Positions 1 through 57,853 of a stretch of 57,853 nucleotides of DNA are shown here, piece after piece. The notes beneath the pieces were generated by a model. The model was not told the DNA's origin and ran no database searches. It was given only the letters and a program-made list of their open reading frames with translations. Within the stretch, counting starts at the first letter, position 1. Each line of letters starts with the position of its first letter. The stretch is from Prevotella sp. (lineage in GTDB: Bacteria > Bacteroidota > Bacteroidia > Bacteroidales > Bacteroidaceae): the NCBI GenBank assembly GCA_017554145.1, contig JAFZIZ010000017.1:1-57853 (forward strand). Reading direction: 5' to 3'. The translations under genes and the position numbers were made by a program.

Positions 1-1
1 T

Positions 2-460
2 GCCATTAGTAAAGGTAGTGTATCAAATTATAATGTGGCATACGTTAATGGTACGCTGACTATCGAGAAGGCACCATTGAAGATAACGGCGAAGGACTAT
101 ACGATTAAGCAGGGACAGCCCTTGCCAGAGTTCGAGGCAACATACGATGGTTTCAAGAATGATGAAACAGAAGCGGTGTTGACGAAGCAGCCAACGTTTA
201 CCACGACAGCTACATCGGCGAGTCCTCTTGGTGAATATGATATTACCGTCAGTGGTGCTAAGGCAAAGAACTATAAAATCAGCTACGTTAAGGGTAAACT
301 TACGATTACCGAAGCAGATGGTATCTTAGGAATCTCCGTAGAGCATCCTGCTGATGTCTATGACCTGCAAGGCAATAAGGTGCGTTCAAAGATTAAGACG
401 CTGAAAGAGTTGTCAAAGGGTGTGTATATCATCAATGGAAAGAAAGTATTGGTGAAGTGA
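2..460 (+). CDS. C-terminal part of a secreted MBG/YDG-repeat protein (partial)
   Basis: The frame is open from the window edge, so the gene starts upstream. About 100 residues form beta-rich repeats of the MBG/YDG type: a block ending in YVNGTLTIEKA is followed by a second ending in YVKGKLTITEA, the usual period of about 75-80 residues. The last 45 residues (VYDLQGNKV, then GVYIINGKKVLVK) resemble the C-terminal sorting or anchoring tail that ends many large secreted Bacteroidetes proteins. Such proteins are usually adhesin-like surface proteins, but the function cannot be told from this fragment. A strong terminator follows the stop codon. The family call is by pattern; the full length is unknown. 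Confidence 0.75.
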   Translation, partial: AISKGSVSNYNVAYVNGTLTIEKAPLKITAKDYTIKQGQPLPEFEATYDGFKNDETEAVLTKQPTFTTTATSASPLGEYDITVSGAKAKNYKISYVKGKLTITEADGILGISVEHPADVYDLQGNKVRSKIKTLKELSKGVYIINGKKVLVK

Positions 461-486
461 GGATAGAAACATTTTTTTAATAAAGT

Positions 487-513
487 GGAAGGCATCCAAA
501 TCGGATGCCTTCC
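487..513 (+). terminator. Intrinsic terminator after the MBG-repeat gene
   Basis: An 11-bp perfect stem (487-497 pairing with 503-513) with a 5-nt loop lies 27 nt after the stop codon. The 3' side is T/C-rich, and the 5' side carries an A-rich run (470-484) that would serve as the T-tract on the minus strand. It can therefore also end transcription of the converging ATPase gene. Confidence 0.8.
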
Positions 514-519
514 TTCTTA

Positions 520-555
520 TTATCTGATAAACAATAATTCTCGGTATTTCGGGAG
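520..555 (-). repeat. 36-bp copy of the 3' end of glnN
   Basis: This stretch matches 1886-1921, the last codons of glutamine synthetase, at 33 of 36 positions. Read on the minus strand it still encodes LPKYRELLFIR plus a TAA stop. All three differences are synonymous (TAT/TAC, GAG/GAA, CTA/TTA). It abuts the ATPase gene's stop codon and has no gene body attached, so it is a detached tail of a glnN-like gene. The ATPase and its control region lie exactly between the two copies. Confidence 0.85.
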
Positions 556-560
556 GTGCT

Positions 561-1733
561 TTAATATGTCAGTCCGAAAGACCAGAGGGGAATGATATTG
601 CCAGAGCCATATTCGATATCATCTTTGATGACGTACCCTTCTGTTGCCTCAATAATCTGTTTCTTGCCTTTCTTCTTTCCTCCAACCTCGAAAGTTTTGC
701 CATCAATCTCGAAGTCACTGATTTTAGAACTGATGACGTCTGTCGTAACACGCATCTGGTTATAGAAAAACGTCTCACGTATGTTTCCTGTATCAGTCGA
801 CTCGCTGCCTAAGAGGTAGGCGAGGTTGGTGTTATCCAGATAGACTTTCTCTACCTTTCCGATTCCTCTGATGCCGCCAGTATCGTCACGTAACTGACCT
901 ATCATTCCTGCTTGTTCCATATAGAGGAAATAGTCAGGCAGAACATTACGACTGACACCGATTACCGTAGCCAGCGAATCCATGACGGGCTTAAACGGTA
1001 CGCTTTTGGCGATGACTGCCAGAAGTTTCTTTAGTTTTCTGCCTGTCGATGCATTCATATTGGCAAACTGCGGTATATCTACCTCCATCGTCTGGTTGAC
1101 AATCTGACGAAGTCTTATCTCGAAGTCAGTGTCGCCTGAGAAGGGATAATAGCCTTTCTGAAGGTATTCGTGGAACAAAGGTAGAGGATGGCTAACGGCA
1201 GTGACATGAGCTTTCTGCGCCAGTATCTCGTCAAGCGTATAAACTGGGACTTCTATCTGATGGAATAGCATCAGGTATTCTCTGAACGATAAGCCCTGCA
1301 TCAAGAATATGGGTGCACGGCGACTCAAATCGGCTTGTCCTTTGTAAATGTCAAGTACCGATGATCCCGTGAAGCCTACTTTCAGTTCAGGGGACGAGTC
1401 GTAGATTTGTTTCAGTTCCCTTGACCAATTCTCGTACTTATGTATCTCGTCTATGAATATTTGTTCGCCACCTTCTTTGACAAACTCGTCTACAGTATCC
1501 ACCAACGTATGAGATGAGAAATACAGATGATCAGCACTTATATAGAACATCTTTTTGGAATCTCTGTTTTCTTTAATATACTGAAGGACAATAGTAGACT
1601 TGCCGACACCGCGAGGACCTACAAGTCCGAACATTCGGGACTGCCAACTGATCTGGTCGTACATATAACGATGGAATGTTGAAGTTGTCTGCTTCAACTG
1701 GCTTTCCATAAACTCGATAAGCGATATATCCAT
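561..1733 (-). CDS. AAA ATPase with DUF4143-type C-terminal domain
   Basis: A 390-residue cytoplasmic ATPase of the family often annotated as AAA_14/DUF4143. Walker A is GPRGVGKST (residues 39-47) and Walker B is QIFIDEIH (91-98), followed by a sensor-like FTGSS and an Arg-rich segment. The C-terminus carries DFEIDGKTFEVGGKKKGKKQ, the degenerate PD-(D/E)XK-like ending of this family. These genes are common, multi-copy and patchy in Bacteroidetes; their cellular role is unknown. The gene stands alone, has tandem palindromes in its promoter (1771-1826), and is bracketed by two copies of the glnN 3' end, which suggests it arrived as a small cassette. The family call is firm; no function is claimed. 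Confidence 0.85.
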   Translation of the reverse strand: MDISLIEFMESQLKQTTSTFHRYMYDQISWQSRMFGLVGPRGVGKSTIVLQYIKENRDSKKMFYISADHLYFSSHTLVDTVDEFVKEGGEQIFIDEIHKYENWSRELKQIYDSSPELKVGFTGSSVLDIYKGQADLSRRAPIFLMQGLSFREYLMLFHQIEVPVYTLDEILAQKAHVTAVSHPLPLFHEYLQKGYYPFSGDTDFEIRLRQIVNQTMEVDIPQFANMNASTGRKLKKLLAVIAKSVPFKPVMDSLATVIGVSRNVLPDYFLYMEQAGMIGQLRDDTGGIRGIGKVEKVYLDNTNLAYLLGSESTDTGNIRETFFYNQMRVTTDVISSKISDFEIDGKTFEVGGKKKGKKQIIEATEGYVIKDDIEYGSGNIIPLWSFGLTY

Positions 1734-1759
1734 AAGCGTTTTAATATTGTTTTCGGCTG

Positions 1760-1767
1760 CAAAGATA
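1760..1767 (-). promoter_or_regulatory. -7 box of the AAA ATPase promoter
   Basis: On the minus strand this reads TATCTTTG, an exact TAnnTTTG Bacteroidetes -7 box, about 27 nt before the ATPase start codon. The region where the -33 box would lie falls inside the tandem palindromes at 1771-1826. Confidence 0.7.
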
Positions 1768-1770
1768 ATA

Positions 1771-1826
1771 AAAATGCACTAAAGTAGTGCAAAATTTTGA
1801 GAAAAATGCACTGCGATAGTGCAAAA
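1771..1826. promoter_or_regulatory. Two tandem palindromes, likely operator of the AAA ATPase gene
   Basis: Two 24-bp units (1771-1794 and 1803-1826) share the form AAAATGCACT-n4/5-AGTGCAAAA. Each contains an inverted repeat, GCACTA/TAGTGC (1776-1790) and GCACT/AGTGC (1808-1822). The units start 32 bp apart, about three helical turns, so both would face the same side of the DNA. They lie just upstream of the -7 box, where a repressor or the ATPase itself could bind. The binding protein is unknown. Confidence 0.6.
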
Positions 1827-1852
1827 AAGCCTGAGCGAATGCCCAGGCTTTT
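1825..1852 (-). terminator. Terminator of the aguA-aguB-glnN operon
   Basis: A 9-bp stem (1825-1833 with 1844-1852) followed on the minus strand by six T residues. It lies 34 nt after the glnN stop and touches the distal palindrome of the ATPase operator. Confidence 0.7.
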
Positions 1853-1890
1853 AATCTTTAATCTATAAAAAATAACCTATAACCTTTATC
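1849..1890. repeat. Heptamer array after the glnN stop codon
   Basis: Six 7-nt units on the plus strand: TTTTAAT, CTTTAAT, CTATAAA, AAATAAC, CTATAAC, CTTTATC. It starts at the glnN stop codon (minus strand, 1886-1888) and runs into the terminator. The same type of array recurs across the window. Confidence 0.7.
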
Positions 1891-4093
1891 TGATAAACAA
1901 TAGCTCTCGATATTTCGGGAGCGTCCAGAGACCGTCTTCGACAATGAGTTCGAGCTTATCAGCTTCGTAGCGGATGGACTCCATGTGAGGACAGACGGTG
2001 TCGTGGTAGGCGATGGCGCGCTCGTGGATGTTCTCGATACGGTTCGCCACGCGACGGGCCTCGGTGAGGTCTTCTACCAGTTGCTCGATCTTCTCCGTGC
2101 GCTCGGCTATCTCTTCGATGAGTTTGATGTTACGGGCGGAGAGTTTGTTGGCTTTCTCGGTATTGAAAATAGCCGACGAGAAGATGTCCTTCATGCCCTG
2201 CACGTTCTTGATGAGCTGTGACTGATAGTGGGTGGCGACAGGGATGATATGGTTCATGGCGAGGTCGCCAAGTACGCGGGCCTCGATCTGTACGGTCTTG
2301 ACGTACGTTTCCCATTTCACCTCGTTGCGGGCCTCGAGTTCCTTGCGGTTCATCACTTTGGTGCTTTCAAACATCTCGACAGATGAGTCGTCGAGGTAGT
2401 GCTCGAAGATGACGGGGCACGACTTCTCGACATCCAATCCACGACAAGCGGCTTCCTTCACCCATTCCTCTGAATATCCGTTGCCATCGAAACGGATGGG
2501 TTTGCAGGTCTTGATATCGTCTTTCAGCACTTCAAGGATGGCGCTAACCTTGTTTTCGCCAGCGGCAATCTTCTTATCCACGCGCTCCTTGAACGAGTTG
2601 AGGGCTTCTGCCATCGCCGCATTCAGCGCAATCATCGCTGAGGCGCAGTTGGCACAGCTGCCTGGGGCACGGAACTCGAAACGGTTACCAGTAAAGGCGA
2701 AGGGCGATGTGCGGTTGCGATCGGTATTGTCGACAATCAGGTCGGGAATCTGTGGGATATCGATTTCCATACCTTGTTTGCCCTTTAAGTTGAAGAGTTC
2801 GTTCTTATCCGACTGTTCGATATGGTCGAGCAGTTCGGTGAGCTGGGTACCGAGGAACGACGAGATGATGGCTGGGGGAGCCTCGTTGCCTCCCAGACGG
2901 TGGGCATTGGTGGCACTCATAATCGACGCCTTCAACAGACCGTTATGGCGATAGACTGCCATCAACGTCTCGACGATGAACGTCACGAAACGCAGGTTTT
3001 CTTCAGGTGTCTTACCAGGGGCATGCAGGAGCACGCCATTGTCGGCAGAGAGGCTCCAGTTGTTGTGCTTACCCGAGCCGTTGATGCCGTCGAAGGGTTT
3101 CTCGTGCAGCAGCACACGGAAGCCGTGGTTGCGTGCCACCTTCTTCATCAGTGACATCAGGAGCATGTTATGGTCGACGGCAAGGTTACATTCCTCGAAG
3201 ATAGGGGCCAACTCAAACTGGTTGGGCGCTACCTCGTTATGGCGTGTCTTCACAGGGATGGCGAGCTCAAGCGCCTGAATCTCCAAGTCCTTCATGAAGG
3301 CTACTACACGGTCGGGGATGGTGCCGAAATAGTGGTCGTCCATCTGCTGGTTCTTTGCACTTTCGTGTCCCATCAGCGTACGTCCTGTCATCACCAAGTC
3401 GGGACGGGCGGAATAGAGACCCTCGTCGACGAGGAAATACTCTTGTTCCCATCCGAGGTTCACCTGTACCTTCGTTACATCGTTATAGAAATACTGGCAG
3501 ACGTCCTTGGCGGCATTGCCTACAGCATGTAAGGCGCGCAGCAAAGGAGCCTTGTAGTCGAGTGCTTCACCCGTATAGGCGATGAAGATGGTGGGGATAC
3601 ACAGGGTATCGTCGATGATGAACACGGGGCTGGTGGGGTCCCATGCCGAGTAGCCACGTGCCTCAAAGGTGTTTCTAATTCCGCCGTTGGGGAACGACGA
3701 GGCATCGGGCTCCTGCTGTACGAGCAACTTGCCTGAGAATTTCTCTATCATACCGCCCTTGCCGTCGTGCTCCACAAAGGCATCGTGTTTCTCTGCCGTA
3801 CCTTCGGTTAGCGGCTGGAACCAGTGGGTATAGTGGGTACATCCCATCTCCTGAGCCCATTGTTTCATGCCGTCGGCAACGGCATCGGCGATGGAACGGT
3901 CGAGGCTTGCGCCATTGTCCATCACGTCAACCATCTTGGCATAAACGTCGGCAGGCAGGTATTTATGCATCTTCTGCTTGTTGAAGACATACTTGCCGAA
4001 ATATTCTGATGGTCGCTCCTCAGGAGCTTTTACGTCGAGGGCTCTTTTCTTAAACGCCTCTTCGACGACCTGAAATCTTAAGTTGTTTGCCAT
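1886..4093 (-). CDS. glnN: Glutamine synthetase type III
   Basis: ATP-dependent synthesis of glutamine from glutamate and ammonium by the large dodecameric type III enzyme found in Bacteroidetes and cyanobacteria. The 735-residue length is typical. Visible signatures include LGWEQEYFLVDEGLY, the ATP/glutamate region KTRHNEVAPNQFELAP, HEKPFDGINGSGKHNNWSL, and the NRTSPFAFTGNRFEFRAPGS block near the active site. The start at 4093 (MANNLRFQVVEEAF) was preferred over an in-frame codon 33 nt upstream because it matches the family N-terminus and is preceded by AAAAGAG. It is the last gene of an operon with aguA and aguB, 25 nt after aguB, so ammonium released from agmatine could be reassimilated here. 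Confidence 0.96.
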   Translation of the reverse strand: MANNLRFQVVEEAFKKRALDVKAPEERPSEYFGKYVFNKQKMHKYLPADVYAKMVDVMDNGASLDRSIADAVADGMKQWAQEMGCTHYTHWFQPLTEGTAEKHDAFVEHDGKGGMIEKFSGKLLVQQEPDASSFPNGGIRNTFEARGYSAWDPTSPVFIIDDTLCIPTIFIAYTGEALDYKAPLLRALHAVGNAAKDVCQYFYNDVTKVQVNLGWEQEYFLVDEGLYSARPDLVMTGRTLMGHESAKNQQMDDHYFGTIPDRVVAFMKDLEIQALELAIPVKTRHNEVAPNQFELAPIFEECNLAVDHNMLLMSLMKKVARNHGFRVLLHEKPFDGINGSGKHNNWSLSADNGVLLHAPGKTPEENLRFVTFIVETLMAVYRHNGLLKASIMSATNAHRLGGNEAPPAIISSFLGTQLTELLDHIEQSDKNELFNLKGKQGMEIDIPQIPDLIVDNTDRNRTSPFAFTGNRFEFRAPGSCANCASAMIALNAAMAEALNSFKERVDKKIAAGENKVSAILEVLKDDIKTCKPIRFDGNGYSEEWVKEAACRGLDVEKSCPVIFEHYLDDSSVEMFESTKVMNRKELEARNEVKWETYVKTVQIEARVLGDLAMNHIIPVATHYQSQLIKNVQGMKDIFSSAIFNTEKANKLSARNIKLIEEIAERTEKIEQLVEDLTEARRVANRIENIHERAIAYHDTVCPHMESIRYEADKLELIVEDGLWTLPKYRELLFIR

Positions 4094-4118
4094 ATCTCTT
4101 TTGGTTGTTTGAAGTTTG

Positions 4119-5033
4119 CTATTCAATAAATCGTTTCGTCAGTCCATCGTAGTCGTCTATCCGTCGGTCGCGGAGGAACGGCCACCAGCGCCGCACCTGT
4201 TCCGACCGTTGCATATCAACCTCGACGACCACCTCTACCTCTTGGTCGGTGGGAGCCTCGTAGAGCAATTCGCCCTGAGGACCAGCGATGAAGGAAGTGC
4301 CCCAGAAGGGGATACCGGCTGTTGGCTGTATTCCCGAACTTTGTTCGCCTACCCGTAGCCTTTGGCTATTAGCTGTTGGCTCTAACCCCACGCGATTCAC
4401 AGTAATAACGGGTAGTCCGTTGGCGACGGCATGACCGCGCTGGACAGTCTGCCACGCCATGCGCTGGCGCTGCTGCTCCTCGGCTGTGTCATTGAGGTCG
4501 TAGCCGATGGCGGTGGGATAGATGAGCAGGTCGGCACCCTGTAGCGCCATCAGACGAGCAGCCTCGGGATACCACTGATCCCAGCATACCAAGACACCGA
4601 GCTTGCCTACCGATGTTTGGATGGGGTGGAAGCCCAAATCGCCTGGGGTGAAGTAGAATTTCTCATAGTAGGCGGGATCGTCGGGGATATGCATCTTACG
4701 ATAGGTTCCTGCGATGGTACCGTCTTTCTCAAGCACGACAGCAGTGTTATGATACAGTCCTGCGGCACGACGCTCGAAAAGGGAGGTGACGATGACTACA
4801 CCCAGTTCTTTCGCGAGATTGCTGAAGAACGTGGTGGAGGGTCCGGGTATCGGCTCCGCCAAGTCGAAGTTGTTGACATCCTCCACCTGACAGAAGTAGA
4901 GTGAGTTGTGCAGTTCCTGTAGTACAATCAACTCAGCGCCTTGTTTCGCAAGTGCCGTTATCTTCTCTGCCAGACGTGCTTTGTTGTCAGCCACGTCGGC
5001 TCCATTGTGCTGTTGTATGATTCCTATCTTCAT
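4119..5033 (-). CDS. aguB: N-carbamoylputrescine amidase
   Basis: Hydrolyses N-carbamoylputrescine to putrescine, CO2 and ammonium; second step of the arginine-decarboxylase route to polyamines. A nitrilase-fold enzyme with the Glu-Lys-Cys triad visible in LQELHNSLYF, YRKMHIPDD and VCWDQWYPEAAR. The ATG at 5033 (MKIGIIQQHNGADV) matches the family start and lies 2 nt after the aguA stop. The 304-residue protein is slightly longer than usual because residues around QRLRVGEQSSGI are encoded by an in-frame repeat insertion (4317-4386) in a loop before the conserved IPFWGTSFIAGP segment. The active site is untouched, so the enzyme is probably functional. Confidence 0.95.
   Translation of the reverse strand: MKIGIIQQHNGADVADNKARLAEKITALAKQGAELIVLQELHNSLYFCQVEDVNNFDLAEPIPGPSTTFFSNLAKELGVVIVTSLFERRAAGLYHNTAVVLEKDGTIAGTYRKMHIPDDPAYYEKFYFTPGDLGFHPIQTSVGKLGVLVCWDQWYPEAARLMALQGADLLIYPTAIGYDLNDTAEEQQRQRMAWQTVQRGHAVANGLPVITVNRVGLEPTANSQRLRVGEQSSGIQPTAGIPFWGTSFIAGPQGELLYEAPTDQEVEVVVEVDMQRSEQVRRWWPFLRDRRIDDYDGLTKRFIE
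4317..4386. repeat. In-frame repeat element inside aguB (heptamers around a palindromic core)
   Basis: On the plus strand: two heptamers (GGCTGTT, GGCTGTA), a 34-nt core at 4330-4363 containing the hairpin CGAAC-TTT-GTTCG (4335-4347), then heptamers TGGCTAT, TAGCTGT, TGGCTCT. The core recurs at 47662-47695 inside the GH115 gene with a single mismatch, in the hairpin loop. The host genes point in opposite directions, so different reading frames are used; both stay open. Confidence 0.85.
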
Positions 5034-5035
5034 AA

Positions 5036-5974
5036 TCAGTAATATTGCATAGTACAACAATGCAGACTTCCGTGCTGCCAGATGACAGGAAGACAGTCGA
5101 TGCCGACGATCTCACGATCTGGGAATGCCTCGCCAATGATACGCATCGCTTCTGCATCGAGGTCGGACTGTCCGTAGGTGGGTATCAATACCGCCCCGTT
5201 GATGACGAGGTAGTTGGCGTAGGTGGCAGGCAAACGGTAGTCTTCGTCGTATATGGGACGAGGCAGCGGCAACTTCAGTAGGCGGTAGGGCTTACCTTCT
5301 ATTGTCCGTAAAGCCTGTAATTCCTTTTCCATCTCCAGGAGGTCGGGATGTTGCTCGTCGCCCCCTGTGTATATAATGGTGTCGTTGGGACAGATACGCA
5401 TGAGCGTATCGATATGTCCGTCGGTATCATCGCCAATAAGACTGCCATGTTGGAGCCATATGATGCGCTCGGCACCTAACCACTCCTTTAGTCGCTCTTC
5501 TATCTCTGTCTGCGTCATCGGTTGGTTGCGGTGGGGCGCCATCAGACAGCAATGCGTGGTGAAGATGGTACCTTTGCCGTCGCTCTCAATACTGCCGCCT
5601 TCTAATACGAAGTCGAGATGGTCTTCATAGACGCCTTTGACAACACCTTGCTCATAGAGTTGACGGTTGATCTGGTTGTCGAGGTCGGCAGGGAATTTCT
5701 CGCCCCAACCGTTGAATTTGAAATCAAGAAGAATGAGGCTTCCGTCTTCCTCGACGGTGATGAAGCCGTGATCGCGTGCCCATGTGTCGTTATGAGGAAT
5801 ATCGTTGACGATAATCAAGGATTCGCGCTTGCTAATCTCACGCTTCATCTCCTCGTAAACAGACAGGATTTCCGGCAAGATGGGAACCCAGTCGGTATGC
5901 TCGTTAGGCATTGTCAACTGTACCGCACTCTGCCGTTCCCACTCGGCGGGCATCCGTCTCTTCCTTGTTTTCAT
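5036..5974 (-). CDS. aguA: Agmatine deiminase
   Basis: Converts agmatine to N-carbamoylputrescine and ammonium. Guanidine-modifying (PPAD-like) fold; conserved elements include NDTWARDHGF, DLDFVLEGGSIESDG-type sequence, DGHIDTLMRI with the catalytic His, and the nucleophilic Cys in HGSLHCCTMQ at the extreme C-terminus. The ATG at 5974 is chosen because an exact -7 box ends only 4 nt upstream; the longer ORF would start inside the promoter. First gene of aguA-aguB-glnN. The C-terminus ends soon after the catalytic Cys, but complete motifs support activity. The protein is 312 residues, short for the family (about 340-370). Confidence 0.93.
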   Translation of the reverse strand: MKTRKRRMPAEWERQSAVQLTMPNEHTDWVPILPEILSVYEEMKREISKRESLIIVNDIPHNDTWARDHGFITVEEDGSLILLDFKFNGWGEKFPADLDNQINRQLYEQGVVKGVYEDHLDFVLEGGSIESDGKGTIFTTHCCLMAPHRNQPMTQTEIEERLKEWLGAERIIWLQHGSLIGDDTDGHIDTLMRICPNDTIIYTGGDEQHPDLLEMEKELQALRTIEGKPYRLLKLPLPRPIYDEDYRLPATYANYLVINGAVLIPTYGQSDLDAEAMRIIGEAFPDREIVGIDCLPVIWQHGSLHCCTMQYY

Positions 5975-5978
5975 GCTG

Positions 5979-5986
5979 CAAAGGTA
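5979..5986 (-). promoter_or_regulatory. -7 box of the aguA promoter
   Basis: The minus strand reads TACCTTTG, followed by CAGC and then the ATG of aguA. Transcription would start at or within a few nucleotides of the start codon, giving a leaderless or nearly leaderless mRNA. Confidence 0.7.
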
Positions 5987-5992
5987 CAAAAA

Positions 5993-6021
5993 AGTTTATA
6001 GTTTATAGTTTATAGTTTAAA
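5993..6021. repeat. AGTTTAT heptamer array between divergent promoters
   Basis: Three exact AGTTTAT units and one AGTTTAA (5993-6020) lie between the aguA promoter and the promoter of the ABC transporter operon. The array covers the place expected for the -33 element of the rightward promoter. Confidence 0.8.
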
Positions 6022-6029
6022 GATTTTAT

Positions 6030-6037
6030 TATCTTTG
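6030..6037 (+). promoter_or_regulatory. -7 box of the FetAB-like operon promoter
   Basis: TATCTTTG, an exact Bacteroidetes -7 box, 14 nt before the ATG at 6052; a very short 5' UTR is expected. The -33 position lies inside the heptamer array. Confidence 0.65.
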
Positions 6038-6051
6038 CAGCAAAAATAACG

Positions 6052-6612
6052 ATGTTAGAACTGCATAATGTAACGATAGAGCCTTTGATCCACTCGCTAT
6101 CACTGACGGTGGGCGACGGACAACTGGTGTGCCTGACGGGTTCGCAGGGGGTGGGGAAGACTACTATTCTGCGTGCCGTCCTCGGACTGATACCCATCAA
6201 CAACGGACATATCAGTATTGACGGAGAACTACAGACACCTCTGTCGGCACCGTATTTCCGCAGACAGATAGCCTACGTGCCCCAGCGATTGACGACGGTG
6301 GAGGGCTACGATAGTATGTCTGATCTCTCGGAGATGCTTTTCGGACTGAAGGTGAACAAAGGTGAGGCACAGTATAGGGTGCCTACTGACGGGCGCCGCT
6401 GGAACGAACTCTCTGCCGACGAGCGTTACCTGTTACTGCTCAATAATGCGATACAGTTGGACAAGCGCCTTTTGATTGTCGACGAACCGGAACTTCCTAT
6501 CAGTGCGGAAGCAATGGAAACGGTGGACAACACGCTGATAGAGGCAGCCCGTAGAGGGGCTACGGTGCTGGCTGTGAATTCACGAATCCTACAAAATCAA
6601 ATACAATTATGA
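6052..6612 (+). CDS. ABC transporter ATP-binding protein, FetA/YbbL-like
   Basis: ATPase partner of the UPF0014 permease encoded next; related pairs (E. coli FetAB) are linked to iron export and metal or oxidative stress. It is compact at 186 residues: Walker A GSQGVGKTT (about residues 31-39), a Q-loop near AYVPQRL, Walker B LLIVDEP. The signature motif is degenerate: LSADE at the LSGGQ position. The ATG at 6052 closely follows the promoter. The stop overlaps the permease start as ATGA. The weak signature means ATPase activity may be low, but the pairing supports a transporter role. Substrate not determined. Confidence 0.8.
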   Translation: MLELHNVTIEPLIHSLSLTVGDGQLVCLTGSQGVGKTTILRAVLGLIPINNGHISIDGELQTPLSAPYFRRQIAYVPQRLTTVEGYDSMSDLSEMLFGLKVNKGEAQYRVPTDGRRWNELSADERYLLLLNNAIQLDKRLLIVDEPELPISAEAMETVDNTLIEAARRGATVLAVNSRILQNQIQL

Positions 6613-7340
6613 ATATTACCATCCTTCGATTGGTCATCGGGCTTCTGTTGCTCATCATTCCAGCCTTGATACTGTTTCGCTTAGACCGCCGTTTCCTGCG
6701 TCAGTCGGCTATCGTTATCGGTCGTCTCGCCATCACGCTGTTGGTACTGGTGGGCTGTCTTTACTACGTGTTCCTGTGGGACAAGACGTGGATAAACATC
6801 CTGTGGGTGCTGCTAACCAGCGGCATTGCTACGGCCGTCTATTGTCGCAAGCGCTGGCAGTCGATACCCATCTATGCCAGTATGACGGTAGTAACATTCA
6901 TCGTCGGCATTGTGGTATTGCTGTTGATAGACACCAGTCGAATCTTTGAGGCAATACTATTCATCCCCGTGATGACGATGCTGCAAGCCGAGGCACTGTT
7001 TATCTGTCGTCGAGGCATCACAACCTATGTGTTGGAGCGTCGTACCCATCAGGAACTCTACGAATATCTGCGTGGCAACGGTGCCAGTCAGTTGGAGGCC
7101 TTGCGTCCCATCCTGACGAAAGCCATCACACGTGCCTTTGCTCCCGCTCTCTCGCAACTGCTATTGGTAGGACTGGTCTTCATCCCCTCTCTGTTGTGCG
7201 GTATGCTGATAGGAGGCATCTCTCCCTTGCAGTCGGTGGCTTTCCTCGCCGTGATGACAGCTGCTGCCCTTTGCAGCACGATGCTCACGTTGGTATTCTC
7301 CATTTATATCTATACCCGAATCAGTAAAGTAACCTTATGA
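6609..7340 (+). CDS. UPF0014 family permease, FetB/YbbM-like
   Basis: A 243-residue inner-membrane protein with about seven hydrophobic helices. The conserved family core is visible: FIPVMTMLQAEAL, the Arg/Leu-rich loop LRGNGASQLEALRPILTKA, and SQLLLVGLVFIPSLLCGMLIGG followed by PLQSV. It forms the membrane half of the ABC pair with the preceding gene (ATGA overlap), and its own stop overlaps the nuclease start in the same way. Known relatives are described as iron exporters; here metal export is an inference from homology. Confidence 0.82.
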   Translation: MNITILRLVIGLLLLIIPALILFRLDRRFLRQSAIVIGRLAITLLVLVGCLYYVFLWDKTWINILWVLLTSGIATAVYCRKRWQSIPIYASMTVVTFIVGIVVLLLIDTSRIFEAILFIPVMTMLQAEALFICRRGITTYVLERRTHQELYEYLRGNGASQLEALRPILTKAITRAFAPALSQLLLVGLVFIPSLLCGMLIGGISPLQSVAFLAVMTAAALCSTMLTLVFSIYIYTRISKVTL

Positions 7341-8137
7341 AGAGATTATCCCTGATTATTACAGCCGCCACGCTATTGTGCCTCCAGTCTTGTGGACAGC
7401 GCGTAGAGAAAAATGAATCGTCAGACCAGCAGAACAGTCTGACGGATGTACGTATCATGCAAGAGGTAACGCCCTTGCAGCGCTATGCCTATAAAGCGTA
7501 TTATTCTGAGACGTTGCGCATCCCTCTGGCTGTATCTTGGTATCTGACGGGCAATCACGTCACGGGCTCCTATAAACGTAAGGGTGTGGCTTTCCATCCC
7601 GACAACGATGTGAAGGGCGATCCTGTTACCACATTCGACTATATGCAGTCGGGCTACAGTCGAGGTCACATGTGTCCCTCGGGAGATAACAAATGGAATC
7701 AGCGGGCGCAGGATGAGTCGTTCCTGATGACGAATATCTGTCCGCAGACACACACACTCAACGGGGGCGACTGGAACGACTTGGAGATGCTGTGCCGTGA
7801 GTGGGCAAAACACTATGACCGTGTATATATCGTTTGTGGACCGATTTTGCGGGGCGACAAACATAAAACCATCGGCAGAGTTCGTGCCCGTCGTGTAACC
7901 GTTCCAGAGGCTTTCTATAAGGTAGTGCTCCGTACGGGTAAGAGTCCCGCTGCTATCGGTTTTATCTACGAGAATGATAACAACAATCAACCCATGCGCC
8001 AAGCCGTTCGTTCTGTGGATGAGATCGAACGACTCACGGGTATAGACTTTTTCTCTGCCCTTGACGACAATACTGAAAACCGTATTGAGGCAAAGGCAGA
8101 TTTGTCGGATTGGTATAAACCTTACGGAAACCGCTAA
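7337..8137 (+). CDS. DNA/RNA non-specific endonuclease, lipoprotein
   Basis: Secreted metal-dependent nuclease of the EndoG/NUC1 family. A lipoprotein signal ends in LQSC with Cys19 as lipidation site, so it is anchored in the envelope. The active-site motif is YSRGHMCPSGDNKW (His111 as general base; the usual Asp of DRGH is Ser) followed by MTNICPQTHTLNGGDWNDLE with the metal-binding Asn. The length of 266 residues fits. Its ATG overlaps the permease stop (ATGA), so all three genes are translationally coupled. It may degrade extracellular nucleic acid for nucleotides. Its stop overlaps that of the opposing AAA gene by 4 nt. Confidence 0.9.
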   Translation: MKRLSLIITAATLLCLQSCGQRVEKNESSDQQNSLTDVRIMQEVTPLQRYAYKAYYSETLRIPLAVSWYLTGNHVTGSYKRKGVAFHPDNDVKGDPVTTFDYMQSGYSRGHMCPSGDNKWNQRAQDESFLMTNICPQTHTLNGGDWNDLEMLCREWAKHYDRVYIVCGPILRGDKHKTIGRVRARRVTVPEAFYKVVLRTGKSPAAIGFIYENDNNNQPMRQAVRSVDEIERLTGIDFFSALDDNTENRIEAKADLSDWYKPYGNR

Positions 8138-9189
8138 ATTGCGCCCTTGACGTCTGCGAGGGTGATTTCTACAAGTTCATCCTCTGAGACCTTTCCAGCC
8201 TTAGCTACACGGTTGGCCTGATTCTGAATGGTCTTCTCGAAGACGTTGCGTACGAAACGGGCATTACCGAAGTTACGATCCTTATGCTCGACAGCATAGT
8301 CAAGACGCTGTTTGAGATAGGTGGCAGCCTCTTTTGTAATGGTGTACTGGTTCTTCTTCAGATATTTTCGGAAAATCTTATAGAGATCGTCAGAAGAATA
8401 GTCGGGGAAGTGGATGTAGCGGTTGAAACGTGACTGCAAGCCCGGGTTAGTATCGATAAAATGCTTCATCTCATTAGTATAACCAGCCACAATGACTACC
8501 AGACGGTCGCGATCGTCCTCCATACGTTTCAGGAGTGTTGCTACAGCCTCTGCACCGTAGTCGTTGCTTGACTCACTTTGGGTGATGGCATACGCCTCGT
8601 CGATGAAGAGTACACCGTTCAAGGCTGAGTCACACATGGCATTGACGCGTGGAGCTGTTTGTCCTACATACTGTCCGATGAGTCCTGAACGGTCAGTCTC
8701 TACCAAATGACCTTTCTTCAGGATACCTAAATCCTTATAGATGCGTGCTACGATACGTGCCACGGTGGTTTTACCAGTACCAGGACTACCTGTGAAGACC
8801 AGGTGATAGCTGAGGTTAGGAGTCTTCAAACCCTTGGCCTCACGTTGTTTCTGTACTTTCACGAAATTGGCGAGGGAATGAACTTCAGCCTTCACGGCAT
8901 CTAGACCTATTAAGTCGTTCAGCTCCTCATAAGGGTCACCCTCGATAGGTTTATTGACAACGACACTGTCGCCACCGCCTTCCGAGCGGTCTTCCTTGTC
9001 GGTGAACTTGTATTTACGTCCACCCTCGTCAGAGCCGCCGCCATCCATTACGAGGTGTCGGTTACTCGAACCTGAGTCTTCGCTACTTCCTACGACCATA
9101 GTAAATACAGCCAACGTGATGAAGAAGGCTGTGATACACACGATAACGATTGTTAATTGCTTACTGTTGAAGCGATCCATCCATGACAT
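8134..9189 (-). CDS. Membrane-anchored AAA+ ATPase, CbbX/SpoVK type
   Basis: Residues 8-33 form one transmembrane helix, then an acidic/Gly/Ser linker, then a single AAA+ domain from about residue 90. Walker A is TGSPGTGKTT, Walker B is GVLFIDEAYA, with the pore and sensor segments GYTNEMKHFIDTNPGLQSRF typical of the CbbX/SpoVK group. Family members remodel protein complexes (CbbX acts on Rubisco); fusion to an N-terminal helix is unusual for CbbX itself and implies a membrane-associated substrate. Its 5' end overlaps the upstream VanZ-like gene by 37 nt, suggesting coupled expression. Substrate unknown. Confidence 0.8.
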   Translation of the reverse strand: MSWMDRFNSKQLTIVIVCITAFFITLAVFTMVVGSSEDSGSSNRHLVMDGGGSDEGGRKYKFTDKEDRSEGGGDSVVVNKPIEGDPYEELNDLIGLDAVKAEVHSLANFVKVQKQREAKGLKTPNLSYHLVFTGSPGTGKTTVARIVARIYKDLGILKKGHLVETDRSGLIGQYVGQTAPRVNAMCDSALNGVLFIDEAYAITQSESSNDYGAEAVATLLKRMEDDRDRLVVIVAGYTNEMKHFIDTNPGLQSRFNRYIHFPDYSSDDLYKIFRKYLKKNQYTITKEAATYLKQRLDYAVEHKDRNFGNARFVRNVFEKTIQNQANRVAKAGKVSEDELVEITLADVKGAI

Positions 9190-9614
9190 ATTGTTTTGTT
9201 TTTAATGATTTCGTAAATATATAATAGTAGTAAAGGTGTGGCATAGCATAACAGGTCGGCCCAATCGAAGACACCAGGGAGAAGCCCTACCCCTTGGAGC
9301 AACTCCGAAACGACTCCTATCATAGGAATGCTGCTGGCAATGGTGATCCGAAGCATTGCCGACTGGCGCAACAGAAGTCCATAGACCAACAAGATATAGG
9401 CGGCTGCCCATAAACCTCCAGGTAGGGAATATACCCAGAACTCTGCCGGTTGCCATGCTGCCGTCCAACTCCTCCACGCCATAATCAAGGGCATTAGTCC
9501 CATGCCGTCGGCGACATGAAACATCAGTATGGTGGTGGGACGGAAGGCGAGATAAATCAGTCCGCCAAGCCCTACCAGCGTACATCCTAAGATATGTTGA
9601 AGTCGTAGCGACAT
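9153..9614 (-). CDS. Small polytopic membrane protein, VanZ-like
   Basis: A 153-residue protein with four or five hydrophobic segments. The segment from about residue 104 (SELLQGVGLLPGVFDWADLL) resembles the Glu/Gln then Asp-Asp pattern of VanZ-like proteins, so that assignment is tentative. The gene overlaps the following AAA gene by 37 nt, and a -7 box lies at 9639-9646, so the two form an operon. Function unknown. Confidence 0.5.
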   Translation of the reverse strand: MSLRLQHILGCTLVGLGGLIYLAFRPTTILMFHVADGMGLMPLIMAWRSWTAAWQPAEFWVYSLPGGLWAAAYILLVYGLLLRQSAMLRITIASSIPMIGVVSELLQGVGLLPGVFDWADLLCYATPLLLLYIYEIIKNKTICHGWIASTVSN

Positions 9615-9638
9615 ACCTGTTCACATCAATTAACGGTA

Positions 9639-9646
9639 CAAAATTA
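9639..9646 (-). promoter_or_regulatory. -7 box of the VanZ-like/AAA operon
   Basis: The minus strand reads TAATTTTG, an exact TAnnTTTG, 24 nt before the VanZ-like ATG. Divergent from the promoter of the PurF-like gene. Confidence 0.55.
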
Positions 9647-9689
9647 CAAAAAAAATAAAAGAGTTGGCAGATAATCTCTGATTTTTTTG

Positions 9690-9697
9690 TAATTTTG
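9690..9697 (+). promoter_or_regulatory. -7 box of the PurF-like gene
   Basis: TAATTTTG followed by CAGCC, about 41 nt before the ATG at 9739. A TTG at 9664-9666 lies 23 nt upstream, slightly beyond the usual spacing. Confidence 0.6.
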
Positions 9698-9738
9698 CAG
9701 CCTCTGAACAGGATTAATAATTTAGTAAGGAAAAAAAT

Positions 9739-11175
9739 ATGGGTGGCTTTTTCGGCACTATCTCCTCAAAAGATTGCGTAAACGACTTGTTTTACGGGAC
9801 AGACTATAACTCACATTTAGGTACAAAGCGCGCCGGATTGGTGACGTTCGACGAAGAGAGCGGCTTCCATCGCTCTATTCACTCATTGGAGCGTCAGTAT
9901 TTCCGTTCTCGTTTTGAGGACGAATTGGAAGGTTTTAAGGGACATCAGGGTATTGGCGTAATCAGTGATACCGACCCACAGCCAATCATTATCAACTCCC
10001 ATCTGGGACGTTATGCCGTGGTGACGGTGGCGAAAATCAACAATCTTCGTGAGATTGCCGAGGAGTTGCTTACCCAGCGGATGCACCTCAGTGAAATGTC
10101 GGCCAATAATATCAACCAGACGGAGCTTGTAGCCCTCTTGATTAATATGGGAGATACCTTCGTGGAGGGTATTAATAATGTATATAAGAAGATTGAGGGT
10201 TCCTGTTCGATGCTGATATTGACGGAAGACGGTATTATCGCTGCTCGTGACTTCTTGGGCCGTACACCTATTGCTATCGGTCACAAAGAAGGAGCCTATG
10301 CTGCATCGAGTGAGACGACGAGTTTCCCTAATCTCGACTTCCAGATAGAGCGTCATATTGGTCCAGGTGAGATTGTCCGTCTTCGCAAGGATGGGATAGA
10401 GGTGATGCAAAAGCCGTTCAGCCGTTGTCAGATATGCTCATTCCTCTGGGTCTACTATGGTTTCCCTGCCAGCGACTATGAGGGAGTCAATACAGAATAT
10501 GTACGCGAGAAGAACGGTCGTATCGTCGGTGAGAAAGACGATAGTCTGGAGGCCGATTTGGTATGTGGTATTCCTGACTCTGGTGTCGGAATGGCATTGG
10601 GTTACTCTCATGGTAAGAAGATTCCCTACAAGCGTGCCGTGCTGAAATATACGCCTACTTGGCCTCGCTCGTTTACACCAGGCAACCAAATTCGTCGTGA
10701 CTTGGTGGCTCGCATGAAACTGATTCCCAATCCAGCCATCCTAAAAGACCAGCGCATTGTGTTCTGCGACGACTCTATCGTTCGTGGCACTCAGTTGCGT
10801 GATAATGTCCGTACGTTCTTTGAGAACGGTGCTAAGGAGGTGCATGTGCGTATCTCATGTCCGCCATTGGTCTATGGCTGTCCGTTTATCGGTTTCACGA
10901 CCTCGAAGACAGATATGGAGCTGATTACTCGTCGTGTCATCAAAGACTTTGAAGGTGACGACAAGAAGAATCTCGAGCAGTATGCCAAGACGGGTACGCC
11001 TGAATACGAGCGGATGGTGCAGGAGATTGGTCGACGCCTCGGACTGACGAGTGTGAAGTTCGCCCGTTTGGAGGACTTGATAGAGTCTATCGGACTACCG
11101 AAGGAGCGCCTCTGTACGCATTGCTTCGACGGTACCAGCTACTGTCATGAGAAGGACGGTGAAGATATTAAATAA
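9739..11175 (+). CDS. Amidophosphoribosyltransferase-like protein without the N-terminal catalytic Cys
   Basis: Related to PurF, which makes phosphoribosylamine from PRPP and glutamine. The phosphoribosyltransferase half is intact: the PRPP loop IVFCDDSIVRGTQL at about 340-353, and cysteines at positions like those that bind 4Fe-4S in Bacillus PurF (230/233, 381, and CTHC at 459-462). The N-terminal Ntn-hydrolase half begins MGGFFGT, so residue 2 is Gly rather than the nucleophilic Cys that must follow the initiator Met. Glutaminase activity should be absent; it may use free ammonium or have another role. MGGFFG-type paralogues are, to my knowledge, widespread in Bacteroidetes alongside a normal PurF, so this is a family trait rather than a local mutation. 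Confidence 0.85.
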   Translation: MGGFFGTISSKDCVNDLFYGTDYNSHLGTKRAGLVTFDEESGFHRSIHSLERQYFRSRFEDELEGFKGHQGIGVISDTDPQPIIINSHLGRYAVVTVAKINNLREIAEELLTQRMHLSEMSANNINQTELVALLINMGDTFVEGINNVYKKIEGSCSMLILTEDGIIAARDFLGRTPIAIGHKEGAYAASSETTSFPNLDFQIERHIGPGEIVRLRKDGIEVMQKPFSRCQICSFLWVYYGFPASDYEGVNTEYVREKNGRIVGEKDDSLEADLVCGIPDSGVGMALGYSHGKKIPYKRAVLKYTPTWPRSFTPGNQIRRDLVARMKLIPNPAILKDQRIVFCDDSIVRGTQLRDNVRTFFENGAKEVHVRISCPPLVYGCPFIGFTTSKTDMELITRRVIKDFEGDDKKNLEQYAKTGTPEYERMVQEIGRRLGLTSVKFARLEDLIESIGLPKERLCTHCFDGTSYCHEKDGEDIK

Positions 11176-11196
11176 CGCTAAAAAATAAGCGTAATA

Positions 11197-11227
11197 TTGA
11201 TAAAACGCTGTAAAAGCAGTATCTTTG
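11197..11227 (+). promoter_or_regulatory. Promoter of the Nif3-like gene
   Basis: TTG (11197-11199), 20-nt spacer, TATCTTTG (11220-11227): a textbook Bacteroidetes promoter. The start codon follows 22 nt later. Confidence 0.75.
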
Positions 11228-11249
11228 CAGCGCAAAACATATTAGAAGC

Positions 11250-12044
11250 GTGAAAATAAAGCAAGTGCTGAACGCCCTTGAACAGTTCGCGCCTCTGCCC
11301 TTACAGGAAAGCTGGGATAATGCTGGCCTGCAAGTAGGACTGACAGAGGCGGAGGTTTCAGGGGCATTATTGTGTCTAGACGTCAACGAACAGATTATTG
11401 ACGAGGCGATTGCGAAGGGATGTAATCTCATCGTGAGCCATCATCCGTTGCTGTTTCGTGGACTGAAGCAGATCAGTGGCGTAAATGATGTGCAGCGTAC
11501 CGTTATTAAGGCTATCAAGCATGATATCGTCATTATATCGATGCATACCAATATGGATAATGCTCGTGACGGTGTGAACTGGAAGATTGCGGAGAAGTTA
11601 GGACTGAAGAATATTCAGTTCCTTTCACCACTCACCAATAATCCCTCACCATCCTTTGAGGCAGGTAGTGGGGTAGTAGGTGAACTCTGTGCTCCAATGG
11701 CTGCCGATGACTTTGTCCTGTTGGTAAAGAAACAGTTTGGAGTGGAGTGTGCGATGTGCAATGAGTTACTGCGCCGTCCTATTCAGCGTGTGGCCATCTG
11801 TGGTGGAGCAGGTGACTTCCTGCTTGACGAAGCCCTTCAGCAGGGCGCCGATGCCTTTATCACGGGTGAGATGCACTATCATCAGTATTTCGGTTACGAG
11901 CAGCGCATTCAAATCTGTGTCATTGGTCACTATCAGAGTGAGCAATACACCAGTGAGATATTCCGCGACATCATTGCCAAGGAGTGTCCTGAGGTGAAGA
12001 CCTATATCGCAGAGACAAATACAAATCCAATTTATTATATTTAA
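11250..12044 (+). CDS. Nif3-like dinuclear metal centre protein (YbgI/DUF34 family)
   Basis: A 264-residue member of the Nif3/YbgI/DUF34 family, toroidal hexamers with a dinuclear metal site; proposed roles include GTP cyclohydrolase I type 2-like and metal-related functions, none settled. Metal-binding motifs are visible: SHHPLLFRGLKQI, MHTNMDNARDGVN, and the C-terminal GEMHYH and HYQSE segments. The start is GTG (KIKQVLNALEQFAPLPLQ matches the family N-terminus); there is no ATG nearby. It is followed after 4 nt by the zinc-ribbon gene, a pairing common in bacteria. Confidence 0.9.
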   Translation: MKIKQVLNALEQFAPLPLQESWDNAGLQVGLTEAEVSGALLCLDVNEQIIDEAIAKGCNLIVSHHPLLFRGLKQISGVNDVQRTVIKAIKHDIVIISMHTNMDNARDGVNWKIAEKLGLKNIQFLSPLTNNPSPSFEAGSGVVGELCAPMAADDFVLLVKKQFGVECAMCNELLRRPIQRVAICGGAGDFLLDEALQQGADAFITGEMHYHQYFGYEQRIQICVIGHYQSEQYTSEIFRDIIAKECPEVKTYIAETNTNPIYYI

Positions 12045-12048
12045 AATT

Positions 12049-12903
12049 ATGGCAAAGAAAGATCCAACAGACCTGACAGTGGAAGAGCGCCTGAAAACGC
12101 TTTATCAGCTGCAGACCACGCTCTCAAGTATTGATGAGAAGCGTGCCTTGAGAGGTGAACTGCCTCTGGAAGTACAAGACCTGGAAGACGAGATTGAGGG
12201 CTTAACTATCCGTATTGAGAAAATCCAGACGGATATCAAGGAGTATGAACAAGCCATCAACGTAAAGAAAGGCGAAATCGAGACGGCAAAGGCAAGCGTG
12301 GAGCGTTATAAGACTCAGTTGAATGATGTGAAGAATAACCGTGAATACGACACCTTGTCAAAGGAAATCGAGTTCCAGTCACTGGAGATTGAGTTGTGCA
12401 ACAAGAAGATTAAAGAGGCTCTGTTCCGTATTGAGGAGAAAAAAGATGAGCTGGACAAGAATCAGGAAATTATTAAAGACCGTCAGCAGGCTCTCGAACT
12501 GAAGAAGGGTGAGCTCGACGAGATTATGGACGAGACCCGTGCAGAAGAAGATAAACTGAAAGCAAAGGTGAAGGAACTGGAGGCTAAGATAGAGCCACGT
12601 CTGCTCACTTCTTTCAAGCGTATCCGTAAGAATGCCCGTAATGGTCTGGGTATCGTTTATGTACAGCGTGATGCCTGTGGTGGTTGCTTCAATAAGATTC
12701 CGCCCCAGCGTCAACTGGATATCAAGATGCACAAGAAGATTATCGTTTGCGAATACTGTGGTCGTATCATGATTGATCCAGAGCTTGCTGGCGTGAAGGT
12801 GACTCCTACTGGAGTAGAGGAGAAGAAGACGCGTAAGCGTTCCATTCGCAAGTCTATCAAGAAAGTTGCCGAGGAACCAGAAGTTCCAGAAGCAGAGGCA
12901 TAA
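12049..12903 (+). CDS. Coiled-coil protein with C4-type zinc ribbon
   Basis: The first 190 residues form a long helical hairpin coiled coil; the C-terminus holds a zinc ribbon (CGGCFNKIPPQ ... CEYCGRIM), then a basic Lys/Arg tail and an acidic end. This is the zf-RING_7 group of putative nucleic-acid-binding proteins (CdsZ-like), 284 residues here. It sits 4 nt after the Nif3-like gene and is followed by a strong terminator, so the two are one transcription unit. Members have been linked to RNA or stress functions; the role here is unknown. Confidence 0.85.
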   Translation: MAKKDPTDLTVEERLKTLYQLQTTLSSIDEKRALRGELPLEVQDLEDEIEGLTIRIEKIQTDIKEYEQAINVKKGEIETAKASVERYKTQLNDVKNNREYDTLSKEIEFQSLEIELCNKKIKEALFRIEEKKDELDKNQEIIKDRQQALELKKGELDEIMDETRAEEDKLKAKVKELEAKIEPRLLTSFKRIRKNARNGLGIVYVQRDACGGCFNKIPPQRQLDIKMHKKIIVCEYCGRIMIDPELAGVKVTPTGVEEKKTRKRSIRKSIKKVAEEPEVPEAEA

Positions 12904-12912
12904 AGATAAGTT

Positions 12913-12942
12913 CAGGCGTGGATTTTTCCACGCCTGCTTCTT
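12913..12942 (+). terminator. Terminator after the zinc-ribbon gene
   Basis: A 9-bp stem (12913-12921 with 12928-12936), loop ATTTTT, then a C/T tract ending in TTTTTT. It lies 9 nt after the stop codon and separates this unit from the converging HsdR_N gene. Confidence 0.85.
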
Positions 12943-12944
12943 TT

Positions 12945-13394
12945 TTATAGATTGTCATAATTAGGAATATCTGGCAGGTAGTTGTAATTGTTATGCTCGT
13001 AGTTCATGCGGCAACAGAAGTGTTGCAGACCGTTGCTGACCATGAGATAATCCACATGCAGGAGCATATTATACACGCTGATTTGGTCGAAAACCTTCTG
13101 TGAGAGCGCTACTGTAGGAGCCTTGTATTCAATAATCATCACTGGCTTCATCTCCTGATTGTATAGTACAGAGTCACAGCGCATCCGTTTTTCTCCAACT
13201 CTCAACTCTATTTCGTTGCCCAACAGTCCTTTGGGATAGCCTTTATGCTCTATGAGCCAATGTACGAAATGCTGCCTGACCCATTCCTCTGGTGTCAGTT
13301 TCACGAAACGACGACGCAGAAAGTCGAATATTTCCGGCTTCTCCCGTGTTCCACCCAGTTGCGTCTCGTATTTTGGCAAATTCAGTTCGTACAT
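12945..13394 (-). CDS. HsdR N-terminal domain-like protein, putative PD-(D/E)XK nuclease
   Basis: A 149-residue protein resembling only the N-terminal domain of type I restriction subunit R (HSDR_N_2). The PD-(D/E)XK core is visible as Asp74 (MRCDSVLYN) and Glu89-x-Lys91 (MIIEYKAP), with a further Gln at the usual QI position (VFDQISVYN). No helicase, HsdM or HsdS is nearby, so it is not a restriction system. Stand-alone versions next to holA are common in Bacteroidetes. It diverges from holA; a nuclease activity is likely from the motif but its role is unknown. Confidence 0.8.
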   Translation of the reverse strand: MYELNLPKYETQLGGTREKPEIFDFLRRRFVKLTPEEWVRQHFVHWLIEHKGYPKGLLGNEIELRVGEKRMRCDSVLYNQEMKPVMIIEYKAPTVALSQKVFDQISVYNMLLHVDYLMVSNGLQHFCCRMNYEHNNYNYLPDIPNYDNL

Positions 13395-13464
13395 GTTGCA
13401 AACTTACTACTTTTTTTCGAGAAATAGTAGGGAAAAGCAAAAAGATGTTTGTTTTCTGTTTGTT

Positions 13465-13498
13465 TTTGGTGGAAAATCAGATTAATTTTATAATTTTG
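13465..13498 (+). promoter_or_regulatory. holA promoter, near-leaderless
   Basis: TTTG (13465-13468), 22-nt spacer, TAATTTTG (13491-13498). The ATG of holA follows after only 4 nt, so the transcript probably starts at or inside the first codons. Confidence 0.65.
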
Positions 13499-13502
13499 CA
13501 TC

Positions 13503-14528
13503 ATGGCTCAGGCTTTAGTGACATACGATGATGTGATGCGTGAACTGCAAGAACGACAGTTCCGCCCCCTCTATTATCTGATGGGGGATGAGCCGTATTA
13601 CATCGACAAAATCAGTAACTGGATAGCAGAGAATGTGTTACAGCCTGAGGAACGGGACTTCAACCAGACAATTCTGTTTGGTTCCGACGTGACGGCTTCG
13701 CAGATCGTGGATGCTGCAAAACGCTATCCGATGATGGCGGAATACCAGGTGGTAATCGTCAAAGAAGCCCAGAATATCAAGAATACAGAGCCGCTGGAAC
13801 GCTATTTCAAGGCTCCGATGACTTCTACCATCCTCGTGATGTGCCATAAAAACGGTTCGGTGGATGGTCGGAAAAAGGAATATATGAAGGCGATTCAGCA
13901 GGCTGGGGTAGTGTTTGAGAGCAAAAAACTGCGTGAACGAGACCTCCCAGCCTTCATAGAGGGCTATCTGAAGGCGAAAAACGTTGCTATTGATAACAAG
14001 TCTACCCAATTGATTGCAGACTCCATAGGGGCTGATTTAAGCCGTCTGGTGGGTGAATTAGACAAGGTGATGCTCTCGTTGCCGGAAGAGAGTAGGAGAG
14101 TGACCCCCGAGGTGGTGGAAGACCAGATTGGGGTGAGCAAGGACTTCAATGGTTTTGAACTGCGTGACGCCATTGTGAACCGAAATATTTTCAAGGCAAA
14201 CCAGATTGTGAAATATTTTGACGAAAATCCGAAGGCTGGAAGCATCTATGGTTTTCTCCCGTTGCTCTTTAATTACTTCCAAAATCTGATGCTCGCACAT
14301 TATTGTCCACAAAAAACGAGCCAGGAGAGGGTAGCGGAGTGGTTGGAAATGAGGAATCCATGGGCTGCCAAGGAGTATATGACAGGCATGCGCAACTATT
14401 CTGGTATGAAAGTGATGCAAATTATCCATAAAATACGCGAAATTGACGCCAAAAGTAAGGGTTTAGACAATCCAAACACCCCTCCAGGGGAACTAATGAA
14501 GGAGTTGATCTTCTATATTTTGCACTAA
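13503..14528 (+). CDS. holA: DNA polymerase III delta subunit
   Basis: Clamp-loader delta subunit that opens the beta clamp. 341 residues; the N-terminal region has the family pattern RPLYYLMGDEPYYIDKISNWI, the middle has the AAA-like fold without Walker motifs (VVIVKEAQNIKNTEPLERY, FESKKLRERDLPAFI), and the C-terminal helical collar follows. The start matches relatives, whose homology also begins about 10 residues before the conserved RPLYYLMG block. Monocistronic, with a promoter touching the start codon. Downstream lies a 770-nt AT-rich gap with no clear terminator. Confidence 0.93.
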   Translation: MAQALVTYDDVMRELQERQFRPLYYLMGDEPYYIDKISNWIAENVLQPEERDFNQTILFGSDVTASQIVDAAKRYPMMAEYQVVIVKEAQNIKNTEPLERYFKAPMTSTILVMCHKNGSVDGRKKEYMKAIQQAGVVFESKKLRERDLPAFIEGYLKAKNVAIDNKSTQLIADSIGADLSRLVGELDKVMLSLPEESRRVTPEVVEDQIGVSKDFNGFELRDAIVNRNIFKANQIVKYFDENPKAGSIYGFLPLLFNYFQNLMLAHYCPQKTSQERVAEWLEMRNPWAAKEYMTGMRNYSGMKVMQIIHKIREIDAKSKGLDNPNTPPGELMKELIFYILH

Positions 14529-15218
14529 AAACGGGCTATTTTCCCCTCTTTTTTTCTATTTCATCCAAAATCCCATACATAAAAAATGGGGCTTGAAGCC
14601 CGATGGCAAAAGCGTTTTTCGTAATTATTCCCCCTCTACATTTCGAGAATTTTGAGCCATTTGGTCATTTGTTCGAAATGCCTCAGAATTTTAAAAATTT
14701 CGCTTGTTTTTTCTCATAAAATTTAGAATTAGGCAATTTTAATATTTCATTCTGTTGATTTAGGTCTTTAAAGCATTCTTTTTGGCATTTAAAGTCTGAA
14801 ACTTTAAACATAGCGTATTTTAGGAATGTATTCATATTTTAAAATCTAAAATTGCTTTTATAAAGTAAAATCTACCCTTCTGGATAGGGGATATTATGCA
14901 AATACAAAACATGAACATTATACTAACTTGCTAAAAATCTGATATTTATATAGGTTTATTAGTGTAGATATGTAAATAATAACTTCTATTGGGAAGTCAA
15001 AAATGAATATTATGTATTAACAAAATAACAAACCCGTAAGTAACTGAACATAACTCAGATAGTTACGTAAAATGGTTGCATATATTTACGTATGCATATT
15101 TACGACCCTAATTTTAGTTTTAAAATCTTAAGGACTCATTTAGATTTCTACCTATTACATTTTACAATCATAAAACTCAAAATTAAAAGTTTAAAAATCA
15201 AAATAATGGTTACAAATG
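14529..15218. other. AT-rich gap between holA and the XRE gene
   Basis: About 690 nt with very high A+T, no convincing ORF and no recognisable RNA gene. A short GC-rich hairpin (GGGCTTGAAGCCC, 14588-14600) lacks a T-tract. Near the right end are iterated motifs: GCATATATTTACG (15078-15090) and GCATATTTACG (15094-15104), with inverted TGCATA/TATGCA at 15077-15096 and CGTAAA at 15066-15071. These could be binding sites for the XRE protein encoded downstream. Base composition differs clearly from the flanking genes, which hints at a remnant of an inserted element. Confidence 0.5.
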
Positions 15219-15249
15219 TTGCAGGTCTCAGAAAAATGTTTTATCTTTG
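15219..15249 (+). promoter_or_regulatory. Promoter of the XRE regulator
   Basis: TTG (15219-15221), 20-nt spacer, TATCTTTG (15242-15249). The ATG is 51 nt downstream. Confidence 0.7.
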
Positions 15250-15300
15250 TAAAGTGAACGAAAAACAGGCATTTTTGCCCAAAAAATAACTAACGAATCA

Positions 15301-15759
15301 ATGAAAGACAGAATTAAACACATCATGGAAGAGCAGCACATGAGTCAACAAGTGTTTGCCACTTTTATAGGATTGTCACCTGCAACCCTGAGTAGTATCT
15401 TCAATGGAAGGACCGCCCCTACCCTCAAAATTGTGGAGGCAATCAAAAATAAGATTCCTTCCATCAGTACTAATTGGCTTATCATGGGTACTGGAGATAT
15501 GTATGAAACCCCTATAGATGGGCGTTCTGACGATGGTTCTCCAGTTTCTAACACTCCTTATGAGACGATGCTTGACTTCGATCAGACTGTTCCGGAGCGC
15601 CCAAATGCCTCTTCTCAACAGAGTGTAAGAAATACACTTTCGGATAATCCTCCTCAAATTGTGAAAATAATTGACAAAGAGCCTCGAAAAGTGACAGAAA
15701 TAAGGGTCTATTACGATGATCAGACCTATGAGACTTTTGTTCCGATGAAGTCTAAATGA
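15301..15759 (+). CDS. XRE-family helix-turn-helix protein
   Basis: A 152-residue DNA-binding protein. Residues 1-60 form a Cro/C1-type helix-turn-helix (MSQQVFATFIGLSPATLSSIFNGRTAPTL) followed by the WLIMGTGDMY segment typical of phage-like and Bacteroidetes XRE regulators. The middle is low-complexity and the end (EIRVYYDDQTYETFVP) is a small conserved beta segment. It stands alone with its own promoter and terminator and is preceded by an AT-rich gap with iterated motifs it could bind. Its target genes are not evident. Confidence 0.85.
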   Translation: MKDRIKHIMEEQHMSQQVFATFIGLSPATLSSIFNGRTAPTLKIVEAIKNKIPSISTNWLIMGTGDMYETPIDGRSDDGSPVSNTPYETMLDFDQTVPERPNASSQQSVRNTLSDNPPQIVKIIDKEPRKVTEIRVYYDDQTYETFVPMKSK

Positions 15760-15791
15760 GAGCACATTTATTTGTGTTCTCATTTTTTTTT
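15756..15791 (+). terminator. Terminator overlapping the XRE stop codon
   Basis: An 11-bp stem with one G-U pair (15756-15766 with 15773-15783) followed by at least nine T. The stem includes the TGA stop codon. Confidence 0.85.
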
Positions 15792-15833
15792 TGTAATTTC
15801 GCACCCAATTAATAAATATAATAAGGTATATTT

Positions 15834-16610
15834 ATGAAGAAATATATTCTTGATTTGACGGTCAAGCAGTCGGAACGTATCAGTCCTAAGCATGTATTAC
15901 TGCGTCTGACAGACAGTAAACCGCTTCCAGAGATGCTGCCTGGTCAGTTTGTTGAGGTGCGTGTCGATGGCTCAGAGACGACATTCCTGCGCCGCCCTAT
16001 CTCTATCAACTATGTGGATAAGGAACAGAACGAGTTGTGGCTGATGGTGGCGATGATAGGTGATGGTACGCGTCGTCTGGGAGAACTGAAGGCTGGCGAT
16101 ACTGTCAATTGTGTATTACCCTTGGGTAACGGTTTTACAATGCCTCACTCGCAGGAGGAGCGTGTACTGCTCGTAGGCGGTGGTGTAGGCGTGGCACCTT
16201 TATTATATATGGGCGCTGAGATGCGTCAGGCAGGTATCGAGCCCACGTTCCTATTAGGTGCCCGTACGAAGGAAGACCTCTTGGAAATCGACCTGTTCAA
16301 GCAGTATGGACGTGTCTTGGTGACGACGGAAGACGGTTCTGAGGGCGAGAAAGGCTTTGTGACCAATCATTCCGTGTTGCAAAAGGAGCATTTCGACCGT
16401 ATTGCCACTTGTGGTCCTAAGCCGATGATGGTGGCAGTGGCTCGTTATGCGCATCAGGCAGACGTCGAGTGTGAGGCATCGTTGGAGAATATGATGGCAT
16501 GCGGCTTGGGTGCCTGTCTTTGTTGTGTGGAGAAGACCGTACAGGGCAACCTCTGTGTCTGCAAGGAAGGTCCGGTGTTTAACGTAAAACAGTTGTTATG
16601 GCAGATTTAA
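15834..16610 (+). CDS. pyrK: Dihydroorotate dehydrogenase electron-transfer subunit
   Basis: FAD- and 2Fe-2S-containing subunit that passes electrons from dihydroorotate oxidation (PyrD) to NAD+. The ferredoxin-reductase-like fold shows the FAD segment [11 protein letters not shown], the NAD-binding [13 protein letters not shown], and at the C-terminus the 2Fe-2S ligands in [14 protein letters not shown] and NLCVCKEGP. 258 residues, normal for the family. Its 3' end overlaps pyrD by 13 nt, so the heterotetramer subunits are translationally coupled. Confidence 0.95.
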
Positions 16611-17503
16611 GCGTAAAGATAGGTCGTCTGGCACTGAAGAACCCAGTGATGACGGCATCAGGAACCTTTGGTTATGGTTTGGAGTTTGCTGACTTTATCC
16701 CACTTGATGGACTGGGTGGTATCATTGTCAAGGGTACGACTCTCCATCCTCGTGAAGGCAACGACTATCCCCGTATGGCAGAGACGCCGCAGGGGATGCT
16801 GAACTGTGTGGGTTTGCAGAATAAGGGTGTGGACTATTTCTGTGAGCATATCTATCCTCAGATCAAGGATATCGACACGAATATGATTGTCAACGTCAGT
16901 GGTTCGTCTCCTGAGGATTATGCCGAGTGTGCAGCCCGTATCGACGCTTTAGAGAAGATTCCTGCTATCGAATTGAATATCTCCTGTCCTAACGTTAAAG
17001 ACGGTGGTATGGCGTTCGGTGTGACCTGTGCTGGTGCCGAGAGTGTAGTAAAGGCTGTGCGTAAGCGTTATCACAAGACACTGATTGTGAAACTATCGCC
17101 CAATGTGACGAATATCGCGGAGATTGCCCGTGCCTGCGAAGCGCAGGGTGCCGATAGCGTGTCGCTTATCAATACGCTGATGGGTATGGCGATTGATATA
17201 GAGAAGCGTCGCACCGTTTTGAGTATTAATACTGGTGGACTGAGTGGTCCAGCCGTTAAACCTGTTGCTCTGCGAATGGTATGGCAAGTGGCAAAGGCAG
17301 TGAAGATACCTGTCGTAGGCTTGGGTGGTATCATGAATGCCAAGGATGCCATCGAGTTCCTGATGGCTGGTGCTACTGCGATAGAGATCGGTACGGCAAA
17401 CTTTATTGATCCTGCCGTTACTATTAAGGTACGCGATGGTATCAGTGATTGGCTCGACCAGCATGGATGCAAGTCTGTCACGGAGATTATTGGCTGTATT
17501 TAA
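16598..17503 (+). CDS. pyrD: Dihydroorotate dehydrogenase, NAD-dependent (class 1B) catalytic subunit
   Basis: FMN enzyme that oxidises dihydroorotate to orotate in pyrimidine synthesis. Class 1B is shown by its pairing with pyrK and by the active-site Cys in [16 protein letters not shown]. Other FMN/substrate motifs: [45 protein letters not shown]. 301 residues. It overlaps pyrK by 13 nt and is followed by a hairpin shared with the converging aroC gene. Confidence 0.96.
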
Positions 17504-17535
17504 GTCGTAGTGTTTTTGGTAGTTATATAAAAAAC

Positions 17536-17563
17536 TTGAGAGCAGTCGTAAGACTGCTCTCAA
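17536..17563 (-). terminator. Terminator between pyrD and aroC
   Basis: A 12-bp perfect stem (17536-17547 with 17552-17563) with a 4-nt loop. The T-rich side lies to the left, so it is best oriented for the minus strand (aroC), although the stem may also stop pyrD transcripts. Confidence 0.75.
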
Positions 17564-17705
17564 CCAACACAAAAACTAAACTAGACTTAACTAAAAGCTA
17601 ATGGAGATTTTCACAAACCCTTCCCATAGCATTTGCAAAGATAATGTAAAATTTTGAATTGACAAGGGTTTTGTCGATTTTTTTTTCTGATAAAATGTAA
17701 ATAAA

Positions 17706-18782
17706 CTATAATTTTATAGTTTTATTCAACAGATAACAGTCTAACAGCGTCATCGCCGTCATTGCTTCCACAACGGGTACGGCACGAGGTAAAACACAGG
17801 GATCATGGCGTCCTTTTGCCGTGAGTTTTGTGGGATTACCAGCCGTATCTACTGTATTCTGTTCACGGAGTAGGGTAGCCACAGGTTTGAAAGCTACACG
17901 GAAGTAGATATCCTGTCCGTTGCTGATACCTCCCTGAATACCTCCACTGTGATTGGTCAGTGTCTTAATCTTACCGTATTCGTTGACGAAGACATCGTTC
18001 TGTTCAGAGCCTCGTGCAGATGCACCTTCGAAGCCTTCACCGTATTCAAAGCCTTTCACGGCATTGATACTCAGCATGGCGGCACCCAAAGCAGCATGTA
18101 ACTTGCCGAATTCTGGTTCGCCAATACCTGCCGGACAGCCTTTCACGACACAAGTAATCACACCACCGATGGTATCTCCCTCAGCCCTTACCTGTGTGAT
18201 GAGTTGCACCATCTCTGCTGCCTTGACAGGATCGGGACAACGTACGATATTCGTTTCCGTCAAAGAGAGGTCGTATTTCCGATAGTCACGCTCCAAAGCG
18301 ATAGTCCCAACCTGCGAGGTATAGGCCTGAATCTGAATGCCCAGTTGACGGAGTGCCAACTTAGCGAGGGCTCCAGCCACTACGCGACTGATAGTGATAC
18401 GCGCAGAAGACCTGCCGCCTCCACGATGGTCTCTATTCCCACCATATTTATAATGGTAGGTATAGTCTGCATGGGAAGGACGGAACAGTTGGCGCATATT
18501 CTCATAGTCCTGCGAGTGTTGGTTGGTGTTACGCACGATAAAACCGATAGGGCAACCTGTAGTACGCCCTTCAAACACGCCACTGAGCAGTTCCACCTGA
18601 TCGGCTTCCTGTCGACTGGTCGTGATACTGCTTTGTCCAGGACGACGACGATTCAGTTCACTCTGGATAAACTCCATGTCAATCTCGATGCCAGCAGGCA
18701 TACCGTCCACGACACCGCCAATGGCCTCGCCGTGACTCTCACCAAACGTCGTCAGTGTGAATATGTTACCAAATTTATTCAA
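17706..18782 (-). CDS. aroC: Chorismate synthase
   Basis: Converts EPSP to chorismate using reduced FMN; last common step of aromatic amino acid synthesis. 358 residues with all three family signatures: [31 protein letters not shown] and [15 protein letters not shown] with [10 protein letters not shown]. The initiation codon is TTG at 18782; the in-frame upstream codons are GAA, GAA, ATT, AGA and then a stop, so no ATG is available. This TTG is the last triplet of the octamer array between slyD and aroC. slyD lies upstream on the same strand and is probably co-transcribed. Confidence 0.93.
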
Positions 18783-18819
18783 TTCTTCAATTCTTTAATC
18801 CTTCAATTCTTCAATCTTT
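18780..18819 (-). repeat. Octamer array between slyD and aroC, supplying the aroC start codon
   Basis: Five 8-nt units read on the minus strand: AAAGATTG, AAGAATTG, AAGGATTA, AAGAATTG, AAGAATTG. It begins 3 nt after the slyD stop, and its last three bases are the TTG start of aroC. The same octamer occurs at 24085-24116 and 25021-25052. Confidence 0.85.
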
Positions 18820-18822
18820 CCT

Positions 18823-19425
18823 TTAGTGGCAGTGTCCACAGCCACAATCGTCGCCGTGCTTATGACTGCAGTCGCCATCGCAATTGCCGTCACAATCACC
18901 GTGATCGTGATGACAACCGCATCCGCAACCACCACTCATCCGTGCAATCATACCCTGAATCTCCTCGTTCGTTGCCTCACGATTCTCCAGAACCTTTCCT
19001 TCGAAATAGAGGGTTTCGCCTGCCAACGGATGGTTCAGGTCTACTTTCACCTTCTCTTCGCCAACCTCTACGACTCTGCCGTAGAAGTGATTGCCGTCTT
19101 CGTTCTGCAGGGGAATCACGGCATCCACGTAGATATGCTCATGGTCGAAATGTCCATTGATAGAGAATATCTCACGATCCAGGTCTATCACATGAGCCTC
19201 TTCATAGTCGCCGTATGCCTCTTCTTTGGGCAGTGCGAAATCAAACGTGGCGTCTTTCTCCAAGTCGACAAGTTGTTTCTCGAAGGAATCCAAGGCAATG
19301 CCGAAACCGCTGATAAAGTGGAAAGGCTGCTCTGCCGTCGCCTCTTCCATCAGTTCCTTGCCATTGTTGCCATCCACGTAGAGACGATAGCTCACGGCAA
19401 TGTATTTGTTAGGTGTTTTGTTCAT
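18823..19425 (-). CDS. slyD: FKBP-type peptidyl-prolyl isomerase, SlyD-like
   Basis: Cytoplasmic prolyl isomerase and chaperone with an insert-in-flap domain (about residues 75-130). Conserved segments include YRLYVDG, FHFISGFGIALDSFEKQL and the flap-flanking KVDLNHPLAGETLYFEGKV. The C-terminal 35 residues are Cys/His-rich (GGCGCGCHHDHGDC, then CGCGHCH), the nickel/zinc-binding tail typical of SlyD. It has its own promoter at 19454-19483 and is probably co-transcribed with aroC. Confidence 0.9.
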   Translation of the reverse strand: MNKTPNKYIAVSYRLYVDGNNGKELMEEATAEQPFHFISGFGIALDSFEKQLVDLEKDATFDFALPKEEAYGDYEEAHVIDLDREIFSINGHFDHEHIYVDAVIPLQNEDGNHFYGRVVEVGEEKVKVDLNHPLAGETLYFEGKVLENREATNEEIQGMIARMSGGCGCGCHHDHGDCDGNCDGDCSHKHGDDCGCGHCH

Positions 19426-19453
19426 ATTCTATTTCACTTTTGTATTTGGGGCT

Positions 19454-19483
19454 CAAAGGTACGAATTTATTTTGAAATAGGCA
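19454..19483 (-). promoter_or_regulatory. slyD promoter
   Basis: On the minus strand: TTG (19483-19481), 19-nt spacer, TACCTTTG (19461-19454), 28 nt before the slyD ATG. Confidence 0.7.
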
Positions 19484-19590
19484 AAAAACGAGGCTGTTTT
19501 CCGTCTAAATCATGAAATTTTCAATAAAAGCCCGATTCTTTGACTGAGGTCAAGAATTTGGTATGTTTGCGCACACAGCACCCTAAAAAG

Positions 19591-19622
19591 TTTGGAACAT
19601 AACGAAAAACACCCTACCTTTG
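19591..19622 (+). promoter_or_regulatory. Promoter of the small secreted protein gene
   Basis: TTTG (19591-19594), 20-nt spacer, TACCTTTG (19615-19622): full consensus. The 5' UTR of about 115 nt contains GCCCC (19662-19666) able to pair with GGGGC (19703-19707), and a 32-codon ORF (19710-19808) that overlaps the real start in another frame. Apart from this and the slyD promoter, 19426-19743 shows nothing coding. Confidence 0.75.
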
Positions 19623-19743
19623 CATCGTCAATCAGAGAAATCTGAGCGATAAGGATAACGAGCCCCATATAATAAATAATAAGGTAACACACAAACAAAA
19701 AAGGGGCGTATGTATAATTTAAAGAAAAGAAAGGGTAACGAAA

Positions 19744-20115
19744 ATGAAAAGATTGTTTTTAACCGTAGCAACGATGTTGAGCATGACGCTTACATTTGCT
19801 GGAAATGAGAACATGAACAGTGTAAACACTGTAGACAATGAGAAGGTTTACGACCTTAGTGTGAACATCGCTCGATTGAGTAAGGCATTGCACCTCAAGG
19901 ACGATCAGGTAGAGGCAGTAGCCGAGATTCACAAGACCTTCTGCTCTGAGATGGTATTCGCCACTCGCTATGATGAGGCAGAGCGTGACGCTCGTGTTGA
20001 CGCAGCCATCAAGAAGGATCTGGGCTTCATGGACTACATTCTCGAGCGCGATCAGTACAAGACCTACGTTAGGTTGCTGAATGCCACCATGAACAATCGT
20101 GGATTGAACAAGTAA
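19744..20115 (+). CDS. Small secreted protein of unknown function
   Basis: A 123-residue protein with a Sec signal peptide (about residues 1-20) and a mostly helical mature part. No enzymatic motif is seen. The pattern LSKALHLKDDQVEAVAEIHKTF, a charged turn, then a Tyr-containing helix ending in LNATMNNRGLN resembles conserved Bacteroidetes hypothetical proteins and loosely the LTxxQ periplasmic helical family; I cannot name it. Strong promoter, long leader and a strong terminator suggest high or regulated expression. Confidence 0.75.
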   Translation: MKRLFLTVATMLSMTLTFAGNENMNSVNTVDNEKVYDLSVNIARLSKALHLKDDQVEAVAEIHKTFCSEMVFATRYDEAERDARVDAAIKKDLGFMDYILERDQYKTYVRLLNATMNNRGLNK

Positions 20116-20149
20116 TGATTTAGTTAGAGATTATAAACAGGATTAACGG

Positions 20150-20185
20150 AGCCACTGCCCTCAACGTAGGGTGGTGGCTTTTTCT
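20150..20185 (+). terminator. Terminator after the small secreted protein gene
   Basis: A 12-bp stem with two G-U pairs (20150-20161 with 20168-20179), 6-nt loop, followed by a T-rich tract. Confidence 0.85.
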
Positions 20186-20213
20186 TTTTTTTCTAAAAAT
20201 ATCATGATGTGTC

Positions 20214-20243
20214 TTGTCTTTTACGCGAAAATTATTAATTTTG
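20214..20243 (+). promoter_or_regulatory. Promoter of the M48 peptidase gene
   Basis: TTG (20214-20216), 19-nt spacer, TAATTTTG (20236-20243), 27 nt before the ATG. Confidence 0.65.
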
Positions 20244-20270
20244 CAAACAGAAACTTAAAACCAACGGAAT

Positions 20271-21155
20271 ATGAAAAACGTAAAGACGATTCTTTTATCT
20301 GTCGTCGCACTGATATTAGTCAGTTGCGGTACGACCTCAACAGTGCCCATTACGGGACGTAAGCAAAGTTTAATGGTGAGCGATGAAGAAGTGCTCAGCC
20401 TGAGTAATCAGCAGTATCAGGAGTATATGAAGACGGCAAAGGCTTCTACCAATGCGACACAGACTGCGATGGTGAAGCGAGTAGGGCAGAACCTTGCCAA
20501 TGCTGTGGTGAGCTATCTGAATGCCAACGGCTTGGGCGCAGAGGTATCACAGTATAAGTGGGAGTTCAACCTCGTGCAGGATAAGCAGGTGAACGCCTTC
20601 TGTATGCCTGGTGGAAAGATTGTGGTGTATGAAGGTATTCTGCCTGTGACGCAGGATGAGGCTTCGTTGGCTATCGTGCTGGGTCATGAGATAGCCCATG
20701 CTGTTGCCAAGCACTCGGCAGAACGCTTAAGCAATGCCTACAAGCAGCAGTATGGTATGCAGATTCTCAGTGCTGTGGCTGTAGGAGCAGGAGCCAGTAC
20801 CACACTTACCCAACTGGGTACGCAGGTATTGGGCGTTGGTGCTCAGGCGTGGTCATCAGGTTTCTCTCGCAAACAGGAGAGCGAGGCCGACCACATGGGA
20901 CTGATCTTTGCTGCAATGGCAGGTTACGACCCACAGGTGGCTGTGAACTTCTGGCAGCGTATGTCATCGGCAACAGGTGGAGGTTCTTCCTCTATCTTCA
21001 GCGATCACCCCACAGATGCCACTCGTATCAAGCAGATTCAGGGTTGGTTGCCTGAGGCACAGAAGTATTACAAGCCCCAAGCCTCTACAGGTAAGAAGTC
21101 TTCCACAAAGTCTTCGGGCAAGACCATTAAGATTTCCTCTAAGAAGAAAAAGTAG
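20271..21155 (+). CDS. M48 family metallopeptidase, lipoprotein
   Basis: Zinc metallopeptidase with a lipoprotein signal (LVSC, Cys19), so it acts in the periplasm or outer membrane like BepA/LoiP-type proteins. The zinc motif is LGHEIAHAVAKH (HEIAH at 139-143), with the third ligand in ESEADHMG. 294 residues with a basic Lys/Ser tail. Likely a quality-control protease for envelope proteins. It is followed 2 nt later by the C1 peptidase gene, forming a two-gene proteolysis operon. Confidence 0.9.
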   Translation: MKNVKTILLSVVALILVSCGTTSTVPITGRKQSLMVSDEEVLSLSNQQYQEYMKTAKASTNATQTAMVKRVGQNLANAVVSYLNANGLGAEVSQYKWEFNLVQDKQVNAFCMPGGKIVVYEGILPVTQDEASLAIVLGHEIAHAVAKHSAERLSNAYKQQYGMQILSAVAVGAGASTTLTQLGTQVLGVGAQAWSSGFSRKQESEADHMGLIFAAMAGYDPQVAVNFWQRMSSATGGGSSSIFSDHPTDATRIKQIQGWLPEAQKYYKPQASTGKKSSTKSSGKTIKISSKKKK

Positions 21156-21157
21156 TC

Positions 21158-22552
21158 ATGAGAAAGACAACAATACTGGCGGCACTCGCTTTTACCCTGA
21201 CGGCGATTGCGCAGACGCCCAATGGCGGCATCTCCGAACAGATGCTTCAGCAGATACAACAGCAGAACGCTCCGACAGCTTCCAGCAAGGCGTTGCGTAA
21301 TGCTATTGCCTCGAATGCCATCGATAATCTGGCTAAGAATCATGCGAATGCTGGTGAACTGGATACGTATTTCAGTATCGAGACGAAGAAACAGTCTATC
21401 CACGACCAGCAGTCGAGTGGTCGTTGTTGGATGTTCAGTGGACTCAATGTGCTACGTGCCAATTTCGCCAAACGTACTGATTCGCTGACGGTGGAGTTCT
21501 CACAGGACTATCTCTTCTTCTACGACCAGTTGGAGAAAGCCAACCTCTTCCTGCAAGGGGTGATAGATACAGGCAAGCAACCTATCGATGACCTGCGTGT
21601 GCAGTTCTTCTTCAAGAATCCTATTGGTGATGGTGGAACCTTCTGTGGTGTTGCCGACTTAGCAGAGAAATACGGACTTGTGCCGATGGCTGTTCAGCCG
21701 GAGACTTACTCTGCAGAGAGCACGTCACGTATGGCGGCTATTATTAAGTCGAAACTGCGTGAACAGGGCTTGCAACTGCGTAAGATGATAGCAGACGGAA
21801 AGAAACCTGCCGATATCCAGAAGGCAAAGACAGAAGCCCTTTCAAAAATCTATGGTATGCTGGTAATGACATTGGGCGAACCCGTCAAGGAGTTTACTTA
21901 TGCCTTCAAGAAAGACGGCAAGCAAGTGACGGAAACCAAGACATACACTCCGAAGTCATTCTATCAGGAAGTGGTGGGCGGACCTATCAACGATACCTTC
22001 ATCATGGTGATGAACGACCCTCGTCGCCCTTATTACAAGACTTTCGAAGTGGAATACGACCGTCATACCTACGACGGACATAACTGGAAATACCTCAACC
22101 TACCGATGGACGACATTGAGCAGTTGGCGATTGCCTCCCTGAAGGATGGCCGTAAACTCTATTCGAGTTATGATGTTGGTAAGCAGTTGGACCGTAAGCG
22201 TGGCTATGCCGATACAGAGAATTTCGATTACGAGTCGCTGTTCAATACCACCTTTGGTATGACGAAGGCAGAACGCATCAGCACGTTTGACAGTGGTTCT
22301 ACCCATGCGATGACCCTCACGGCTGTCGACCTTGATGCCAACGGCAAGGCACGTAAGTGGAAAGTAGAGAACTCGTGGGGTGCATCTTGGGGACAGCAAG
22401 GCTGTTTGATTATGACAGACCGTTGGTTCCGTGAGTATATGTTCCGCCTCGTAGTCGATAAGCAATATGTCTCTGCGAAACTCCTGAATGACTATGAGCA
22501 GAAGTCAATCATGGTGATGCCAGAAGATCCATTGTTCTTGGAAGACAGGTAA
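21158..22552 (+). CDS. C1-family aminopeptidase (bleomycin hydrolase/PepC-like), exported
   Basis: Papain-type cysteine peptidase of the bleomycin hydrolase/PepC branch. The catalytic Gln and Cys are in DQQSSGRCWMFSGLN (Cys90), the His in STHAMTLTAV, and the Asn in WKVENSWGASWG. An N-terminal signal peptide (about residues 1-19) places it outside the cytoplasm, unlike classical PepC. 464 residues is normal. Co-transcribed with the M48 peptidase gene. Probably trims peptides for uptake. Confidence 0.92.
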   Translation: MRKTTILAALAFTLTAIAQTPNGGISEQMLQQIQQQNAPTASSKALRNAIASNAIDNLAKNHANAGELDTYFSIETKKQSIHDQQSSGRCWMFSGLNVLRANFAKRTDSLTVEFSQDYLFFYDQLEKANLFLQGVIDTGKQPIDDLRVQFFFKNPIGDGGTFCGVADLAEKYGLVPMAVQPETYSAESTSRMAAIIKSKLREQGLQLRKMIADGKKPADIQKAKTEALSKIYGMLVMTLGEPVKEFTYAFKKDGKQVTETKTYTPKSFYQEVVGGPINDTFIMVMNDPRRPYYKTFEVEYDRHTYDGHNWKYLNLPMDDIEQLAIASLKDGRKLYSSYDVGKQLDRKRGYADTENFDYESLFNTTFGMTKAERISTFDSGSTHAMTLTAVDLDANGKARKWKVENSWGASWGQQGCLIMTDRWFREYMFRLVVDKQYVSAKLLNDYEQKSIMVMPEDPLFLEDR

Positions 22553-22580
22553 GTAATTAGCATTTTTTAACTAAAACATT

Positions 22581-22616
22581 GGGGAGGTGTACCGACTTTT
22601 GGGACACCTCCCCTTT
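22581..22616 (+). terminator. Hairpin after the C1 peptidase gene
   Basis: A 10-bp perfect stem (22581-22590 with 22604-22613) and a 13-nt loop, followed by TTTACTTTT. The T-tract overlaps the -7 box TACTTTTG (22616-22623) of the next small ORF. Confidence 0.65.
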
Positions 22617-22623
22617 ACTTTTG
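22616..22623 (+). promoter_or_regulatory. -7 box in front of a 27-codon ORF
   Basis: TACTTTTG followed by CATCC, matching TAnnTTTG, 34 nt before the ATG at 22657. No good TTG is found at the normal spacing. Confidence 0.45.
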
Positions 22624-22656
22624 CATCCGAAATTACAAACTTAAAAGAAATGCTTT

Positions 22657-22740
22657 ATGATTAGTTTATTATTTATTTGTGCTATTTTGATAGCGTGTGG
22701 TGATCTCTTCGTTGGTTATATGGATGCATTAAACAAGTAG
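22657..22740 (+). CDS. Candidate 27-residue membrane peptide
   Basis: The ORF encodes MISLLFICAILIACGDLFVG and seven more residues ending in ALNK. The first 15 residues are hydrophobic, and IACG resembles a lipobox, so it could be a tiny lipoprotein or membrane peptide. It has a -7 box upstream and lies between two converging genes where nothing else is encoded. A competing ATG at 22650 gives only a 4-codon ORF. No family recognised. Confidence 0.35.
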   Translation: MISLLFICAILIACGDLFVGYMDALNK

Positions 22741-22771
22741 TGCGATGAACAAGTTAGTAGAATACTTATAG

Positions 22772-23872
22772 TCACTCCTGCTTCTCTTCCACTTTCTCCT
22801 TCTCCTTTTTAATCACGTAGCGTTGATAGTAGGTGAGGAGGAGGGTAGTCATAGGGAGGGCAATGATCATGCCGAGCATGCCGAGGAGGGAGCCCCAGAT
22901 GGAGAGGGAGAGAAGGATGATGGCGGCGTTGAGTCCCATCACCTTACCCATAATCTTCGGGGTGAGGAAGGTGTCCTGTATAAGTTGTACTACACCGAAG
23001 ACGATGACAACCATCAGCATGATGAGCCAGAAACTCTGACCTGTATCTGCTGCCTTGACAATTGCCAAAAGGATGGCAGGAATGAAACCAATCAACTGCA
23101 GGTAGGGCACCATATTCAGCAGACCGATGAACATGCCGAGTCCAATAGCCATGGGGAAGTCGATGATCAAGAAGCCGATGCTGAACAGTACGCCGACACA
23201 GAAGGCTACCAAGCCCTGTCCACGGAAATACTTGTTCATACCTTCCGTGACGTCAGCCACCAGTCGTACGGCCATGCCGCGATAACGCGCAGGCAACAGG
23301 TCGGGCCATCCCTTCGTGAACTTCTCATAATCGAGCAGGATGAAGAGGGTATAGATAATGACCATCGCGAAGGTGACCAGTCCGGAGAGGGCACTGAATG
23401 AACTCATAATGACATCCCATACCTTTGGCATCGTCTCCTTGATGGTATTGATGAATCCGTCTTGCGTGACAATCGCCTTGATATCCTCCGTCGACATATG
23501 CTCATGGATGAACATCTCTATCTGGTCAGGAATATTGCTCATCAGCGAGTCTTTGGTGATATATTCTATCAGCATGTCCTTCACACGTATACTCTCCTCG
23601 ACGATAGGTGGTATCATGAGCCAGAAAACACCTGTGAGGACAGCAGCCACCGTGATAAAGGTACAGAGAATACCCACGATGCGATAGCGCAGTTTACAGC
23701 GATACTGGAAGAACTTCACCAGCGGGAACAGAATATAGGCTATCAGCCACGCCAGGAAGAAGGGTAGGAGTACGCCACTCAAGCGTTGGAGCAGCAGGTA
23801 GGCTCCTACAAAACCAAGTACCACCAAGGCACCACGTACGAACGAATCGAAGGTTATTTGTTTACGTTCCAT
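22772..23872 (-). CDS. AI-2E family transporter (PerM/YdiK-like)
   Basis: A 366-residue polytopic membrane protein with about eight helices; a large soluble loop (about residues 85-150) and the conserved C-terminal block MIGLLNMVPYLQLIGF-like, FGVVQLIQDTFLTPKIMGK and NAAIILLSLSIWGSLLGMLG define the family. Members export autoinducer 2 or act as ion antiporters; the substrate here is unknown. The C-terminus is highly charged (Lys/Glu). Transcribed divergently from the Phe/Tyr operon. Confidence 0.88.
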   Translation of the reverse strand: MERKQITFDSFVRGALVVLGFVGAYLLLQRLSGVLLPFFLAWLIAYILFPLVKFFQYRCKLRYRIVGILCTFITVAAVLTGVFWLMIPPIVEESIRVKDMLIEYITKDSLMSNIPDQIEMFIHEHMSTEDIKAIVTQDGFINTIKETMPKVWDVIMSSFSALSGLVTFAMVIIYTLFILLDYEKFTKGWPDLLPARYRGMAVRLVADVTEGMNKYFRGQGLVAFCVGVLFSIGFLIIDFPMAIGLGMFIGLLNMVPYLQLIGFIPAILLAIVKAADTGQSFWLIMLMVVIVFGVVQLIQDTFLTPKIMGKVMGLNAAIILLSLSIWGSLLGMLGMIIALPMTTLLLTYYQRYVIKKEKEKVEEKQE

Positions 23873-23948
23873 ATCTTAATATTATATATATGTCATTGTC
23901 TTAGCGTTTGCAAATTTACATGTTTTTTTCGATTTTTCTTTCAAAATG

Positions 23949-23980
23949 TTTGCGTAATTGCAGAAAAAGTTATACTTTTG
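23949..23980 (+). promoter_or_regulatory. Promoter of the Phe/Tyr operon
   Basis: TTTG (23949-23952), 20-nt spacer, TACTTTTG (23973-23980), full Bacteroidetes consensus, 29 nt before the leader-peptide ATG. Confidence 0.8.
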
Positions 23981-24009
23981 CAGCCGATAAGATAAAAAAC
24001 GACTGAAAG

Positions 24010-24087
24010 ATGTTGAATATGAACGCTTACTTTTACGGCTATTACTTTTACTTTACAAGCAATTGTGAAGCGGTTGGTCGTATGTAA
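24010..24087 (+). CDS. Phe/Tyr leader peptide of the pheA operon attenuator
   Basis: A 25-residue ORF containing NAYFYGYYFYFTSN: eight Tyr/Phe codons in nine. It lies between the promoter and a terminator hairpin ahead of pheA. Ribosome stalling at these codons when charged tRNA-Phe or tRNA-Tyr is scarce would leave 24063-24073 free to pair with the terminator's 5' arm. An octamer array starts exactly at its stop codon, as seen after other real genes here. Composition and position are seen directly; the regulatory role is inferred from the classical pheL/trpL mechanism. Confidence 0.85.
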   Translation: MLNMNAYFYGYYFYFTSNCEAVGRM

Positions 24088-24162
24088 GATTAAAGAATTG
24101 AAAAATTGAAGAAATGAAATAAGGCTCCGCTTCACAAACAAGTGAAAGCGGAGTTTCTTTTT
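24063..24162 (+). promoter_or_regulatory. Attenuator: antiterminator and terminator before pheA
   Basis: Antiterminator: 24063-24073 (TTGTGAAGCGG) is the exact complement of 24127-24137 (CCGCTTCACAA), 11 bp. Terminator: 24125-24135 pairs with 24142-24153 (11 bp, one bulged A), loop AAACAA, then TTTCTTTTT. The two structures share the 24127-24135 arm and are mutually exclusive. The first arm lies inside the leader ORF just after the Tyr/Phe run, so a ribosome finishing the peptide would mask it. Confidence 0.85.
24085..24116 (+). repeat. Octamer array between leader peptide and terminator
   Basis: TAAGATTA, AAGAATTG, AAAAATTG, AAGAAATG: four 8-nt units starting at the TAA of the leader peptide. 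It forms the loop of the antiterminator. Confidence 0.75.
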
Positions 24163-24180
24163 AAGAATAAAAGTCGAGAT

Positions 24181-25023
24181 ATGAAGAGAATAGCGATACA
24201 AGGAATTATCGGGTCGTTCCACGACATTGCAGCGCACCTGTATTACGAGGGTGAGCAGATACAGATAGTATGTTGCAATACTTTCGAGCAGGTGTTTGAC
24301 AGTATCAAGCAGGATCCGACGATGATAGGCATGACAGCCATCGAGAATACCATTGCGGGTTCGTTGCTGCATAACTACGAGTTGTTGCGTGACTCAGGTA
24401 CGACCATCGTAGGTGAGCATAAGTTGCATATCTCCCATTGTATCTGTTGTCTGCCAGAAGACGACTGGGACACGATTACGGAGATTCATTCCCATCCCGT
24501 TGCCCTGATGCAGTGTCGACAGTTCCTTGCTCAGCATCCAACAATCAAGAATGTGGAGGCTGAGGATACCGCTGGTAGTGCGAAGATGATTGCCGACGGA
24601 CAGCATAAGGGTTGGGCGGCTATCTGTCATGCAGAGGCAGCAAGGCTCTATGGACTGAAGGTGCTCGAAGACCATATCGAGGACAACAAGCACAACTTCA
24701 CGCGCTTCCTCGTGGTGAGCAGTCCTAACAAGGCAGACCTGTTGCGCCCATTGACAGAGACCAACAAGTCGAGCATCGTCTTCTCGTTGCCTCACGAAGA
24801 GGGTAGTCTCTCGCATGTTCTCGCCATCCTCTCGTTCTACAGGATTAACCTGACGAAGATTCAGTCGCTGCCCATCATCGGTAGGGAATGGGAATACCTG
24901 TTCTATGTCGATCTGATGTATGACGACTTGACACGTTATCGTCAGTCGATTGATGCCATCATCCCATTGACCAAAGACTTTAAGATATTGGGAGAATATA
25001 AAGATGGGAAGCAGACAAATTAG
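24181..25023 (+). CDS. pheA: Prephenate dehydratase
   Basis: Converts prephenate to phenylpyruvate. N-terminal type II periplasmic-binding-like catalytic domain (GSFHDIAAHLY, TMIGMTAIENTIAGSLLHNYELL, and the catalytic TRF motif in NFTRFLVVS) and a C-terminal ACT domain (SIVFSLPHEEGSLSHVLAILSFYRINLTKIQSLPI) that normally binds Phe for feedback. The start at 24181 (MKRIAIQGIIGSFHD) is chosen by homology; an upstream in-frame ATG would lie inside the terminator stem. First structural gene behind the attenuator. About 280 residues; no chorismate mutase domain here, as that is fused to the DAHP synthase. Confidence 0.94.
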   Translation: MKRIAIQGIIGSFHDIAAHLYYEGEQIQIVCCNTFEQVFDSIKQDPTMIGMTAIENTIAGSLLHNYELLRDSGTTIVGEHKLHISHCICCLPEDDWDTITEIHSHPVALMQCRQFLAQHPTIKNVEAEDTAGSAKMIADGQHKGWAAICHAEAARLYGLKVLEDHIEDNKHNFTRFLVVSSPNKADLLRPLTETNKSSIVFSLPHEEGSLSHVLAILSFYRINLTKIQSLPIIGREWEYLFYVDLMYDDLTRYRQSIDAIIPLTKDFKILGEYKDGKQTN

Positions 25024-25052
25024 AATTGAAAAATTGAAGAATTGAAGGATTG
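25021..25052 (+). repeat. Octamer array from the pheA stop codon to the aminotransferase start
   Basis: TAGAATTG, AAAAATTG, AAGAATTG, AAGGATTG, then AAGTT and the ATG at 25058. The first triplet is the pheA stop codon; the whole intergenic space is repeat. Confidence 0.85.
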
Positions 25053-25057
25053 AAGTT

Positions 25058-26242
25058 ATGATACAACCAGCAGACAGATTAGGTTTAGTACAAGAATACT
25101 ATTTCAGTAGGAAACTGAAAGAGGTGGCACAACTGAATGCAGAGGGTAAGGACATCATCAGTCTTGCCATCGGCAGTCCTGATATGCCGCCATCAGAGAA
25201 GACGATAGAGAAACTGTGTGAGGTAGCCCGTCAGCCGAATGCCCATGGCTATCAGCCTACGATGGGTACACCAGAGTTGCGTGAGGCGATGGCTCGTTTC
25301 TATAAGCGTTGGTATGATGTTGATCTCGACCCCAAGACAGAGGTTCTTCCGCTGATTGGTTCGAAGGAGGGTATCTTGCATGTAACACTGGCTTTCGTGA
25401 ATCCTGGCGATGAGGTGTTGGTACCTAATCCTGGTTATCCTACTTATACTTCGCTGTCGAAGATTCTGGGTGCGAAGATTGTGAACTACAATCTGCGTGA
25501 GGATAATGGTTGGCAACCTGATTTCGACCAACTGGAAGAAATAATGGCTAATAGCCAACAGCCAAATGCTAACAGCCGAATCAGGCTCATGTGGACCAAC
25601 TATCCCAATATGCCGACGGGTGGGAGAGCGCGTATGGAGACCTACGAGCGTCTGGTGCGCTTTGCCAAAGACCATAATATCGTCGTGGTCAACGACAACC
25701 CCTACAGTTTCATTCTCAACGAGGAACACCTGTCGCTCTTGCAAGTGCCTGGTGCGAAAGACTACTGCATTGAGTTCAACTCGATGTCGAAGTCACACAA
25801 TATGCCTGGATGGCGTGTAGGACTTTGTGCTTCCAACAGCCAGTTTATCTCGTGGATACTGAAGGTACAGTCGAATATCGAGAGTGGCACTTTCCGTGGT
25901 ATTCAACTCGCAGCCGCTGAGGCTTACGACAACAGTGACGAGTGGCATCGTGAGGCGAATATCAACACCTATGCTCGTCGCCGTCAGTATGCTGAGCAGA
26001 TTATGGATGTCTTAGGCTGTACCTATGACAAGAATCAGGTAGGTATGTTCTTATGGGGAAAGATTCCTGAAAATATACAGAACGTGGAAGACCTGACGGA
26101 GCGTGTATTGCACGAGGCGCGTGTCTTCATTACCCCAGGCTTTATCTTCGGCTCAAATGGTGAAAGATATATCCGCATTTCGCTCTGTGCGAAAGAAGAA
26201 AAAATCAAAGAAGCATTAGAAAGAATCAAAAAAGCAATATAA
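25058..26242 (+). CDS. PLP-dependent class I/II aminotransferase, probably aromatic
   Basis: Likely transaminates phenylpyruvate and hydroxyphenylpyruvate to Phe and Tyr, given its place between pheA and the DAHP synthase gene. Fold type I features: GSKEGILHVTLAF, NPGYPTYTSLS, NYPNMPTG, NDNPYSFI and the PLP Lys in NSMSKSHNMPGWRVG; the Arg that binds the carboxylate is in YIRISLC. 394 residues, about a dozen longer than relatives; the extra residues (NSQQPNANSR) come from an in-frame heptamer array at 25545-25579, in a loop just before the conserved RLMWTNYPN strand. Confidence 0.9.
   Translation: MIQPADRLGLVQEYYFSRKLKEVAQLNAEGKDIISLAIGSPDMPPSEKTIEKLCEVARQPNAHGYQPTMGTPELREAMARFYKRWYDVDLDPKTEVLPLIGSKEGILHVTLAFVNPGDEVLVPNPGYPTYTSLSKILGAKIVNYNLREDNGWQPDFDQLEEIMANSQQPNANSRIRLMWTNYPNMPTGGRARMETYERLVRFAKDHNIVVVNDNPYSFILNEEHLSLLQVPGAKDYCIEFNSMSKSHNMPGWRVGLCASNSQFISWILKVQSNIESGTFRGIQLAAAEAYDNSDEWHREANINTYARRRQYAEQIMDVLGCTYDKNQVGMFLWGKIPENIQNVEDLTERVLHEARVFITPGFIFGSNGERYIRISLCAKEEKIKEALERIKKAI
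25545..25579 (+). repeat. In-frame heptamer array inside the aminotransferase gene
   Basis: TGGCTAA, TAGCCAA, CAGCCAA, ATGCTAA, CAGCCGA: five 7-nt units. Two units contain stop triplets, but not in the frame used. Encodes a Asn/Gln/Ser-rich loop insertion. Confidence 0.8.
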
Positions 26243-26244
26243 TT

Positions 26245-27309
26245 ATGGAACTGGAATTAGAACCTTTGAAACTTCCGAGTGACAACGAACGCCCCTTCGT
26301 CATTGCAGGACCATGTAGTGCTGAGAGTGAGGAGCAAGTGATGACCACAGCCAAGCAACTGGCGATGTACGGATGTCATAACTTCCGTGCAGGAGTATGG
26401 AAGCCACGTACCAAGCCAGGAGGCTTTGAGGGACACGGTGAGCCTGCCCTGAAATGGTTGCAGCAGGTAAAGCAGGAGACGAAGATGCTCGTGGCTACTG
26501 AGGTGGCTACTCCTGAGCATGTGGAACTCTGTCTGAAATATGGTATCGACATCCTGTGGATTGGTGCCCGTACGACGGCTAATCCCTTTGCGATGCAGGC
26601 TCTTGCCGACAGTCTGAAGGGTAGTGATGTCCCCGTGTTTGTAAAGAACCCTGTCAACCCTGACTTAGAGTTATGGATTGGTGCTTTGGAGCGTTTGAAT
26701 CAAGCAGGTGTGAAGCGCATGGCAGCTATTCATCGTGGTTTCTCCAGTTACGACAAGAAGATTTATCGTAACATGCCGATGTGGCAGATACCTATCGAGT
26801 TGCATCGTCGTATTCCTGAACTGCCCATCATCAGTGACCCCAGTCATATCGGTGGTCGTCGCGAACTGATTGCCCCACTGTGTCAGCAGGCGATGGACTT
26901 AGGTTTCGATGGTCTGATTGTTGAGAGCCACTGCGATCCTGACAAGGCATGGAGTGATGCTAAGCAGCAGGTAACACCCGATGTGCTTGACTATATCCTC
27001 TCGCTGCTCGTTATCCGTGATGAGCACACTACCACCGAGGGTATCCAGCAGTTGCGTAAGCAGATTGACGAACTCGACAACCAGTTGATGGACTTGCTCG
27101 CCAAGCGTATGCGTGTATGTCGTGAGATTGGTCACTACAAGAAGGAACATAACATGACGGTGTTGCAGACTTCCCGTTACAATGAGATTCTCGACAAGCG
27201 TGGTGCTCAGGGTTCGCTCTTGGGTATGGGTCCTGAATTCGTTGCCCATGTCTTCGAGAATATCCATGAAGAGAGTGTTCGTCAGCAAATAGAAATCATT
27301 AATAAGTAA
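26245..27309 (+). CDS. Bifunctional DAHP synthase / chorismate mutase
   Basis: Residues 1-255 form a type I-beta (KDPG/KDO8P-like) DAHP synthase: FVIAGPCSAESEEQV, FRAGVWKPRTKPGGFEG, WIGARTTANPFAMQ, PVFVKNPVNPDLELWIGAL, and SDPSHIGGRRELI. Residues 265-354 are an AroQ-type chorismate mutase (QLRKQIDELDNQLMDLLAKR, EIGHYKKEHN). The fusion is common in Bacteroidetes and lets prephenate or chorismate feed back on DAHP synthesis. It sits 2 nt after the aminotransferase, and its stop overlaps the tyrA start by 1 nt. Confidence 0.95.
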   Translation: MELELEPLKLPSDNERPFVIAGPCSAESEEQVMTTAKQLAMYGCHNFRAGVWKPRTKPGGFEGHGEPALKWLQQVKQETKMLVATEVATPEHVELCLKYGIDILWIGARTTANPFAMQALADSLKGSDVPVFVKNPVNPDLELWIGALERLNQAGVKRMAAIHRGFSSYDKKIYRNMPMWQIPIELHRRIPELPIISDPSHIGGRRELIAPLCQQAMDLGFDGLIVESHCDPDKAWSDAKQQVTPDVLDYILSLLVIRDEHTTTEGIQQLRKQIDELDNQLMDLLAKRMRVCREIGHYKKEHNMTVLQTSRYNEILDKRGAQGSLLGMGPEFVAHVFENIHEESVRQQIEIINK

Positions 27310-28103
27310 TGAAGATATTAGTATTAGGTGCAGGAAAGATGGGAAGTTTCTTCATCGACCTGCTGAGTTTCGACCATGAGGTCGCTGTCTATGAGAAAGA
27401 CCCTAAGCGCATGCGGTTCACTTACAACTGTCAGCGCTTCACGGATATGGAGGAGATTAGAGACTTTGCCCCTGAACTCGTCATCAATGCCGTTACGTTG
27501 AAGTACACCATCCCTGTGTTTGAAGAGGTCATCCCTTATCTGCCGAAGGAGTGTATCATCAGTGATATCGCCTCTGTGAAGACTGATTTGAAAGACTTCT
27601 ACGAGAGGGCAGGGATGCGTTATGTGTCTACCCACCCGATGTTCGGACCTACCTTCGCCAACCTGCAACAACTGAGCGAGGAGAATGCCATCATCATCAG
27701 TGAGGGCGACTATATGGGACGTATCTTCTTTAAGGACCTCTATCAGAAGTTAGGACTCAATATCTACGAATACACCTTCGAGGAGCATGACAAGACGGTG
27801 GCTTACTCACTGAGTATTCCCTTCGTCTCTACCTTTGTCTTCGCTGCCGTCATGAAACATCAGGATGCACCAGGTACTACCTTCAAGCGCCACATGCGTA
27901 TTGCGAAGGGCGTGCTGAATGAAGATGACTATCTCTTGCAGGAAATCCTGTTCAACCCCTATACCCACGATCAGGTCAGTCAGATTCGTACGGAGTTGAA
28001 GGAACTCTTAGAAATTATTGATGAGAAGAATGCCGACGGTATGAAGGCATACCTTACGAAGATTCGTAATAATGTAAAGAGAGACATAGAGATTAAGAAG
28101 TGA
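27309..28103 (+). CDS. tyrA: Prephenate dehydrogenase
   Basis: NAD(P)-dependent oxidation of prephenate to hydroxyphenylpyruvate for Tyr. Rossmann motif VLGAGKMGSFFIDLL at the N-terminus, then ISDIASVKTDL and STHPMFGPTFANL, characteristic of TyrA; the C-terminal helical domain follows. 264 residues, the short form without chorismate mutase or ACT domain. Start ATG overlaps the previous stop (TAATG); its own stop overlaps the GTG of the exporter gene (GTGA), so translation is coupled. Confidence 0.93.
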   Translation: MKILVLGAGKMGSFFIDLLSFDHEVAVYEKDPKRMRFTYNCQRFTDMEEIRDFAPELVINAVTLKYTIPVFEEVIPYLPKECIISDIASVKTDLKDFYERAGMRYVSTHPMFGPTFANLQQLSEENAIIISEGDYMGRIFFKDLYQKLGLNIYEYTFEEHDKTVAYSLSIPFVSTFVFAAVMKHQDAPGTTFKRHMRIAKGVLNEDDYLLQEILFNPYTHDQVSQIRTELKELLEIIDEKNADGMKAYLTKIRNNVKRDIEIKK

Positions 28104-28258
28104 AGTATCATCTCGTTGCATTTCTCGTGGTAGCCATCTGGGGCAGCACCTTCGTCTTTACGAAGATGTTGCTCCTCGCTGGTCTTACACCTGCACAGAT
28201 CTTCACGCTCCGCTTCATCATCGCGTATGTGCTTCTGTTGGGATACCAGTTATTCTTC

Positions 28259-28286
28259 ACTCACCACTCACCTTTTCTGCCATTCC
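28259..28286 (+). repeat. Four heptamers at the EamA frameshift
   Basis: ACTCACC, ACTCACC, TTTTCTG, CCATTCC. The first two are exact repeats. The 28-nt length (1 modulo 3) accounts for the frame change. Confidence 0.6.
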
Positions 28287-28633
28287 AAGAAAGACGAACT
28301 TCTGATGGTATTGTTAGGTATCACGGGTGGCTCTGTGTATTTCCTCACAGAGAATGCAGCGATGCTATATACCACTGCAACGAATACCTCATTGATTGTC
28401 TGTTCGTGTCCTTTGTTTGCGATGTTGCTGGTAGCATTGTTCTATCGGCAGTCAGAGCATTTCACGAAGACACAGGTCTTTGGTTCCGTCATGGCGTGTA
28501 TAGGTATGGCGGTGGTAGTACTCAATGGACATTTTGTATTACATCTCTCGCCCTTGGGTGATACGCTCGCTTTCTGTGCCTGTCTTTGTTGGGCTGTCTA
28601 TTCGTTACTAATGAAAGTTGCGTTTGAACGAGG

Positions 28634-28705
28634 GCAGAGTGATGCTTGCATCAACTCTGCCGAGTGTGAGCAAGTTCGACCGAAGGTCAAGCCTGCCACT
28701 GAGCG
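28634..28705 (+). repeat. Hairpin-bearing insertion in the EamA gene
   Basis: Contains a long hairpin (28634-28660: GCAGAGT/ACTCTGC enclosing GATGC-TT-GCATC, one bulged A) and a smaller one (GACC-GAA-GGTC near 28678-28688). The encoded stretch (SDACINSAECEQVRPKVKP) is unlike a transporter loop, which suggests an inserted palindromic element kept in frame. Confidence 0.5.
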
Positions 28706-29074
28706 TTATTCCACACTCTTCATCACACGCAAGGTATTCTTCTATGGCTTGCTGACCATGATACCTTATTATCTATTTAATCCTGATGAGGTATCCCTTT
28801 TTTTCCATCTTTCTTCACTCCTCAATCCTCCTACCATACTCTTCAACCTGCTGTTTCTGGGTATTGTCGCTTCGATGGGGTGTTACGTTGTATGGAACTG
28901 GGTCATCAGCAAACTTGGCACTGTCGTTGCTACCAACTGGGTCTATTTCAACCCCATCACCACCATCATCTTCGCTTGGTGGTTGTTGCACGAGCAAATC
29001 ACACCTTGGTTCCTGATGGGTACAGTATTCATCCTGACGGGCATGTATCTCTGTGATAAAAAACGATCTAAGAT

Positions 29075-29962
29075 ATGAAACCATCCATCATTTTCCATCA
29101 GTATATCTGGCTTATCAATACGCTGAGGCGCTATCCACGAGTAACCCTCGACGAACTCTCTCAGCGATGGGTAGACGATGAGGTAGCAGAGGGCAACCCG
29201 CTTTCGCGTTCCTCGTTCAATCGCCATCGTGATGCCATCCTCGATATGTTTGGCGTGATTATCGATTGCGACACGCAGTATCGCTATTATATCAGTAATC
29301 CTGAGGTGCTCGATGACGACAGCCTTGAACGTTGGATGCTCTCTACGCTCACCGTCAGCAGTGTCCTTGCCGATAGTGCTTCACTTAAAGAACGTATCAT
29401 TTTGGAGAATGTTCCTGCTGGTGAGGAATATCTACAAACCATCATTCGTGCTATTAAGACGGGTAAGCGTATCCTGATGGGTTATCAGCGTTTCGGAGCC
29501 GAGGGTTATGAGAAGGTTGTCTCGCCCTATGCCCTCAAACTCTTCCATCAGCGATGGTATCTGCTGTCGTATACGGGGCGCCATTACGCTATCTATAGTC
29601 TCGACCGCATGAAGTCTGTATCGTTGACTGAAGAGGACTTTGAGATGCCTGCCGACTTCTCGCCCCAACAGTATTTCGCAGAGTATTTTGGTGTGTTGAC
29701 CGATGAGACTCCGATGGCACATATCGTTCTCAGAGCCTATGGTACGATGGCAAACTATTTGCGTACTCTGCCTTTGCATGCCTCCCAGCGTGAACTATCG
29801 ACATCAGAGGAATATACTGACTTTGCCCTCGACCTTCGTCCTACCTCTGATTTCATAGGTGAGTTACTTTCCCATGATTCCGTTATAGAGGTCATAGAAC
29901 CTCTCGACCTTCGTCAGAAACTCCTCCTGCGCATTGACGAGATGCGCCAAAGGTATCAGTAG
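29075..29962 (+). CDS. WYL-domain transcriptional regulator
   Basis: A 295-residue protein with an N-terminal winged-helix segment (residues 1-80, LSRSSFNRHRDAIL) and a WYL domain (about 130-200; VSPYALKLFHQRWYLLSY with the R-W-Y-L signature, then YSLDRMKSV). WYL proteins sense ligands such as nucleotides or nucleic acids and regulate stress, defence or metabolic genes. Its start overlaps the exporter stop (ATGA), so it is expressed with the Phe/Tyr operon. No defence genes are nearby. Target unknown. Confidence 0.85.
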   Translation: MKPSIIFHQYIWLINTLRRYPRVTLDELSQRWVDDEVAEGNPLSRSSFNRHRDAILDMFGVIIDCDTQYRYYISNPEVLDDDSLERWMLSTLTVSSVLADSASLKERIILENVPAGEEYLQTIIRAIKTGKRILMGYQRFGAEGYEKVVSPYALKLFHQRWYLLSYTGRHYAIYSLDRMKSVSLTEEDFEMPADFSPQQYFAEYFGVLTDETPMAHIVLRAYGTMANYLRTLPLHASQRELSTSEEYTDFALDLRPTSDFIGELLSHDSVIEVIEPLDLRQKLLLRIDEMRQRYQ

Positions 29963-29975
29963 TATCCTTATTTCC

Positions 29976-30251
29976 TTATTTATCTTCCAATGAGGCAGCT
30001 TTCAGTTGCTCTAAGGCACGACAGAGTTGGTCGGGGCAGGAAGTGCCTTTGGTGCCGCAACGGATGCCGTCGAGTTTGTGGATAACATCATCGATGTGCT
30101 GACCACGGACGAGTTGGCTGACGCCTTGAAGATTGCCGTTGCAGCCTCCGAGGAAGAAGACCTGTTGGATGATGTTATTCTCATCGGCAGTGACATCGAT
30201 CATTTTCGAGCAGGTGCCGGAAGTCTCGTATTGTACGTGTTTCGTTTTCAT
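29976..30251 (-). CDS. TSCPD domain protein
   Basis: A 91-residue protein ending in the signature GTKGTSCPDQLCRALEQL, preceded by FFLGGCNGNLQGVSQLVRG; this is the stand-alone TSCPD family (TIGR03905 type), related to a domain at the end of some ribonucleotide reductases. Cysteines suggest metal binding. It lies 11 nt after the phosphatase gene on the same strand, so they are likely co-transcribed. Function unknown. Confidence 0.85.
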   Translation of the reverse strand: MKTKHVQYETSGTCSKMIDVTADENNIIQQVFFLGGCNGNLQGVSQLVRGQHIDDVIHKLDGIRCGTKGTSCPDQLCRALEQLKAASLEDK

Positions 30252-30262
30252 ATTACCTTATA

Positions 30263-30721
30263 TTATTTATTGTTTTCGATATTGTCGATGAGGCATTGGC
30301 AGCCTAAGAGCACGTCTTGCCAAGTCGCCTCGAAATTACCAGTATACCATGGGTCAGCTACTTCACCAGGGCGGTTCGTATAGTCCATCAGCATACGTAT
30401 CTTACCTTCAGGGTCGCCTCCGCAGATGCGGTTCATATTACGGATGTTCCACTGGTCCATACCGATGAGCAGGTCGAAGCGGTCGTAGTCGCTGCGCGTC
30501 ATCTGACGTGCTGTCTTGCCCTTACAGGAAACATTGTGCTCTGCCAACTTCCGTTTGGCAGGAGGGTAGACTTCATTGCCGAGTTCCTCTGTAGAGGTGG
30601 CGGCAGACTCAATATAGTATTTGTCAGTGAGACGGGCTTTGCTGACCAGGTCTTTCATTACAAATTCTGCCATCGGACTGCGACAGATGTTTCCGTGACA
30701 GACGAATAATATCCTTTTCAT
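30263..30721 (-). CDS. Low-molecular-weight protein-tyrosine phosphatase
   Basis: Cytoplasmic cysteine phosphatase. The P-loop VCHGNICRSPMAE (Cys9, Arg15) is at the N-terminus and the acid/base Asp is in VADPWYTGNF near residue 127. 152 residues, normal. No capsule kinase genes are nearby, so its substrate is unclear; a housekeeping role is likely. The start codon lies 5 nt after a -7 box, implying a near-leaderless mRNA. Followed by the TSCPD gene. Confidence 0.93.
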   Translation of the reverse strand: MKRILFVCHGNICRSPMAEFVMKDLVSKARLTDKYYIESAATSTEELGNEVYPPAKRKLAEHNVSCKGKTARQMTRSDYDRFDLLIGMDQWNIRNMNRICGGDPEGKIRMLMDYTNRPGEVADPWYTGNFEATWQDVLLGCQCLIDNIENNK

Positions 30722-30726
30722 GGGGA

Positions 30727-30734
30727 CAAAGGTA
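30727..30734 (-). promoter_or_regulatory. -7 box of the phosphatase gene
   Basis: The minus strand reads TACCTTTG then TCCCC and the ATG, leaving almost no 5' UTR. Confidence 0.6.
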
Positions 30735-30797
30735 CAAAGAAGGGAGCAAATTATAAAAGAATTATTTGGTTTTCTTCTCGCTTAATCGAATTTTTCG

Positions 30798-30805
30798 TAT
30801 CTTTG
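30798..30805 (+). promoter_or_regulatory. -7 box of the HD hydrolase gene
   Basis: TATCTTTG, exact TAnnTTTG, 22 nt before the ATG at 30828; divergent from the phosphatase promoter. Confidence 0.6.
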
Positions 30806-30827
30806 TCCCGAAATATGAAACAATAAG

Positions 30828-31490
30828 ATGACAAGAGAAGAATTTGAGTCATTGATGGAGCGTTATGCCGATAAGATAGAAGCCTTCAGGCAATCGGCTC
30901 ATGCCTTGCACCAGAGCGTCAATCAGACCTATGGCGACGAACTGCCATACGGTTATCATCTGGATATGGTGGTGAACGGCATCAGGGACTTCGGTCATCT
31001 GGTATGTGCTGGCGAGGAAGACGTTCTGCCATTGTTCTTCGGGGGCTATTATCACGATAGTATCGAGGATGCGCGTCTGACGTATAACGACGTGTTGAAG
31101 GTGGCACGAGAGATGATGACAGAAGAGCAGGCACTGATGGCTACTGAGTTGGTATATGCATTGACAAATGATAAAGGTCGTACGCGTGCGGAAAGGGCAG
31201 GCGAACGATATTACAAGGGAATTCGTGAGACACCCTATGCACCATTCGTGAAACTCTGCGACCGTCTTGCCAATATCACCTATAGTTGTTCGGGTGTGGA
31301 TGGTAATAATCTTCACATGAAGGAGGTGTATAAGCATGAGATGCCCCATTTCCTTGCTTCCATCAATCCGCATAGTGACGACCAACGTTTCAATGTGCCT
31401 CAGGAAACAGTACTGAAACTGGCTGAGTGTCTGATTGACGACTTAGAGCGTGAGGAGCAGAATGGTAAGGTGTGGTGGCACGAATATTAG
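30828..31490 (+). CDS. Stand-alone HD-domain hydrolase, SpoT/MESH1-like
   Basis: A 220-residue protein resembling the hydrolase domain of RelA/SpoT: YHDSIEDARLTYNDV carries the HD pair, followed by ALTNDKGRTRAERAGERYY and VKLCDRLANI. There is no synthetase, TGS or ACT domain, so it resembles small alarmone hydrolases (MESH1), which cleave (p)ppGpp. Some such proteins hydrolyse other nucleotides, so the substrate remains open. An AGTTTAA-type heptamer array runs from its stop codon towards the next gene. Confidence 0.8.
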   Translation: MTREEFESLMERYADKIEAFRQSAHALHQSVNQTYGDELPYGYHLDMVVNGIRDFGHLVCAGEEDVLPLFFGGYYHDSIEDARLTYNDVLKVAREMMTEEQALMATELVYALTNDKGRTRAERAGERYYKGIRETPYAPFVKLCDRLANITYSCSGVDGNNLHMKEVYKHEMPHFLASINPHSDDQRFNVPQETVLKLAECLIDDLEREEQNGKVWWHEY

Positions 31491-31530
31491 TTGAAAGTTG
31501 ATAGTTTAAAGTTTAAAGGTTCAAGAGTTT
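31489..31530 (+). repeat. AGTTTAA-type heptamer array after the HD hydrolase gene
   Basis: AGTTGAA, AGTTGAT, AGTTTAA, AGTTTAA, AGGTTCA, then AGAGTTT; begins within the TAG stop codon (31488-31490) and ends about 12 nt before the next ATG. Confidence 0.85.
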
Positions 31531-31541
31531 AAAGACTATAT

Positions 31542-32354
31542 ATGGGAATCGGTAAGTGGATAGGTGGTTTCTTGGGCTGGATGACGGCTGGACCGTTAGG
31601 TGCGCTGGCTGGTATCGTGTTGGGTAGTTTGTTCGACTCGATGCTCGATGCAGTGAATACGCCAGAGACGCAAGGTACTTTTGAGGATGCCTTTGGCAGA
31701 CAACGACAACAGACTACCTATAACAGCAGACAACGTACGCAGGAGGGACAGCGAAATAGTTTTCTGTTCTCGATGCTGGTACTCTCATCCTATATCATCA
31801 AGGCTGACGGCAAGGTGATGCACTCGGAGATGGAAATGGTGCGCCAGATGCTTCGTCAGAACTTCGGAGAGCAGGCTGTCATACAGGGTAATGACATCCT
31901 GAAGAAACTCTTCGACGAACAGAAAAGGGTGGGGATGCAATCGTTCCGCCAGACAGTGGCAGACTGCTGTCAACAGATAGCCCGTCACATGAACTACTCA
32001 CAGCGACTGCAACTGCTGAACTTCCTCGTGATGGTGGCACGAGCAGACGGTAGTGTTCCCCAGAGTGAGATTACGGCATTGAAGGAATGTACCCAATGGA
32101 TGAAGATGTCTGCCGATGAAGTTGACTCGATGTTGGGATTGGGGAAGAACGATCTGGAATCAGCCTATCGCGTACTGGGCGTATCGCCGAATGCCAGTGA
32201 TGACGAAGTGAAGAAAGCCTATCGTCAGTTGGCACTGAAGCATCATCCAGATAAAGTGGCTGCCCTCGGTGATGATATCCGTAAGGCTGCTGAGAGGAAG
32301 TTCCAGGAAATCAACGATGCAAAAGAACGTATCTGGAAAGCAAGAGGTTTGTAG
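31542..32354 (+). CDS. TerB-DnaJ protein (DjlA-like co-chaperone)
   Basis: Residues 1-35 form a Gly-rich hydrophobic segment ([20 protein letters not shown]) that may associate with the membrane; residues 70-195 form a TerB-like helical domain; residues 205-270 are a J domain with the HPD motif in [12 protein letters not shown]. This order matches DjlA. It should stimulate DnaK ATPase at the membrane. 270 residues. Separated from the preceding gene only by the heptamer array and a few bases. Confidence 0.88.
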
Positions 32355-32382
32355 TATCAATCAATCATAAAATAAAAAGAAA

Positions 32383-33075
32383 ATGAAAAAGCTATTGTTT
32401 ATCTTTATGTCCATGTATGCCTGTCAGGTGATGGCACAGATGACACCTAACAAGCGTTATGCACCTGCCTATGAGCAGGATTGCTACAAAGGTGACGAGA
32501 TGGTAGAGGCTGGCAGAAATTGGGCTTCGCGTCCGATTAAAGTGAAGGGCGGTGGCAAGGCACCTGATATCGTTACCCTGACCAAAGCCTGGAACGAGGT
32601 ATGGAATGTCTATGTGGTTAGCGGTATTCTGAAACGTGCTGCCAATCCGAAGTTCACCAATGCGAAGGATCCCGAATATAACTCAGAGACCATCGTAGAT
32701 CGTAAGAACGGTTATATGTGTGAGGATTCTGGTGGTACTGACAGTGATTATATGGAATCATGCGTATGGCGTCGTAATAACGGGCATCGCCTGTTTGCCA
32801 TTCTTCTGGGCGGTCCTACTGACCCGGAGATAGAGTTCGTATGCTTCTACGACTACGATCCCGCAACGGAGACGATGACACCAGAGGAAAGTCCTGCTGA
32901 TATGTTTAAGCCCACCCAAGAATTCTATAGTTATTGTTTGCCTCATAAGGGCAAGGACTTCATCATCAAAGAGTATCTGTTGGATGATGACGAGACATAT
33001 ATAGAGAACGTCTTTACCTGGGACGGACAGAAGCATGTCTTTGGCTTCAAACGTACTGGCAAACCAAAGCGTTAA
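32383..33075 (+). CDS. Secreted protein of unknown function
   Basis: A 230-residue protein with a clear Sec signal peptide (about 18 residues ending VMAQ). The mature part is rich in Asp, Tyr and Lys, with several Cys (CYKGDEMVE, MCEDSGG, ESCVW), and no family motif I recognise. It ends with a TAATG overlap with queH, so it is co-transcribed with a tRNA modification gene, but no functional link is apparent. Confidence 0.7.
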   Translation: MKKLLFIFMSMYACQVMAQMTPNKRYAPAYEQDCYKGDEMVEAGRNWASRPIKVKGGGKAPDIVTLTKAWNEVWNVYVVSGILKRAANPKFTNAKDPEYNSETIVDRKNGYMCEDSGGTDSDYMESCVWRRNNGHRLFAILLGGPTDPEIEFVCFYDYDPATETMTPEESPADMFKPTQEFYSYCLPHKGKDFIIKEYLLDDDETYIENVFTWDGQKHVFGFKRTGKPKR

Positions 33076-33659
33076 TGTCGAAACGTCCTGCTATCCAAGT
33101 GCCGGAGGGTTTGCATGAAGTGTTGCTTCATGCATGTTGTGCCCCCTGCTCGTCAGCCATTGTGGAATGGATGATACAGCATGAGGTGCGCCCCACGATC
33201 TTCTATTATAATCCGAACATCTTCCCTCGTGAGGAATATGAGATTAGGAAGAACGAGAGTAAACGGCATGCGGAGAGTCTGGGACTTCAATGGATAGATG
33301 GTGACTATAATCACGAGCAGTGGTTGAATGGGGTATGTGGCTTAGAAGGGGAGCCGGAACGTGGCCGTCGTTGTGACCAGTGTTTCCTGCTTCGACTGAC
33401 AGAAGCAGCCAAGGAAGCCCAACGACTGGGTATCCGTTATTTTACCACTACGCTGGCTTCCTCACGTTGGAAGAGTCTGGAACAGATAGAACGTGCAGGA
33501 AAGTTGGCAGAACAAGCCGTTGAGGGTACTACCTTCTGGGCACAGAATTGGAGAAAAGGCGGACTCTATGAACGGCGTAACCAACTGCTCAAAGAGTTCG
33601 CTTTCTATAATCAACAGTATTGTGGCTGTGAGTTCTCGCAGCGCAAAGAAACTACCTGA
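33075..33659 (+). CDS. queH: Epoxyqueuosine reductase QueH
   Basis: Reduces epoxyqueuosine to queuosine in tRNA, a non-cobalamin alternative to QueG (DUF208 family). Family cysteine motifs are complete: LLHACCAPCSSAIVEWM near the N-terminus, CDQCFLLRL in the middle and YCGCEFS at the end, which hold iron-sulfur and iron sites. 194 residues. Start overlaps the previous stop by one nucleotide. It converges with the aldo/keto reductase gene, leaving only 5 nt between stops. Confidence 0.93.
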   Translation: MSKRPAIQVPEGLHEVLLHACCAPCSSAIVEWMIQHEVRPTIFYYNPNIFPREEYEIRKNESKRHAESLGLQWIDGDYNHEQWLNGVCGLEGEPERGRRCDQCFLLRLTEAAKEAQRLGIRYFTTTLASSRWKSLEQIERAGKLAEQAVEGTTFWAQNWRKGGLYERRNQLLKEFAFYNQQYCGCEFSQRKETT

Positions 33660-33664
33660 GTCTT

Positions 33665-35032
33665 TTATTTCCTCTTGACTCGCAGGGTTTCTACGATGCG
33701 GCTCATCTGATTGGGAATACGAATCTGTTGTGGACATTTGGAAAGACATTCCTCACAGTCCTGACAGGCTCGTGCCCACGTGTCAGCATCGGGCAAAGCC
33801 TTACGGAAACCCTCTATGAATTGCTGTTGGCGTGCAGCGTAATTGTCATCGGTAGGTACTGGTAGAGGAAGGATATGATCTGTCACTGCCTCATTGTAAT
33901 AAGCGAAATTCTTAGGGATATCAACACCATAGGGACAGGGCATGCAATAGCCACAGGTGGTACAGGGAATCGTGGGGAATCCTGACATCTGGTCGGCAAT
34001 ATCTGCCAACAATGCATTCTCTGCCTCTGTGCATATCTCAAGCGGAGAGAAGGTCTTAATATTCTCTTCCAGATGGTCCATGCGATTCATGCCACTAAGG
34101 GTAGTGAGGATATTCGGATAAGAGCCTACCCAGCGGAAAGCCCAACGTGCAGTACTGTCATCAGGGCGACGTGCTTTCAACTGATCGACAAGTTCCTGTG
34201 CCATACGTCCGAAGGCTCCGCCTCGCAGCGGTTCCATGATGACACACTGGATATCCAGTTTCTCACATTTGTTATACAGGTATTCCGCATCGGCATCTTT
34301 CTTCCATCCACCTGTATTGAGCGAAGCATGTCGCCAGTCGAGGAAGTTCATCTGTATCTGTACGAAGTCCCAGTGGTATTCGTCGTTATGATCCAGTAAC
34401 CAGTCGAAGGCACTGACGTCACCGTGATAGGAGAAACCAAGATGACGGATGCGTCCTGCTTCACGTTCTTTCAACAGGAAATCGAGCAGTCCGTTATTGA
34501 TGAAACGATCTTTCAGTGTTTCCACACCACCGCCACCGATACTGTGTAATAGGTAGTAGTCGATATGGTCTACACGCAGTCGTTGGAAAGACTGGCGATA
34601 CATATTGACGGCCTCGTCAAAATCCCATAGGCGACGATTCTGGTTGGACATCTTCGTCGCGATATAATATTTCTTACGAGGATGACGGGCAAGGGCATTA
34701 CCAGTCAATACTTCCGATTGACCGCCCATATACATCGGGGCAGTGTCGAAGTAGTTCACACCATGCTCGATGGCATAGTCTACGAGTTGGTTGACCTCTT
34801 CCTGATCGTTGGGTAGTCGCATCATGCCAAAGCCGAGTAGGGAAATTTGTTCACCTGAACCATGTTGTACACGATAAGTCATCCTATTAGGATCCATAGG
34901 AACAATCTTATCCTCGTTTTGTGCCAATACACGTAAGGGTTCCATCGCCATCAGCGCAGCAGCTGATCCCATACCGACACCCAGTCTGCGAAGAAACTCA
35001 CGACGATCCATGTTTGGTTTGTTCTTTTTCAT
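33665..35032 (-). CDS. Exported aldo/keto reductase with 4Fe-4S domain
   Basis: A 455-residue protein with a Tat signal (DRREFLRRLG then a hydrophobic run ending VLAQ), an aldo/keto reductase barrel (YFDTAPMYMGGQSE, HIDYYLLHSIGG), and a C-terminal ferredoxin-like region with two Cys clusters (CTTCGYCMPCPYGVDIP and CQDCEECLSKCP). The Tat signal fits export of a folded iron-sulfur protein. Family members are common in anaerobes; substrate unknown. A start 7 codons later (MDRREFL) is also possible. A -7 box lies at 35069-35076. Confidence 0.88.
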   Translation of the reverse strand: MKKNKPNMDRREFLRRLGVGMGSAAALMAMEPLRVLAQNEDKIVPMDPNRMTYRVQHGSGEQISLLGFGMMRLPNDQEEVNQLVDYAIEHGVNYFDTAPMYMGGQSEVLTGNALARHPRKKYYIATKMSNQNRRLWDFDEAVNMYRQSFQRLRVDHIDYYLLHSIGGGGVETLKDRFINNGLLDFLLKEREAGRIRHLGFSYHGDVSAFDWLLDHNDEYHWDFVQIQMNFLDWRHASLNTGGWKKDADAEYLYNKCEKLDIQCVIMEPLRGGAFGRMAQELVDQLKARRPDDSTARWAFRWVGSYPNILTTLSGMNRMDHLEENIKTFSPLEICTEAENALLADIADQMSGFPTIPCTTCGYCMPCPYGVDIPKNFAYYNEAVTDHILPLPVPTDDNYAARQQQFIEGFRKALPDADTWARACQDCEECLSKCPQQIRIPNQMSRIVETLRVKRK

Positions 35033-35068
35033 ATTAGTAGTATTTGTCTAATTGTTTAGTTTCATGGG

Positions 35069-35076
35069 CAAAAGTA
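35069..35076 (-). promoter_or_regulatory. -7 box of the aldo/keto reductase gene
   Basis: The minus strand reads TACTTTTG, 37 nt before the ATG; a TTG lies 22 nt further upstream. Confidence 0.5.
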
Positions 35077-35166
35077 ATAAAAAGGAACGAAAAACGAGCA
35101 AAAAATGTAAGAATTTGCATAAAAAAGAAAGATTAGTATCAGTTTTTAAGAAAGAAGCAAAGAAAA

Positions 35167-35198
35167 TTTGGCTATTTGCTTACTTATTTGTACCTTTG
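35167..35198 (+). promoter_or_regulatory. ffh promoter
   Basis: TTTG (35167-35170), 20-nt spacer, TACCTTTG (35191-35198): full consensus, 23 nt before the ATG. Confidence 0.75.
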
Positions 35199-35221
35199 CA
35201 CCCTAAAATTAATAATGTAGT

Positions 35222-36574
35222 ATGTTTGAGAACTTATCGGACCGATTAGAACGATCGTTTAAGATACTGAAAGGTGAAGGAAAAATCACCGAGATTAACG
35301 TGGCGGAGACCCTGAAGGATGTGCGTCGTGCCCTGTTGGATGCCGATGTCAACTACAAGGTGGCCAAGACATTTACCGATACCGTTAAGCAGAAGGCTTT
35401 GGGTATGAATGTGCTCACAGCCGTCAAGCCAGGTCAGTTAATGGTGAAGATTGTTCACGATGAACTGGCAGAACTGATGGGTGGTAAGGCTGCAGAACTG
35501 AAACTGGAAAACCGTCCTGCCATTATTCTGATGTCTGGTTTGCAGGGTTCTGGTAAGACCACGTTCAGTGGTAAACTTGCCAACCTGTTGAAGACCAAAC
35601 AGCATAAGAATCCATTGTTGGTAGCATGTGACGTCTATCGTCCTGCTGCTATCCAGCAGTTGCATGTAGTAGGTGAGGGTATCGGTGTTCCTGTATACTC
35701 TGAACCAGAGAATAAGAATGTTGTGGAGATTGCCAACAACGCTATCCGTGAGGCAAAAGCCAAGAATTATAATGTAGTCATCATCGATACCGCCGGTCGA
35801 CTGGCCGTTGATGAGGAGATGATGAACGAGATCGCCACTCTGAAAGAGGCTGTCAATCCTGACGAAACCCTGTTCGTTGTTGACTCAATGACGGGTCAGG
35901 ATGCTGTGAATACAGCCAAAGAGTTTAACGACCGTCTGGATTTTGACGGTGTCGTATTGACCAAACTCGATGGTGATACCCGTGGTGGTGCTGCTCTCTC
36001 TATCCGTACTGTTGTTACGAAGCCTATCAAGTTTGTGGGAACGGGCGAGAAGATGGAAGCCATCGACGTGTTCCATCCAGAACGTATGGCAGACCGTATC
36101 CTCGGTATGGGTGATATCGTATCGTTGGTAGAGCGTGCTCAGGAGCAGTTTGACGAGAAACAGGCTAAAGAACTGGAGAAGAAACTCCGCAAGAATAAGT
36201 TTGACTTCAATGACTTCATGCAGCAGATCCAGCAAATCAAGAAGATGGGTAACATCAAGGATTTGGCTGGTATGATACCTGGTGTAGGAAAGGCTATTAA
36301 AGATATTGATATCGATGATGATGCCTTCAAGGGTATTGAGGCCATGATTAATTCGATGACGCTGAAAGAGCGTGCCAATCCTGATATCATCAACCAGAGT
36401 CGTCGCCAGCGTATAGCCAAAGGCTCTGGTGTGAAGATAGAGGAGGTCAACCGTATGATGAAGCAGTTTGACCAGATGCGTAAGATGATGAAGATGGTTG
36501 CTGGAGGAGGTAACTCAAAGATGGCGCAGATGGCTGCTGCGATGAAGATGCGAGGTGGAATGCCGAAATTTTAA
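35222..36574 (+). CDS. ffh: Signal recognition particle protein Ffh
   Basis: GTPase that binds SRP RNA and nascent signal sequences. N and G domains: MSGLQGSGKTTFSGKLA (G1), VACDVYRPAAIQQL, IDTAGRL (G3), TKLDGDTRGGAALS (G4); the Met-rich M domain occupies the C-terminal 150 residues and ends MAAAMKMRGGMPKF. 450 residues. Its own promoter; folD follows 3 nt after the stop. Confidence 0.97.
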   Translation: MFENLSDRLERSFKILKGEGKITEINVAETLKDVRRALLDADVNYKVAKTFTDTVKQKALGMNVLTAVKPGQLMVKIVHDELAELMGGKAAELKLENRPAIILMSGLQGSGKTTFSGKLANLLKTKQHKNPLLVACDVYRPAAIQQLHVVGEGIGVPVYSEPENKNVVEIANNAIREAKAKNYNVVIIDTAGRLAVDEEMMNEIATLKEAVNPDETLFVVDSMTGQDAVNTAKEFNDRLDFDGVVLTKLDGDTRGGAALSIRTVVTKPIKFVGTGEKMEAIDVFHPERMADRILGMGDIVSLVERAQEQFDEKQAKELEKKLRKNKFDFNDFMQQIQQIKKMGNIKDLAGMIPGVGKAIKDIDIDDDAFKGIEAMINSMTLKERANPDIINQSRRQRIAKGSGVKIEEVNRMMKQFDQMRKMMKMVAGGGNSKMAQMAAAMKMRGGMPKF

Positions 36575-36577
36575 GAC

Positions 36578-37456
36578 ATGATATTAATAGATGGTAAAGC
36601 AACGGCAACCGCTATCAAGGCGGAGATTGCCGAAGAGGTAAAAGAGATTGTAGCACGTGGAGGTAAACAACCCCATCTGGCTGCTGTGTTGGTAGGTCAT
36701 GACGGTGGTAGCGAGACGTATGTGAAGAACAAGGTGTTGGCATGTGAGGCATGTGGTTTCAAGTCAACGCTGATCCGCTATGAGGATGACGTTACGGAAG
36801 AAGAGCTTTTGCAGTGTGTCGATCGCTTAAACAAGAATGGCGATATTGATGGTTTCATCATACAGTTGCCCCTGCCGAAGCACATTGACGAGCAGAAGAT
36901 TATCGAGGCTATCGACTATCGTAAGGATGTAGACGGTTTCCATCCTATCAACGTAGGACGTATGGCAATCGGTCTTCCTTGTTTCATTTCTGCTACTCCG
37001 CTGGGTATTATCACCCTGCTGAAGCGTTACAACATTGAGACGTCAGGTAAGAAATGTGTGATACTCGGTCGTTCGAATATCGTGGGTAAGCCTATGGCTC
37101 AGCTCATGATGCAGAAACAATATGGTGATGCAACAGTAACGGTATGTCATTCTCGTTCGAAAACACTGAAAGAGGAGTGCCGTGAGGCAGACATCATTAT
37201 CGCTGCTATTGGTCAGCCCAACTTTGTAACAGCAGATATGGTGAAGGACGGTGCAGTGATTGTGGATGTTGGTACGACCCGTGTGCCTGATGCTTCTCGT
37301 AAGAGTGGTTTCCGTCTGAATGGTGATGTGAAGTTTGACGAGGTAGCAGAGAAGTGTTCCTATATCACACCAGTACCTGGTGGAGTAGGTCCTATGACTA
37401 TCTGCTCGCTGATGAAGAATACCTTAGCCGCAGGAAAGAAAGAGTATTATAAGTAA
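36578..37456 (+). CDS. folD: Methylenetetrahydrofolate dehydrogenase/cyclohydrolase
   Basis: Interconverts methylene-, methenyl- and formyl-tetrahydrofolate. Motifs: the catalytic Lys in [38 protein letters not shown], the NADP site [18 protein letters not shown], and [17 protein letters not shown]. 292 residues. In an operon with ffh upstream; its stop overlaps the small TPR gene start (TAATG). Confidence 0.97.
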
Positions 37457-37635
37457 TGACGGCACAGGAATATTACGAGCAAGGCAATGAGGCTCGCAAA
37501 CGCGGACAATGGCACGAGGCTATCAATAACTACATACAGGCTATTGAACTCGATCCAGAGAGTCCTGCGGTGGAGGCCAAACGCATGCTCGATGATATTA
37601 TGAGTTTCTATTGTAAAGATATGTATAATCCATAA
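37456..37635 (+). CDS. 59-residue TPR protein
   Basis: The ORF encodes [20 protein letters not shown] followed by EAINNYIQAIELDPES, a single canonical tetratricopeptide repeat plus a capping helix. It overlaps the folD stop by 1 nt and precedes the ferredoxin subunit gene by 13 nt, so it sits within an operon and is very likely real despite its size. A role as an accessory of the oxidoreductase is possible, but the sequence gives no direct evidence. Confidence 0.8.
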   Translation: MTAQEYYEQGNEARKRGQWHEAINNYIQAIELDPESPAVEAKRMLDDIMSFYCKDMYNP

Positions 37636-37648
37636 GATAAGATAAATA

Positions 37649-37879
37649 ATGGCTAAAATGAAAGGCGCCATTGTGGTGGATACTGAGAGGTGTAAGGGAT
37701 GCCAGTTGTGCATCATTGCCTGCCCTCAGAAGGTTATCGCCCTGGCCAACAAAGTGAATTTGCACGGTTATCCCTATGTGGAGGCTGTCAACGAAGAAGC
37801 CTGCGTAGGTTGTGCTTCGTGTGGCATCGTCTGCCCCGACGGCTGTATCACCGTGTATCGTAAAAAGATGGAGGAGTAA
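37649..37879 (+). CDS. korD: 2-oxoacid:ferredoxin oxidoreductase, ferredoxin-like (delta) subunit
   Basis: A 76-residue 2x[4Fe-4S] protein: CKGCQLCIIACP and CVGCASCGIVCPDGC supply eight Cys ligands. It transfers electrons from the catalytic subunits to ferredoxin. First of the four subunit genes delta-alpha-beta-gamma, with alpha 3 nt downstream. Substrate (2-oxoglutarate or branched 2-oxoacid) is not fixed by sequence. Confidence 0.9.
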   Translation: MAKMKGAIVVDTERCKGCQLCIIACPQKVIALANKVNLHGYPYVEAVNEEACVGCASCGIVCPDGCITVYRKKMEE

Positions 37880-37882
37880 ACT

Positions 37883-38971
37883 ATGGCAGAAGAAAGAGAA
37901 GTTGTATTGATGAAAGGCAATGAGGCTATCGCCCATGCTGCTATTCGTTGCGGATGCGACGGCTATTTCGGCTATCCTATTACTCCGCAGAGTGAAGTGA
38001 TTGAGACGCTGGCTGAGTTGAAGCCTTGGGAGACTACCGGTATGCAGGTGGTACAGGCTGAGAGTGAGTTGGCATCTATTTATATGGTCTATGGTGCTGC
38101 CGGTGCTGGCAAGCGTGCTATGACCTCGTCATCATCACCTGGTATCGCCCTGATGCAGGAAGGTATCACTTATATGGCTGGTGCTGAGGTGCCAGGTGTA
38201 TTCGTGAATGTTCAGCGTGGCGGTCCTGGTTTGGGTACTATTCAGCCTTCACAAGGTGACTACTTCCAGGCTACGCGTGGTGGTGGTAATGGTGACTATA
38301 ATGTCATCGTGTTGGCTCCGTCATCCGTACAGGAGATGGCAGATTTCGTAGACCTCGCCTTTGAGTTGGCATTTAAGTATCGCAACCCTGCTATGATTCT
38401 GAGCGATGGTGTCATTGGTCAGATGATGGAAAAGGTAGTGCTTCCACCATTCAAGCCCCGTCGTACTGATGAGGAAGTCATCAAACAGTGTCCTTGGGCA
38501 TCAACAGGTAAGCCAAAGAGCCGTGAGCGTGTGGTTATCACTTCTTTGGAACTGAAGCCAGAGGCTATGGAGGCTCGTAATATTGCCTTGCAGGAGAAAT
38601 ATCGTAAGATTCAGGAGAACGAGGTACGTTATGAGCAGCAGCAGATGGATGATGCAGATTATGCTATCATCGCATTTGGAAGTGCTGCCCGTATTGCAGA
38701 GAAATCTGTAGAACTGGCTCGTCAGGAAGGTATCAAGGTTGGTTTGTTCCGTCCTATCACCCTGTGGCCGTTCCCCACAAAGGAGATTGCAGAATTGTCG
38801 AAGAAAGTGAAGGGAATCCTTGTTGCCGAGATTAATGCCGGACAGATGGTACAGGATGTTCGCCTGGCTGTGAACGGTGCTGTGCCTGTAGAGCAGTTCG
38901 GTCGTTTGGGTGGTATCGTTCCTGATCCCGAAGAAATCGTCAATGCTTTGAAAGAAAAAATTATAGGATAA
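37883..38971 (+). CDS. korA: 2-oxoacid:ferredoxin oxidoreductase, alpha subunit
   Basis: A 362-residue subunit carrying the pyrimidine-binding and transketolase C-terminal-like domains. Conserved: GYPITPQSEVIETLAEL near the N-terminus, QAESELASIYMVYGAAGAGKRAMTSSSSPG, and a C-terminal domain with GLFRPITLWPFPTKEI. Works with the beta subunit in CoA-dependent oxidation of 2-oxoacids (or reductive carboxylation), typical of anaerobic Bacteroidetes. It closely resembles VorB/KorA; the substrate is uncertain. The stop codon lies inside a decamer repeat array. Confidence 0.92.
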   Translation: MAEEREVVLMKGNEAIAHAAIRCGCDGYFGYPITPQSEVIETLAELKPWETTGMQVVQAESELASIYMVYGAAGAGKRAMTSSSSPGIALMQEGITYMAGAEVPGVFVNVQRGGPGLGTIQPSQGDYFQATRGGGNGDYNVIVLAPSSVQEMADFVDLAFELAFKYRNPAMILSDGVIGQMMEKVVLPPFKPRRTDEEVIKQCPWASTGKPKSRERVVITSLELKPEAMEARNIALQEKYRKIQENEVRYEQQQMDDADYAIIAFGSAARIAEKSVELARQEGIKVGLFRPITLWPFPTKEIAELSKKVKGILVAEINAGQMVQDVRLAVNGAVPVEQFGRLGGIVPDPEEIVNALKEKIIG

Positions 38972-39011
38972 CCTAGGATGTCCTAGGAAGACCTAGAAAA
39001 ACTAGAGAATT
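38962..39011 (+). repeat. Decamer array from the korA stop codon to the korB start codon
   Basis: Five 10-nt units: TATAGGATAA (containing the stop), CCTAGGATGT, CCTAGGAAGA, CCTAGAAAAA, CTAGAGAATT. The ATG of the beta subunit follows directly at 39012. Confidence 0.8.
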
Positions 39012-39785
39012 ATGGATAGAAATCAGATAGTTCAACCCGAGAATATCGTCTGCAAGAAGCCGACGCTGATGAACGACAATAACATGCACTACTGCCCAGG
39101 CTGTAGCCATGGCGTAGTACATAAACTCATTGCCGAAGTCATCGAGGAAATGGGAATGGAAGACAAGGCCGTAGGTGTATCACCTGTAGGCTGTGCTGTC
39201 TTCGCGTACAATTATATAGATATCGACTGGCAGGAGGCTGCCCATGGTCGTGCTCCTGCACTGGCTACGGGTATCAAGCGCTGCTGGCCCGATCGTCTGG
39301 TGTTCACCTATCAGGGTGATGGTGATTTGGCATGTATCGGTACTTGTGAGACCATCCACGCCCTGAATCGTGGTGAGAACATCGTCATCATCTTTGTCAA
39401 CAATGCCATCTATGGTATGACGGGTGGTCAGATGGCTCCTACGACGCTGATTGGTCAGAAGACCTCAACCTGTCCTTATGGACGTGATCCTCAACTGCAT
39501 GGTTATCCCCTGAAGATGGCTGATATTGCTGCTGGCTTGGAGGGAACCTGCTATGTCACTCGTCAGAGTGTAGAGAGCGTAGGTTCTATCCTCAAGGCCA
39601 AGAAGGCGTTGCGCAAGGCTTTCGAGGCATCGATGGCTGGTAAGGGTTCTAGTCTCGTGGAGTTCGTCTCTACCTGTAACAGCGGTTGGAAATTGACTCC
39701 TGCTAAGGCTAATGAATGGATGAAGGAGAATATGTTCCCCTTCTATCCCAAAGGCGACCTCAAAGATACAACAGGCGAGAAGTAA
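39012..39785 (+). CDS. korB: 2-oxoacid:ferredoxin oxidoreductase, beta subunit
   Basis: TPP-binding subunit, 257 residues. YCPGCSHGVVHKL begins the domain; the TPP/Mg motif is GDGDLACIGTCETIHALNRG ... FVNNAIYGMTGGQMAPTT. With the alpha subunit it forms the active site. Flanked on both sides by short tandem arrays. Family well recognised; exact substrate unknown. Confidence 0.93.
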   Translation: MDRNQIVQPENIVCKKPTLMNDNNMHYCPGCSHGVVHKLIAEVIEEMGMEDKAVGVSPVGCAVFAYNYIDIDWQEAAHGRAPALATGIKRCWPDRLVFTYQGDGDLACIGTCETIHALNRGENIVIIFVNNAIYGMTGGQMAPTTLIGQKTSTCPYGRDPQLHGYPLKMADIAAGLEGTCYVTRQSVESVGSILKAKKALRKAFEASMAGKGSSLVEFVSTCNSGWKLTPAKANEWMKENMFPFYPKGDLKDTTGEK

Positions 39786-39815
39786 GATGTATGATGTAAG
39801 AAGAAAGAAGTTATG
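39781..39815 (+). repeat. Heptamer array from the korB stop codon to the korC start codon
   Basis: AGTAAGA, TGTATGA, TGTAAGA, AGAAAGA, AGTTATG: five units in strict 7-nt phase. The first contains the TAA stop and the last contains the ATG start, so nothing else is present between the genes. Confidence 0.85.
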
Positions 39816-40355
39816 AAAAAAGAGATAATTATTTCAGGTTTCGGAGGTCAGGGCGTGCTCTCGATGGGTAAGATTCTGGCCTATAGTGGACTGATGGACA
39901 ATAAAGAGGTGACGTGGATGCCGGCTTACGGTCCTGAGCAGCGTGGTGGTACAGCCAACGTGACGGTCATTGTCAGCGACGAGCGCATCTCTTCGCCCAT
40001 CCTCAGTAAGTACGACATCGCCGTGGTGCTGAACCAGCCCTCGCTGGAGAAGTTCGAGCCGAAGATCAAGCCTGGTGGTATTCTGATTTACGATGGCTTT
40101 GGCATTATCAACAAGCCCACTCGTAAGGATATTACCATCTACGAGATCAACGCTATGGATAAGGCTGCTGAGATGAAGAACTCGAAGGTGTTCAACATGA
40201 TAGTGCTGGGCGGTCTGCTGAAGGTCGTTCCTGTAGTCAGCACCAAGGGTGTTGAGAAGGCATTGAAGAAGACACTGCCTGAGCGTCATCATGAGATGAT
40301 TCCTCTGAATATGCAGGCTATTGAGGAAGGTGGCAAAATCATCGAGCAAGTATAG
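39813..40355 (+). CDS. korC: 2-oxoacid:ferredoxin oxidoreductase, gamma subunit
   Basis: A 180-residue subunit: GFGGQGVLSMGKILAYSG, PAYGPEQRGGTANVTVIVS and a Rossmann-like fold typical of gamma domains of KorC/VorA-type enzymes. Last of the four-gene cluster. It is followed after about 30 nt by the FadL gene. Product assignment is firm; regulation is not visible. Confidence 0.93.
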   Translation: MKKEIIISGFGGQGVLSMGKILAYSGLMDNKEVTWMPAYGPEQRGGTANVTVIVSDERISSPILSKYDIAVVLNQPSLEKFEPKIKPGGILIYDGFGIINKPTRKDITIYEINAMDKAAEMKNSKVFNMIVLGGLLKVVPVVSTKGVEKALKKTLPERHHEMIPLNMQAIEEGGKIIEQV

Positions 40356-40384
40356 TATTATTTAAAATAAGGATAAGAGTGAAA

Positions 40385-41773
40385 ATGAAGAAGATTCTGA
40401 TTCTTGCAGTTGTTTTGTGTTCCGCACTCAGTGTTCGTGCTGGTGGACTGATGACGAATACGAACTATCATATTGCCTTTGACCGAATGATGGCTCGTGG
40501 CGCTACCTTTGATATTGATGCCGCCTATAGTAATCCAGCAGGACTTGCATGGGGACATGAGGGATGGCAACTCTCTTTGAATTTCCAGAAACCTTGGCAG
40601 AATCGTGATATCAAACTTGGCGACATTAAGTACGAAGGTGTAGCCTCTGCGCCTATCGTGCCAGCCCTCTTTGCTTCTTATAAGCATGATCGCTGGGCTG
40701 TCAGCACTATGATAGGCATTGTGGGTAGTGGTGGTTTTGTGAAATACGACAATGGTGTACCTATGTTCAATGTGCTGCTTGGCAGTACCATCACTTCGCT
40801 GACCCAGGGGCTGTCCGATGCTACGAAGGGTTTTGCTCCTGTCGTAACTCCCGACCAGTACGATTCCGAGATGAAAGGTAAACAGTATATCTATGGTGCA
40901 CAACTTAATTTTACCTATAAGATTCTCGATTGCCTTGCAGCAGCCGTAGGTATACGTGCTAACTATTATGACGGATATTACCGTGGTCATGTCAATGCCA
41001 ACCATTCTACAATGGGAAATCTCGCCAGCCTCTCGCTCGATGTGGACCAGAAAGGATGGGGCTTCACACCTATGGTCAGTGTTAACTACCATCAGGGTCC
41101 CCTCACACTGACTGCCCGCTATGAGTTCCGTACCAAGATTAGCACCAAGAATGAAACCAATTCCTTGTCAGCCACGCTTAATTCTGAGCAACTCATTGAG
41201 GCTCCTTTGGTTAAGTTGGTTACTGCTGGAGCCATGACTGCTGAGCAGGCTGCTGCCTTAGGTACACAAATCAAGACAACAGTAGAAAGTGGACTGGCTA
41301 CCTATACTGCTCCTTATCAGGATGGTGTTCGTACGCGCTATGACATGCCTGCACTGCTCTCTCTTGCTGTAGGTTACGAGTTTACTCCAAAGCTCCGTGC
41401 CACCCTCGAGTATCACTTCTTCGATGATAAGAATGCTAAGATGGCCAACGATCGTCAGAACGAACTCACCCATGGCACTCACGAGTTCTTGGCTGGTGTC
41501 GAGTATGATATCAACGATAAGTTCACGGTAAGTTGTGGTGCTCAGCGCACTGACTACGGACTTTCCGATGGCTACCAGCAGAACACTTCGTTCGCTTGTG
41601 ACAGTTACAGCATCGGTCTTGGTGGTGCTTGGAACATCAATGAAAAGATTCGTCTTAATGCTGGTTATTTCATCAGCCTCTACAGCGACTACGATAAGCA
41701 GGCTGCTTACGGTGTTGAGACCTATTCACGTACTAACAACGTGATTGGTGTCGGAATCGATTATAAGTTCTAA
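40385..41773 (+). CDS. Outer-membrane transport protein, OmpP1/FadL family
   Basis: A 462-residue outer-membrane beta-barrel with a Sec signal peptide (ending VRAGG). The N-terminal hatch segment (SNPAGLAWGHEGWQLSLNFQ) resembles FadL, and the barrel ends in the aromatic-terminated strand GVGIDYKF. FadL proteins take up long-chain fatty acids or other hydrophobic compounds; here the substrate is unknown. The ATG at 40385 was preferred to the GTG two codons upstream. It converges with cobS with no gap between stop codons. Confidence 0.88.
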   Translation: MKKILILAVVLCSALSVRAGGLMTNTNYHIAFDRMMARGATFDIDAAYSNPAGLAWGHEGWQLSLNFQKPWQNRDIKLGDIKYEGVASAPIVPALFASYKHDRWAVSTMIGIVGSGGFVKYDNGVPMFNVLLGSTITSLTQGLSDATKGFAPVVTPDQYDSEMKGKQYIYGAQLNFTYKILDCLAAAVGIRANYYDGYYRGHVNANHSTMGNLASLSLDVDQKGWGFTPMVSVNYHQGPLTLTARYEFRTKISTKNETNSLSATLNSEQLIEAPLVKLVTAGAMTAEQAAALGTQIKTTVESGLATYTAPYQDGVRTRYDMPALLSLAVGYEFTPKLRATLEYHFFDDKNAKMANDRQNELTHGTHEFLAGVEYDINDKFTVSCGAQRTDYGLSDGYQQNTSFACDSYSIGLGGAWNINEKIRLNAGYFISLYSDYDKQAAYGVETYSRTNNVIGVGIDYKF

Positions 41774-42565
41774 TTACCCTAAATAGTAGGTGGCTATCAG
41801 ATAGACAGATAGTTCGGTGATAAGGAATATTGCTCCGCAACAATCGCCTGTATAGCCACGAAGACGTTTCCAGATTAGTAAATAAAGGAAATACATCAAT
41901 AAGGCTGGCAGAAAGACAAACATCTGCCAGTCTATTTTTTCATACGTATAATAGATGTAAAGTCCAATGGGCAAGAGTCCCTGAATGGCAAGACTGATTC
42001 CTGCACGGATACTGAATTTGCGATAGACTGTATGATTCTTGGCTGTTTCCTCTGTACGGGCATAAGGCATCATCTGTATCAGTTGTGCAGAGAGCATCTT
42101 TGCATAGGGATCGGCAGCAATTACTGTCAATGCTGCATCAAGGGGTTTCATGGAACTCAGTGCAAAGAAAAGCAGGAGGAAATAGAGTATTAGTGAAATC
42201 ACACCGTATGTCCCGATATGAGAGTCTTTCATGATGTCAAGAATACGTTGACGATTGGAACCTCCTCCTCCAAAACCATCTATGAAATCGGCAAGTCCGT
42301 CTTCATGCAATGCACCAGTAATGAGCAGTCGTGTAAGGATAGCAAGGATGATGATAATAGGATAGGGCATAACCATACTGCCGAACCAGATAACGGCAGC
42401 CATCATGCAACCAGTCAACCATCCTGTTAATGGCCAATGCTCTACCACAGTCTTATAGGCTTCCTTCTTCGGCTGATAGATCCGCCAGAAAGGAAGACGG
42501 GTGAAAAAGACGAATGACGCCCAGATACGGTCGTACCAGTTAGAAGTATCGAGTGATATTTGCAT
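41774..42565 (-). CDS. cobS: Adenosylcobinamide-GDP ribazoletransferase
   Basis: Integral membrane enzyme that joins adenosylcobinamide-GDP with alpha-ribazole to give cobalamin. Visible signature DGLADFIDGFGGG with several helices and the N-terminal FFTRLPFW motif. 263 residues from the ATG at 42565; the upstream TTG is two codons earlier and less likely. Overlaps cobT by 26 nt. It is the last gene of cobU-cobT-cobS. No cobalamin riboswitch is visible upstream of the operon. Confidence 0.95.
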   Translation of the reverse strand: MQISLDTSNWYDRIWASFVFFTRLPFWRIYQPKKEAYKTVVEHWPLTGWLTGCMMAAVIWFGSMVMPYPIIIILAILTRLLITGALHEDGLADFIDGFGGGGSNRQRILDIMKDSHIGTYGVISLILYFLLLFFALSSMKPLDAALTVIAADPYAKMLSAQLIQMMPYARTEETAKNHTVYRKFSIRAGISLAIQGLLPIGLYIYYTYEKIDWQMFVFLPALLMYFLYLLIWKRLRGYTGDCCGAIFLITELSVYLIATYYLG

Positions 42566-43577
42566 TGTCAAAATTATTCATTTCGTTTATCATTCTTACG
42601 GCAGAGTCAATAATAGGGAAAGCACATAGTGCTCCAGTACCTTCACCAAGACGTAGTCCAAGATGCAATAGAGGCTTTTCCTCTAAGGCTTCAAGCATAC
42701 GCTGGTGTCCACTCTCATCACCACAATGAGTGAAGATCATATAGTCTTTGACGGCAGGATATAATTGGATGGCAGCTAATGCACAAGCTGTCATAATAAA
42801 TCCGTCTATTAATATGATAAGGTGTTGTTCTGCAGCACGCAACATAGCTCCAATAGCAGTGACCATTTCGAAACCACCAAAATATGGAATAGGGGAGATG
42901 TCATGACAGGACAGTTGATAGTTATCTACAGCCTTTTTTAATATCTCGTATTTATGGCGGATTCCTTCATCGTTGAGTCCTGCACCAGCGCCAATGCAGT
43001 CTGCCAAAGGAATACCTGTAAACAGATGCATCCATATACTGCTGGGTGATGTGTTGCCAATACCCATCTCACCAATACTTAATATACGACACCCCTGTTG
43101 ATAGCATTCATCAACAAGTTTACAGCCAACAGATATAGACTTTTCAAATTCTTCTGCTGTCATCGCAGGCTCATGCAGAAAGTCACGAGTACCTCGTGCA
43201 ATCTTATAGTTGAGAATCTGAGGATAATCACTAAGGTCATAGTCAACACCAACATCTACAATTTTCAAGTCGAAACCATGCTGGCGACAAAACATATTAA
43301 CGCCACCTCCCCCTTTCGTGAAGTTAATCATTTGCTGCCATGTGACCTCCCGAGGACTAACGCTGACTCCTTCTCGTTCGATACCATGATCACCACCTAA
43401 TAACAGATGACAGGGGTGAGAAAGGCTAGGGGAGAGTGTCTGTTGGATGAGGCAGATCTGCATGGCAAGTGACTCCAAACGTCCCAAAGACCCCTTTGGC
43501 TTGTTGAGGTTGTCAATCTTCTTTTGAATAGAAGGTCGAAGAGACTTGTTCGGACTTTGTATATCAAATGATCTCAT
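42540..43577 (-). CDS. cobT: Nicotinate-nucleotide-dimethylbenzimidazole phosphoribosyltransferase
   Basis: Makes alpha-ribazole phosphate for the lower ligand of cobalamin. 345 residues with KPKGSLGRLESLA near the N-terminus, GEMGIGNTS, the catalytic Glu region LRLGEGTGALCAFPIIDSA at the C-terminus. In the cobUTS operon, 2 nt after cobU. Supports corrinoid salvage; no corrin-ring genes are in the window. Confidence 0.96.
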   Translation of the reverse strand: MRSFDIQSPNKSLRPSIQKKIDNLNKPKGSLGRLESLAMQICLIQQTLSPSLSHPCHLLLGGDHGIEREGVSVSPREVTWQQMINFTKGGGGVNMFCRQHGFDLKIVDVGVDYDLSDYPQILNYKIARGTRDFLHEPAMTAEEFEKSISVGCKLVDECYQQGCRILSIGEMGIGNTSPSSIWMHLFTGIPLADCIGAGAGLNDEGIRHKYEILKKAVDNYQLSCHDISPIPYFGGFEMVTAIGAMLRAAEQHLIILIDGFIMTACALAAIQLYPAVKDYMIFTHCGDESGHQRMLEALEEKPLLHLGLRLGEGTGALCAFPIIDSAVRMINEMNNFDNANITRYF

Positions 43578-43579
43578 CT

Positions 43580-44110
43580 TTAACCTTTAATCTTTACTGG
43601 TATACCACTTACCATCAGAATCACTTCATCTGCTTTTGAAGCGACATATTGATTCATCCAACCTTCCAAATCCGTAAAGCGACGTTGGATGACATCAGGA
43701 CTTACTCCACCAGAACCTATTTCATTTGTGACAAAAATAAATGTCGCCTCTTGGTTGGTGAACTTATCGAACTCTTCTTTGATAGCATTCAAAGCCTCGT
43801 CAACAGATGGTTGCTCCCAATCAGGCTTTTGGCGGTCAAAGAAATAGTTGGTACACCATAGAGTGATACAGTCAATAACGGCAACACGTCCAGTGATGTC
43901 ATGTCGACTCAGTTCTTTTTCCTCTTCAATGTTCGTCCATTGAGGACCTCTTCGTTCTTGGTGCTTCTGCACACGTAGCTTAAACTCCTCATCCCATATA
44001 TGTGCTGTTGCAACATATACTGGATGGTCGGAAAAACCAAGTGCTAATTTCTCAGCATATTGACTTTTTCCAGATCGTTGACCACCAGTGATAAGTATAA
44101 TCTTTTTCAT
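43580..44110 (-). CDS. cobU: Adenosylcobinamide kinase/guanylyltransferase
   Basis: Phosphorylates adenosylcobinamide and transfers GMP to it. P-loop GGQRSGKSQYAEKLA at the N-terminus, the guanylylated-His region KHQERRGPQWTNIEEE, and FVTNEIGSGGVSPD. 176 residues from the ATG at 44110, chosen because MKKIILITGGQRSGKS matches the family start. First gene of cobUTS; a -7-like TATTTTTG lies at 44120-44127 on the minus strand. Confidence 0.94.
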   Translation of the reverse strand: MKKIILITGGQRSGKSQYAEKLALGFSDHPVYVATAHIWDEEFKLRVQKHQERRGPQWTNIEEEKELSRHDITGRVAVIDCITLWCTNYFFDRQKPDWEQPSVDEALNAIKEEFDKFTNQEATFIFVTNEIGSGGVSPDVIQRRFTDLEGWMNQYVASKADEVILMVSGIPVKIKG

Positions 44111-44199
44111 ATCTGGTGACAAAAATACAGCAAAATTTCCAATAAAAGCTTGATTTATTTAAAAAATAATACATTATATCATATTTTTTACATGTTTTT

Positions 44200-44231
44200 T
44201 TTGGAACATATTGTTTTTTTTATTTACTTTG
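44200..44231 (+). promoter_or_regulatory. OmpA gene promoter
   Basis: TTTG (44200-44203), 20-nt spacer, TTACTTTG (44224-44231; one mismatch to TAnnTTTG). The region is very AT-rich, fitting a strong promoter. The ATG lies about 67 nt downstream. Confidence 0.6.
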
Positions 44232-44298
44232 CAGATGAATTTAAACGCGAAATAGGTAGATTTTTTATATTTAATAATTAATTTAATTTAGTAAGAAC

Positions 44299-45426
44299 AT
44301 GAAGAAACTTTTCTTAATGCTTGCAGTTGCTGCTTTGTCAGCACAGACGGTTTCTGCTCAGACAGTTCAGGAGAGCACAAACTTTGACAACTGGTATGTT
44401 GGTGTCAATGGTGGTATTAACATTCCTGGTGCAGATTTTAAGTTTGGTAACATGAACTTCGATGCTGGACTCCGTGTTGGTCGTTGGTTTACTCCAGTAG
44501 TAGGTGTTGCTGTTGAAGGTCAGGCTTACTTCGGAAAGAAACACTGGGCAGAGCCTTCTAACACTTTTGTAAAGGCTCACAACATCAGTGGTTTGGGTAC
44601 TGTTAACTTCAGCAACTGGTTTGCTGGTTATCCTGGTACTCCTCGTGCATTTGAGGTGATTGGACTTGTTGGCATGGGCTGGTTCCACCAGTATGGTCAT
44701 AAGTTTAATGCTATGTCTTCTAAGATTGCTCTTGACTTCGCTTTCAACTTCGGTTCAGACAATCAGTGGCAGGCATACCTCGAGCCTAACATTATTTATT
44801 TTATTGCATCAAGCGGTGCACGTGTTCAGTTCAACAAGAACCGTTCTTTGATTGGCTTGAACATTGGTCTGAACTATAAGTTCGGTAACAGCAACGGTAC
44901 TCACAACTTCAAGATTGCTGAGCTACGCGACCAGGCTGAGATCGACGCTCTGAATGCTAAGATCAATGAGCTCCGTTCTGACGTAGACGCTAAGAATGGT
45001 AAGATTGCTGCTGACGCTCAGACTATTGCTGACCTGAAGGCTAAGCTCGCTGAGTGCGAGGCTCGTCCTACTCAGATTATTGAGCAGGTTAAGAAGGAGA
45101 CCACTCTCCAGCCAATCGTTATCTTCCGTCAGGGTAAGAGCACTATCGACGCTGCTCAGTATGCAAGTGTTGAGATGGTTGCTAAGTATATGAAGAACCA
45201 TCCTGAGGCTAAGGTTCTTGTTAAGGGTTATGCTTCTCCAGAGGGTAACGCTGAGCTGAACCAGAAGCTGTCTGAGGCTCGTGCTACTTCTGTTGCTAAC
45301 GCTCTGATTAAGCGTTACAAGATCTCTAAGGATCGCATCACCACTCAGGGCTTGGGTGCTACCAGCGAGATTTCTGAGGAGAATGACTTCAACCGTGTTG
45401 CAATGTTCGTTGATACTACTAAGTAA
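44299..45426 (+). CDS. OmpA family outer-membrane protein
   Basis: Major outer-membrane protein with signal peptide (ending SAQ), an N-terminal beta-barrel (residues 20-195), a helical linker rich in Ala/Asp/Lys (IDALNAKINELRSDVDAKNG), and a C-terminal peptidoglycan-binding OmpA domain (LVKGYASPEGNAELNQKLSEAR, DRITTQGLGA, NRVAMFVD). The codon use looks strongly biased towards favoured codons (GCT, AAG, GAC), as in abundant proteins. Own promoter and strong terminator. 375 residues. Confidence 0.93.
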   Translation: MKKLFLMLAVAALSAQTVSAQTVQESTNFDNWYVGVNGGINIPGADFKFGNMNFDAGLRVGRWFTPVVGVAVEGQAYFGKKHWAEPSNTFVKAHNISGLGTVNFSNWFAGYPGTPRAFEVIGLVGMGWFHQYGHKFNAMSSKIALDFAFNFGSDNQWQAYLEPNIIYFIASSGARVQFNKNRSLIGLNIGLNYKFGNSNGTHNFKIAELRDQAEIDALNAKINELRSDVDAKNGKIAADAQTIADLKAKLAECEARPTQIIEQVKKETTLQPIVIFRQGKSTIDAAQYASVEMVAKYMKNHPEAKVLVKGYASPEGNAELNQKLSEARATSVANALIKRYKISKDRITTQGLGATSEISEENDFNRVAMFVDTTK

Positions 45427-45447
45427 TTGACACATTAATATTCATAG

Positions 45448-45480
45448 AATCCCCGTAGGTTCTCCTGCGGGGATTTTTTT
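45448..45480 (+). terminator. Terminator of the OmpA gene
   Basis: A 12-bp stem with one G-U pair (45448-45459 with 45464-45475), loop TTCT, then seven T. Confidence 0.9.
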
Positions 45481-45489
45481 CCTAAACTT

Positions 45490-48042
45490 ATGAAAACATT
45501 ACTACTATCTTTTCTAAACTATTCTCGGCTGTTAATACTTGGGTTATTGTTAACAGCAAGTATGGAAAGTATGGCGGCATCCCGTTTTGTATCTTTTGAT
45601 AAGGGAGATGTCCTACTGACAGATGGTTCCATAACGATTAACTACGATGAGGCTGATGCCAAAGCAGTGGCAATTGCCGTCCAGACTCTTGCAGCAGATT
45701 TTGGAAGAGTGACTGGTCAACAAGCCCAGTGTGTTGGTACAGCAGACGCAAAGATATTGATTGGTACGATAGGTCGTTCTGCTGTTATTGACAAACTTGT
45801 AAAACAGAAAAAACTTAACGCTTCTGAATTGAAAGGTAAGCGTGAAAAATATATTATTACAGTCATCGACAATCAATTGGTCATTGCTGGAAGCGATCGT
45901 CGTGGTACAGTCTATGGCATTTATGAGTTGTCTGAGCAGATGGGTGTTTCCCCTTGGTATTATTGGGCAGACGTTCCCGTTGTTCATCGCGATAAGATAT
46001 ATGTGAATAAAGGTATCTATACAGACGGAGAACCTGCAGTAGAGTTTCGTGGTATCTTCCTCAATGATGAGGCTCCTTGTCTGACTACATGGGTCAAGAA
46101 TACCTTTGGTACTGATTATGGCGATCATCGCTTCTACGAGAAAGTCTTTGAGTTGATTCTCCGTCTGCGTGGTAATATGATGTGGCCAGCTATGTGGGGA
46201 TGGGCTTTCTATGCTGACGATCCTGAGAATCTGAAGACGGCCGACGATATGGGTATTATCATGGGTACTTCTCATCACGAGCCGATGGCACGCAACCATC
46301 AGGAATATGCCCGCAATCGTAAGGAATGGGGTGCATGGAACTATCAGACGAACAAGGAGAATCTCGATCGTTTCTTCCGTGAGGGTATTGAGCGTATGAA
46401 AGGAACTGAAGACATGGTGACCATCGGTATGCGTGGTGATGGTGATGAGGCGATGAGTGCAGAGGCTGATACTAAGTTGCTGGAAAACATCATCGACAAC
46501 CAACGTCGGATCATCAAGGAAGTGACAGGCAAACCAGCCGAGAAGACCACGCAGGTGTGGGCTTTATATAAAGAGGTACAGGACTATTACGATGCTGGTC
46601 TTCGTGTGCCTGATGATGTGATGATTCTTATCAGTGATGACAACTGGGGTGATATCCGTCGTGTGCCCACTGCTGCGGAACGCAGTCGTAAAGGCGGGTG
46701 GGGCATCTACTACCACGTCGATTACGTGGGTGCTCCTCGAAATACGAAGTGGCTCAATGTTACCCAGACACAGCAGATGTTCGAACAACTGTCACTGGCA
46801 TATGACTTTGGTATCCAACGCATGTGGATTCTTAATGTTGGCGACCTGAAACCGATGGAATATCCCATCCAGTTGTTTATGGATATGGCTTGGAGTCCGA
46901 AGGACTATACCGTCCAGACCGTTACTGACCACACCCTCAGTTTCTTCCGCTCCGTGTTCTGCAATTGTGTTGCAGAAGAGGCTACCGATATCTACAATCA
47001 GAACTGTCAGTATATGGCACGTGTCACTCCTGAGATGCTCGATGCCCGTACTTATAACGTCGAGACAGGTGAATGGAAGCAGGTGGCTGATGAGTACCAG
47101 CGACTGGAACTGCGTGCCTTGCGTCTTTACGAGAAGGTTCCTGCTGAGGCTCGCGACTTCTATCGTCAACTCATCCTCTTCCCTGTGCAGGCAATGGCTA
47201 ACCTCTACGATATGTACTATGCTCAGGCGATGAACCAGTATCTGGTTGCCAACAAGAATCCTGATGCTAATGTGTGGGCAGATAAGGTGAAAGACTGCTT
47301 CCTTCGCGACTCGTTGCTTTGTGCGGCTTATAATACCGATATCGCAGGTGGTAAGTGGAATGGTATGATGATCCAGAAACATATCGGCTACCGTTCTTGG
47401 AACGATAACTTCCGTGCGGATATGTTGCCACGCACCACTTCTGTAGACGATAATACGGCAGGTGGTTATACCTTTACCTCCAGCAATGGCTATGTGTCGA
47501 TGGAAGCAGAGCATTACTATAGCGCTACGGCTCCTGAAGGCTTGCAGTGGACGGTCTATCCCTATTATGGTCGTACCCGCAGTGCCGTTGCCTTGACACC
47601 CTATACGAAGCCTGTCGGCGATGCTGCACTGACCTATCGCTTCCAACTCTCACCTCTCACCATTCCCGAACTTCGTTCGCCTACCCGTAGCCTTTCTCAA
47701 CTTTCAACTCTAAAGATTCACGTTGTCGTAAAGTCGACGCTCGACTTCCTGAATGTTGGTGGTTTCGAGTATACCGTCAGTCTTGATGGTGGAGATCCTC
47801 AGGTGGTGAATTTCAACAAGACGCTTGTCGACCGTCAGCCCTATATGTACGAGGTGTTCTATCCGACGATTGCCCGCCGCATTGTTGAGAATACGGTCGA
47901 ACTACCAGTACAGAAAGATGGAGTGCATACCTTGACGTTGCAGCCCAAGCATCCTGGTATCGTCTTCGAGAAGATTGTAATCGATGCTGGTGGCTACCAG
48001 TCTCAGTACCTCTTTGGTCAAGAGTCGCCTTGTCGGAAATAA
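45490..48042 (+). CDS. GH115 family glycoside hydrolase, putative xylan alpha-glucuronidase
   Basis: A secreted 850-residue enzyme that probably removes (4-O-methyl)glucuronic acid from xylan. Signal peptide at the N-terminus (ending SMAAS); the conserved GH115 block RGIFLNDEAPCLTTWVKNTF, RGNMMWPAMWGWAFYADDP and MGTSHHEPMARNHQEY lies at about residues 185-265. The C-terminal region (from about 655) forms beta-rich domains. There, residues IPELRSPTRSLSQLSTLK are encoded by an in-frame repeat element (47648-47713), the same core as in aguB. Followed after 16 nt by a GH53 gene, so both act on plant cell-wall glycans. Confidence 0.9.
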   Translation: MKTLLLSFLNYSRLLILGLLLTASMESMAASRFVSFDKGDVLLTDGSITINYDEADAKAVAIAVQTLAADFGRVTGQQAQCVGTADAKILIGTIGRSAVIDKLVKQKKLNASELKGKREKYIITVIDNQLVIAGSDRRGTVYGIYELSEQMGVSPWYYWADVPVVHRDKIYVNKGIYTDGEPAVEFRGIFLNDEAPCLTTWVKNTFGTDYGDHRFYEKVFELILRLRGNMMWPAMWGWAFYADDPENLKTADDMGIIMGTSHHEPMARNHQEYARNRKEWGAWNYQTNKENLDRFFREGIERMKGTEDMVTIGMRGDGDEAMSAEADTKLLENIIDNQRRIIKEVTGKPAEKTTQVWALYKEVQDYYDAGLRVPDDVMILISDDNWGDIRRVPTAAERSRKGGWGIYYHVDYVGAPRNTKWLNVTQTQQMFEQLSLAYDFGIQRMWILNVGDLKPMEYPIQLFMDMAWSPKDYTVQTVTDHTLSFFRSVFCNCVAEEATDIYNQNCQYMARVTPEMLDARTYNVETGEWKQVADEYQRLELRALRLYEKVPAEARDFYRQLILFPVQAMANLYDMYYAQAMNQYLVANKNPDANVWADKVKDCFLRDSLLCAAYNTDIAGGKWNGMMIQKHIGYRSWNDNFRADMLPRTTSVDDNTAGGYTFTSSNGYVSMEAEHYYSATAPEGLQWTVYPYYGRTRSAVALTPYTKPVGDAALTYRFQLSPLTIPELRSPTRSLSQLSTLKIHVVVKSTLDFLNVGGFEYTVSLDGGDPQVVNFNKTLVDRQPYMYEVFYPTIARRIVENTVELPVQKDGVHTLTLQPKHPGIVFEKIVIDAGGYQSQYLFGQESPCRK
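47648..47713 (+). repeat. In-frame repeat element inside the GH115 gene
   Basis: TCTCACC-type heptamers, the 34-nt core at 47662-47695 with hairpin CGAAC-TTC-GTTCG (47667-47679), then TCAACTT/TCAACTC heptamers. The core differs from that in aguB (4330-4363) only in the hairpin loop. Confidence 0.85.
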
Positions 48043-48058
48043 CGAATGATATCTGTCA

Positions 48059-49072
48059 ATGAGAGTTTTTATCCTGCTTTTATCCTTGTATTCTTGTCTC
48101 ACCCTACAGGCACAGACGTTTTGGCTGGGGGCTGATATCAGTGGCACTACAGAGTTGGAGGCTCGTGGCGTTCAACTTTATAATGCGAAAGGTGAGCCTC
48201 GTGAAAATACTGCTCTGATGCGTGAGTTGGGGTTGAATGCCATACGACTGCGTGTGTGGGTGAACCCTAAGGACAGTCTTTGTGCGAAGGATGATGTGGT
48301 GAAGATGGCCTTACGTGCTAAGGATTGTGGGATGGCAGTGATGATAGACTTTCATTACAGTGACTGGTGGGCAGACCCTGGACAGCAGAATATCCCTGCT
48401 GCATGGAAGGACATGAACTATGAGCAGATGAAACAGGCACTTGCAACCCATACCTGTGAGGTACTTACTGCCATCAAAGAGGCTGGGGTAGAGGTACGAT
48501 GGGTACAGGTTGGCAATGAGACCACCAATGGTTTCCTGTGGCCAATGGGTCGTGCACACGATCATATGGAGCAGTATGCAGGACTGACAGATGCAGGTTA
48601 TCAGGCCGTCAAACAGGTTTACCCTCAGGCAATAGTTATTGTCCATCTTGATGGAGCCTACGATCCCTATCGCTATGATTTTATCTTCGATGGCTTGAAC
48701 CGTTATCAGGCACATTACGATATGATAGGATTAAGTGTCTATCCCTACTGGGATATGAGATATGAGCATACGAAGACATGGCAGGAGACGGTAGAAAAAG
48801 CCACTGCCAATATGAATCGTCTGTGGGAGAAGTATCATAAGCCGATGATGGTGGTAGAGACAGGTGTAGAGGCTGCTAAACCTGTGGAAGGCAAGGAAAT
48901 TCTTGCCGCCATTATTGATGCATCTAAGAACAAGACAAATCATCATTGTGAGGGGGTGTTCTATTGGGCTCCGGAAGCTGATCGCTACTATCGGCTGGGT
49001 GCCTTTCAAGACCACCGCCCCACCATCATTATGGATGCTTTCACAGAGGCAGCAATAAGCAATATACAATAA
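48059..49072 (+). CDS. GH53 arabinogalactan endo-beta-1,4-galactanase
   Basis: Hydrolyses beta-1,4-galactan side chains of pectin. 337 residues with signal peptide (ending LQAQT). The GH53 start FWLGADISGTTELEARG is clear; the acid/base Glu is in VQVGNETTNGFLWP and the nucleophile in MMVVETGVEAA. Paired with GH115 in a small plant-glycan cluster without SusCD genes in the window. The last codons (AISNIQ plus stop) are encoded by a heptamer array. Confidence 0.94.
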   Translation: MRVFILLLSLYSCLTLQAQTFWLGADISGTTELEARGVQLYNAKGEPRENTALMRELGLNAIRLRVWVNPKDSLCAKDDVVKMALRAKDCGMAVMIDFHYSDWWADPGQQNIPAAWKDMNYEQMKQALATHTCEVLTAIKEAGVEVRWVQVGNETTNGFLWPMGRAHDHMEQYAGLTDAGYQAVKQVYPQAIVIVHLDGAYDPYRYDFIFDGLNRYQAHYDMIGLSVYPYWDMRYEHTKTWQETVEKATANMNRLWEKYHKPMMVVETGVEAAKPVEGKEILAAIIDASKNKTNHHCEGVFYWAPEADRYYRLGAFQDHRPTIIMDAFTEAAISNIQ

Positions 49073-49114
49073 ACGTTATACAATAAACAATAAATATTAA
49101 ACATTAAACTTAAA
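49052..49114 (+). repeat. Heptamer array running through the GH53 stop codon
   Basis: Nine 7-nt units: GCAATAA, GCAATAT, ACAATAA (contains the TAA stop), ACGTTAT, ACAATAA, ACAATAA, ATATTAA, ACATTAA, ACTTAAA. It starts inside the coding region and ends 12 nt before the next ATG. Confidence 0.85.
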
Positions 49115-49126
49115 ACAGAGATAAAT

Positions 49127-50047
49127 ATGAAAGTAAGACAGTTTTTCGGAATGGCGGCTGTTATCCTGATGGGTGCAGCGTGTATGAGTATGATGCCTGA
49201 TGACCAACAGAAGTCTCGTCTTGTAGAAGAAGGCGGTACGGGACCTTACAAGGCCATCATGAAGGAAGAGGCAACACTGAAGGCACATACTGTATTCGTG
49301 CCTCAAGACCTCTCTAAGTTCAACAAGAATAATCCCTTGCCCGTTTTGGTATGGGGTAATGGTGCGTGTTCCAACTCACCTTTTGAGCATTACAAGTTCC
49401 TGAACGAGATTGCCTCATACGGTTTTATCGTAGTGGCTACAGGTTATATTCCCATGACGGACGAATGGTATAGAGGTCCGATGTCTACTACTGAGCAGCA
49501 GATAGAGTCGATAGACTGGGTGGAGGCTCAGAATGCAGACAAGAACTCACCGTATTATCAGAAGATTGATGTGAAGAACATCGCAGTGGCAGGTATGTCG
49601 TGTGGCGGTTTGCAGACGCTCTTCAACTGTGCCGACCCACGTATCAAGACCCTGATGATCTGCAATAGTGGCTTGTTCAATCAGGAGAATGCCGGTAGTG
49701 CCGTTGGCGGTATGCCGATGCCCCCGAAGTCAAAACTGAAAGAGATACATACCTCTATCATCTATATCCTTGGTGGCGAGACAGATATTGCCTATCAGAA
49801 TGGTATGGACGATTTCCATCGTATCGACCATGTGCCTGCTTGTGCTACCAACTATCCCGTTGGTCATGGCGGCACCTATGCACAGCCTCATGGCGGTGAG
49901 TTCTCCGTCGTTGCATTGGCATGGCTTCAGTGGCAACTGAAAGGCGACCAGACGGCAGCCAAACTCTTCAAGGGTCAAGACTGTGGACTTTCCACACGCG
50001 AGAAATGGACAATTGAGAAGAATCAGAAGTTCGATACTTTGAAATAG
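49127..50047 (+). CDS. Secreted alpha/beta hydrolase
   Basis: A 306-residue protein with an N-terminal signal and an alpha/beta hydrolase core: the oxyanion segment VLVWGNGACSNSPFEHY, the nucleophile elbow AVAGMSCGGLQTLF (GxSxG with the catalytic Ser), and a C-terminal His in PVGHGGTYAQPHGGEF. It resembles the chlorophyllase/dienelactone-like esterase group. Next to GH53 and GH115 it could be a glycan esterase, but that is an inference. Confidence 0.8.
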   Translation: MKVRQFFGMAAVILMGAACMSMMPDDQQKSRLVEEGGTGPYKAIMKEEATLKAHTVFVPQDLSKFNKNNPLPVLVWGNGACSNSPFEHYKFLNEIASYGFIVVATGYIPMTDEWYRGPMSTTEQQIESIDWVEAQNADKNSPYYQKIDVKNIAVAGMSCGGLQTLFNCADPRIKTLMICNSGLFNQENAGSAVGGMPMPPKSKLKEIHTSIIYILGGETDIAYQNGMDDFHRIDHVPACATNYPVGHGGTYAQPHGGEFSVVALAWLQWQLKGDQTAAKLFKGQDCGLSTREKWTIEKNQKFDTLK

Positions 50048-50078
50048 AAACGAAAACCCCTATACGGAGTTACGAATT

Positions 50079-50109
50079 AAAAGCAGATACGAAAAATATC
50101 TGCTTTTTT
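50079..50109 (+). terminator. Terminator after the alpha/beta hydrolase gene
   Basis: An 11-bp stem (50079-50089 with 50097-50107), loop CGAAAAA, with the T-tract forming the end of the stem and continuing to 50109. Confidence 0.8.
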
Positions 50110-50110
50110 G

Positions 50111-50141
50111 TTGGCATTTAGAGGGGAAAAGTGTAACTTTG
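50111..50141 (+). promoter_or_regulatory. Promoter of the ilv operon (ilvD)
   Basis: TTG (50111-50113), 20-nt spacer, TAACTTTG (50134-50141), 31 nt before the ilvD ATG. No leader peptide or attenuator is visible here. Confidence 0.75.
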
Positions 50142-50172
50142 CAACCTATTATCAGTATTTTTCTAAATAGAT

Positions 50173-51978
50173 ATGCAATATAAACATCCATTACGCAGTG
50201 CGGTATGCACGGAAGGTAGGAGAATGGCAGGCGCCAGAGCCCTCTGGGTTGCCACAGGTATGAAACAAGAGCAGTTCGGTAAACCGATCATTGCTGTCGT
50301 CAATTCTTTTACCCAGTTTGTGCCTGGTCATACGCATCTGCACGAGATAGGACAGATTGTCCGTGAGGAGATTGAGAAGATGGGCTGTTATGCCGCTGAG
50401 TTCAATACAATCGCCATTGACGATGGTATCGCGATGGGTCATGACGGTATGCTGTATTCACTGCCTTCACGCGATATCATTGCCGACTCGGTAGAGTATA
50501 TGGTGAATGCCCACAAGGCAGATGCGATGATCTGTATCTCCAACTGCGATAAGGTAACGCCTGGTATGCTGATGGCTTCCATGCGACTGAATATCCCCAC
50601 CATCTTCTGTTCGGGTGGTCCTATGGAGGCTGGTAAGTGGCGTGGCGAGAATGCTGACCTGATTACGGCAATGGTAAAGGGTGCTGACTCCAGCGTCAGT
50701 GATGAGGATATGCAGGAGTTGGAGCGTTGTGCTTGTCCTGGTTGTGGTAGTTGCTCAGGTATGTTTACTGCCAATTCGATGAACTCACTTACAGAGGCTA
50801 TTGGTCTTTCTTTGCCTGGTAATGGTACGATTCTGGCTACTCATACCAATCGTGTAGAACTGTTTAAGCAGGCTGCGCGTCAGATCGTGAAGAATGCCTT
50901 TGCCTACTATCAGGATGGTGACGAGAGCGTACTGCCTCGCAATATCGCTACACGTCAGGCTTTTCTCAATGCGATGACACTGGATATCGCGATGGGGGGA
51001 AGTACGAATACCGTACTTCATCTGTTGGCAGTGGCTCAAGAGGCTGGTGCTGATTTCACCATGAAGGATATTGATGCCTTGAGTCGTAAGACGCCTTGTC
51101 TGTGTAAGTTGGCTCCGAATACCCAGAAATATAGTGTTCAGGAATGTAACCGTGCTGGTGGTATCTTAAGTATCATGCACGAGTTGTCGAAGGGTGGACT
51201 CATCGAGAAGTCAGCACCTCGTGTAGACGGTATGACCATTGGTGAGGCGATGGATAAGTATTGTATCACAGACGGACGAGTAGATTATGATGCCAATCGT
51301 ATCTACCAGAGTGCCCCTGGCAACCGTTTCTCTACGAAGATGGGAAGTCAGTCGGCAGAGTGGGGTACCCTTGATACCGATCGTGCCAATGGTTGTATCC
51401 GTGACCTGCAGCATGCCTATACCAAGGATGGCGGACTGGCTGTGCTCTTTGGTAATATCGCCCAAGACGGTTGTGTGGTGAAGACTGCTGGCGTGGATGA
51501 GGAACTGTGGCACTTTGAAGGTCCTGCAGTGGTTTTCGACTCTCAGGAAGATGCCTGTGAGGGAATCCTTGGTGGGCGCGTGAAGAAAGGCGACTGCGTG
51601 GTGATTACCCATGAGGGTCCGAAGGGTGGTCCTGGTATGCAGGAGATGCTTTATCCCACCAGTTATATCAAGTCGATGCACATGGGTAAGGAGTGCGCCC
51701 TGATTACGGACGGTCGTTTCTCTGGTGGTACTTCTGGTTTGAGTATCGGACATATCTCGCCAGAGGCTGCTGCTGGTGGTAATATCGGAAAGATCAAGGA
51801 TGGCGATATCATCGAGATAGATATCCCCAATCGTAAGATTAACGTGAAGTTGAGCGACGAGGAGTTGGCGGCACGTCCACAACAGCCTCTGAAGCGCAAC
51901 CGTACCATATCGAAAGCCCTGCGCGCATACGCTCAGAGTGTATCAAGTGCCGATAAGGGTGGAGTGAGGATAGTTTAG
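50173..51978 (+). CDS. ilvD: Dihydroxy-acid dehydratase
   Basis: Iron-sulfur dehydratase that forms 2-oxoisovalerate and its methyl homologue in valine/isoleucine synthesis. 601 residues; Cys motifs [15 protein letters not shown] and [19 protein letters not shown], the conserved [13 protein letters not shown] near the N-terminus and [20 protein letters not shown] near the C-terminus. First gene of the ilv operon. The stop codon is embedded in a heptamer array that continues to ilvB. Confidence 0.97.
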
Positions 51979-52013
51979 AGTTTAAAGTTTAAAGTTGACA
52001 GTTGAGAGTTAAC
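51972..52013 (+). repeat. AGTTNAN heptamer array from the ilvD stop to the ilvB start
   Basis: Six units in perfect 7-nt phase: AGTTTAG (with the TAG stop), AGTTTAA, AGTTTAA, AGTTGAC, AGTTGAG, AGTTAAC; one G and then the ilvB ATG. Confidence 0.9.
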
Positions 52014-52014
52014 G

Positions 52015-53718
52015 ATGAGAGATAGAATAACAGGATCGAAGGCGCTGATGCGAGCGTTGAAGGCAGAAGGGGTGAAGACCATCTTTGGTTACCCTGGCGG
52101 CAGTATCATGCCCGTATATGATGCGCTCTTCGACTATACACGTGGAGAGAAGAAATGTTTCGACCATATTCTGGTACGTCATGAACAGGGTGCTACCCAT
52201 GCTGCCGAGGGCTATGCCCGTGTCTCTGGTGAGGTGGGTGTTGCCTTGGTGACCAGTGGTCCTGGTGTCACGAATACGCTGACGGGTATTGCTGATGCGA
52301 TGCTCGACTCTACGCCTATCGTGGTGATTGCCGGACAGGTGCCTATCAACGCCTTGGGTACCGATGCCTTTCAGGAGGTCGACCTCGTAGGTGTGTCGCA
52401 GCCTATCTCCAAGTGGAGTTATCAGATTCGTCATGCCGAGGATGTGGCATGGGCTGTCAGTCGTGCGTTCTATATTGCACGTACTGGTCGTCCTGGTCCT
52501 GTAGTCCTCGACTTTGCCAAGAATGCTCAGGTAGAGGAGATTGACTGGGAACCGAAGAAGGTGGACTTCGTACGCTCTTACGTGGCTTATCCGAAGTTGA
52601 ATATGGAGGCTGTCCGTGAGGCTGCCGAACTGATCAACAGTGCCAAGAAACCTCTTGCACTGGTAGGACAGGGTGTAGAGTTGGGTAATGCCCAAGAGGA
52701 GTTGAAAGCCTTCTTGGAGAAAGCCGATATCCCTGCTGGTCGCACGATGTTAGGACTCTCTGCATTACCTTCCGACCATCCGTTGAATGTCGGAATGCTG
52801 GGTATGCATGGCAACTATGCCGTCAATCTGAAGGAACAGGAGTGTGACGTGCTCATCGCTATCGGTATGCGTTTCAGCGATCGTGTGACGGGTAATACCA
52901 AGACTTATGCCAAGCAGGCAAAGATTATCCATCTGGATATCGACCATAGTGAGATTGACAAGAACGTAAAGACCAATGTGGCTGTCATTGCCGACTGTAA
53001 GGAGTCGTTGCCTGCCATCACGGCTTTGCTGAAGGAACAGAAGCATCAGGAATGGCGCGACTCGTTCAAGGAGTTGGATGACAAGGAGCGTGAGAAAGTC
53101 ATTGAGCCTGCCATCCATCCTACGGAGGGTCCGTTGCTGATGGGCGAGGTGGTGAATACCGTTGCCGAGCAGGCACCCAAGGGTACTGTCCTTGTGACGG
53201 ATGTGGGTCAGAACCAGTTGTTTGCCACTCGTTATTTCAAGTATCCGCAGAAGCGTAGCATCTGCACCAGTGGTGGTCTTGGTACGATGGGTTATGGTAT
53301 GCCTGCCGCCATCGGAGCCACGTTTGCCACCGATCGTACAGTCGTTTGCTTCATGGGTGATGGCGGTTTCCAGATGAACATTCAGGAACTGGGTACCATT
53401 ATGGAGCAGCAGGCACCTGTGAAGATGGTGCTCTTGAACAACAACTACTTAGGTAATGTACGCCAGTGGCAGGATATGTTCTGGATGCGTCGTAAGTCGT
53501 TCACGAAGATGCTCAATCCTTGTTACGAGCAGATTGCCAAGGGCTATGGTATCGGCTATCAGGCTGTGGTAGATCGTAAGGATCTCGCTGAGGCTGTCAA
53601 GAAGATGTTGACCACCGATGGTCCGTTTATCTTGGAGTGTGCCATCAAGGAGGAAGATAATGTTCTGCCTATGACACCACCAGGCATGAATGTCAATGAA
53701 ATGATGTTGGAAGTCTGA
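52015..53718 (+). CDS. ilvB: Acetolactate synthase large subunit
   Basis: TPP-dependent enzyme making 2-acetolactate and 2-aceto-2-hydroxybutyrate. 567 residues; FGYPGGSIMPVYDAL, the catalytic Glu in VRHEQGATHAAEGYAR, and the TPP/Mg motif MGDGGFQMNIQEL ... LNNNYLGNVRQWQ. Partner of ilvN downstream. Start is ATG at 52015, immediately after a heptamer array. Confidence 0.97.
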   Translation: MRDRITGSKALMRALKAEGVKTIFGYPGGSIMPVYDALFDYTRGEKKCFDHILVRHEQGATHAAEGYARVSGEVGVALVTSGPGVTNTLTGIADAMLDSTPIVVIAGQVPINALGTDAFQEVDLVGVSQPISKWSYQIRHAEDVAWAVSRAFYIARTGRPGPVVLDFAKNAQVEEIDWEPKKVDFVRSYVAYPKLNMEAVREAAELINSAKKPLALVGQGVELGNAQEELKAFLEKADIPAGRTMLGLSALPSDHPLNVGMLGMHGNYAVNLKEQECDVLIAIGMRFSDRVTGNTKTYAKQAKIIHLDIDHSEIDKNVKTNVAVIADCKESLPAITALLKEQKHQEWRDSFKELDDKEREKVIEPAIHPTEGPLLMGEVVNTVAEQAPKGTVLVTDVGQNQLFATRYFKYPQKRSICTSGGLGTMGYGMPAAIGATFATDRTVVCFMGDGGFQMNIQELGTIMEQQAPVKMVLLNNNYLGNVRQWQDMFWMRRKSFTKMLNPCYEQIAKGYGIGYQAVVDRKDLAEAVKKMLTTDGPFILECAIKEEDNVLPMTPPGMNVNEMMLEV

Positions 53719-53720
53719 GA

Positions 53721-53755
53721 AGAAGTAAGATGTAAGAAGTAAGAGGTAAGAGAAT
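53721..53755 (+). repeat. AGAAGTA heptamer array between ilvB and ilvN
   Basis: AGAAGTA, AGATGTA, AGAAGTA, AGAGGTA, AGAGAAT: starts 2 nt after the ilvB stop and runs into the ATG at 53754. The unit resembles the array between korB and korC. Confidence 0.85.
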
Positions 53756-54299
53756 GGAAGAGAAGAAAACATTATATACGTTGCTGGTGTACTCAGAGAA
53801 CATTGCTGGTATACTGAATCAGATTACGGCTGTGTTTACGCGTCGTCAGGTGAATATCGAGAGTCTGACGGTGTCGGCATCCAGTATTGAGGGTGTGCAT
53901 AAGTACACCATCACTGCTTGGAGCGACGAAGACCAGATTATCAAGATTACCAAGCAGATAGAGAAGAAGATTGACGTGGTGAAGGCAAACTACTTCACGG
54001 ACGACCAGTTGTTCATCCGTGAGACAGGACTGTATAAACTCTCTACGGAGTTGGTGATGCAGAATCCTGAGATCTCACGTACCATCCGTCGCTTTGAGGC
54101 AAGTATCACGGAGGTGAATCCCACCTATGTCATCGTGATGAAGCATGGTGTGACGGAGCAGATCGTCAACCTCTATCGTGCCCTCGACGAGTTTGGTTGC
54201 GTCTTCCAGTACACACGTAGTGGACGTATTGCCGTGACGCGTGGTAAACAGGAGGAAGTCAGCAAGTTCTTGGAACAAAGAGAACAGGAGAATGGATAA
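53754..54299 (+). CDS. ilvN: Acetolactate synthase small (regulatory) subunit
   Basis: A 181-residue regulatory subunit with an N-terminal ACT domain (LLVYSENIAGILNQITAVFTR) that binds valine and a second ACT-like region further on. Confers feedback control on IlvB. Its end overlaps the thioesterase start by 8 nt, so the thioesterase is translationally coupled to branched-chain amino acid synthesis. Confidence 0.92.
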   Translation: MEEKKTLYTLLVYSENIAGILNQITAVFTRRQVNIESLTVSASSIEGVHKYTITAWSDEDQIIKITKQIEKKIDVVKANYFTDDQLFIRETGLYKLSTELVMQNPEISRTIRRFEASITEVNPTYVIVMKHGVTEQIVNLYRALDEFGCVFQYTRSGRIAVTRGKQEEVSKFLEQREQENG

Positions 54300-55062
54300 G
54301 GTAGGGTGTTATCCGTTTATGGCAGAGCCGTTCCACTGTGATTTTAGTGGACGTCTGTTTATGGGGCATCTGGGCAACCACATGCTCAATGCTGCCGATT
54401 TCCATTCCACTGATCGTGGCTTTGGCATGAAGCGCCTGATGACTATTCAGCGCTCGTGGGTGCTTTCTCGTCTGGCTATCGAGATGGAGGAGATGCCCAT
54501 GCAATATACGAAGTTCAACGTAGAGACGTGGGTAGAGAGTGCCATGCGCTATTTCACCTCGCGTAACTTCCGCGTGATAGGAACAGATCCACTCAACACT
54601 CAACATTCAACATTCAACACTCAAAAGGTTTACGGCTACGGTCGTAGCATCTGGGCGATGATTGACACAGAGAGTCGACAACCTACGGATATCTTCAGCA
54701 TCGACGATGGTGCCATCAACCAGTGGATAGAGAAAGAGAAACCTTGTCCCATCGACAAGGGTGGGAGAGTGAAGATGTCTGACGATGCCGAACTGGTACG
54801 CACCATCGATACGCACTATAACGATGTGGATATCAACGGACATATCAACAGCGTGAAGTATATCGAGCACGTGCTCGACCTCTGGGACCTCGACTGGTAT
54901 CGTGAGCATCAGATCAAGCGTTTCGAGATTGCCTACGTCGCTGAGGCACATGCAGGTGACCAACTCTCGTTCTATAAAGAAGGTGGTGATGGTGAATACT
55001 GCATTCGCATCGTGCGTAGTGATGGCACGGAGTGCTGTCGCAGCAAGGTTAAATTCTTATAA
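54292..55062 (+). CDS. Acyl-ACP thioesterase
   Basis: Two hot-dog domains of the FatA-like acyl-ACP thioesterase family (256 residues). The second holds the active-site pattern HYNDVDINGHINSVKYIEHVL. The ATG at 54292 (MDKVGCYPFMAEPFHC) is chosen over an in-frame GTG upstream because homology starts here. Releases fatty acids from ACP. Its position between ilvN and ilvC is recurrent in Bacteroidetes, which make branched-chain fatty acids from these precursors. An in-frame heptamer array (54590-54624) encodes LNTQHSTFNTQK between the domains. Confidence 0.88.
   Translation: MDKVGCYPFMAEPFHCDFSGRLFMGHLGNHMLNAADFHSTDRGFGMKRLMTIQRSWVLSRLAIEMEEMPMQYTKFNVETWVESAMRYFTSRNFRVIGTDPLNTQHSTFNTQKVYGYGRSIWAMIDTESRQPTDIFSIDDGAINQWIEKEKPCPIDKGGRVKMSDDAELVRTIDTHYNDVDINGHINSVKYIEHVLDLWDLDWYREHQIKRFEIAYVAEAHAGDQLSFYKEGGDGEYCIRIVRSDGTECCRSKVKFL
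54590..54624 (+). repeat. In-frame heptamer array inside the thioesterase gene
   Basis: CACTCAA, CACTCAA, CATTCAA, CATTCAA, CACTCAA: five near-identical units in strict phase, adding a polar Asn/Thr/Gln-rich loop. Like the aminotransferase array, it has five units (35 nt). Confidence 0.9.
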
Positions 55063-55087
55063 TTGATAATTGATAATTGATAATTGA
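55060..55087 (+). repeat. TAATTGA array beginning at the thioesterase stop codon
   Basis: Four exact TAATTGA units; the first TAA is the stop codon of the thioesterase gene. A TTG in the third unit (55077-55079) can act as -33 box of the ilvC promoter. Confidence 0.9.
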
Positions 55088-55108
55088 TAATTATTTTTCG
55101 TATCTTTG
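55077..55108 (+). promoter_or_regulatory. ilvC promoter
   Basis: TTG (55077-55079, from the repeat array), 21-nt spacer, TATCTTTG (55101-55108). The 5' UTR is about 130 nt. Confidence 0.65.
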
Positions 55109-55111
55109 CAT

Positions 55112-55239
55112 CCGATTTATAAGTTAACCCCTTGTCGCCATTTCGCGTAAATGGGGAGCGGACTAATAAAACGACGGCTCTCGGGTAGGGCTGGCATTGT
55201 ACGCAAGGGATAAGTATAACATTTAAAAACAATTGCATT
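55112..55239 (+). promoter_or_regulatory. Candidate structured leader RNA of ilvC
   Basis: About 125 nt without an ATG before the gene start. Possible helices: CCCTTG (55129-55134) with CAAGGG (55204-55209) closing the region, CCATTT with AAATGG (55138-55143/55149-55154), and an alternative GGGAGC with GCTCTC (55154-55159/55177-55182) that would disrupt the second. Competing helices hint at regulation, but no known riboswitch was recognised and no T-tract terminator is present. Confidence 0.4.
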
Positions 55240-56289
55240 ATGGCAGAAATGAATTTTGGTGGCGTTATCGAGACTGTAGTCACCAGCAAAGAGTTCTCTT
55301 TGGAGAAAGCACGTGAGGTATTAAAGGATGAAGTGATCGCCGTCATTGGTTACGGTGTTCAGGGACCTGGTCAGGCTTGCAACCTGCGCGACAATGGCTT
55401 CAATGTCATCGTCGGACAGCGTCAGGGTAAGACCTACGACAAGGCTGTGGCTGACGGATGGGTTCCTGGCAAGACATTGTTCTCTATCGAGGAGGCAGCC
55501 GAGAAAGGCACCATCCTCTGCATGCTGCTCTCTGATGCTGGTCAGATTCAGCAGTGGCCGACCATCAAGAAATATCTGAAGCCTGGTAAGACACTGTATT
55601 ACTCTCATGGCTTCGCTATCAACTGGAGCGATCGCACAGGTGTTATTCCTCCGAAGGATGTTGACGTTATCATGGTGGCTCCTAAGGGTTCTGGTACGTC
55701 TCTTCGCACGATGTTCTGCGAGGGTCGTGGTCTGAACTGCTCTTACGCTATCTATCAGGACGCTACAGGTAAGGCTAAGGAGAAGACACTTGCCTTCGGT
55801 ATCGGTATCGGTGCTGGTTATATGTTCGAGACCACTTTCCAGCGTGAGGCAACCTCTGACCTCACTGGTGAGCGTGGTTCACTGATGGGTGCTATCCAGG
55901 GCTTGCTGCTCGCACAGTATGAAGTGCTCCGTGAGCATGGACACTCACCCTCTGAGGCATTCAACGAGACTGTTGAGGAACTCACCCAGAGCCTTGGCCC
56001 GTTGTTTGGCGCTAAGGGTATGGACTGGATGTATGCCAACTGTTCTACCACTGCACAGCGTGGTGCCCTCGACTGGGCTCCCCGTTTCCACGACGCTATC
56101 AAGCCCGTCATGGAGTGGCTCTACTACTCTGTACAGACAGGTAACGAGGCTCAGATCACCATCGATGCCAACTCTAAGCCCGACTATCGTGCCGGTTTGG
56201 AGAAGGAACTCGAGGCTATGCGCAATCAGGAGATGTGGCGTGCTGGTGAGACCGTTCGCAAACTCCGTCCAGAAAACCAAGAAGACTAA
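55240..56289 (+). CDS. ilvC: Ketol-acid reductoisomerase
   Basis: NADPH-dependent isomeroreduction of acetolactate. 349 residues; Rossmann motif VIGYGVQGPGQACNLRDNG, MVAPKGSGTSLRTMF, and the C-terminal knotted helical domain with GERGSLMGAIQGLLLAQYEVLREHG. Its own promoter separates it from the rest of the ilv operon. Followed after 6 nt by the GlsB-like gene. Confidence 0.97.
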   Translation: MAEMNFGGVIETVVTSKEFSLEKAREVLKDEVIAVIGYGVQGPGQACNLRDNGFNVIVGQRQGKTYDKAVADGWVPGKTLFSIEEAAEKGTILCMLLSDAGQIQQWPTIKKYLKPGKTLYYSHGFAINWSDRTGVIPPKDVDVIMVAPKGSGTSLRTMFCEGRGLNCSYAIYQDATGKAKEKTLAFGIGIGAGYMFETTFQREATSDLTGERGSLMGAIQGLLLAQYEVLREHGHSPSEAFNETVEELTQSLGPLFGAKGMDWMYANCSTTAQRGALDWAPRFHDAIKPVMEWLYYSVQTGNEAQITIDANSKPDYRAGLEKELEAMRNQEMWRAGETVRKLRPENQED

Positions 56290-56295
56290 TATATT

Positions 56296-56535
56296 ATGGG
56301 ACTTATTTTATCACTCGTTATCGGATGTCTTGCAGGCTTTTGTGCCAGCAAGTTGATGAAGGGTGGTGGTTTTGGATTCATTATGAATCTTGTACTTGGA
56401 CTGTTTGGTGGATTGCTTGGCGGTTGGCTCTTCGACCAGTTAGGCATCCAGTGGGGAGGAATCCTTGGTCAACTCGGTACAGCCATCATCGGAGCCGTTG
56501 CAATCCTCTGGATTGCCTCGTTCATCAAGAAGTAA
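56296..56535 (+). CDS. GlsB/YeaQ/YmgE family membrane protein
   Basis: A 79-residue protein with three hydrophobic Gly-rich helices (LVIGCLAGFCASKLMKGGGF, GLFGGLLGGWLFDQLGI, GAVAILWIASFIKK), typical of the transglycosylase-associated GlsB/YeaQ family linked to envelope or general stress. It follows ilvC by 6 nt, so it is probably read from the same transcript, without an obvious functional connection. A terminator follows. Confidence 0.85.
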   Translation: MGLILSLVIGCLAGFCASKLMKGGGFGFIMNLVLGLFGGLLGGWLFDQLGIQWGGILGQLGTAIIGAVAILWIASFIKK

Positions 56536-56557
56536 ATACACTTCTCTATTAATATGA

Positions 56558-56586
56558 GCGTGCGGAAAAAATCCGCACGCTTTTTT
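56558..56586 (+). terminator. Terminator after the GlsB-like gene
   Basis: A 9-bp perfect stem (56558-56566 with 56572-56580), loop AAAAA, then six T. Confidence 0.9.
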
Positions 56587-56706
56587 GTTTCTTACTCCTT
56601 CATCTCATGCAGCTTGTTACGCCCATCGTGGTTGCAATCGCTGTGAGAATACTTATGATGATCTGTATCACCGTTTTCCAACTTTCCTTTTTCATGGTAT
56701 TTGTAA

Positions 56707-56799
56707 AGTTTATAGTTTAACGTTTAAAGTTTAAAGAGGGTCGGTTATCGGTCAAGGGCAAAAGTCTTTAACCTTTAACCCTTAACCTTTAACCTTTAC
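56707..56799. repeat. Two heptamer arrays between glsB and the HU-like gene
   Basis: 56707-56734: AGTTTAT, AGTTTAA, CGTTTAA, AGTTTAA. 56766-56799: CTTTAAC, CTTTAAC, CCTTAAC, CTTTAAC, CTTTAC. The second is close to the reverse complement of the first family (GTTAAAG), so the two point towards each other. The rest of 56587-56812 shows nothing coding. Confidence 0.8.
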
Positions 56800-56812
56800 T
56801 CAGGCGCTACCT

Positions 56813-57388
56813 TTAGTGATCATCCCCACCTACATTCGGATCAGTGCCGCCTCCGCCAGTGTTACCTCCGGTGTTACCACCAGTATTTCCACCTGTGTTG
56901 CCTCCGGTGCTTGAACCTCCGCTAGAAGCATTGGGGCTGACATTCTCATGCGCCTCTTCGAAGACAACATCCTTCAGGAGTTGCTTTGCAACAGAGAACT
57001 TCTGGGCTACGGTACCGTCTGCACGACGGGAATACCCGGTTACTACACGACAGGTCTCGGGCGAGAAGAGTACGCGACGGGCAGTGATGTTGTTGGCTCC
57101 GCAATCCTCTGCCTTGGTTGCACCGATGCTGGAGAAGCCGACCTTGAAGATGCCGATGCCGTCGAGCTTCACCTTCTGACCCATCTCGAAGAAGTGCTTC
57201 ATGGCACCACCGAGTTCGTCGAGCACGGCGATGATGTCTGAGCGCTTCACGGAAGCCTGTGTCTGGATGAAATCTGCCAGTTGCTTCGTCTCAATGAAGT
57301 TCTTGTCGTAGATGGCACGTGCGAAGTACTTCTCGTAAGAGGTTGAGCGTGCGTTCTTGTTTTGCATTTTGATAAATTTCTGACTCAT
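56813..57388 (-). CDS. HU-like DNA-binding protein with Gly/Asn/Thr repeat tail
   Basis: A 191-residue nucleoid-type protein. Residues 20-130 resemble the HU-related DNABII family of Bacteroidetes (TQASVKRSDIIAVLDELGGA, KLDGIGIFKVGFSS, NITARRVLFSP). The C-terminal 45 residues are low complexity: four GGNT repeats then GGGGTDPNVGGDDH, with an acidic end. The 12-nt periodic DNA behind GGNT is a tandem repeat prone to length variation. Probably binds DNA and shapes the nucleoid; the tail's role is unknown. A -7 box lies at 57496-57503, giving a leader of about 100 nt. Confidence 0.85.
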   Translation of the reverse strand: MSQKFIKMQNKNARSTSYEKYFARAIYDKNFIETKQLADFIQTQASVKRSDIIAVLDELGGAMKHFFEMGQKVKLDGIGIFKVGFSSIGATKAEDCGANNITARRVLFSPETCRVVTGYSRRADGTVAQKFSVAKQLLKDVVFEEAHENVSPNASSGGSSTGGNTGGNTGGNTGGNTGGGGTDPNVGGDDH

Positions 57389-57420
57389 GTTGTTTAGATT
57401 TTTAAGGGTTAATAATTTTG

Positions 57421-57455
57421 GCTGTTAGCTATTGGCCGTTAGCAGTTAGCCTGTT
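57421..57455. repeat. GCnnTTA heptamer array upstream of the HU-like gene
   Basis: GCTGTTA, GCTATTG, GCCGTTA, GCAGTTA, GCCTGTT in 7-nt phase, lying in the 5' UTR of the HU-like gene. Confidence 0.75.
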
Positions 57456-57495
57456 TTTGCATTGGTCGAGATCTGCAGCTCTCTCTTAGCAACGG

Positions 57496-57503
57496 CAAAA
57501 TTA
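57496..57503 (-). promoter_or_regulatory. -7 box of the HU-like gene
   Basis: The minus strand reads TAATTTTG, exact TAnnTTTG, about 107 nt before the start codon. Confidence 0.5.
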
Positions 57504-57539
57504 CTACTATTTTCCCTACAAACCATGAAATAGAAACCC

Positions 57540-57853
57540 ATAAACTGCAAAAATATGTTAACAAAATAATTGTTTAATGTTAAAATGTGTTTACAATTTT
57601 CTGGGTGATTTATAACAGGCATTTCTATCACTCGCGCGAGGGCTTTCTACACCTCATTCCACAGCCTCCCACGAGGTGAGGGAGGCTTTCCTTTACCCTA
57701 TAAATAGGCTTTTCTTGGAGTGTTTGGAGGCATAGACATGATTATTCCGAGCAAAATCACAAATCACAAATCACAATTAGTTTTTTGTGATTTTTGCCTA
57801 CTCAGACCAGAATTGTTGAAAATCACAATACTATATATATATTATATATATAA
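57540..57853. other. Non-coding end of the window with hairpins and a heptamer array
   Basis: No gene is visible. A hairpin AGCCTCCC/GGGAGGCT (57663-57670 with 57680-57687) is followed by TTTCCTTT and looks like a plus-strand terminator with no gene ahead of it. AAATCAC is repeated three times (57754-57774); the last copy can pair with TTGTGATTT (57785-57793) into a 9-bp hairpin. The final bases form an AT-only inverted repeat (from about 57833). Confidence 0.6.

Follow-up and report, generated by a model that had tools for sequence, protein, structure and literature searches.

The 57,853-nt stretch of Prevotella sp. DNA analysed here (hereafter the window) carries on its plus strand the pheA operon, which consists of pheA, encoding prephenate dehydratase (24181..25023, with its ATG at 24181; PF00800), a class I/II aminotransferase gene (25058..26242; PF00155), a gene for DAHP synthase fused to chorismate mutase (26245..27309; PF00793 and PF01817), and tyrA, encoding prephenate dehydrogenase (27309..28103; PF02153). 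An AI-2E-family gene is located divergently from pheA on the minus strand (22772-23872), and the 308-nt intergenic region between the two carries a promoter, a leader and a terminator, all on the plus strand. Gene order was counted in the 65 named loci that are 9.7 kb or longer, and the four operon genes are consecutive in all of them. Thus, whereas the preliminary description placed five or six genes under common control, and was correct in including DAHP synthase-chorismate mutase and tyrA, only four genes are constant. In 27 of these 65 loci, tyrA is followed by matches to EamA pieces. WYL was matched in two of the 65, both times upstream of pheA, but a WYL gene downstream of the operon would be cut, because the loci extend only 4.5 kb past pheA. 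In the window, the gene for the EamA-family transporter that follows tyrA (28100-29078) is broken into two ORFs in different frames (28100-28561 and 28227-29078). Among the 26 relatives having the second piece, 24 show one open frame there, of 292-349 codons. The split gene of the window may be a pseudogene or an assembly error.

The promoter upstream of the leader is of the Bacteroidota type (23949..23980, plus strand), with a -33 element TTTG at 23949-23952 and a -7 element TACTTTTG at 23973-23980, spaced by 20 nt. The latter conforms to TAnnTTTG, which is given as the -7 box in PMC9723704. Downstream of it, the leader peptide ORF (MLNMNAYFYGYYFYFTSNCEAVGRM; 24010..24087, plus strand) comprises 25 codons from the ATG at 24010 to the TAA ending at 24087, and homologues of it were found. 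Its codons 7-15 (24028..24054) read YFYGYYFYF, i.e. eight Tyr or Phe codons out of nine. Of the 1,362 short ORFs detected on both strands of the window (703 + 659), no other has seven or more Tyr/Phe among nine codons.

The end of the YF run and the sequence following it contain four segments with alternative pairing partners. Region 1 (CUUUACAA, 24051..24058, plus strand) is the partner of region 2 (UUGUGAAGCGG, 24063..24073, plus strand), which is common to the 1:2 hairpin and to the 2:3 antiterminator. Indeed, the segment 24063-24073 (TTGTGAAGCGG) is the exact reverse complement of region 3 (CCGCUUCACAA, 24127..24137, plus strand). The latter forms the 5' arm of an intrinsic terminator (24122..24162, plus strand), region 4 (24142..24156, plus strand) being the 3' arm. 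The terminator hairpin lies at about 24123-24155, with a folding energy of -18.8 kcal/mol, and is followed by a T-rich tail (TTTCTTTTT, 24154-24162). The 191-nt leader as a whole folds with a z-score of -3.79, and one of 200 shuffles folds as well. All the individual parts listed in the preliminary description, namely a consensus promoter, a 25-codon ORF with eight Tyr/Phe codons among nine, an exact 11-bp complement between the end of this ORF and the terminator 5' arm, and a terminator with a T-tract directly before pheA, can therefore be read in the sequence. A generic promoter/terminator scan of the window reported neither this promoter nor this terminator, probably because it seeks E. coli-type hexamers and because the stem has one bulged A.

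Between the ORF and the terminator, an A-rich spacer (24088..24121, plus strand) carries AATTGAAR-like repeats. Its length and sequence are variable among the genus members that we aligned (alignment A1). Such intergenic repeats occur at 24096-24118, 25024-25054 and 18778-18816, with seven AATTGAAR matches in the window versus 0.02 expected. Similar stretches exist elsewhere in the same genome. One of the arrays constitutes the attenuator spacer.

Our dataset of relatives contains 272 regions upstream of pheA, pooled from a near group (named genomes), a genus, an order and a class group. The groups are named after the search from which they originate; the window is counted in the near group, and four members of its family or order are in the class group. 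The order and class searches yielded pheA matches in 88 of 198 and 56 of 197 genomes, respectively. A leader with at least 6 Tyr/Phe in 9 codons was detected in all 78 near regions, in 58 of the 62 genus regions, in 71 of the 80 from the order and in 33 of the 52 from the class, which leaves 0, 4, 9 and 19 regions, respectively, without one. With a threshold of at least 7 in 9, the counts are 77, 57, 63 and 24. Considering the named loci only, a YF-rich ORF is detected in all 79 with sufficient upstream sequence (77 by count, L013 and L034 by inspection), the upstream sequence of the eightieth, L025, being too short. Among newly fetched upstream regions, at least 7 of 9 is reached in 42 of 51 from the order and 10 of 25 from the class (52 of 76 together), as compared to one of 76 antisense strands and one of 1,520 dinucleotide shuffles. 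Other parts of the unit accompany the ORF. TAnnTTTG boxes are located upstream of the leader in 76 of 77 near, 54 of 57 genus, 40 of 62 order and 14 of 24 class regions (4-7% in shuffles), and a terminator was found after the leader in 75 of 78, 50 of 58, 69 of 71 and 33 of 33, respectively. Conservation of the YF-rich ORF upstream of pheA in relatives, on which the preliminary description had staked its reading, thus holds from the near to the class level.

We also built a covariance model of the genus leader (R1) and searched 60 genus genomes with it, some of which had contributed to the model. There are 49 matches in 48 genomes, and 47 of them lie 0-75 nt before pheA on the same strand. An R1 match was obtained in 47 of the 48 genomes with a pheA match and in one of the 12 genomes without. 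The exception with a pheA match but no R1 match is G039, whose pheA match is weak (32%). Conversely, genome G029 has no pheA match and has kept the leader immediately upstream of its aminotransferase and DAHP synthase-chorismate mutase genes. The unit therefore seems to be tied to the operon and not to pheA as such. This leader (L331) lies on contig 62 at about 2835-2986, minus strand, and a stretch resembling a pheA start (ATGAAGAGA) follows its terminator. One weak R1 match (33.9 bits), in genome G016, lies past the 3' end of pheS, on the other strand, and was taken as a chance match. A simple pattern, TWY x5, produced 72 matches in the genome of the window versus 161 for the reversed control, and is thus useless for finding further leaders.

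What is conserved in the ORF is a run of codons for either Tyr or Phe. The peptide itself is not conserved beyond the nearest relatives: while the closest ones share YFYGYYFYF, other members have runs such as YYYFYFYF, SFYYFYFYF, AYYFFFYFYF, FYYGFYFYF or FFFFFAFFF. Trp codons are located within or beside the Tyr/Phe run in 20 of the 221 leaders having at least 7 of 9 (e.g. L209, L235, L238, L242 and L056). In all 87 members of the genus alignment, the distance between the column of the window's start codon and the point where the YF run ends is divisible by three. At the last nine codon positions of the run there are 685 TAY/TTY, 2 TGG and 96 other codons, and no TTR/TAR, although this count is biased because the aligned sequences were selected for having a YF run. 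Between the YF run and the end of region 2, frame shifts occur in six of the 87 members, GAAGCGG being kept in five of them and GAAGCAG in the other, so the core of region 2 is kept in frameshifted leaders. L084, judged by its peptide, is a seventh leader in which the frame is lost after the YF run. As the frame is held up to the YF run and is later lost with the pairing segment kept, it looks as if the ribosome constrains the first half of the ORF and RNA pairing the second. A frame constraint followed by an RNA pairing constraint is required for an attenuator but not for a functional small protein.

The same data bear on the possibility that the leader encodes a TnaC-like arrest peptide, in which the nascent YF-rich chain itself would detect free Phe, Tyr or some other molecule and thereby stall the ribosome, the RNA switch being set in this way instead of by codon starvation. 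The good conservation of YFYGYYFYF in the closest relatives, ahead of a terminator, is what an arrest peptide could show. In distant members, however, Tyr and Phe exchange places freely within the run, a change to which arrest peptides are usually intolerant, and the residues after the YF run are lost in frameshifted members. This explanation survives best among the alternatives to a ribosome-mediated attenuator, and we nevertheless consider it very unlikely.

The helices expected of an attenuator were evaluated by covariation in the genus alignment, using shuffle controls which ignore the kinship of the sequences. For the 3:4 terminator, 90.2% of cells are paired and there are 83 double-change cells versus 23.0 +/- 9.8 in shuffles, a level attained by none of 500. 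These double changes are distributed over 8 pairs, a number reached by 8 of 500 shuffles. For helix 1:2 (24051-24058 with 24063-24070), 99.0% of cells are paired, with 29 double-change cells versus 10.3 +/- 2.1, and none of 500 shuffles has as high a covariation score. All but one of these approximately 29 double changes affect a single pair (A-U to G-C), which is why the number of pairs with a double change (1) is no higher than in shuffles. As for the 2:3 antiterminator, 23 double-change cells are observed within the genus versus 15.1 +/- 2.8 (3 of 500 shuffles). Further pair types and covariation score are matched by 204 and 32 of 500 shuffles, respectively, and pairs tried beyond the 11 bp mostly fail. 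Weak 2:3 covariation is expected in the genus, since region 2, with its two pairing partners, shows little variation there. Compensatory changes, which were to be sought in relatives according to the preliminary description, are thus found in 3:4 and 1:2 but are few in 2:3 within the genus.

Comparisons between lineages provide further information on 2:3. For leaders that reach at least 7 of 9 and are followed by a terminator no more than 180 nt away, we calculated the energy of the duplex between region 2 and its own terminator arm or those of other leaders. Own pairing gives -16.5 versus -10.5 kcal/mol in the order (own better in 57 of 59), -17.8 versus -12.1 kcal/mol in the class (23 of 23), and -20.8 versus -18.8 kcal/mol in the genus (36 of 49), while control segments upstream of the leader yield -6.5 to -7.1 kcal/mol. 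In a cruder, less filtered swap test, own pairing is in the best 5% for 5 of 75 near, 8 of 50 genus, 34 of 69 order and 14 of 33 class leaders. The near and genus leaders, for which these counts are low, have arms that differ little from one another.

Conserved hairpins and a terminator would also be compatible with a structured leader bound by a protein, a tRNA (T-box) or a metabolite (riboswitch), the ORF being incidental. Phe leader and T-box families are represented in Rfam. A search of the window with the 4227 families of Rfam 15 returned no match at gathering score, and with E-values up to 10, only unrelated, sub-threshold RNAs (E 0.2 to 8) were obtained in 23900-24250. This, together with a YF codon run maintained under frame constraint, makes a ligand-bound leader very improbable, slightly more so than an arrest peptide. 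Least credible of all is a small functional (e.g. membrane) protein whose mRNA merely ends at the hairpin, with pheA expressed from leftover readthrough, since this reading agrees with an open frame having its own promoter and terminator but not with the loss of the C-terminal frame in 6 of 87 members that keep the RNA segment, with the complementarity of the segment after the YF run to the terminator arm in lineage after lineage, or with the location of the unit next to pheA in 47 of 49 R1 matches.

We now return to ribosome-mediated attenuation, and to the alternative structures that it involves. Equilibrium folding of the free RNA was computed for each ribosome position, assuming a 15-nt footprint beyond the A site. 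When the RNA is made up to 24138, the 2:3 helix forms at a probability of 0.99-1.00 with the A site on codons 2-16, and of 0.66 with the A site on codon 1. With the A site on codons 17-26, 2:3 is not formed, and with no ribosome, 1:2 forms and 2:3 does not. The scan yields 2:3 also at codons 2-6, which are not Phe/Tyr codons. When the RNA extends to 24165, the equilibrium fold is the terminator (14 pairs), without 2:3, at all 26 ribosome positions, and the energies in the window are -17.3 kcal/mol for the 2:3 duplex versus -18.8 kcal/mol for the terminator. As the terminator wins at equilibrium in the full leader, the switch must be kinetic, with 2:3 forming first and holding. This leaves the odds of attenuation unchanged, since the classical mechanism itself involves a kinetic choice. 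The parts were said to be in the order needed for ribosome-stalling attenuation, and they are; in addition, the partly made RNA takes the expected alternative folds in the equilibrium calculation with the assumed footprint.

Under this mechanism, RNA polymerase would start about 20 nt before the leader ORF and be followed by a ribosome translating the leader peptide. If Phe- or Tyr-tRNA is short, the ribosome would stall on 24028-24054, covering or destabilising region 1. Region 2 would then pair with region 3 before region 4 is made, so that the terminator could not form in time, and pheA, the aminotransferase gene, the DAHP synthase-chorismate mutase gene and tyrA would be transcribed. If both Phe and Tyr are plentiful, the ribosome would reach the stop codon (24085-24087), covering region 2 on its way, which would let the 3:4 terminator form and transcription end at about 24160. 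In the absence of translation, region 1 would occupy region 2, making termination the default. We infer that termination changes with Phe/Tyr supply in this manner, and that the sequence of these events in time decides the outcome. Overall, it is highly likely that the leader is a classical ribosome-mediated transcription attenuator that operates in this way and reads charged tRNA-Phe and tRNA-Tyr jointly. Sensing of either one suits an operon whose enzymes produce the two amino acids and also feed the common pathway.

The preliminary description of a complete Phe/Tyr attenuator with leader peptide before the pheA operon is thus supported by the parts, their conservation and the covariation of 1:2 and 3:4. 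On sequence evidence, the pheA leader is real, well conserved and highly likely to be an attenuator, and the first reading was right in all essentials. Very probably, it lets the cell express the Phe/Tyr synthesis genes only when these amino acids run short.

In terms of known systems, the leader resembles the enterobacterial pheA (pheL) attenuator in the gene controlled, the codon run, the overlapping antiterminator and terminator, and the order of parts. However, enterobacterial pheL is known to read Phe only and to precede pheA alone, whereas the Prevotella leader mixes Tyr and Phe codons, its operon includes tyrA and DAHP synthase, and its promoter is of the Bacteroidota type. Multivalent leaders in which one leader peptide reads several amino acids are known, such as those of thrABC and ilv, but these concern other amino acids and genes. 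Within Bacteroidota, an older comparative attenuation study reportedly names, in its abstract, Bacteroidetes/Chlorobi among the groups with some candidate attenuators, and may thus provide partial precedence for attenuators of this phylum. The Bacteroid-trp motif (RF01692) is another putative leader element of an amino-acid operon in Bacteroidota (PMC2864571). It is similar to the pheA leader in these respects but differs in sequence. It has no match in the window or in the genome to which the window belongs, and matches five of the 60 genus genomes (four above the cut-off) at places other than pheA leaders.

The closest precedent comes from the transcriptome of Flavobacterium psychrophilum, where a structured 5' element without Rfam hit was reported before pheA and found to be conserved in Flavobacteriaceae, its authors also mentioning strong clues that leader peptides mediate attenuation ahead of amino-acid operons (PMC9723704). 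Gene and phylum are the same as here, although the passages concerned give no codons, helices or spread beyond the family. In the Bacteroides thetaiotaomicron transcriptome, sORFs in long 5' UTRs recall leader peptides, the words phenylalanine and prephenate being absent from its text (PMC7366714). Elsewhere in bacteria, Phe/Tyr uORF candidates precede shikimate genes (PMC6429828), and uORFC-13-1 precedes aroF in Acholeplasma (PMC8632094). These uORFs also have Phe (and Tyr) codons before aromatic genes, but either the gene or the phylum differs, and the passages concerned name no Bacteroidota genome as source. Finally, phenylalanine, prephenate and attenuation go unmentioned in the main text of a study presenting a large collection of candidate RNAs from human microbiomes (PMC8040213). 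No described Phe/Tyr attenuator of Bacteroidales was found in the open papers searched. The preliminary statement that no described Phe/Tyr counterpart was known is therefore only partly right: it agrees with these open papers as regards Bacteroidales, but must be qualified by the pheA 5' element of Flavobacteriaceae reported in PMC9723704. The kind of regulation is known, as classical attenuation, and pheA is already flagged in this sister lineage. The anatomy of the pheA leader, its joint reading of Phe and Tyr, its wide spread and its tandem forms seem, from the open papers searched, to be new.

Such tandem forms, in which two complete YF attenuators follow each other in series, each leader with its own terminator, are present in 14 of the 272 pheA upstream regions. 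Twelve belong to the order group (L212, L225, L237, L250, L253, L254, L264, L270, L275, L280, L283 and L284) and two to the class group (L204 and L304). These 14 regions span nine families as labelled in the order and class searches, five of which have two members each. In 26 of 28 comparisons, region 2 pairs better with the terminator of the unit to which it belongs than with that of the other unit (-16.7 versus -10.5 kcal/mol; Wilcoxon test, p = 1e-5). We looked for a division of labour between the two units with respect to Phe and Tyr and found none in these regions, F:Y being 66:52 in the first unit and 65:49 in the second. We give about even chances to the broader proposal that a joint Phe/Tyr attenuator family, outside Rfam, is the common control of aromatic amino-acid synthesis across Bacteroidia and has been doubled in nine families. 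If so, termination would be multiplied where two sensors of the same amino acids stand in line, resulting in a steeper, more switch-like response, and leaders with Trp codons would let a DAHP synthase operon read all three aromatic amino acids. Natural tandem attenuators would make the arithmetic of two serial sensors measurable.

Classical leader-peptide logic, best studied in enterobacteria, is indicated here as controlling the Phe/Tyr branch in its entirety, DAHP synthase and tyrA included, via one sensor. Members of the host class abound in animal guts and initiate translation without Shine-Dalgarno sequences. The pheA leader offers an RNA family to annotate across this class, as well as a direct route to studying transcription-translation coupling there.

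Other amino-acid operons of the order were considered through hisG, for which a search gave no match in the genome of the window and matches in 11 of 20 genomes. His-rich short ORFs are present in three of the 11 hisG loci of order genomes, for example with a run of six His. One of them, in L322 (position 81), lies about 1.4 kb before hisG. The other two, in L321 (at about 1186) and L330 (at about 1185), are located about 300 nt before hisG and are perhaps part of His attenuators.
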